Shown here one piece after another: positions 1 through 32,678 of a DNA stretch of 32,678 bases. The position numbers and the translations under genes are program-made. The stretch is taken from positions 1-32,678 of the forward strand of contig CANBWO010000014.1 in the NCBI GenBank assembly GCA_947373155.1, in the 5' to 3' direction. The stretch comes from Microbacteriaceae bacterium (GTDB lineage: Bacteria > Actinomycetota > Actinomycetes > Actinomycetales > Microbacteriaceae). The stretch's first letter is position 1. Every line of letters starts with the position of its first letter. Below the pieces are notes generated by a model. It made no database searches, was not told where the DNA came from, and saw only the letters and a list, made by a program, of their open reading frames with translations.

Positions 1-90
1 TACGAGTCGATCGCCGACCTCACTATAAATACTTCGGGGCAGTCGCTTGGCGCCACCGTAAACGAAATTAAGCAAAAGCTGGGACTGTAA
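1..90 (+). CDS. aroK: Shikimate kinase, C-terminal fragment (5' end outside window)
   Basis: An open frame enters from the left edge and ends in TAA at 88-90, giving 29 residues that start YESIADLTINTSG. The pattern Y-x-x-(I/V)-A-D-x-x-(I/V)-x-T followed by an amphipathic helix is the usual C-terminus of shikimate kinase, which phosphorylates shikimate at O3 in the chorismate pathway. The stop overlaps the aroB ATG by one base (TAATG), and aroK-aroB-aroQ is the common actinobacterial order. No catalytic motif lies inside the fragment, so the call rests on the tail pattern and the context. Confidence 0.75.
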   Translation, partial: YESIADLTINTSGQSLGATVNEIKQKLGL

Positions 91-1169
91 TGGAACACGT
101 AACCAAGATTGATGTAACAGGCGCCGACCCTTACCAAATACTTGTGGGAAGAGCCCTTCTGGGTGAGGTTGGCAAAGCCCTGGGAGCCGCCGTGCAAAAG
201 GTGATGATTATTCATCCGGAGGCACTTGCCGTAAGCGCGGAGTCCCTTAGAGAAGAACTGGTTTCTCAAGGTTACGAAGCCATTCTGGCTGGCATTCCCA
301 ACAGCGAGGACGCCAAACGTGTTGAAGTGGCAGCGTTCTGCTGGGGCATCCTCGGCCAGAGTGATTTCACTCGCAGCGACGCCGTGATTGGATTTGGCGG
401 AGGCAGCACCACCGACCTTGCCGGATTTGTGGCCGCTACCTGGTTGCGCGGAGTGAAGTTGATTCAGGTCCCAACCACACTATTAGGAATGGTAGACGCT
501 GCCATCGGTGGGAAAACCGGCATTAACACGCAAGAGGGCAAAAACCTGGTTGGCGTCTTTTATGCACCAAGTGCGGTGATTTGCGACCTAGACACCCTGG
601 TTACCCTGCCAAGAAACGAGATATTGGCGGGCTTCGGCGAGGTTGCAAAATATGGATTCATCGATGACGTGCGCATCCTCGAGATCATTGAGTCTGATGT
701 TGCACTTGCTACGAACCCGCAGAGCGATGAGTTCCGAGAGATTATCGAGCGTTCAATCGCCATTAAAGCTCGTGTAGTTGGTGCTGATTTCAAGGAGGCA
801 GGCCTCCGCGAGATTCTGAACTATGGCCACACACTGGGTCACGCGATCGAGCATGCGGAACGCTATAAGTGGCGCCACGGTGCCGCAATCGCGATTGGAA
901 TGGTTTTCGTAGCCGAGCTGGCTCGCATGGCTGGCCGACTGGATGACGCCGCGGTGGATCGCCATCGCAGCGTCTTCAACCTGCTGGGTCTGCCAACCAC
1001 CTATTCGGCAGACAAATGGGCTCAATTGCTTGCCACTATGCAGCGCGACAAAAAGAGCCGCGCGGGCCAGTTGCGTTTCGTGGTGCTAGACGCCATTGGA
1101 AAGCCAACCATCATGACCGCGCCACCAACCGAAACCCTGTTCGCCAGTTTTCAAGAGATTTGCGAGTAA
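90..1169 (+). CDS. aroB: 3-dehydroquinate synthase
   Basis: Cytosolic second enzyme of the shikimate pathway: it converts DAHP to 3-dehydroquinate using NAD and a divalent metal. The 359-residue protein has the normal family length. Visible motifs are the NAD-binding GFGGGSTTDLAGF (residues 101-113), VPTTLLGMVDAAIGGKTGIN (127-146), and the metal ligands E184 (in GFGEVAKYG), H247 (in NYGHTLGHA) and H263 (in RHGAAIAIG). The ATG at 90 overlaps the aroK stop by one base, indicating translational coupling. aroQ, the next pathway step, starts 9 bases downstream. Confidence 0.97.
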   Translation: MEHVTKIDVTGADPYQILVGRALLGEVGKALGAAVQKVMIIHPEALAVSAESLREELVSQGYEAILAGIPNSEDAKRVEVAAFCWGILGQSDFTRSDAVIGFGGGSTTDLAGFVAATWLRGVKLIQVPTTLLGMVDAAIGGKTGINTQEGKNLVGVFYAPSAVICDLDTLVTLPRNEILAGFGEVAKYGFIDDVRILEIIESDVALATNPQSDEFREIIERSIAIKARVVGADFKEAGLREILNYGHTLGHAIEHAERYKWRHGAAIAIGMVFVAELARMAGRLDDAAVDRHRSVFNLLGLPTTYSADKWAQLLATMQRDKKSRAGQLRFVVLDAIGKPTIMTAPPTETLFASFQEICE

Positions 1170-1178
1170 CCTTTAGCC

Positions 1179-1613
1179 ATGTCTTTGGTACTTGTTCTCA
1201 GCGGACCCAACCTGGGTCGACTCGGCTCTCGCGAGCCCGACATCTATGGTTCGGTAGATTACGCAGGTTTGGTTGAACTAGTTTCCGCCAAGGCGAACGC
1301 GCTTGGCCAAACCGCCGAGGTTCGCCAAACCGACAGCGAGGCAGAGCTGATCGGTTGGTTACACGAAGCGGTTGATCGCGAAGCAGACGTGGTTTTGAAC
1401 CCTGCCGCATTTACCCATTACTCGTATGCGGTCCGCGACGCGGCAGTGCAGGTTACCAAATCGGGCAAAAAGCTCATCGAAGTGCACCTGAGCAATCCTC
1501 ACACCCGAGAGGAATTCCGCCACAAGAGTGTCATCAGCGGTGTAGCAACTGGTGTAATCGCCGGTTTCGGCGTCGACTCCTACCTACTGGCACTTAGCCA
1601 GTTAGCCGAGTAA
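1179..1613 (+). CDS. aroQ: 3-dehydroquinate dehydratase, type II
   Basis: Dehydrates 3-dehydroquinate to 3-dehydroshikimate. At 144 residues it is the small dodecameric type II enzyme, unrelated to type I AroD. Residues 9-24 read [16 protein letters not shown], the signature loop carrying catalytic Tyr23 (the usual GPNLNRLG has G for N here). [15 protein letters not shown] (74-88) and [17 protein letters not shown] (101-117) supply substrate-binding Asn74 and His80 and the catalytic His103. It is the last aro gene before a terminator-like hairpin, so it probably ends the aroK-aroB-aroQ transcript. Confidence 0.96.
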
Positions 1614-1632
1614 ACTAGTAGCAATAGCTTCT

Positions 1633-1655
1633 CGGCGGCTCACGCCGGCTTTTTT
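1633..1655 (+). terminator. Rho-independent terminator-like hairpin after aroQ
   Basis: CGGCG (1633-1637) and CGCCG (1643-1647) are perfect inverted copies around a GCTCA loop. They are followed by GC and a run of six T (1650-1655). It lies 20 bases after the aroQ stop and upstream of the efp start, so it probably ends the aro transcript or attenuates read-through into efp. The stem is only 5 bp plus a possible G-U pair, so efficiency may be modest. Confidence 0.65.
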
Positions 1656-1657
1656 AT

Positions 1658-1673
1658 GCCCGGAACCACGGGC
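1658..1673 (+). other. Second short hairpin in the efp leader
   Basis: GCCCG (1658-1662) and CGGGC (1669-1673) form a perfect 5-bp stem with a 6-base loop. It starts two bases after the T-run of the preceding terminator-like hairpin. No T-run follows it, so it does not look like a terminator itself. It may be part of the efp 5' leader or chance GC-rich symmetry. Confidence 0.3.
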
Positions 1674-1700
1674 GATAACTATGAAATGAGTGAATCCACC

Positions 1701-2258
1701 ATGGCAACTTCGAACGACCTCAAAAACGGTTTGGTTCTGAACATCGATGGTCAGCTTTGGACCGTTGTAGAGTTCCAGCACGTAAAGCCAGGTAAGGGTC
1801 CAGCTTTCGTTCGTTCCAAGCTAAAGAACGTGATGACCGGCAAGGTTGTCGACAAGACCTTCAACGCTGGCGTAAAGGTAGAGACCGCAAACGTGGACAA
1901 GCGTGAAATGCAGTTCCTTTACAACGATGGCGAGGGGTTCGTATTCATGGACCTTGGAACCTACGACCAGTTCACCCTGACCCCAGCTCAGGTTGGCGAT
2001 GCAGCCGACTTCATGTTGGAGAACCAGAACGCGGTAGTGGCTCTAAACGAGGGCGAAGCCCTTTACGTCGAACTTCCTGCCTCGGTGGTTCTAGAGATCA
2101 CCTTTACCGAGCCAGGCCTTCAGGGCGACCGCTCATCCGGTGGCACCAAGCCTGCCACCCTAGAGACCGGCCGCAACATTCAGGTTCCTTTGTTCGTTGA
2201 ACAGGGCACCAAGGTCAAGGTAGACACCCGCACCGGTGACTACCTCGGTCGTTTGTAA
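1701..2258 (+). CDS. efp: Translation elongation factor P
   Basis: EF-P binds between the P and E sites and relieves ribosomes stalled at polyproline. Starting at the ATG of MATSNDL gives 185 residues, the family norm. An in-frame ATG at 1656 would add 15 unconserved residues and begin directly at the T-run of the upstream hairpin, so it was rejected. Domain I carries the loop K29-P-G-K32-G-P34. The PGKGP form is characteristic of the actinobacterial subfamily, in which Lys32 is reported to work without modification. [16 protein letters not shown] in the C-terminal OB domain is the EF-P signature. nusB begins two bases after the stop. Confidence 0.97.
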
Positions 2259-2260
2259 TC

Positions 2261-2680
2261 TTGAGCGCCCGCACTAAGGCCCGCAAGCGCGCCGTAGACG
2301 CAATTTTCGCCTCTGACCTGCGCAAGGAAGACCCAAGTATTCTGCTTGGGGCAACCTTTCGTCAGGTTGAGGATCGTCAGAATCAAGACGAGATCTTTAC
2401 CTACGCGCAGCAAATCATCGATGGGGTAGTAGACAACCATTCTCAGATCGACGATCTGATTCAGACGTATTCGTTGGACTGGGATATCGACCGCATGCCG
2501 GCTCTTGACCGAGCTATTTTGCGGGTTGGAATTTGGGAAATCATGTACAACTCTGAGGTTCCAAACGGTGTTGCTATCAATGAGGCAGTAGAGCTGGCCA
2601 AGGAGTACTCAACCGATGAGTCCGGCGGATTTATCAACGGCTTGCTCAGCAAAATCAGCGCCACTCGCCAGGCTAAATAA
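2261..2680 (+). CDS. nusB: Transcription antitermination factor NusB
   Basis: NusB binds boxA RNA with NusE (S10) and supports rRNA antitermination. The 139-residue all-helical protein begins SARTKARKRAVDAIFASDLR and ends INEAVELAKEYSTDESGGF-INGLLSKI, both typical of NusB. The start is TTG at 2261, two bases after the efp stop; no ATG fits the conserved N-terminus. The last ~104 bases of the gene (2577-2680) are repeated at 4018-4121 beyond the protease gene. NusB is intact here, but its 3' end may have been supplied by the inserted segment rather than being the ancestral one. Confidence 0.95.
   Translation: MSARTKARKRAVDAIFASDLRKEDPSILLGATFRQVEDRQNQDEIFTYAQQIIDGVVDNHSQIDDLIQTYSLDWDIDRMPALDRAILRVGIWEIMYNSEVPNGVAINEAVELAKEYSTDESGGFINGLLSKISATRQAK
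2577..2680 (+). repeat. Direct repeat, left copy (3' end of nusB)
   Basis: Aligning this stretch with 4018-4121 at a constant offset of 1441 bases shows a core of 89 bases (2591-2679 against 4032-4120) with only two differences: G2618/T4059 and C2647/G4088. Similarity continues weakly 14 bases to the left with three differences. At the right end both copies finish on a stop at the same codon (TAA here, TAG there). This copy is inside the functional nusB frame. Similarity stops abruptly after the stop codon. Confidence 0.95.
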
Positions 2681-2723
2681 GACTGAAAGATTTCTGATAA
2701 GGGCTAAGCATCAAACGTTTCTC

Positions 2724-2733
2724 GGGGGGGGGG
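2724..2733 (+). repeat. G10 homopolymer in the ribosome-binding position of the protease gene
   Basis: Ten consecutive G, then AATT, then the ATG at 2738. No other Shine-Dalgarno-like motif precedes this gene, so the tract occupies the ribosome-binding site. Runs of this length are prone to slipped-strand length change, which would alter spacing or the leader but not the reading frame, since the tract is outside the coding region. It may also be a homopolymer length error in the assembly. Confidence 0.85.
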
Positions 2734-2737
2734 AATT

Positions 2738-3973
2738 ATGAGTTTTCGAGTCTCAAGGTACATTTTCGCGATTGCAGTTTTAGCTTCGCTTGTCGTTGGA
2801 CCTTCGGCTAAAGCCGAAGTTCCAGGTCTCGCAACTTACGATCGTGCGGAGTCGGTAGTCTCCAAAATATTCGCCGATTTTTCTGACTGCTCAACCCCTT
2901 CTGGTCTCAGTCAAGTTTTTTACAAATCATCTGAAAACAGCTTTTTTCTATATTGGAAAGGCTCAGTGGACAGTCGTGTTCAGGATTATGTTTCAGCACT
3001 TCCAATGGATGTCAAAGTGTTGGTTTCTTCGGCGCCTTATTCCTGGTGTGAGCTCGAGGCAACAGCAAATGCCGTGGTTGAAGAAGGAACATTGCTTGGT
3101 GTTTCGGTTGCTTACCCAGCCGAAAACGGAGGCTCAGTAATAGTTGAAACTCAAAGCGCCAATTCTGCCAGCCAGATTAGCGAAGTCCAGCAGAAACTAA
3201 ATGATTTGCCAGGCACGTTTTCGGCTGTAACCGTCGAAGGATCGAGTGAAGTAGTTGCCGCCTCGAGTAGACAAAGTGATAGTTCACCATGGTCGGGTGG
3301 CGCTGGCTATTTTTGGCCAATCGGAACGCTGGCGGCAAGATGTTCAACTTCAGCTGGGGTTTGGTCGGATGCTAATAACGTTCCTTATCTTCTTTCTGCA
3401 TCGCACTGTGTAGAGCCAGCCATTGGAAAAGTTATTACGACATACACGGGCGATGGAACTGCAGCAATAGGCAAAGTAGACATGACCAATACCGGTTATT
3501 ACAAGCCCGACAATGACGTGGCGGTCATCAAGCCAAACAGCAATACAGTGAGCGATCAGATGTTCCATGGTGGCATTTCCGCAGCCTCTACGTTGACTGT
3601 CTGGGGTGCCGGAACATCAAGCCTCTATCAATCCGTGTGCATCAATGGGGCCAACACAGGTAAGCACTGCAACGCACAGGTCACTGGTGTCGGCATGGTG
3701 GTCAGATACAACAACTATGATCGAAAAAACATGGTGAGAGCAGAATCTACAGATAGCACTTACATAGATGGCACCGGAGATTCCGGCGGGCCAGTCTTCA
3801 ACTATGTTTCAAGCACTAATCACTACATGCTTGACGGAATTATTGGAGGTCTTGATCCAAGTTCGGTAATTCCTTGCGGTGTAACTTTTGTGCCAAGCGA
3901 GTGCGCTAAAACCGCTTATTACGAGGATGCCGCTTCTGGTCTAACGGCAATTCACATGCATCTAAGTCACTAG
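2738..3973 (+). CDS. Secreted trypsin/chymotrypsin-fold serine protease with N-terminal prodomain
   Basis: This 411-residue protein has a Sec signal peptide: basic start, hydrophobic stretch at about 8-20, and likely cleavage after A24-K25-A26. Residues ~27-185 form an uncharacterised segment, probably a propeptide. From ~186 the peptidase shows the S1 triad: His223 in LLSASHC, Asp260 in DNDVAVI, and Ser349 in GTGDSGGP. Cys202/Cys224 resemble the His-loop disulfide; Cys301/311 and Cys380/389 are further likely pairs. It has no C-terminal anchor or sorting signal, so it is probably released. It sits alone between nusB 3'-end repeats and is AT-richer than its neighbours. The substrate is unknown; extracellular peptide scavenging is a plausible but unproven role. 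Confidence 0.88.
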   Translation: MSFRVSRYIFAIAVLASLVVGPSAKAEVPGLATYDRAESVVSKIFADFSDCSTPSGLSQVFYKSSENSFFLYWKGSVDSRVQDYVSALPMDVKVLVSSAPYSWCELEATANAVVEEGTLLGVSVAYPAENGGSVIVETQSANSASQISEVQQKLNDLPGTFSAVTVEGSSEVVAASSRQSDSSPWSGGAGYFWPIGTLAARCSTSAGVWSDANNVPYLLSASHCVEPAIGKVITTYTGDGTAAIGKVDMTNTGYYKPDNDVAVIKPNSNTVSDQMFHGGISAASTLTVWGAGTSSLYQSVCINGANTGKHCNAQVTGVGMVVRYNNYDRKNMVRAESTDSTYIDGTGDSGGPVFNYVSSTNHYMLDGIIGGLDPSSVIPCGVTFVPSECAKTAYYEDAASGLTAIHMHLSH

Positions 3974-4017
3974 TTGGACATCCAAATCCAAACGCTTTCA
4001 TTGAAATAGAAGGTTTT

Positions 4018-4121
4018 TCAATCAGGCATTCGAGCTGGCCAAGGAGTACTCAACCGATTAGTCCGGCGGATTTATCAACGGCTTGCTGAGCAAAATCAGC
4101 GCCACTCGCCAGGCTAAATAG
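4018..4121 (+). pseudogene. Displaced second copy of the nusB 3' end (right direct repeat)
   Basis: The segment encodes the last ~30 codons of NusB in one frame, from ELAKEYSTD to SATRQAK, but GAG has become TAG at 4059-4061, so it could not be read through even if fused to a 5' part. The other core difference, CTC to CTG in a Leu codon, is silent. It ends in its own TAG where the left copy has TAA. There is no start codon or upstream nusB portion. It is either the original nusB terminus displaced by an insertion or a duplication that has begun to decay. Confidence 0.9.
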
Positions 4122-4131
4122 CCAAATCAAC

Positions 4132-4140
4132 TGGTAGTAT
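4132..4140 (+). promoter_or_regulatory. Candidate extended -10 promoter for the pyr operon
   Basis: TGGTAGTAT matches the extended -10 pattern TGnTAnnnT. No convincing -35 box is seen at the usual distance, which would fall inside the nusB repeat; extended -10 promoters often lack one. A transcript would start near 4147, a few bases before the PyrR hairpin, giving a leader of about 47 bases ahead of pyrR. The placement makes functional sense, but the call is by eye. Confidence 0.4.
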
Positions 4141-4152
4141 TGCAAGAAATCA

Positions 4153-4188
4153 TCCTTTAACGTTCGTCCTGTGAGGCGAAGAAGGAGG
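4153..4188 (+). promoter_or_regulatory. PyrR-binding RNA hairpin overlapping the pyrR Shine-Dalgarno site
   Basis: The loop sequence GTCCTGTGAGGC (4166-4177) matches the PyrR recognition core UCCNGNGAGG. It is closed by TTCG (4163-4166) pairing with CGAA (4177-4180). A lower stem pairs TCCTT (4153-4157) with AAGGA (4182-4186), separated by the asymmetric internal bulge typical of PyrR sites. The lower right strand is part of the Shine-Dalgarno sequence GAAGGAGG (4181-4188), 5 bases before the GTG at 4194. The arrangement implies that UMP-bound PyrR stabilises the hairpin and blocks ribosome access, as described for Mycobacterium smegmatis. There is no terminator hairpin, so attenuation of the Bacillus type is unlikely. 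Confidence 0.8.
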
Positions 4189-4193
4189 TGGGC

Positions 4194-4733
4194 GTGACTA
4201 CACGCACCGTCTTGAGTAGTGGCGACATCGATCGGGCAATCACCCGAATCGCGCACGAAATCGTGGAATCTAACCACGGAACCAAAGGCCTCACTTTGCT
4301 GGGCATTCCTACTCGCGGCATTCTACTGGCCGAGCGAATCGCGTCGGTAATCCAGCGTCACTACCCGGAGTTCGACGCCGCTAGCAGCACCGGCAAACTC
4401 GACATCACAATGTACCGAGACGACCTGGCAAAGAACCCAACCCGTACAGTCAGCCCAACCAGCATTCCAGCCGGGGGCATCGATGACGCAGTTGTGGTCT
4501 TGGTAGACGACGTTCTTTACAGTGGCCGCACTATTCGAGCCGCGCTTGATGCCCTGAACGATCTGGGTCGTCCGAGCGTAGTTAGGCTTGCAGTACTGGT
4601 TGATCGTGGCCACCGAGAACTTCCGATTCGTGCCGATTTCGTTGGCAAGAACCTTCCCACTTCGCGCGATGAGCGCATCAATGTGCAGTTGACAGAAAAC
4701 GATGGAGAAACCTGCGTGGTGATCGAATCATGA
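4194..4733 (+). CDS. pyrR: Bifunctional pyr operon RNA-binding regulator / uracil phosphoribosyltransferase PyrR
   Basis: PyrR senses UMP/UTP and binds pyr leader RNA; many members also have weak uracil phosphoribosyltransferase activity. Starting at GTG 4194 ([13 protein letters not shown]) gives 179 residues with a good Shine-Dalgarno 5 bases upstream. The alternative GTG at 4188 overlaps that site and adds only two residues. RIAHEIVE and [16 protein letters not shown] are typical, and [19 protein letters not shown] is the PRPP-binding loop. The gene ends in the only TGA stop of the window, overlapping the pyrB ATG by four bases (ATGA). Another in-frame stop (TAA at 4740) follows two codons later. 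As first gene of the operon it is subject to its own control. Confidence 0.95.
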
Positions 4734-5698
4734 GCCAACTAAAGCACCTGCTTAGCGCAGCCGATCTGTCAAAGTCTTCGGCCATCGAGATTCTGGATGT
4801 AGCCGAGGAGATGGCAGGAGTCAACTCCCGTGATATCAAGAAGCTACCAACGCTACGCGGCAAGACCGTGGTCAACCTGTTTTTCGAGGACAGCACCCGC
4901 ACCCGAATCAGCTTTGAACTAGCCGAAAAACGTTTGAGCGCAGACGTGATCAACTTTTCTGCCAAGGGTTCAAGTGTTTCCAAGGGCGAGAGCCTAAAGG
5001 ACACGGCCCAAACCCTAGAGGCCATGGGCGCCGATGCCGTGGTGATTCGTCACCACGCCAGCGGAGCCGCGAATGTTCTAGCTCACAGCGGCTGGATCAA
5101 CGGCAGCATCATTAATGCCGGCGATGGCACTCACGAACACCCCACCCAGGCTCTGCTAGACGCCTTCACTATTCGCCGACGCATCTACGGAAGCGAAAGC
5201 AAAGGCAAAGACCTATCAGGGCTAAAGATTGCGATTGTGGGTGATGTTCTGCACAGTCGCGTTGCACGTAGCAACCTGATTCTGCTGAACACCCTTGGCG
5301 CACAGGTGCACCTGATTGCTCCTCCAACGCTCTTTCCAGCAGCGGTCGACGCTTGGCCAGCAACCATTCGCTTCGACCTCGACACCGCAATCAATGAGGT
5401 AGACCTCGATGCAGTGATGATGCTGCGTGTTCAAGGCGAGCGAATGAACGCCAGTTATTTCCCCAGCGAACGCGAATACAGCCGCATCTGGGGAATGAAC
5501 GCGGATCGCTTGGCCAGACTAAAGCCCAGCGCTTTGCTGATGCACCCGGGTCCTATGAACCGCGGACTCGAGATTACCGCGGCGGCAGCTGACTCCAAGA
5601 ATTCCACCGTTTTAGAACAGGTGGCCAACGGCGTCTCAGTGCGCATGGCAGTGCTTTACCAACTACTTTCAGGCGAGAGGACCAACATCGATGCCTAA
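4730..5698 (+). CDS. pyrB: Aspartate carbamoyltransferase, catalytic chain
   Basis: Joins carbamoyl phosphate (from CarAB of the same operon) to aspartate. The 322-residue protein has the carbamoyl-phosphate motif STRTR (residues 55-59 in [13 protein letters not shown]), the SSVSKGES loop (81-88, with Lys85 reaching the neighbouring subunit's active site), [11 protein letters not shown] in the middle and [13 protein letters not shown] near the end. No regulatory chain pyrI is present, as usual in actinobacteria. The start overlaps pyrR by 4 bases and the end overlaps pyrC by 8 bases. Confidence 0.97.
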
Positions 5699-6998
5699 TT
5701 TGCTACTAAAAAACGCCACACTACCTAACGGTCAGATTGCCGACATTGCTATTGCCGGCGACAAGATTGTTGCCGTTGCTGCTGGCTTGCAGAGCGATTC
5801 CGCTGGAACAGATGCCACCGTAGTGGATTGCACCGGACTGGTTGCTCTCCCAGGCTTTGTAGACCTACACACCCACCTGCGCGAACCAGGTTTTGAACAG
5901 AGCGAAACAATCCTGACTGGCAGTCAGAGTGCTGCAGCTGGTGGATTCACCGCGGTACACGCCATGGCAAACACCATGCCTGTGCAGGATACCGCCGGTG
6001 TAGTAGAGCAGGTTCGCTCGCTGGGAATGGCCGCAGGCTATGTGGATGTTGTGCCGGTTGGCGCGGTAACCGTTGGCCTAGAGGGCAAGCAGCTGGCTGA
6101 GCTAGGCGCTATGGCTGATTCGCTGGCAAAGGTTCGTGTTTTCAGCGATGACGGCAAGTGCGTGCACGACCCGGTGCTGATGCGCCGAGCGCTGGAATAC
6201 GTGAAGGCATTCAGGGGAGTAATCGCTCAGCACGCGCAAGAACCAAGACTTACCGAGGGCGCTCAGATGAACGAGGGCATAGTTAGCGCCGAGTTGGGGC
6301 TAACCGGCTGGCCTGCCGTTGCGGAGGAATCGATTATTGCCCGCGATGTTCTGTTGGCTGAGCACGTTGGCTCGCGAATTCACATCTGCCACCTTTCGAC
6401 CGCAGGCTCGGTTGAGATTGTGCGCTGGGCTAAGTCCCGTGGCATCCAGGTGACCGCAGAGGTAACTCCGCACCACTTGCTGCTAACTGACGAACTTGCC
6501 AGAACCTATGATGCGGTTTACAAGGTAAACCCGCCGCTTCGCACCCAAGCCGATGTTTTGGCACTTCGCGCGGCGCTGGTAGACGGCACGATTGACATCA
6601 TCGCAACCGATCACGCGCCACACCCAATCGAGGCCAAGGACTGCGAGTGGCCAGCTGCTGCTTTTGGAATGCTGGGGCTCGAAATTGCAGCAAACGTGGC
6701 ACAGCAGGTGCTTATTGATTCGGGCGAGTCAAACTGGCAACGTCTTGCAGAGGTGCTTTCTCACGCCCCCGCCAAGATCGGCAGCCTAACCGAGCAGGGC
6801 CAGGAGATCGCGGCCGGATCCTTTGCGAACCTGGTTCTAATCGATCCAAAGCAGTCACGCGTGGTAAAGGATAGCCACAGCAAGAGCGAGAACAACCCTT
6901 ACAAGGGTTTGACGCTTCCAGGGGCTGTCGTCCACACCATCTACCGCGGTTACCAAACGGTCGCTAACGGAGTGCTTGCAGTGAAGGGTCGCAACTAA
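5691..6998 (+). CDS. pyrC: Dihydroorotase
   Basis: Cyclises carbamoyl aspartate to dihydroorotate. The 435-residue length and motifs place it in the class I, PyrC/AllB-like amidohydrolases. The metal ligands His60 and His62 lie in [39 protein letters not shown] and ATDHAPH (catalytic Asp307) follow in order. Two N-terminal residues and the C-terminal beta segment flank the TIM barrel as expected. The start lies 8 bases inside pyrB and the TAA overlaps the next ATG by one base. Confidence 0.96.
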
Positions 6999-7522
6999 TG
7001 CCAGCTCGTTACCCCATCATGGCCATTTTGGTCACTGCGCTGGTTGCGTTTTTGATTCTGGCTGCATTCCGCGCTTGGCGTTCACGTGCCGGAGCGCAAG
7101 AGAATATTTTCTCGGCTCCCTTGGAATGGCTAGAACACCCATCGGGGTCGCAACAGTGGACTCGAATCAACTATGTTGCAACCACTGTAAAAGGCAACTC
7201 CCTGGATCGGATCACAGCGCACGGATTGGGCGCACGTGGCAACGGCCGTGTCACTATTTCAGCCGACGGAATCCTGATCGAGAGAAACGGCGAACGTTCG
7301 ATCGGCATCGCGGGGAAGCAGGTAACTGGTATTTCAAGGGCCTCAACCGCGATCGACCGTGCTGTGGAGACCGACGGACTGATTCAAATCGACTGGGTTC
7401 AAGACGGCTACGCCATGAGCACATTCTTACGCTCTTCGCGCACCGATGAGCGCAACCAAATCTTCCAATACCTAGAGAGCCTTTACGGCGCCGGCAACAA
7501 CCAGGAGACCAAGAATGACTAA
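6998..7522 (+). CDS. Conserved membrane-anchored protein of the pyr operon, probable PH-like fold
   Basis: The 174-residue protein has one N-terminal transmembrane segment (about residues 7-25), then a basic RAWRSR stretch, then a soluble, beta-rich domain of ~140 residues with no catalytic motif that I recognise. A small membrane protein at this exact place, between pyrC and carA, is a recurring actinobacterial feature (for example Rv1382 in Mycobacterium tuberculosis), and these are sometimes annotated as exported or PH-like proteins. It overlaps pyrC by 1 base and carA by 8 bases, so it is certainly co-translated with pyrimidine enzymes. The role is unknown; a membrane tether or a modulator of carbamoyl phosphate synthesis are only guesses. 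Confidence 0.85.
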
Positions 7523-8666
7523 CCAGGCAGTGCTAGTTCTAGAAGACGGTCGCGTCTTTACCGGCAAGCCATTCGGCAAGACCGGAACCACCCTTGGCGA
7601 GCTGGTTTTCGCTACCGGCATGACGGGCTACCAAGAAACTCTTACCGATCCCTCGTACGCAGGGCAGATTGTGGTGCAAACCGCGCCTCACATTGGTAAC
7701 ACGGGTGTAAATAGCCGCGATGAAGAGTCCAGCAAGATTTGGGTCGCCGGCTATGTAGTCCGCGATTCATCACGCATGGTCTCCAACTTCCGTGCGGAAA
7801 GCTCCCTCCCAGAGGAATTGAACAAGTACAGCATCGTTGGTATTAGCGGAATCGACACCCGTGCATTAACTCGCCACCTAAGAACCGCGGGCTCCATGCG
7901 GGCGGGCATTTTCAGCGGAGAGGCAGCACAGGCGAGCATCGATGAGCTACTGGCCACCGTCAAGGGTGCTGCCCAGATGAAGGGGCTGTCGCTTAGCGAT
8001 CAGGTAACCACCGATGCACCATATACCGCGGCGCATCAGGGTGAATACGTTGGCCGAGTGGCCATCATTGACCTGGGCATCAAGGCTTCCACTATCGAGC
8101 ACATGGCGGCCCGTGGACTTGAGGTCACGGTATTCCCAGCGAAAACCGATGCCAAGACTTTGCTAGAAAGCCACCCGGATGCCGTCTTCTTTAGTAACGG
8201 CCCAGGCGACCCAGAGGCCAGCGATGGCCAGGTGGCCGTGCTGCGTGAAATCCTCGGTCACAAGATTCCTTTTTTTGGAATCTGCTTTGGAAACCAGCTT
8301 TTGGGCCGAGCCTTGGGCTTCGAAACCTACAAACTCACTTTTGGTCACCGCGGTATCAATCAGCCTGTGCTAGACCGCAAAACAGGCAAAGTTGAAGTAA
8401 CAGCCCACAACCACGGATTTGCCGTGCGAGTTCCCGGGGGAGAAAACGGCGAAACCGTGGAGTCTCCTGCTGGTTTTGGCAAGGTGCGCGTCAGCCACGT
8501 AAGCCTGAACGACAACTGCGTCGAAGGCTTGGAATGCTTCGACATCCCTGCATTTAGCGTGCAGTACCACCCTGAGGCCGCTGCTGGCCCACACGACTCC
8601 AACTATCTGTTCGATCGCCTCGTAGAGGTAATCAAGGCCAACCAGAACCTAAAGGGAAGCAACTAA
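7515..8666 (+). CDS. carA: Carbamoyl-phosphate synthase, small (glutaminase) subunit
   Basis: Releases ammonia from glutamine and channels it to CarB for carbamoyl phosphate, the shared precursor of pyrimidines and arginine. The 383-residue protein has the N-terminal CarA domain ([29 protein letters not shown]) and a C-terminal class I glutamine amidotransferase. Its triad is Cys257 (in GICFGNQ), His352 and Glu354 (in YHPEA). It begins 8 bases inside the upstream membrane-protein gene, and its TAA overlaps the carB ATG by one base. Confidence 0.97.
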
Positions 8667-11600
8667 TGCCAAAGCGTCAAGACATTAAATCCGTTCTCGT
8701 TATCGGTTCTGGCCCTATCGTAATCGGTCAGGCCTGTGAGTTTGACTACTCCGGCACCCAGGCCTGTCGCGTTCTGCGCGAAGAGGGCATCCGTGTGATC
8801 TTGGTGAACAGCAACCCTGCCACCATCATGACCGACCCAGACTTCGCCGACGCCACCTACGTGGAGCCAATCACCCCTGAGGTAATCGAGACCATCATCG
8901 CCAAGGAGCGCCCAGATGCCTTGCTACCAACTCTTGGTGGCCAGACCGCACTAAATGCTGCCATGGCTCTGCACGAGCGCGGAATCCTAGAGAAGTACAA
9001 CGTGGAGCTGATTGGCGCCAAGGTTGACGCGATCAAAAAGGGTGAAGACCGCCAGATCTTTAAGCAGTTGGTGCTGGACGCCGGAGCCGACGTAGCTAAG
9101 TCGGTTATTTGTGGCACACTCGATGAGGCTCTTGCCGCAGTAATCGAACTGAAATACCCAGTGATGGTACAGCCCTCGTTCACCATGGGTGGCCTTGGTT
9201 CCGGATTTGCCTACGACGAAGAAGAACTTCGACGCATTGTTGGTTCGGGTCTTCAGGCCAGCCCCGTGACTCAGGTTTTACTTTCCGAATCCATTCTGGG
9301 TTGGAAAGAGTACGAGCTAGAACTGATGCGCGATAAAAATGACAACTGTGTTGTGGTTTGCTCGATTGAAAACGTGGACCCGGTTGGTGTTCATACCGGA
9401 GACTCGATCACTGTTGCGCCCGCGCTCACGCTGACCGACCGCGAGTATCAGAACCTGCGCGACATCAGTATCGACATCATCCGTGCCGTTGGAGTTGACA
9501 CCGGTGGTTGCAACATTCAGTTTGCCGTGAACCCGGTCGACGGCCGAGTGGTAGTTATCGAGATGAACCCTCGCGTTAGCCGTTCGTCGGCTTTGGCATC
9601 TAAGGCCACGGGATTCCCAATCGCCAAGATCGCGGCCAAACTGGCCGTTGGTTACACCCTCGATGAGATCCCTAACGACATCACCAAGGTGACACCTGCA
9701 TCGTTCGAGCCAAGTCTGGACTACATCGTAGTCAAGGTACCGCGTTTCGCCTTCGAGAAGTTCCCGGCTGCAAACCCAACGCTTACCACCACCATGAAGT
9801 CGGTGGGTGAGGCCATGGCAATCGGCCGAAACTACACCCAGGCACTTCAGAAAGCCCTGCGTTCTCTAGAGAAAAAGGGTTCCTCTTTCCACTGGGGCGA
9901 GCTTCCCGCTAGCAAGGCGGAGTTGCTTGAGGCTATCAAGACACCGACCGATGGGCGAATTGTTCAGGTGCAGCAGGCGCTGCGGGCCGGTGCAACCGCT
10001 CAAGAGGTATTCGATTCCACCAAGATCGACCCTTGGTTTATCGACCAGATGCTCTTGATCAACGAAGTGGCCGACGCCACAGCTGCCGCAGAGCACCTCT
10101 CAGTCGAGGTAATCAAGGAAGCCAAAGAACACGGCTTCAGCGACGCCCAGATTGCTCAACTACGTGGAATCTCTGAGGCAGAGGTTCGTGGCATTCGTCA
10201 CGCTAGTAACCTGCGCCCGGTATTCAAAACCGTTGACACCTGTGCGGGGGAGTTCCCGGCCCTAACCCCATACCACTACAGCACCTACGAGCAAGAAACC
10301 GAAGTGGTGCCGAGTGATCGTAAGAAGGTAGTGATTCTGGGTTCGGGTCCAAACCGTATCGGTCAGGGTGTGGAGTTCGACTACAGCTGTGTCCATGCAT
10401 CTTTCGCGCTGTCTGATGCCGGTTTCGAAACCATCATGATCAACTGCAACCCGGAGACCGTCTCCACCGACTACGACACCAGCGATCGCCTCTACTTTGA
10501 GCCACTAACGCTAGAGGACGTGCTCGAGGTAATTCACGCCGAGCAGCAGAGCGGCGAACTAGTTGGAGTGTTGGTCCAGCTTGGCGGACAAACCGCACTC
10601 GGTCTTGCTAACGGTCTGAAGGCTGCCGGTATTCCAATTTTGGGAACCACACCGGAGGCCATCGACCTAGCCGAAGACCGCAAGCTATTTAGCCGCATCC
10701 TAGAAGATGGCAACCTGTTGGCACCAGCCAACGGAACCGCTGTGAACCTTCCGGAAGCCGAGCAAATTGCCGGGCGAATCGGCTACCCAGTTTTGGTACG
10801 ACCATCATTCGTGCTCGGTGGTCGCGGTATGGAAATCATCTATGACCAAGACTCCATGGCCGATTATTTTGAGCGCACGGCAGAATACGGATTGATCGGA
10901 CCTGGTTATCCACTTTTGGTTGACCGCTTCCTAGATGACGCAATCGAAATTGACATCGATGCTTTGTACGACGGCGAAACCCTTTACGTGGGTGGCGTCA
11001 TGGAGCACATTGAGGCCGCCGGTATCCACTCCGGAGACTCTTCTTGCACCCTGCCACCGGTGACAATGAGCCAGGCTCAGATCAACCGTGTCAAGGATCA
11101 GACTCTGGCTATTGCCAAGGGTGTGGGCGTTCGCGGTCTGCTAAACGTTCAGTTTGCACTGGCCAACGATGTTCTCTACGTTCTAGAGGCGAACCCACGC
11201 GCCAGCCGCACGGTCCCATTCGTTTCCAAGGCTTTGGGTATCACATTGGCCAAGGCAGCGTCTCTGGTGATGGTCGGCAAAACCATCAAGGAGCTCATTG
11301 CCGAGGGCCACCTGCCCGAAAAGGACGGCACGTATGTTCCTTTCGACGCACCGATTTCGGTCAAGGAAGCGGTTCTTCCATTCAAGCGCTTTGCAACCAA
11401 GGATGGCCGCTTCGTGGACAGCCTGCTGAGCCCTGAAATGCGTTCCACCGGCGAGGTTATGGGCATCGATGTTTCTTTCCCGGCCGCCTTTGCCAAGAGC
11501 CAAGCAGCAGCTGGTTCGGCTTTGCCAACATCGGGTTCTGTGTTCATCTCGGTAGCCGACCGCGACAAGCCACACGTGGTGCTTCCGGTTCGTCGCCTTC

Positions 11601-11959
11601 AGCAACTTGGATACAAGATTTTGGCCACCGCTGGAACAGCCGCCATGCTGCACCGCCACGGCATCGAGGTTTCGGTTGTAAAGAAATACAGTGATGAATC
11701 TGTGGATGGACCTAACATCGTTGAGCTGATTACCGCGGGTGAGGTGGACGTTGTGGTTAACACTCCGAGCACCGGAACTGCCATCAAGGATGGATATGAG
11801 ATTCGTGCTGCCACCACAGCCGCCGACAAGGCGATCTTTACGACCATTGCTCAGTTGAGCGCCGCCATCGGGTCCTTTGAGACCGTGATTGCCGGACCGT
11901 TCAGCGTCAAGAGCTTGCAGGAGCACGCGATCGATCGAAAGGCAGCCCTTGCCAAGTAG
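8666..11959 (+). CDS. carB: Carbamoyl-phosphate synthase, large subunit
   Basis: Makes carbamoyl phosphate from bicarbonate, two ATP and the ammonia delivered by CarA. The 1097-residue chain shows the expected internal duplication: [20 protein letters not shown] at the N-terminus is echoed by [20 protein letters not shown] near residue 555. Each half carries an ATP-grasp domain ([32 protein letters not shown]). The last ~150 residues form the MGS-like regulatory domain (from about [12 protein letters not shown]). It is translationally coupled to carA, and pyrF starts inside its 3' end. Confidence 0.98.
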
Positions 11960-12809
11960 TTTCGGTATTCGCTTAGCCGACGCGTTCGTTGCCCATGGGC
12001 AACTTTGCGTAGGTGTCGACCCACACTCTGCGCTGTTAGAGGATTGGGGTCTCTCCGACGACGTTGCAGGGCTCGAGTCTTTTAGCAATACGGTCATCGA
12101 TGAGGCCTCGGGACGAGTTGGAATCATTAAGCCTCAGGTTTCCTTCTTTGAGCGCTTTGGTTCCAAAGGTTTCGCCGTCTTGGAGGCGGTTTGCGAGCAA
12201 GCAACCCAAGCCGGATTGCTTGTGATCATGGACATCAAGCGCGGTGATATCGGTAGCACCATGGATGGTTATTTCGAGGCCTGGTTGGGCCAGAGCGCGC
12301 CATTTATTTGCGACGCGGTAACTGTTTCTCCATACCTAGGATTCGACTCGTTGAAGCCATTTATGGCAGCTGCCACCGAGCGAGGCAAGGGTGTGTTTGT
12401 CTTGGCGGCCACCTCAAATCCGGAGGCTGCGGTTTTGCAGCAGGCTATGGTTACCGAGGAATCTTCAGTTGCGGCCAGTGTCTGGGCAGGCCTGGAATCA
12501 GTGAATAACATCACGGCTCTGCCGGGTCAGAGTATCGGCAACTTCGGCGCTGTTCTAGGGGCCACGCTCAACCTGAATCGTTTTGGGTTGGGGCAGGTCA
12601 CCACCACAGCACAACCGGTGGCTACACCTATTTTGGCACCGGGCTTCGGCGCTCAGGGCGCCAGGCTAGCTGATGCGGGCCGACTATTCGGCGTGGCCGC
12701 TCACCAAACAATTGCTTCGGTTTCTAGAAGCGTTTTGCAAGCTGGTGCACTTGGACTCGACACCGCCATCGACCAGGCCAAGCAAGAACTAGCCGAGGGT
12801 TTGGCGTAG
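11949..12809 (+). CDS. pyrF: Orotidine 5'-phosphate decarboxylase
   Basis: Final step to UMP. I choose the TTG at 11949 ([13 protein letters not shown], 286 residues): it lines up with the conserved N-terminus FGxRL-A and has GAAAGG (11937-11942) 6 bases upstream. The GTG at 11889 would add 20 residues in a frame that only shadows carB. The catalytic lysine motif D95-I-K97-R-G-D100-I-G identifies it, and the length and N-terminal VGVDPH fit the long type 2 PyrF subfamily of actinobacteria. It overlaps carB by 11 bases and closes the pyr operon. The gmk ATG follows one base after its stop, so transcription may continue. Confidence 0.93.
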
Positions 12810-12810
12810 C

Positions 12811-13368
12811 ATGAGCGGCATGAATCGGTTAACGGTTATCGCTGGGCCCACAGCAGTTGGCAAGGGCACCGTGATCCGCCGCATCCTGGAAACACACCCC
12901 GAAATAAAGCTCTCGGTATCTGCCACCACACGTCCACCCAGACCGGGCGAAGAAGATGGCGTTGCCTATCATTTTTTGTCCATGCAAGAGTTCGACTCGA
13001 AAATTGCGGCGGGTCAGATGCTGGAATACGCCGTAGTTCACGGTACAAACAAGTACGGAACGCTCCGTGAGCCAGTTGAAGCTGCCCTCGCCGCCGGACA
13101 AAAACTCATTTTGGAGATCGACATCCAGGGTGCTCGCCAGGTGAAACAGGCCATGCCCGAGGCAAACCTGATTTTTATTGCCCCGCCAAGTTGGGAAGAC
13201 CTGGTTAGCAGACTTTCTGGCCGTGGCACAGAAACGGCCGAGGAGCAGGCCCGGAGACTAGCGACCGCCCGGCAAGAACTGGAAGCACAAAGCGAGTTTG
13301 ATCATGTTGTTATCAACGATGAGGTGGCTGAATGTGCCCTTCAGGTCGTAAACTTGATTCAGGCGTAG
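12811..13368 (+). CDS. gmk: Guanylate kinase
   Basis: Phosphorylates GMP to GDP in the cytosol. The 185-residue protein has the P-loop GPTAVGKG (residues 12-19), the GMP-binding [21 protein letters not shown] region, and [13 protein letters not shown]. An alternative ATG at 12820 would remove only three residues. In many actinobacteria the nucleoid protein gene mihF precedes gmk, but here only one base separates pyrF and gmk and Gmk has no N-terminal extension, so mIHF is not encoded at this site. Confidence 0.96.
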
Positions 13369-13420
13369 TGGCAAACGGTATTTGCCCACCAAAAACTTTT
13401 TACCAATCGAAAGTAGAACC

Positions 13421-13678
13421 ATGTCAGAAAAGCTTCAGGGCATCGTAAGCCCGTCGATCGACAACCTTCTTAGCAAGACCAACAGCAAGTACGAATTGGT
13501 TATCTTCGCTTCGAAGCGCGCTCGTCAGATCAATGACTACTACTCGGCACTTCACGAGGGAAGCCTTTTCAACAACGTAGGTCCGCTAGTTGAGACCACC
13601 ATCGATGAGAAGCCTCTGACCATTGCCATGCACGAAATCGACGAAGACAAGCTAGTAATCACTCGCGAAGCCGAGTAG
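13421..13678 (+). CDS. rpoZ: DNA-directed RNA polymerase omega subunit
   Basis: Omega helps assemble and stabilise RNA polymerase. Starting at ATG 13421 ([17 protein letters not shown]) gives 85 residues, with GAAAG at 13409-13413 as ribosome-binding site. A TTG at 13382 in the same frame would add 13 unconserved residues and was rejected. The conserved core is P-S-I-D-x-[17 protein letters not shown], followed by an acidic C-terminal part. The gmk-rpoZ-coaBC order is standard for the phylum. Confidence 0.95.
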
Positions 13679-13710
13679 TTTTAGCCCCCAAGGATTTAAG
13701 GAATACCACC

Positions 13711-14967
13711 GTGATGCGAGTCCTACTCGGAATCACCGGTGGTATTGCTGCATATAAGGCCACGGGCATAATCCGAGGATTCACAGAAGCCGGGCACTCG
13801 GTTAAAGTGATTCCCACCGCCAACGCACTGCGATTTATAGGTTCGACAACGTTGGAGGCCCTGAGCCACAACACCGTGGACTCTGATCTTTACACCGATG
13901 TCGAATCCGTAAAACATGTGGCGCTTGGCCAAGAAGCCGACCTTGTTGTTGTGGCTCCAGCTAGCGCAGCGTTCCTGGCCCGTTATGCCGCTGGCCTGGC
14001 AGACGACCTTCTGCTCAACGCGCTTTTGGTAACCACGACGCCAGTTTTGGTGGTTCCAGCTATGCACACCGAGATGTGGCAAAACGCAGCTACCGTTGCC
14101 AACGTAGCCACCCTGAGAGCTCGGGGAATCACGATACTAGACCCCGACTCTGGGCGACTCACCGGCACCGACACAGGCCCCGGTCGACTTCCCGAACCCG
14201 AGGCAATCGTTGCTATTGGTCTAGCGCTGGCGAGTCAATCCACTCAGGGGGAGTTTTCTGCAACTTCTGCAACAGCCCTAGCCGGAAAGCATTTTGTGGT
14301 CACCGCTGGCGGCACCCAAGAGGCTATCGACCCGGTTCGTTACATCGGAAACCACTCGAGTGGCAAACAGGGTGTAGCTATTGCTCACGCGGCGACTGCA
14401 GCCGGTGCGCGAGTCACTCTCATCGGTGCGAACCTGCAGGTTTCAACCAGCGGCATTGCCCAGGTTGTTTCTGTAAACACCGCTGCTGAACTCGAACGCG
14501 AAGTCAACGCCATTTTGGCGTCCGCAGACGTTTTAGTTATGGCGGCAGCCGTTGCCGACTACAGGGTTGAGAATCCGCTGCAAGAAAAGATCAAGCGCAG
14601 TTCCGCAGGAGAGCACCTGGAACTCAAGTTGGTAGCAAATCCGGATATCCTCGCCAACGCTGTGGAGCGGGTTAATTCCGAGAACCTAGGCAGCACCATC
14701 GTTGGATTTGCAGCGGAAACTGCCGGTTCCATGGAACGTTTGGCCACGCTGGCAACTGTAAAACTCGCCGCAAAGGGTTGCCAAATGATTGTCGCTAACG
14801 ATGTTTCGCTTGGTCGGGTTTTCGGTTCAGATAGGAACACGGTTTACCTATTGAGCGCCAACGGCAACTCCGCGCATGCGCAGGGTAGTAAGCAAGAGGT
14901 AGCGATTGCGGTTGTGAGCTTTATCGCGGGTCAAATGTCGGCAGCTGCCGATATACTTGACCGATAA
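13711..14967 (+). CDS. coaBC: Bifunctional phosphopantothenoylcysteine decarboxylase / phosphopantothenate-cysteine ligase
   Basis: Carries out two consecutive coenzyme A steps. Residues ~1-185 are the FMN-dependent CoaC domain: [13 protein letters not shown], His69 in ESVKHVALG, and PAMHTEMW (116-123), where His replaces the Asn of the E. coli PAMN motif. Residues ~190-418 are the CoaB ligase: [20 protein letters not shown] and SSGKQG, then VAAAVADYR-type and KIKRS segments. GTG at 13711 lies 8 bases after AAGGA (13698-13702); ATG at 13714 is an equally possible start one codon later. The stop overlaps the metK ATG by one base. Confidence 0.96.
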
Positions 14968-16154
14968 TGACAAATCTGCGCTTCTTTACATCCGAGTCCG
15001 TCACCGAGGGACACCCAGACAAGATCTGTGACCAGATCTCGGACACCATCCTCGACGCAATGCTGGAACAAGACCCACACTCACGAGTTGCGGTCGAAAC
15101 CATGGTTACCACCGGTTTGGTACACATTGCTGGTGAAGTCACAACCGAGGGCTACGTAGAGATACCTCAGCTGGTTCGCCAGAAGATTAGAGACATTGGT
15201 TACACCTCCAGCCAAATTGGCTTCGACGGCTCCTCTTGCGGTGTATCCGTAAGCATCGGGCAACAGTCACCAGACATTGCCCAGGGTGTTGATTCTGGCT
15301 TCGAAACGCGTGAATCCGGATCATCAGACCGTCTAGATCAGCAGGGCGCTGGAGACCAGGGCCTTATGTTTGGCTACGCCACAAACGAGTCCCCCACTCT
15401 TATGCCAGTGGCCATCCATACCGCACACAGACTTGCAGAGCAGCTTTCGCAGGTACGCAAATCTCAGGTGGTAGATTTCCTTCGCCCGGATGGAAAGACT
15501 CAGGTCACCATCGGTTACGAGGGCAATGTTGCCAAGAGCATTTCAGCGGTTGTGCTCTCTACCCAGCACAACCCAGGTATCACACTGGAAGACCTGCGCG
15601 CACAAATGAAGAGCACGGTGATTGACCCAATTCTGGAACAAACCGGGCTAGACCTATCAGACACCAAATACTTCATCAATCCAACCGGTGTTTTCGAAAT
15701 CGGTGGGCCTATGGGCGACGCCGGACTAACCGGTAGAAAAATCATTGTCGACACCTACGGTGGGGCGAGTCGCCACGGCGGTGGAGCCTTCAGCGGAAAA
15801 GACCCTAGCAAAGTAGACCGTTCGGCAGCCTACGCAATGCGTTGGGTTGCCAAGAATGTTGTAGCTGCTGGCCTAGCGGATCGCGCAGAGGTTCAGGTGG
15901 CCTACGCCATTGGAGTGGCCAAACCGGTTGCGGTTTATGTAGAGACTTTCGGCACGGCCAAGGTTCCACAGGCTGCAATCGAATCAGCAATCGCCAAGGT
16001 ATTCGACCTACGGCCAAGAGCAATAATCGAGGAACTCGACCTACTGCGCCCGATCTACGCCCAAACCGCGGCATATGGACACTTTGGACGCGAGTTGCCA
16101 GATTTCACCTGGGAACGCACCGACCGAGTGGCTGCCCTACAGGCAGCGCTCTAA
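14967..16154 (+). CDS. metK: S-adenosylmethionine synthetase
   Basis: Makes SAM from methionine and ATP, the methyl donor used for example by RsmB encoded downstream. The 395-residue length is normal. Motifs are [20 protein letters not shown] at the N-terminus, [12 protein letters not shown] in the middle and [19 protein letters not shown] in the C-terminal half, covering the ATP-, metal- and phosphate-binding loops. The ATG overlaps the coaBC TAA by one base. priA begins 14 bases downstream. Confidence 0.98.
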
Positions 16155-16168
16155 AGCGCATTCACCGC

Positions 16169-18157
16169 ATGTCCGCCTCAAGTTTCGCCAGGGTGGCAAT
16201 AGAGTCTCCTCTGCCGCAGCTTGACCGGCTATTCGATTACTCGATTCCGCCTGAACTCCAAGACTTGTGCCAAATTGGCGTTCGTGTCCAGGTTCCATTT
16301 GGTCGCGGCGGAGCAGTCCACGAGGGCTACATAGTTGACTTCGCAAACTCCACTGAGTTCACTGCCAGCCCTATAGAGGCAGTTACCTCATCTGTTCCGG
16401 TGTTACCAACTTCGCTTTACCGATTACTTAGGGTGATAGCCGACAGACAAGCGGGAACTGTATCCGATCTATTCAAACTCGCCGTGCCCAAACGCTCGGT
16501 ACGTGTCGAAAAAAGCTGGGTTGAGGCACAAAAAACTCCAGCGGTTGCAAAGTTCCCACAATTGGCACTCAACTTCGCAGGTAAGCCAGAATCCTACGAT
16601 GGGCGACTAACTCTATTGGCCGAGCCAAGATTCGTTTCAACGGCCTTCATAGGCGAAACGGTTGCCCAAAATCAGAATCTCGGGCTCCAAGCGTGGATAG
16701 CGCATTTTGTCTCTGCGGCACTAGAAAACCTTGCCCAGGGAAAGTCCACCATCGTGGTGGTTCCGGATTTCCGGGATCAAGCGCGCCTCCGAAGCGCTTT
16801 CGAGCAACTAGAACTGTCCAGCTACCTTGCAAACTTCGACACCACTCAAACACCGTCGGCGAGGTACACGGCCTTTTTGCGCTGCCTGGAGGCAAACCCT
16901 TGCATTGTGATTGGTTCTCGCGCCGCCGGTTTCGCACCGGTAACCAACCTCGGATCAATAGTGATTTGGGATGATTCGGATCAAAGCTTGAACGAACCCA
17001 CTTCGCCATACATTCATGCTCGCGAGGTTGCTCTTCTTAGACAACAGCAAACAGGTTGCAATCTTCTGCTCGCGGGTCATAGCCGAAGTGCCGAATGCCA
17101 GCGACTTGTGGAAATCGGTTACCTATCCGACGTCACTGCCAATTTCTCACCTCCAAAAATCGCCGTGACCGATCCTGGGCTAAGAGTCGATAGCACTTCC
17201 TATCAGGCGGCACGCAAGGCCTTTGAAGCCGGGGGAGCGGTATTGGTTCAAGTAGCCAATACCGGACACAGCACTGGAACCTACTGCGCAGCCTGTGGCG
17301 AAAGATCTCAGTGCAGCAGCTGCCACGGTCCACTTTTCATCGACACCAACAGCACACCCAGATGCAGGTGGTGTAGCGCAATAAACCTGAACGCTAAGTG
17401 TGTAGCCTGCGGGCAAACCAAAATCAGACAGGGCCTAGCAGGCAGCACCAGAACCGCTGCGGAACTGGGCAAGAGTTTTCCCGGGGTGACTGTGACCGAG
17501 GCCACGTTCGACAAGCGAATCCAGAATCTCAAGCCTGGAAAACGCCTTGTGGTAGCAACTCCGGGAGCCGAACCCGTCATCGATGGCGGTTACGCCGCTG
17601 TCATCCTCCTCGACGGACAAAAACTACTTGCCAAAGATACGCTGCGTGCCACCGAGCAGGCGGTAAACCTTTGGAGCAACGCGGTGAGCTTACTAGCTCC
17701 CGGTGGCGTTGCTGTAGGCGTCGGCCTGGCGACACCTATCGGCCAGAAGTTCGCTCTATGGGATCAAAAATCACTGGCAGCCCAAGAGTTGGCTAATCGC
17801 CGCGAGCTCGGATTTCCGCCACATTTTAGAATGGCCTCGGTTACAGGTCCTAGGGCACTGGTAGATCAAATGGTCGCCGGACTTGACCCGAAATCATTTG
17901 CTGGCAAGGAGGCTGGTTTCCAGATCCTTGGCCCACTGGCTAACGAAGTACAGCCCGGAGCGAGCAATACTGCGCCGGTTCCCGAGCCCCTATGGCGCTA
18001 CCTAATACGTTTTGACTACTCGCTAGGCGAGAGCCTTGCCACCGAACTCAAAGCCAGAAGCCTTCTGATCAATGCGGGCAACAAGTCCATCAATGCTAAA
18101 TCCGGTCGCATCAGCCGCGCGGTTCGGGTAAAGATGGACGATTCAGAAGTAATCTAG
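16169..18157 (+). CDS. priA: Primosomal protein N' (PriA-like), helicase motifs lost
   Basis: PriA recognises stalled forks and recruits the replisome. From ATG 16169 the protein is 662 residues; the longer in-frame reading from 15842 only shadows metK. The N-terminal 3'-DNA-binding domain (VAIESPLPQLDRLFDYSIP) and the C-terminal RRELGFPPHFRMASV segment are typical. All four zinc pairs remain: C373/C376, C382/C385, C399/C402, C411/C414. The Walker A GSGKT motif is absent and the DEAH position reads DDSD (268-271). This matches actinobacterial PriA proteins, which are annotated as probably inactive helicases. It probably acts as a structural restart factor. Confidence 0.93.
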   Translation: MSASSFARVAIESPLPQLDRLFDYSIPPELQDLCQIGVRVQVPFGRGGAVHEGYIVDFANSTEFTASPIEAVTSSVPVLPTSLYRLLRVIADRQAGTVSDLFKLAVPKRSVRVEKSWVEAQKTPAVAKFPQLALNFAGKPESYDGRLTLLAEPRFVSTAFIGETVAQNQNLGLQAWIAHFVSAALENLAQGKSTIVVVPDFRDQARLRSAFEQLELSSYLANFDTTQTPSARYTAFLRCLEANPCIVIGSRAAGFAPVTNLGSIVIWDDSDQSLNEPTSPYIHAREVALLRQQQTGCNLLLAGHSRSAECQRLVEIGYLSDVTANFSPPKIAVTDPGLRVDSTSYQAARKAFEAGGAVLVQVANTGHSTGTYCAACGERSQCSSCHGPLFIDTNSTPRCRWCSAINLNAKCVACGQTKIRQGLAGSTRTAAELGKSFPGVTVTEATFDKRIQNLKPGKRLVVATPGAEPVIDGGYAAVILLDGQKLLAKDTLRATEQAVNLWSNAVSLLAPGGVAVGVGLATPIGQKFALWDQKSLAAQELANRRELGFPPHFRMASVTGPRALVDQMVAGLDPKSFAGKEAGFQILGPLANEVQPGASNTAPVPEPLWRYLIRFDYSLGESLATELKARSLLINAGNKSINAKSGRISRAVRVKMDDSEVI

Positions 18158-18179
18158 AGCCGGAAAGGCACTACCAAGC

Positions 18180-19196
18180 TTGAAAATAATCTTTGCCGGA
18201 ACTCCGGCCAATGCCGCACGCACGTTGCAGGCATTACTTGGTGGCAACCATGAGGTTGTTGCAGTTCTAACTAGACCAGATGCTCCAGTTGGGCGCAAGC
18301 GAGTACTTACGCCATCAGCTACAGCCCAGGTTGCCGAAGCAGCCGGCATCCCGGTTTTCAAGGCCGATCGTGTGACTCAGGAGTTGGCACAAGAACTTGC
18401 CAAGACGGGAGCCGAGCTAGGTGTGATTGTGGCCTATGGTTCCCTGCTCAAGGATTTCGCGCTTAGCGCTGTGCCGCTCGGTTGGATCAATCTTCACTAC
18501 AGCCTTTTGCCAGACTGGCGAGGAGCTGCACCGGTTCAAAACTCGATTCTGGCCGGCGATACCGATACGGGCGTGACACTGTTTCAGCTCGATTCCGGCA
18601 TGGATTCCGGGCCAATCATCGATGTTGTCAAGACCACCATTCAGGTTGGCGAAACAAGTGGCCGTTTGCTTGAACGTCTGACCGAACTGGGAATCACGTT
18701 GCTAGACCAAGCTCTTCCTGCAATCGAAGCTGGAATAGCACGCCCTAAACCGCAACCTGACCAAAGCGGCTATCTGGCATCCTCGGACCCATGGCACCTA
18801 CAGGGTTCGAAAGTGCGGCCGGCAAATAAGCTTTCCAGGCTGCAGGCTCAAATTGATTGGGATTTATGCGCGCTTGAGATCGAGCGTCTGATACTGGCAA
18901 TGAATCCCGAACCAACGGCCTATAGCCAACTAAACGGACAAGCCTTTAGAGTCCTGGATGCCGTGGCGCTGGGCAAAACCGATTGGTCTGCCATTGCCGA
19001 TACGGCAGAAGCAGAGCACCAAACCGGTCGCATACTTTTTGACACCAAGCACGTCTTGGTTGAATGTGGGCAGGGCACGCTACTGCAACTTAAAACGGTG
19101 CAACCGGCAGGTAAGAATGCTATGCCAGCAACCGATTGGGCTCGTGGGGCGGCCCATAAAGTTACGTCTTTTGATACCCCAACAGAAAGCAACTAA
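18180..19196 (+). CDS. fmt: Methionyl-tRNA formyltransferase
   Basis: Formylates initiator Met-tRNA with 10-formyl-tetrahydrofolate. It starts with TTG at 18180: KIIFAGTPANAARTLQALL is the conserved N-terminus, and GGAAAGG lies about 11 bases upstream. The catalytic region INLHYSLLPDWRGAAPVQ supplies Asn and His; GVTLFQLDSGMDSGPII supplies the Asp. The C-terminal OB-like tRNA-binding domain follows (KLSRLQAQIDW onward). At 338 residues it is slightly longer than E. coli Fmt. A deformylase gene (def), often adjacent elsewhere, is not present. The TAA overlaps the next ATG by one base. Confidence 0.96.
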   Translation: MKIIFAGTPANAARTLQALLGGNHEVVAVLTRPDAPVGRKRVLTPSATAQVAEAAGIPVFKADRVTQELAQELAKTGAELGVIVAYGSLLKDFALSAVPLGWINLHYSLLPDWRGAAPVQNSILAGDTDTGVTLFQLDSGMDSGPIIDVVKTTIQVGETSGRLLERLTELGITLLDQALPAIEAGIARPKPQPDQSGYLASSDPWHLQGSKVRPANKLSRLQAQIDWDLCALEIERLILAMNPEPTAYSQLNGQAFRVLDAVALGKTDWSAIADTAEAEHQTGRILFDTKHVLVECGQGTLLQLKTVQPAGKNAMPATDWARGAAHKVTSFDTPTESN

Positions 19197-20623
19197 TGGC
19201 TCAAATCAATTACCGTGGTCAGGCCAAAGCTGCAAACAGCGCTAGAGGCGTTGCTTATGAACTGCTGTTGGCAGTTGCCAGAGACGATGCATATGCGAAT
19301 CTTCTGCTTCCAAAACTTCTCAAGATCGCCAATCTCGACGCACGCGACTCGGGATTCGCACAGGAACTAGCATTCGGAACTATTCGAAACGCCTACTTCT
19401 ACGAATTAATCATCGAGCGCTGTGCTGGTCGCGACATCGACCAAATCGATATCGATGCTCGGATGGTCCTCGAACTTGGTGCACACCAACTCCTTGGAAT
19501 GCGCGTACCCAGCCATGCAGCATTAAGTGAGACCGTTGATCTGGCAAAGGTAGTGCTCCGACCTAGCCTTTCGGGCTTCGTAAACGGCGTACTGAGGCGC
19601 ATCAGCGAAAAGCCTCGAGAAACCTGGCTCGAAATCCTGCTAAAAGCTGCTCCCGATCGCATCGCGCAACTTGCAGTGACATATTCACACCCGGAGTGGA
19701 TTGTTCGAGCCATCCAGGATGCACTTAGGTTAGACGGCAGGGAAACTGAACTTGAGGATCTGCTCAGGGTCAACAACCAACCGCCACTTGTGAACTTGGT
19801 TGCCCTTCCGGGCATCACCAACATTGATGACCTGCTAGCGGCAGGCGCTGCCTTGGGGGGAGTTAGCCCGATTGGCGGAGTCCTTCCAGATGGCGATCCG
19901 GGAGACATCGAATTGGTTCGCCTTGGAAAACTCCGAGTTCAGGATCAAGGCTCACAACTGGCGGCGTTGGCCCTCATCAATGCCCCCGTCAAGTCTGCCA
20001 AGGGCGCGGCCGAGGAGTGGTTGGATTTGTGCGCAGGGCCAGGCGGAAAAGCCGCTCTACTTGCCGCCGCGGCTAATCAGTTTGGCGCAGAGTTAGTTTG
20101 TAATGAACTGCAGGAGCACCGCTCCAAGCTAGTTGAGCAAGCTCTGGAGCGCGTCAATCCAAAGGTTTACGTCAGAACTGGCGACGGACGGGATCTGGGA
20201 ACAGATGCACCCGCATCATTCGACCGAATCTTGCTGGATGCACCCTGTACTGGCCTTGGCGCACTTCGTCGCCGTCCCGAAAGTCGTTACCGCAAGCAAC
20301 AAAGCGATGTGGCCCAACTTGCCAAGTTGCAACGCGAACTATTTGCTAGCGCCTGGAAGGGGCTGAAGCCAGGCGGTGTTTTGGGTTACGTGACTTGTTC
20401 GCCACACCCAGCAGAAACCACCGCAATCATCGACTGGGCACAAAAAACCTATGCCGAAGACCTCGAGTTGCTAGATGCCACCGCCTTGTTGCAAAAGGTT
20501 AACCCTTCTTTGAAAAGCGATGCACATCTGGAGCTGACGCCGGGCAGACTCACAGTGCAACTATGGCCGCAACGCCAAGATACCGATGCCATGTTCATTG
20601 CACTACTTCGCAAGACCAAGTAA
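19196..20623 (+). CDS. rsmB: 16S rRNA (cytosine-C5)-methyltransferase RsmB
   Basis: Methylates C967 (E. coli numbering) of 16S rRNA using SAM. The 475-residue protein has an N-terminal NusB-like helical domain (about 15-150: SARGVAYELLLAVARDDAYANLLL, LELGAHQLLGM, SGFVNGVLRRI) and a C-terminal Rossmann methyltransferase. WLDLCAGPGGKAALLAA is the SAM loop, LLDAPCTGLGALRRRPE holds the release cysteine, and YVTCSPHPAE holds the nucleophilic cysteine. The NusB-like domain is a family feature and has no link to the nusB repeats near position 2600. Confidence 0.95.
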   Translation: MAQINYRGQAKAANSARGVAYELLLAVARDDAYANLLLPKLLKIANLDARDSGFAQELAFGTIRNAYFYELIIERCAGRDIDQIDIDARMVLELGAHQLLGMRVPSHAALSETVDLAKVVLRPSLSGFVNGVLRRISEKPRETWLEILLKAAPDRIAQLAVTYSHPEWIVRAIQDALRLDGRETELEDLLRVNNQPPLVNLVALPGITNIDDLLAAGAALGGVSPIGGVLPDGDPGDIELVRLGKLRVQDQGSQLAALALINAPVKSAKGAAEEWLDLCAGPGGKAALLAAAANQFGAELVCNELQEHRSKLVEQALERVNPKVYVRTGDGRDLGTDAPASFDRILLDAPCTGLGALRRRPESRYRKQQSDVAQLAKLQRELFASAWKGLKPGGVLGYVTCSPHPAETTAIIDWAQKTYAEDLELLDATALLQKVNPSLKSDAHLELTPGRLTVQLWPQRQDTDAMFIALLRKTK

Positions 20624-20674
20624 TAACAAGCGATTCAAGCGCTAGTTGCTCCAGCCAAAAAGTAGGATTTAAAT

Positions 20675-21343
20675 ATGTCAGCACGCATTAACCCGAGCAT
20701 CCTCTCGGCCGACTTCGTGAACTTTGAGCGTGATTTCGGCAGTATCTCCAATGCCGACCTAATCCACATCGATGTCATGGACAACCATTTTGTTCCGAAT
20801 CTCACCTTTGGTCTGCCTATGGTTGCCAGGATGCAACAGGTGGCACCCAAGCCGCTTGATGTTCACCTGATGATAGAGGATCCTGAACGCTGGGCTCCGG
20901 GTTATGCCGAGGCCGGTGCTTTTAGCGTTACCTTTCACGCTGAAGCCAGCAAAGATCCGGTGGCGCTTGCCCGCAGACTCCGCGCCATCGGTGCCCGTGC
21001 CGGTGTCGCTATCAAACCAGGAACAGACGTTGAACCGTTCCTGGACATCCTTGCCGAATTCGACCAACTGTTGGTTATGACAGTCGAACCCGGCTTTGGC
21101 GGGCAGTCGCTCATCGAAACCACGCTTTCAAAAGTTGCTGCAGCGCGAAGGCGCATCGATGCAGAAGAACTTGATGTTTGGCTACAGGTAGATGGCGGTA
21201 TCGATGAAACCAACATTGAGCGAGTAGCCCAGCTGGGAGCAGATACCTTCGTTGCGGGTAGTGCCGTATTCAAGGCAACCGACCGAGCAGCACAAATCGC
21301 AGCATTGCGAGATTCCGCCAACCGCGGATGTTCGCACCGCTAG
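20675..21343 (+). CDS. rpe: Ribulose-phosphate 3-epimerase
   Basis: Interconverts ribulose 5-phosphate and xylulose 5-phosphate. This 222-residue TIM barrel has INPSILSADF at strand 1, LIHIDVMDNHFVPNLTFG with metal-binding His and Asp, LDVHLMIEDPERW, VMTVEPGFGGQ and VDGGIDETN. AGGA lies 9 bases before the ATG at 20675. It is the last gene before a probable promoter for the his-trp cluster; the rsmB-rpe gap is 51 bases without a clear promoter. Confidence 0.97.
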   Translation: MSARINPSILSADFVNFERDFGSISNADLIHIDVMDNHFVPNLTFGLPMVARMQQVAPKPLDVHLMIEDPERWAPGYAEAGAFSVTFHAEASKDPVALARRLRAIGARAGVAIKPGTDVEPFLDILAEFDQLLVMTVEPGFGGQSLIETTLSKVAAARRRIDAEELDVWLQVDGGIDETNIERVAQLGADTFVAGSAVFKATDRAAQIAALRDSANRGCSHR

Positions 21344-21349
21344 TTCTGT

Positions 21350-21355
21350 TAACCT
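21350..21355 (+). promoter_or_regulatory. Candidate -10 box for a leaderless hisE transcript
   Basis: TAACCT ends six bases before the hisE ATG at 21362, the spacing expected if transcription begins at the A of the start codon. No Shine-Dalgarno-like sequence precedes hisE, which agrees with leaderless translation, common in actinobacteria. No clear -35 box is seen, so this remains a pattern-based guess. Confidence 0.35.
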
Positions 21356-21361
21356 AGTCTC

Positions 21362-21625
21362 ATGAAGTCCTTTGAGCAGTTACTTGCCGAAATTGGCCAA
21401 AAGGCCATTGACCGTCCTGCGGATTCGCATACGGTCAAGTGGCTTGACGCCGGAGTTCATACCATCGGTAAAAAGATCGTGGAAGAAGCAGCCGAAGTCT
21501 GGATGGCTGCCGAGTACGAAGGAAACGAACGTACCGCAGAAGAAATCAGCCAGCTGATTTACCACCTACAGGTCCTAATGACCGCCAAAGGTATCACCCT
21601 GGCGGACCTAGAAAAAAACTTTTAG
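21362..21625 (+). CDS. hisE: Phosphoribosyl-ATP pyrophosphatase
   Basis: Second step of histidine synthesis: hydrolyses phosphoribosyl-ATP to phosphoribosyl-AMP. The 87-residue protein is a stand-alone all-alpha MazG-fold enzyme, separate from hisI, as usual in actinobacteria. The metal-binding helix [14 protein letters not shown] and the later [14 protein letters not shown] are clear. The substrate for the enzyme is made by HisG, encoded 49 bases downstream, and the product is used by HisI further along. Confidence 0.96.
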
Positions 21626-21674
21626 TACAAATCGCTCGGGGGAATACCTTCGTAGCGCAAAGACGGGATAAATC

Positions 21675-22526
21675 ATGTCTAATCCAATGCTGCGAGTAGC
21701 GGTTCCAAATAAGGGGATCCTTAGCGAAGCCGCAATCGCCATGCTTAAAGAAGCGGGTTACACAATTCGCCGCGACCCAAAAGATCTTCACGTTGTAGAC
21801 ACCACAAACAACATCGAGTTCTTTTACCTTCGTCCAAGAGACATCGCAACCTACGTTGGATCCGGTTCGCTGGATGCCGGTTTCACCGGTCTAGACCTAT
21901 TGCTCGACAGCCGTTCCAAGGCTGTTACCGTAGCCGATCTAGGATTCGGTGGAAGCACTTTTAGGTTCGCCGCACCTATCGGCAAATTCAGCGAGCTGAA
22001 GCAGCTAGAGGGCAAAAGAGTAGCCACAGCTTATCCATCTTTGGTTGAGGATTTCCTGAAGCGCGAAGGCGTGAGCGTGGAGCTGGTAGCCCTGGATGGA
22101 GCCGTTGAAGTAGCAGTCCGACTCGGCGTTGCCGACGCGGTGGCCGATGTGGTTTCCACCGGCAACACCCTGCGCCAAGCGGGGTTGGAAATTTTCGGTC
22201 CAGTGATTCTAGAATCCTCTGCTCACCTAATTGCGGCTCCAAATTCCGCGGACAAGGCAGCCAGTTTGCTTCGCAGAATGCAGGGTGTTTTGGTGGCAAG
22301 GGAATACGTCATTTTCGATTACGACTGCCCGATCGAGCTGGTTGATCAGGCTTCGGCTCTGACTCCGGGAATCGAATCACCTACGATTTCCCCGTTAAGA
22401 GAAGCCGACTGGGTTGCAGTGCGCGCGTTGGTAAAGAGCAACGAAACCAACGCCACCATGGACGCCCTATACGAATTAGGCGCCAGAGCCATTCTGGTAA
22501 GCGCTATTCACGCAGCACGTATTTAG
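21675..22526 (+). CDS. hisG: ATP phosphoribosyltransferase, long form
   Basis: First and committed step of histidine synthesis, joining ATP and PRPP. At 283 residues it is the long HisG with a C-terminal regulatory domain, so it does not need HisZ. The N-terminal LRVAVPNKGILSEAA, the central DAGFTGLDLLLDS and the PRPP loop region ADAVADVVSTGNTLRQAGL are clear. The C-terminal ~75 residues (from about SPTISPLREADW) are the ACT-like domain through which histidine usually inhibits the enzyme. hisF starts 9 bases downstream. Confidence 0.96.
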   Translation: MSNPMLRVAVPNKGILSEAAIAMLKEAGYTIRRDPKDLHVVDTTNNIEFFYLRPRDIATYVGSGSLDAGFTGLDLLLDSRSKAVTVADLGFGGSTFRFAAPIGKFSELKQLEGKRVATAYPSLVEDFLKREGVSVELVALDGAVEVAVRLGVADAVADVVSTGNTLRQAGLEIFGPVILESSAHLIAAPNSADKAASLLRRMQGVLVAREYVIFDYDCPIELVDQASALTPGIESPTISPLREADWVAVRALVKSNETNATMDALYELGARAILVSAIHAARI

Positions 22527-22535
22527 CGGTCACCA

Positions 22536-23297
22536 ATGACTCTTTCAATCCGGGTTATCCCTTGCTTAGATGTGGCCGACGGTCGCGTTGTCAAGGGCGT
22601 TAACTTTCTGAACCTGCGCGATGCCGGCGACCCGATTGAGTTGGCAAGTCGCTATTACAACGATGGAGCCGATGAACTGACTTTCTTGGACGTACACGCC
22701 ACCGTTGACAACCGATCCACCATGTATGACCTGGTAACCAAGTGTGCCGAGCAGGTGTTTATCCCGTTGACAGTTGGTGGTGGAATCCGCGAGGTAGATG
22801 ATGTGGCAAAACTACTTGCGGCCGGCGCAGACAAAGTTTCGGTGGGTTCGGCTGGAATCAGCAATCCCGCACTTTTGAATCAGATTGCCGAACGTTTCGG
22901 TAACCAGGTTTTGGTCATTTCTCTCGACCTAAAGCGTTCCTCCAAAACCAACTCCGGTTATGTGGTCACAACCCACGGTGGTAGAAACGAAACCGACCTA
23001 GACGCTCTTGAATGGGTTCGCAAGACCATTGAGCTGGGAGCGGGGGAGTTGCTGGTTAACTCCATCGATGCCGATGGTACACGGGCTGGATTCGACTCGG
23101 ATATGCTGGCGGCAATCCGTGCAATTTCATCGGTACCGGTAATTGCTTCCGGTGGGGCTGGCAGGGCCAGCGATTTCCCCGTTGCGGCAGCTGCCGGAGC
23201 CGATGCCATTTTGGCCGCGTCGATTTTTCACGAGGGCTCAGTAACAATTGGCCAGGCAAAAGCCGAGCTTGCCGCAGCCGGATACCTGGTTCGGTAG
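22536..23297 (+). CDS. hisF: Imidazole glycerol phosphate synthase, cyclase subunit
   Basis: With the glutaminase HisH it forms imidazole glycerol phosphate and AICAR. The 253-residue TIM barrel has [19 protein letters not shown] (catalytic Asp12), [28 protein letters not shown] (second catalytic Asp) and ASGGAG with [11 protein letters not shown] phosphate-binding loops. hisH and hisA, with which it works, are not in this window. hisI begins 10 bases after its stop. Confidence 0.97.
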
Positions 23298-23307
23298 GAG
23301 GATAATA

Positions 23308-23664
23308 ATGAGTTTCGAGAGCATTTTTTCAGATCTAAAGTTTGACCAAAACGGGCTAATCCCGACAGTGGTTCAGGCCTCCGAATCTAAGCGCGTGCTC
23401 ATGGTGGCATGGATGAACGCCGAATCATTAACTCAAACCATCGAACTGAGCGAGACCGTTTTTTGGTCGCGCAGCCGACAGGAGCTCTGGCACAAGGGGG
23501 CCACCAGCGGGAACACGCAAGAAGTGGTTTCTATTCAGGCCGACTGCGATGGAGATACTCTCCTCATTCTTGTGAACGAAGCCGGTCCTGCTTGTCACAA
23601 CGGAACCGAGTCTTGCTTTGATACGGTAGAAATCTTTAGTGCCACCACACAGGAAGTCGAATAG
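23308..23664 (+). CDS. hisI: Phosphoribosyl-AMP cyclohydrolase
   Basis: Third step of histidine synthesis: opens the adenine ring of phosphoribosyl-AMP. From ATG 23308, which has a strong GGAGGAT site just upstream, the protein is 118 residues. A longer in-frame start at 23248 lies wholly inside hisF and was rejected. The metal sites are visible: D79-C80-D81-x-D83 (DCDGDTL) for magnesium and zinc, and C96 and C103 (CHNGTESC) for zinc. WMNAES and [18 protein letters not shown] are family hallmarks. trpE begins 8 bases later, joining the his and trp genes. Confidence 0.97.
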
Positions 23665-23672
23665 GGATTCAC

Positions 23673-25202
23673 GTGAGCTTGAACCTAACACTGCAGCAGG
23701 CCAAATCTCTGGCCGCTCAGCACAAGGTCGTGCCCGTAATTCAGACACTTTTCTCGGGTAGCGACACCCCGCTTTCGATATTCGAGAAACTTGCGGCAGA
23801 CAAACCTGGCTCGTTCCTTCTGGAATCAGCAGAGCAGGGAGTGTGGGCGCGTTACTCCTTCATCGGCGTGAACAATCGCGGCACTCTTACGCAAAGCAAT
23901 ACCAATGGTGATGCCAGCGATACCCCAACCTGGTTCTCGGCTACTGGACAGACAGCGTTGCCCGACGGAACAGATTTGTCCGCCTTGCCGCTGGAGGCAT
24001 TAAACCAGTTGCAACAAGCCTGGACCACGGCCCCGATTGCCGATGTTCCTCCACTAACCAGCGGACTAGTTGGTCTGATCGGTTGGGACATGGTTCGTCA
24101 GATTGAAAATCTGCCAAACCCGCCTAAAGCCGACTTCAAAGCGCCTGTAATGGCTTTCGCCATGTTCCAGGACCTGGTAATCCTGGATCACCTAACCAGC
24201 AATCTTCTGTTGGTCAGCAATATCTTTGTCACACACGACACCGTGCTCGACGAAGCCTACGACTTGGCAGTTCAGCGCATCGCGACCATGCGCGAGAACC
24301 TGCTCAAGCCGGCTATCGGACAGTTGGCCGAGCTAGATCTAACGGCTCCCGTTTCCACTAAAGCACGAGTTACAAAGGAAGATTTCCTGGACTCGATACT
24401 CAATGCGAAAGAATACGTTCGCATCGGCGATGTGTTCCAGGTTGTGCTATCCCAACGATTCGACATTGACTGCACCGCCAGCCCCTTAGATGTTTATCGT
24501 GTGCTTCGTGCCCTGAACCCCAGCCCATACATGTACCTGCTCAATTTCGAAGACCAAGATGGCGCATACGCCGTTATCGGCTCCTCGCCAGAGGCGCTGG
24601 TAAAGGTTCAAAACGGTAGGGCGATTACCCACCCGATTGCCGGTTCCAGACCTCGAGGTCAAACTTTCGAAGCAGACCAAGATTTGGCCACTGGCTTGGT
24701 GGCAGACGCCAAAGAGCGGGCAGAACACCTAATGTTGGTCGACCTAGCCCGCAACGATCTACTCAAGGTTTGCCAACCAGACTCCGTTTCGGTAACCGAG
24801 TTCATGCAGGTCCACCGTTTCAGCCACATAATGCACCTGGTGAGCACGGTTGAAGGGCAGATTCAATCGGGCTTGACTCCGGTGGATGTCTTCAAAGCAA
24901 CATTCCCCGCCGGAACCCTTAGCGGTGCGCCAAAGCCACGCGCGCTGGAAATCATCGATGAATTGGAACAATCTGCACGCGGCGTTTACGGCGGCGTTGT
25001 TGGTTACTTCGATTTCGCTGGCAACGCAGATTTGGCAATTGCGATTCGAACGGCATTTATTCGCGATGGCATTGCCCGTGTGCAAGCCGGTGCGGGTTTA
25101 GTTCTAGATTCGATCCCGGAGAACGAGCACCAGGAGACCGTAGACAAGGCTGGGGCGCCAGCACGTGCGGTTACCTCGGCAAATACTTTGGTCCATCTCT
25201 AA
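23673..25202 (+). CDS. trpE: Anthranilate synthase component I
   Basis: Converts chorismate to anthranilate with a glutaminase partner (TrpG, not in this window). The GTG at 23673 gives 509 residues. LLESA (49-53) is the tryptophan-binding element of TrpE, so feedback inhibition is probably kept. The chorismate-binding core shows GSSPEALV, THPIAGSRPRG, HLMLVDLARNDLLKV, PAGTLSGAPKPRALEIIDELE and QAGAGLVLDSIPENEHQE. The preference for TrpE over PabB comes from LLESA and from the trp context. There is no room for a leader-peptide attenuator directly upstream. Confidence 0.95.
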   Translation: MSLNLTLQQAKSLAAQHKVVPVIQTLFSGSDTPLSIFEKLAADKPGSFLLESAEQGVWARYSFIGVNNRGTLTQSNTNGDASDTPTWFSATGQTALPDGTDLSALPLEALNQLQQAWTTAPIADVPPLTSGLVGLIGWDMVRQIENLPNPPKADFKAPVMAFAMFQDLVILDHLTSNLLLVSNIFVTHDTVLDEAYDLAVQRIATMRENLLKPAIGQLAELDLTAPVSTKARVTKEDFLDSILNAKEYVRIGDVFQVVLSQRFDIDCTASPLDVYRVLRALNPSPYMYLLNFEDQDGAYAVIGSSPEALVKVQNGRAITHPIAGSRPRGQTFEADQDLATGLVADAKERAEHLMLVDLARNDLLKVCQPDSVSVTEFMQVHRFSHIMHLVSTVEGQIQSGLTPVDVFKATFPAGTLSGAPKPRALEIIDELEQSARGVYGGVVGYFDFAGNADLAIAIRTAFIRDGIARVQAGAGLVLDSIPENEHQETVDKAGAPARAVTSANTLVHL

Positions 25203-25268
25203 ACCAGTCCTAGTCTTTAGTCACCAGCTTTCAAAAAGAGTTGGTCGGCCAACAATCTGGAGATAAAC

Positions 25269-25853
25269 ATGAAACGTAGAACCGCATTGCCACTCTGGCT
25301 CGGTCTGACACTGATTGCTTTCGTCTTTGCCGGCCAGCCGTGGTACCGAGTACTCTACGATTTCGATGGACACAACCGAGAGCTAAAGGCCTCGGGGCTA
25401 GAGTCTTGGCAAGTGCTAACAGGCTTCTTGTGGTTGCAACTGGCAGCCTTCATTCTGGTGATATTCCTTCAGGGCAAAGCTAAGCAAATATTTGCCTGGT
25501 GTTCTGCTGCCATCACATTGCTTCTGGGTGCCTTTCTATGCCTACCAATCTTCAACACCATGTCGCCCGCACTTGCCGCCAAGATAAGCGCTAAATCTGG
25601 AATCACTATGCCCGCCAACCGGGTGGTAGGTGGCCCGGTAACCCATTTCGCCACCACTGCCAACGCAGGTATTTTTGCGCTTGTGCTGATTCTGCTAGTG
25701 GTGGTTCAAATTTTCACCGCGCGAGGCATTCCTAAATGGAAGACCAGGAACAAGGGAAGTCGGTTCGAGTCGCCGCTAGCGACTGAGCAGCAAAATGTGG
25801 CATCGGGCGAACCCGAGGATCCGATTCAAATCTGGGATTCACAGCGCAAGTAA
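25269..25853 (+). CDS. Trp-operon-associated membrane protein (Trp_oprn_chp family)
   Basis: A 194-residue protein of unknown function with four predicted membrane segments (about 7-21, 50-67, 74-95 and 131-150) and a basic and acidic cytosolic tail. Between helices 1 and 2 is the motif QPWY followed by a short loop ending in G. The topology and position between trpE and trpC match the actinobacterial family known as Trp operon-associated membrane protein. A role in tryptophan or indole transport has been supposed but nothing in the sequence proves it. The nearest neighbours are trpE (66 bases upstream) and a second small membrane protein (70 bases downstream). Confidence 0.85.
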   Translation: MKRRTALPLWLGLTLIAFVFAGQPWYRVLYDFDGHNRELKASGLESWQVLTGFLWLQLAAFILVIFLQGKAKQIFAWCSAAITLLLGAFLCLPIFNTMSPALAAKISAKSGITMPANRVVGGPVTHFATTANAGIFALVLILLVVVQIFTARGIPKWKTRNKGSRFESPLATEQQNVASGEPEDPIQIWDSQRK

Positions 25854-25887
25854 GCAGGCTAATCAGCCGATTTGCAAGGTTCGTCCT

Positions 25888-25896
25888 TGGTAAGAT
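25888..25896 (+). promoter_or_regulatory. Candidate extended -10 promoter within the trp cluster
   Basis: TGGTAAGAT fits TGnTAnnnT and lies 27 bases before the ATG of the HGxxPAAW gene, in one of the few gaps of the cluster (70 bases). TTGCAA upstream is only 13 bases away, too close for a standard -35. If real it would give trpC-trpB-trpA a second transcript independent of trpE. Confidence 0.3.
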
Positions 25897-25923
25897 TTTG
25901 GGTAGCGAACTAGAAAGGCAATC

Positions 25924-26142
25924 ATGTCTAACACTGACCCAGGGCACGGCAACTCGGTAGCTTCATGGACCACCGTAATCATCATCATGGTTGCGACCCT
26001 ATTGGGCACTTGGTTTTTCTGGGAAAACCAGCCAACTCTTGTCTGGGCATCCGGTGCATTGGTTGTAGTCGCACTAATTGTTGGCTGGATCCTCAAGGCT
26101 GCTGGCTACGGTGTCGGTGGCAGCAAGACTAAAGGCCACTAG
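25924..26142 (+). CDS. Small two-helix membrane protein, HGxxPAAW family
   Basis: 72 residues: a short N-terminus with H8-G9-N-S-V-A-S-W15, two hydrophobic segments (about 15-33 and 38-59) and a glycine/lysine-rich tail. The HG-x(2)-(P/V)-A-x-W signature and the place just before trpC identify the actinobacterial HGxxPAAW family; here Val replaces the Pro and Ser one Ala. The function is unknown. GAAAGG (25913-25918) serves as ribosome-binding site. The TAG overlaps the trpC GTG by one base, so the protein is translationally coupled to trpC. Confidence 0.88.
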   Translation: MSNTDPGHGNSVASWTTVIIIMVATLLGTWFFWENQPTLVWASGALVVVALIVGWILKAAGYGVGGSKTKGH

Positions 26143-26915
26143 TGCTCGAGGAACTCTACGCGGGTTCCATCGCAGATGCCCAGTCGCGGCAGGAGCAAAA
26201 CTCTCTTGCCAAGGTTGAAAAACTGGCTCTTTCTGCAGCTCCTGCATTAGATGCGTTGCAAATTTTGGCGCCTGCAGATCAGGTAAAAATCCTCGCTGAG
26301 GTAAAACGTGCCTCTCCTTCGCGTGGCGATTTGTCCGAAATTCCCGATCCGGCAGTTCTTGCCGATATCTATGCTTCTAATGGCGCTTCGGCCATCAGTG
26401 TTCTAACAGAAGAGCGCAAGTTCAAAGGGAGTCTTGACGACCTGCGAGCCGTGCGAGCCAAGGTGTCAGTGCCAGTACTTCGCAAGGATTTCATAGCGAA
26501 CGAATACCAGATCCTCGAGGCCCGCGCTGCTGGTGCGGATATCGTGCTTCTGATTGTTGCCGGTCTAAAACAGAAAGACCTGCTGCGCCTAAAGCACTTC
26601 ACCCAAGAGCTAGGCATGACTGCTTTCATCGAAACCCACGATGCAGGAGAGTTGGATCGCGCACTAGAAGCAGAAGGTCTGATGGTTGGCGTGAATGCTC
26701 GGGACCTGAGTACTTTCGAAACCGACCGAAACCTCTTCGGAAAACTTTCCCACCTGATTCCGCAGGGAGTAATCAAGGTTGCAGAGAGCGCGGTGCGAAC
26801 CGCCGAAGACGTTGCCCACTACCGAACCTCCGGCGCGGATGTGGTTTTGGTGGGCGAGGCCTTGGTCATAAACGACCCGGCAAAAATGCTCCGATCCTTC
26901 CTGAGTTCTTACTAA
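26142..26915 (+). CDS. trpC: Indole-3-glycerol phosphate synthase
   Basis: Closes the indole ring from CdRP. The 257-residue barrel begins with GTG at 26142, overlapping the previous stop. ILAEVKRASPSRGDLS carries a catalytic Lys (55), VPVLRKDFIANEYQILEARAAGAD another, and GVNARDLSTFETD and VAESAVRT the phosphate-binding loops. It is monofunctional, without a fused TrpF domain; actinobacteria usually supply that isomerase through the dual HisA/TrpF enzyme. Confidence 0.97.
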   Translation: MLEELYAGSIADAQSRQEQNSLAKVEKLALSAAPALDALQILAPADQVKILAEVKRASPSRGDLSEIPDPAVLADIYASNGASAISVLTEERKFKGSLDDLRAVRAKVSVPVLRKDFIANEYQILEARAAGADIVLLIVAGLKQKDLLRLKHFTQELGMTAFIETHDAGELDRALEAEGLMVGVNARDLSTFETDRNLFGKLSHLIPQGVIKVAESAVRTAEDVAHYRTSGADVVLVGEALVINDPAKMLRSFLSSY

Positions 26916-26975
26916 ACCGGTAAACGGGAATCCCTCGATTAAGTCAGTATCTAGAAACCAAATAAGGTTGTAATC

Positions 26976-28196
26976 ATGACTTCTAGCCCAACCAATCTGC
27001 GCGAGCAAGACGGACCATACTTTGGCGAATTCGGTGGCCGTTTTGTACCAGAATCGCTCATCGCGGCTCTGGATCAACTTGCCGAAACATATGAAATCGC
27101 CAAGCACGACCCCGAATTCGCTCTTGAGCTAGCTGAACTGCACCGCAGCTACACTGGGCGTCCATCGATCATCACAGAGGCCAAGCAGTTCGCGGCCACC
27201 GCCAACGATCAGGTCCGGATTTTTCTAAAGCGTGAAGACCTAAACCACACTGGCTCGCACAAGATCAACAATGTGCTTGGGCAGGCGCTTATAACTAAGC
27301 GCATGGGTAAGACACGAATCATTGCCGAGACCGGTGCGGGGCAACACGGAGTTGCTAGCGCCACCGCGGCTGCGCTATTTGGTTTGGACTGCGTTGTTTA
27401 CATGGGCGAAGTGGATACCGAGCGCCAGGCACTAAACGTTGCACGCATGCGTTTACTAGGAGCCGAAGTAGTTCCTGTGAAGACAGGTAGCCGCACCCTA
27501 AAAGATGCCATCAATGAGGCACTACGCGACTGGGTAGCCAACGTAGACACCACCCATTACCTGTTGGGTACCGTTGCCGGACCGCACCCGTTCCCAACCA
27601 TGGTTCGAGATTTCCACAGCGTAATCGGCAACGAGGCGCGCCAGCAGATGCTAGACGAATTCGGCTTCCTTCCAACAGTTGTCGCTGCTTGCGTTGGTGG
27701 TGGCTCAAACGCCATCGGTATCTTCCACGCTTTCCTAGACGACAAAGACGTAGACCTCTATGGCTTTGAAGCCGCAGGCGATGGTCTGGATACGCCACGT
27801 CACGCCGCCACCCTCACCTATGGCAAGCTCGGCGTGCTACACGGCGCAAAGAGCTACATGCTGCAGGACGAAGACGGCCAAACCATGGATAGCCACAGTA
27901 TCTCCGCCGGCCTCGACTACCCAGGCGTTGGTCCGGAGCACGCATGGCTGAAAGACTTGGGTCGCGCTAAGTACAGGGGAATCAGCGATGCCGAGGCAAT
28001 GGACGCCATGTTGCTACTAGCTCGCACCGAGGGAATCATCCCGGCTATCGAGACCTCTCACGCTCTGGCCGGCGCGCTGAAGCTAGCCAAGGAATTACCG
28101 GATGGCTCTTCAATCCTGATCAATCTTTCTGGTCGCGGAGACAAAGACATGGAGACCGCGGCAAAATACTTTGGATTCCTGCCGGGAGATAACTAA
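26976..28196 (+). CDS. trpB: Tryptophan synthase beta subunit
   Basis: Condenses indole with serine using pyridoxal phosphate. The 406-residue protein has the PLP lysine K96 in [34 protein letters not shown], the phosphate-binding GGGSNAIG and the C-terminal SGRGDKDM. This is the canonical TrpB1 type that partners TrpA. The 60-base gap after trpC has only a weak AAGG site. The stop overlaps the trpA ATG by one base, fitting 1:1 subunit production. Confidence 0.98.
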
Positions 28197-28981
28197 TGTC
28201 TAAGACCGCTCAAGTTCTTAAAGACCGCAAAGTAGCCGGCAAAGGATCATTGGTTGGTTACTTCCCAATCGGTTATCCGTCGCTAGCAGAATCCATCGAT
28301 GCCGCCGTTGCCATGTGCGAGAACGGCGTTGATGTTCTAGAGCTCGGTGTTCCATACAGTGACCCTGTGATGGACGGACCGGTGATTCAGGAAGCCACCC
28401 TGCACGCGTTGGAGCACGGTTTCAAACTCAAGCAGGTGTTTGAGGCTGTCAAGGCCGTAACCAGCCGAGTAAAGACTCCGGTACTTGTCATGACCTATTG
28501 GAACCCGGTTATCCAATACGGTGTCGAGCGCTTTGCTCAAGATCTTTCCGAGGCCGGGGGAGCGGGCTTGATCACTCCAGACCTAATCCCGGATGAAGCC
28601 GGCGACTGGTTAGCCGCCAGCGACAAATACGACCTGGATCGCGTATTTTTGTCGGCGCCAACCAGCACCCAGGAACGAGCCCAGGTTTCCAGCGACCTCA
28701 GTCGCGGATTCGTATACGCGGTCTCCACTATGGGAATTACTGGAGCACGTGAAGAACTTGATAGCTTGGCTCGTAAAGTTGTAGCTGGAGTGCGTGAAGC
28801 CGACGCAAACCAGAACACCTGCGTAGGCATTGGAATCTCCACTGCAGAGCAGGTTGCTGAAGTAAACCAATACTCCGATGGAGCAATCGTGGGAAGCGCA
28901 TTCGTGCGCGCCTACGCTGAAGGCGGAGTAGAGGCACTCAAAGTTAAGGTCACCGAGCTAGCATCTTTGCTAGAACGGTAA
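28196..28981 (+). CDS. trpA: Tryptophan synthase alpha subunit
   Basis: Cleaves indole glycerol phosphate and channels indole to TrpB. In this 261-residue barrel the catalytic Glu49 is in VLELGVPYSDP and Asp60 in PVMDGPVIQ (commonly PxADGP in other species). VFLSAPTST, YAVSTMGITGAR and GIGISTAEQ are the usual loops. It closes the trp genes; lgt starts 15 bases downstream, the common actinobacterial neighbour. Confidence 0.97.
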   Translation: MSKTAQVLKDRKVAGKGSLVGYFPIGYPSLAESIDAAVAMCENGVDVLELGVPYSDPVMDGPVIQEATLHALEHGFKLKQVFEAVKAVTSRVKTPVLVMTYWNPVIQYGVERFAQDLSEAGGAGLITPDLIPDEAGDWLAASDKYDLDRVFLSAPTSTQERAQVSSDLSRGFVYAVSTMGITGAREELDSLARKVVAGVREADANQNTCVGIGISTAEQVAEVNQYSDGAIVGSAFVRAYAEGGVEALKVKVTELASLLER

Positions 28982-28996
28982 AACAGGAGAAACCCA

Positions 28997-29944
28997 GTGA
29001 AGAGCATTTTCGCAAGCATTCCAGCACCAACAGACAACACTTGGCAGTTGGGGATCTTCCAGATTCGTTTCTACGCCCTATTCATCATCCTGGGCATCAT
29101 CATGGCCGTGTTGGTTTCGGCCATGCGTTTGGCCAAGCGCAAGGGTAACGCCGGTCTATCCATCGACATCGGTCTTTGGGCGATCGTCATCGGCATTCTT
29201 GGTGCTCGTTTTTATCACGTTGCAACTCACCTGAACGACTACTTTGGTGAGGGCAAGGACCCACTTAGCGCTCTATACATCTGGCAGGGTGGCCTGGCCA
29301 TTTACGGTGGTCTCTTGTTTGGCGCACTGGGCGCCTACATCGGTTGCCGCATCGCCGGCGTTAAGTTCTTTGCTTACGCCGACGCACTGGTGCCAGGTTT
29401 GCTCCTAGCCCAGGCAATCGGGCGCTGGGGTAATTACTTCAACAACGAGCTTTTCGGACTACCAACCGACCTACCTTGGGGTCTCGAACTAAACGTAGAC
29501 AACCCTGCTAAACCTGTTGGTCTTCCAGACAGCCTGACCTATCACCCAACTTTTCTTTACGAGTCGCTTTGGAGCCTTCTCGGTATCGCGGTTTTGATTT
29601 GGGCCGAGCGTCGCTTCAAGTTGCAGTGGGGCCGCATGTTTGCTGCTTACCTCATGTACTACTCATTCGGACGCGTTTTCATCGAGAGCATCCGCCTAGA
29701 TCCGGCCTATGTTTTGTTTGGAGTGCGCCTAAACGTATGGTCGGCAGTAGTCGGATTCGCTATTGGCTTGATCATCTTTGTTATGCAGGGCAGAAAGCAT
29801 ACTGGATTCGAGGAATCCATTTACCTTCCTGGTCGCGAACCAAAGGTTGAAGACTCGTCAGATGATGCCGAGGGCGAGCCAGAATTGGTAGACGAGTCGG
29901 ATTACGAACTTGCCACCGATGCTTTAGACTCGAAGCCTGAATAA
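28997..29944 (+). CDS. lgt: Prolipoprotein diacylglyceryl transferase
   Basis: Transfers diacylglycerol to the lipobox cysteine of prolipoproteins in the cytoplasmic membrane. The GTG at 28997 follows AGGAG. The 315-residue protein has about seven membrane segments and the signature GRWGNYFNNELFG (142-154). Tyr26, Arg143, Asn146, Glu151 and Gly154 align with the E. coli numbering. R226 and E230 (FGRVFIE) fit the second essential Arg/Glu pair. E. coli His103 is Tyr here (AIYGG). The last ~35 residues form a strongly acidic cytosolic tail not found in E. coli. Confidence 0.96.
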   Translation: MKSIFASIPAPTDNTWQLGIFQIRFYALFIILGIIMAVLVSAMRLAKRKGNAGLSIDIGLWAIVIGILGARFYHVATHLNDYFGEGKDPLSALYIWQGGLAIYGGLLFGALGAYIGCRIAGVKFFAYADALVPGLLLAQAIGRWGNYFNNELFGLPTDLPWGLELNVDNPAKPVGLPDSLTYHPTFLYESLWSLLGIAVLIWAERRFKLQWGRMFAAYLMYYSFGRVFIESIRLDPAYVLFGVRLNVWSAVVGFAIGLIIFVMQGRKHTGFEESIYLPGREPKVEDSSDDAEGEPELVDESDYELATDALDSKPE

Positions 29945-29963
29945 TTCCTTTAGAAAAGGGAAT
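29944..29963 (+). terminator. Weak hairpin at the end of lgt
   Basis: ATTCCTTT (29944-29951) can pair with AAGGGAAT (29956-29963) around AGAA, 8 bp with one G-U pair, starting on the lgt stop codon. It has no following T-run, so it could be a Rho-type end, an mRNA-stabilising structure or chance. It stands where the his-trp-lgt transcript would be expected to end before gltB. Confidence 0.35.
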
Positions 29964-30015
29964 CGAATCGCCCACCATAAGTCGCCACAAGCGCAAACCG
30001 GCACATAAATAACTG

Positions 30016-30032
30016 TCCGCTCTTCCTGCGGA
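30016..30032 (+). other. Short hairpin in the lgt-gltB gap
   Basis: TCCGC (30016-30020) and GCGGA (30028-30032) form a 5-bp stem with a 7-base loop, 53 bases before the gltB start. No clear promoter or known riboswitch core is visible in the 140-base gap. It could belong to the gltB leader. Confidence 0.25.
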
Positions 30033-30084
30033 ACCTAGGGCCAATGACGTCCCCAGTCTCTTTCTAGTTGTGATTGGATTTGGC

Positions 30085-32678
30085 ATGTCTATGATGTCTC
30101 CCTTCGAGCGCTTCAACACTGCGCCCGCTGCGGCAGGTCTATACAACCCTGCGTTCGACAAGGACGCCTGTGGTTTGGCCATGGTTGCTACCCTTCGTGG
30201 TACACCAGGACACGACATTATTGACACCGCGCTAACCGCACTCACAAACCTCGAGCACCGTGGGGCCGTAGGCTCCGACGCCGGCACCGGCGACGGCGCG
30301 GGTATTCTCACCCAAATCCCAGACGCATTTTTGCGTGCCGTGGCAGGTTTTGAACTTCCAGAAGCTGGTTACTACGCAGCCGGTCTGGTTTTCCTACCAA
30401 CCGACGTTGAAGAAGCCGCTCGAGCAAAGGCCAGCTTTGAGACCATTGCAACCGAGGAGCAGCTCACCGTACTTGGCTGGCGCGAAGTTCCAGTTCGCCC
30501 CGAGGTCCTCGGCGATCTAGCCCGCGCGGCCATGCCGGTTGTTGAGCAGGTCTTTGTGGCACCAACCGACGACATCACCGGGATCGAACTAGAGCGCCGC
30601 GCATTCCGTTTGCGTAAGCGTTCCGAGCGCACACTGGGCATCTACCACCCATCGCTGTCCAGCCGCACCTTGGTTTACAAGGGCATGGTTACTACGTTGC
30701 AGCTGGAGCCGTTCTATCCAGATCTCAGCGATGAGCGTTTTGCATCAACTCTGGCGCTGGTTCACTCACGCTTTAGCACCAACACCTTCCCATCGTGGCC
30801 ACTGGCCCACCCTTTCCGCATGATTGCCCACAACGGTGAAATCAACACGGTAAAGGGAAACCGCAACTGGATGCGCGCTCGCGAGGCGCAGCTAGTAAGC
30901 GAAGAGCTTGGCGATTTGAAGCAACTGAGCCCAATCATCACCCCGGGCGGCTCCGACTCCGCATCTTTCGATGAAGTAGTTGAGCTACTGTACCTTGGCG
31001 GCCGTAGCCTTCCGCACGCAATGATGATGATGATTCCCGAGGCCTGGGAAAAGCAGACCGACATCGACTCTGCTCGCAAAAACTTTTATGACTACCACAG
31101 CATGCTAATGGAGCCGTGGGACGGCCCGGCTGCAGTTATCTTCACCGATGGCTCGCTAGTTGGCGCAACCCTCGACCGCAATGGACTGCGCCCAGGTCGT
31201 TATGTAATCACCGACGACGGCATGGTGATCCTTGCCTCCGAAATCGGCGTGGTTGACATCGACCCAGCGCGCATCGTTCGTAAAGGCCGTTTGCAGCCTG
31301 GACGCATGTTTATCGCCGACACCGTGGCTGGCCGACTAATTGATGACGATGAAATCAAGTCAGAGATTGCTGCCCTTGAGCCTTGGGGCGAATGGCTTGA
31401 GGAAAACCGCATCCACCTAGACGACCTTCCAGAGCGCGAGCACATTGCTCACACCGCAAGCAGCGTGAACCGACGTCAGCGCACCTTTGGTTACACCCAG
31501 GAAGAACTGCGAATCTTGCTGGCTCCAATGGCTAAGGCCGGCGCCGAGCCGCTTGGCGCCATGGGTTCCGACACTCCGATTGCGGCCATCAGTGCTCGCC
31601 CACGTCTGCTATTTGACTACTTTGTCCAGCAGTTCGCCCAGGTCACTAACCCGCCACTGGACAGCATCCGCGAGGAAGTAGTGACCTCGCTAGGCACCAG
31701 CATCGGTCCCGAACGCAACCTGCTAGACGCGACTCCAGAGCACGCGCAGCAAATCACCATCAAGTTCCCGGTTTTGAACAACGATGACGTAGCAAAGATC
31801 AAGCACATCGATGAAAAGCCCGGTGCCGGCAGCGCATTCACCGTTGAGGGTCTCTACCGAGTAGACGCCGGAGCGGAGGGCCTCGCTGCCCGTATCCGCG
31901 AAATCTTCGAGGAAGTCGATGCCGCTGTTGCAGAGGGAGCTAAATACCTCATTCTTAGCGACCGCGACAGCAACCGCGAGTTGGCTCCGATTCCATCGTT
32001 GCTTCTCACCAGCTCTGTTCACCACCACCTGATTCGTACCGGTCAGCGCACCATGGTTGGTTTGGTTGTTGAGGCCGGCGATGTACGCGAAGTTCACCAC
32101 GTGGCAGCCCTAATCGGCTACGGCGCCGCTGCCGTGAACCCATACCTGGCCATGGAATCCTGTGAGCAGATGGTCAAGGATGGCCTACTGCCGGGCGTGA
32201 CTATCGAGAAGGCTTCCAAGAACCTGATCAAGGGTCTTGGCAAGGGTGTCCTAAAGATCATGTCCAAGATGGGCATCAGCACGGTTTCGTCTTACGCAGG
32301 CGCACAGGTGTTCGAAGCGATTGGCCTGAGCCAGGACTTTGTTGACACCTACTTCACCGGAACCACCAGCCAGCTGGGCGGAATCGGCCTCGAGGTTATC
32401 CACGAGGAAAACGCAGCCCGCCACAAGAGTGCCTACCCGGTCGACGAAGTCACCAATGTGCACGAACAACTCGAAGTTGGCGGCGAGTACCAGTGGCGCC
32501 GAGAGGGTCCTTCGCACCTGTTCAACCCGGAGACCATTTTCAAGCTGCAGCACTCCACCAAAACCAAGTCCATGGAGATTTTCCGTGACTACACCCGTTT
32601 GGTAGACGAGCAGACCGAGAACCTAATGACCCTCCGCGGTCTATTCACGCTTCGTACCGGAGTTCGTCCGGCAGTGAA
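30085..32678 (+). CDS. gltB: Glutamate synthase (NADPH) large subunit, N-terminal part (3' end outside window)
   Basis: GltB makes two glutamate from glutamine and 2-oxoglutarate with electrons from the small subunit GltD. The frame is open from ATG 30085 to the right edge (864 codons); a GTG at 30070 is an alternative start. A short propeptide precedes Cys29 (KDACGLAMVA), which becomes the N-terminal nucleophile of the class II glutamine amidotransferase domain. HSRFSTNTFPSWPLAHPFRMIAHNGEINT and GLRPGRY are typical of that domain. The central domain follows (from about 430), and the FMN/2-oxoglutarate region begins before the edge. No frameshift is visible. Confidence 0.96.
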   Translation, partial: MSMMSPFERFNTAPAAAGLYNPAFDKDACGLAMVATLRGTPGHDIIDTALTALTNLEHRGAVGSDAGTGDGAGILTQIPDAFLRAVAGFELPEAGYYAAGLVFLPTDVEEAARAKASFETIATEEQLTVLGWREVPVRPEVLGDLARAAMPVVEQVFVAPTDDITGIELERRAFRLRKRSERTLGIYHPSLSSRTLVYKGMVTTLQLEPFYPDLSDERFASTLALVHSRFSTNTFPSWPLAHPFRMIAHNGEINTVKGNRNWMRAREAQLVSEELGDLKQLSPIITPGGSDSASFDEVVELLYLGGRSLPHAMMMMIPEAWEKQTDIDSARKNFYDYHSMLMEPWDGPAAVIFTDGSLVGATLDRNGLRPGRYVITDDGMVILASEIGVVDIDPARIVRKGRLQPGRMFIADTVAGRLIDDDEIKSEIAALEPWGEWLEENRIHLDDLPEREHIAHTASSVNRRQRTFGYTQEELRILLAPMAKAGAEPLGAMGSDTPIAAISARPRLLFDYFVQQFAQVTNPPLDSIREEVVTSLGTSIGPERNLLDATPEHAQQITIKFPVLNNDDVAKIKHIDEKPGAGSAFTVEGLYRVDAGAEGLAARIREIFEEVDAAVAEGAKYLILSDRDSNRELAPIPSLLLTSSVHHHLIRTGQRTMVGLVVEAGDVREVHHVAALIGYGAAAVNPYLAMESCEQMVKDGLLPGVTIEKASKNLIKGLGKGVLKIMSKMGISTVSSYAGAQVFEAIGLSQDFVDTYFTGTTSQLGGIGLEVIHEENAARHKSAYPVDEVTNVHEQLEVGGEYQWRREGPSHLFNPETIFKLQHSTKTKSMEIFRDYTRLVDEQTENLMTLRGLFTLRTGVRPAV

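Follow-up and report, generated by a model that had tools for sequence, protein, structure and literature searches.

A single gene for a predicted secreted trypsin-like serine protease has been gained between nusB and pyrR in a Microbacteriaceae bacterium, where the functional nusB gene lies on one side of it and a second, displaced nusB 3′ end on the other. The pattern occurs at five genes in one genus, and we consider it fairly probable that it arises by recombination in which the incoming DNA brings a gene 3′ end that serves as the anchor, and not by site-specific integration. The locus was read on the forward strand of contig CANBWO010000014.1, of which the 32,678 nucleotides analysed here are referred to as the window.

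The functional nusB gene (positions 2261–2680; 139 amino acids from a TTG start; Pfam NusB, E = 2.7e-35) ends in the first repeat copy (2577–2679), the right edge of which falls one base short of the end of the nusB stop codon. The second copy (4018–4120), a displaced nusB 3′ end joined to native downstream sequence, directly abuts the pyrR leader (4122–4187). This leader contains a hairpin resembling a PyrR-binding site (4153–4186), which matched Rfam RF00515 with 28.6 bits (E = 0.46) and did not reach the gathering score of 54, and is followed by pyrR (4188–4733; GTG start at 4188 or 4194; Pfam Pribosyltran, E = 2.1e-21). The two 103-nucleotide copies are identical at 98 of 103 positions (95%), a match far better than chance would give (BLAST E = 6e-41). 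Three of the differences lie in the first 14 nucleotides and two in the last 89; the original prediction of direct repeats of the nusB 3′ end around a single protease gene, with an 89-base core differing at two positions and a constant offset of 1441, is thus borne out exactly. Because the second copy carries an in-frame TAG (4059–4061), it represents a displaced, broken copy of nusB. The only long open reading frame between the copies is that of the protease (2738–3973), which, with a G+C of 0.479 against 0.517–0.573 for the surrounding aroB to carB region, is indeed AT-richer as predicted. Neither a third copy of the repeat nor a second copy of the protease gene was found in the window's own assembly (a 54-contig draft of 1.57 Mb, 91% complete), and the repeat core had no match in viral contigs.

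Comparison of the nusB-pyrR interval among relatives, which had been proposed as a check, identified the interval as an otherwise empty site. When we searched 67 genomes of the genus by DNA (the window's own included), the nusB-pyrR region was found in 65, and in all 29 relative loci that were fetched, including that of the closest relative (G044, contig CAIYOE010000018.1), only 51–113 bases separate the nusB stop codon from pyrR. Pairing from coordinates alone, a procedure that excluded relatives having one piece only, gave a gap of 57–112 nucleotides in 48 relatives. The converse outcome, in which every relative carries the protease with both repeats and no empty site exists, is contradicted by these 29 empty loci, and the protease is absent from all 29. 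The unit between the repeats is therefore an insertion. In the closest relative, nusB outside the repeat is 85% identical, and the second repeat copy runs into the same leader (57 of 66 positions), which identifies the displaced copy as the holder of the native end; the functional gene differs from this native terminus (TAA versus TAG; one base plus its flank). No donor in which nusB is directly followed by this protease was found in the genome contigs or in the 398 family, 396 phylum and 67 genus genomes.

The last 52 nucleotides of nusB (2629–2680) are 61% identical to those of the closest relative, compared with 83–85% for the rest of the gene, and have their closest match, at 75%, in G027. 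A replaced tail was considered as a mark of the insertion and dropped, since the divergent tail is common to both repeat copies and so marks no insertion.

From its sequence, the 411-residue cargo protein is assigned as a secreted trypsin-like serine protease, with a signal-peptide-like N-terminus (by eye), an N-terminal region and a catalytic domain. Its match to Pfam Trypsin_2 (E = 3.8e-5; 24.9 bits) lies below the cut-off of 27.6, and an alignment identified His223, Asp260 and Ser349, in that order, as invariant in four homologues, of which that in G045 passes the Trypsin profile (PF00089; 32.6 against a cut-off of 20.6). The secreted actinobacterial proteases of the S1 type share this catalytic order and the GDSGGP motif, and homologues from plasmids of the Streptomyces group are 22–29% identical among the matches listed. 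Two features set the window protease apart from them: it has no close relative in the collections searched, and a region like its N-terminal part is a stand-alone protein in three relatives.

The homologues are patchily distributed. A single-sequence search at E = 0.001 returned 6 of 398 family genomes and 2 of 396 phylum genomes, the window's own counted in each, and within the genus 8 of 67 genomes at E = 1, four of them strong (E about 1e-19 or better). Profile searches gave matches in 32 of 398 family genomes (E = 0.001) and in 8 of 67 genus genomes (E = 0.01), the latter comprising four proteases, three stand-alone proteins resembling the N-terminal region and one weak match. Relatives of the protease were not confirmed in the genome contig or viral contig collections; phage sequences gave no match by DNA or protein, plasmids gave none by DNA and 24 distant records by protein, and PHROGs and NCBIfam gave none. 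Weak matches were found to two PDB entries (6xhz, E = 0.0015; 8jjr, E = 0.026) and, for the catalytic part, to one PADLOC entry (LmuA, E = 3e-4).

The stand-alone proteins (185 residues in G014 and G060, 204 in G050) have by eye a signal- or anchor-like N-terminus, and their genes sit behind heliorhodopsin or rsmD; they could possibly be inhibitors or remnants. Apparent stops in G014 and G060 had suggested broken proteases, a reading rejected when both proved to be intact stand-alone frames of 185 residues. Immediately 5′ of the protease start in the window is a run of ten G (2724–2733), the only homopolymer longer than seven in the window, at ribosome-binding distance from the start; at this place the related genes of G054, G065, G060 and G014 show a shorter run, of five or six G. 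Slippage in the length of this run could tune or switch expression of the protease.

Related proteases, 23–37% identical, recur in the same arrangement, with the functional gene on one side and its displaced 3′ end on the other, behind heliorhodopsin in G054 and behind rsmD in G045. The G054 cargo, the protease with one small gene, is followed by a second heliorhodopsin 3′ end (104 nucleotides, 86%), which leads into the native terminator and the isochorismatase gene, so that heliorhodopsin and isochorismatase are 2594 nucleotides apart, compared with 69 at the empty site of G043. The G045 cargo likewise comprises the protease and one small gene, here in the opposite orientation, and is followed by a copy of the rsmD 3′ end (164 nucleotides, 84%), the native terminator and a gene resembling citrate synthase (by eye), as in the empty G040; here the distance is 2025 nucleotides, compared with 65. 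An origin of the left part of the displaced rsmD copy from a G005-like species was considered and dropped, the local alignment being longer to the rsmD of G045 itself. In both genomes the outgroup comparison showed the displaced copy to be native and the end of the functional gene to be non-native, over about the last 11 nucleotides of heliorhodopsin and the last 15 of rsmD. A functional gene with a non-native terminus is thus seen in all three cases that have an outgroup (nusB, heliorhodopsin and rsmD), and the altered last 11–15 bases suggest that the incoming DNA carried its own gene end.

Related genes are present at the same places with no visible repeat behind heliorhodopsin in G065, G060 and G014 and behind rsmD in G050, the contig of which stops 800 bases beyond the islet. 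The proteases of G054 and G065 are 35% identical and their heliorhodopsins 94% (residues 122–279), which indicates that these cargo genes either arrived independently or have been replaced.

We surveyed 1.65 Mb for repeats consisting of an intact gene and a displaced fragment (0.45 Mb of the window's own genome, G000; 0.60 Mb of G001; and 0.20 Mb each of G006, G026 and G054). Four families were identified (nusB, heliorhodopsin, dienelactone hydrolase (DLH) and purL), all four at 3′ ends and with repeat edges from 6 nucleotides before to 11 nucleotides past the end of the stop codon; no displaced 5′ end was found in the 1.65 Mb, and no displaced-fragment repeat in the stretches of G006 and G026. 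The other repeats were paralogous genes in G001 and G026, a 62-nucleotide pair (79%) inside two open reading frames in G000, and one larger block in G001 that is described below. Together with rsmD (Pfam Cons_hypoth95), these families bring the targets to five, none of which is a tRNA gene.

The pattern extends beyond protease cargo, as seen in G001, a single-contig genome of 1,430,433 bases that is probably Rhodoluna lacicola. Here DLH and purL point towards one another from the two ends of a 29.6-kb stretch of cargo (97780–127359), and each has three copies of its 3′ end with blocks of cargo between them. The cargo includes genes for sugar transport and sugar use, a fibronectin-type surface protein, an NYN protein, a nucleotidyltransferase, HsdM (an N6-methylase) with HsdS and HsdR recognised by eye, and several unknown proteins. 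The inner edges of the copies vary, giving lengths of 243 and 92 nucleotides for purL and 237 for DLH, with 212 between the two displaced DLH copies; decay of old copies could contribute to this variation. In G006 (102608–108536) DLH and purL flank an island of 5.9 kb whose cargo is of another kind, by eye resembling defence genes, and there are no displaced copies. Neighbouring blocks of the DLH island of G001 also contain two copies (92% by DNA; 108787–109464 and 111874–112563) of a gene for 225–229 residues with no Pfam family, and in G026 two tandem genes (508 and 477 residues) share a 72-base 3′ end (115883–115954 and 117320–117391; 96%).

These comparisons bear on two alternatives. That the structure is an artefact of assembling a metagenome bin is extremely improbable: the window's genome is a 54-contig draft, but the two nusB copies differ at five positions, the structure recurs in the drafts of G054 and G045, and the single contig of G001 shows it at other target genes. 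In the second alternative, unrelated DNA was inserted illegitimately and a staggered break or template switch duplicated about 100 bases of the target, both copies being native. The near-identical core common to both copies in the window would fit such a true target duplication, whereas the clustering of repeat edges at stop codons in all four survey families and the non-native terminus of the functional gene in G054 and G045 would not, and we regard it as quite improbable.

A different explanation is site-specific integration, in which a tyrosine recombinase supplied in trans by a helper phage or island would recognise an attP-like gene 3′ end, the recombinase gene lying off the cassette. Restored 3′ ends, tandem arrays and cargo lacking a recombinase are typical of such accretions and speak in its favour. 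A candidate enzyme also exists, as the window's genome contains three tyrosine recombinases, two of XerC/XerD size and one integrase of 410 residues. This integrase, however, lies about 1.8 kb from a tRNA-Arg gene (G000 contig 10, L046) among island-like genes, which by eye include a primase-like frame and frames resembling type I restriction-modification genes, and its locus looks like an ordinary integrated island. No serine recombinase of the resolvase family (PF00239) was found in the window's genome, and no recombinase was identified among the Pfam matches of the G054 and G045 cargo or among the 21 cargo frames of the G001 island scanned against Pfam, four further frames lying outside the scan. 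If site-specific recombination were at work, each enzyme should have a single attachment core and the edges should be fixed, yet the five target 3′ ends gave no common core in 10 pairwise comparisons against shuffled controls (lowest p = 0.06), a comparison that a short degenerate site would escape. The inner edges, moreover, differ within one target gene. Attachment cores are usually shorter than the repeats observed, which span 92–243 nucleotides. We accordingly judge this explanation unlikely, albeit less so than a target duplication. As for the element-like insertion that was originally predicted, a gained unit, the lack of a recombinase and the restored nusB end stand, while the analogy to site-specific elements is not supported, given the lack of a common core, the varying inner edge and the repeat-less islets at the same genes. 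Excision of the unit as a 1441-base circle, which was also suggested, would be feasible in principle. On the same contig 10 (L046), a 55-base terminator-like repeat (2917–2971 and 3026–3080; 98%; spacing 109) is present at a tRNA-Ser gene.

Under the favoured reading, that of an anchor in a gene 3′ end, the incoming DNA would have contained the protease gene joined to a 3′ end like that of nusB and would have been inserted by homologous, RecA-dependent recombination within that end. The functional nusB would then keep its own body and take its last bases from the incoming DNA, with the cargo next to it, and the native 3′ end would be pushed downstream together with the native pyrR leader, where it would now be decaying. 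The far junction could have formed in one of two ways: through another match within the gene, either short or degenerate, as when a circular or permuted fragment enters by insertion-duplication, or through illegitimate joining, as in homology-facilitated illegitimate recombination. Since homology ends where the gene ends, repeat edges at stop codons would be expected; the model also predicts a non-native terminus, inner edges that vary, insertions added one after another and the occasional islet lacking repeats. Counting against it are the inner edges of the displaced copies, which in G000, G045 and G054 fade gradually and do not break off, the absence of a visible repeat at the related islets of G065, G060, G014 and G050, the stretches of G006 and G026 with no displaced-fragment repeat, and the lack of a donor in the collections named above. 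At the second DLH copy the edge looks sharp. The incoming DNA likely entered by natural transformation, for which the host type is suitable, as both R. lacicola (with linear and plasmid DNA) and Aurantimicrobium photophilum are described as naturally transformable in the portion of the source available (PMC11577799).

One repeat is not explained by an anchor in a gene 3′ end. This is a G001 repeat about 0.8 kb long (290968–291798 and 301685–305659), which does not consist of a gene end; its second copy is split by 3.1 kb, which contain a small helix-turn-helix-like gene and a primase-like gene of 791 residues (by eye); its first copy adjoins the 3′ end of a hemL-like gene. An identity as rRNA was rejected when no rRNA or tRNA family matched.

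A more speculative extension, which we put forward with considerable doubt, is that, in this genus, a core-gene 3′ end that has been captured acts as a homing sequence: recombinase-free islets would leave the chromosome as circles by recombination between their flanking repeats, enter new cells by natural transformation and land behind the same gene. If so, cargo such as proteases with pro-domain-like partners, defence genes and sugar-use genes would move and accrete with no mobility gene.

Insertion with long target duplication was reportedly described by Nobusato et al. (2000) for restriction-modification genes in Helicobacter pylori. As portrayed in the sections available of four later papers, it consists of a strain-specific gene block flanked by a long direct repeat of the target sequence, and the cargo is often, though not by definition, restriction-modification genes (PMC1643837, PMC4978471, PMC2749054, PMC3154945). 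As far as those sections go, the nusB islet resembles it in that the corresponding site lacks the insert in all 29 relative loci fetched, and in the 103-nucleotide, 95% identical direct repeat of the target at both ends. The cases described here differ in three respects: what is duplicated is a protein-coding gene's 3′ end, with the repeat ending at the stop codon; in three cases the terminus of the functional gene is non-native; and a secreted protease recurs as cargo.

Another parallel is offered by the type VI secretion effector-immunity arrays of Vibrio cholerae and by Rhs loci, in which, according to the accessible part of one report, a single homologous anchor admits a new 3′ part with its cargo and the old 3′ part is pushed downstream, repeated events build arrays, and homology-facilitated illegitimate recombination is proposed (PMC5361080). 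To the extent covered there, the likeness lies in a homologous anchor on one side with incoming sequence beyond it, matched here by the non-native terminus in three of three cases; unlike those arrays, the islets here use housekeeping genes as anchors and leave their products almost unaltered, and their cargo has no relation to the anchor gene. In aquatic bacteria, additive flexible genomic islands and tycheposons likewise accumulate cargo at a single location that recurring copies of a gene 3′ end mark out; in the excerpts available, the additive islands of Methylophilaceae have repeats of the last 20 bases of tRNA-Lys (PMC10872708). So far as these excerpts describe them, tycheposons start at a tRNA and have a tyrosine recombinase, whereas the islets here involve 92–243 bases of protein genes and, in contrast to any integrase-type island, show no tRNA target, no common core and no recombinase that we could find. 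By title and abstract, the open-licence literature on genomic islands and direct repeats in Rhodoluna contained nothing on insertions at gene 3′ ends. The geometry itself is already known; what seems new is the use of housekeeping 3′ ends as anchors, the recurrent protease cargo and the two-sided arrays.

How small, streamlined plankton genomes with few phages, integrases and insertion sequences gain genes is, in our view, an open question. The array-bearing complete genome is probably that of R. lacicola, which is cultured and naturally transformable, making the mechanism directly testable. If islets are anchored in the 3′ ends of core genes, a displaced gene end would be a searchable scar of a single insertion, and arrays would record the order in which insertions occurred.
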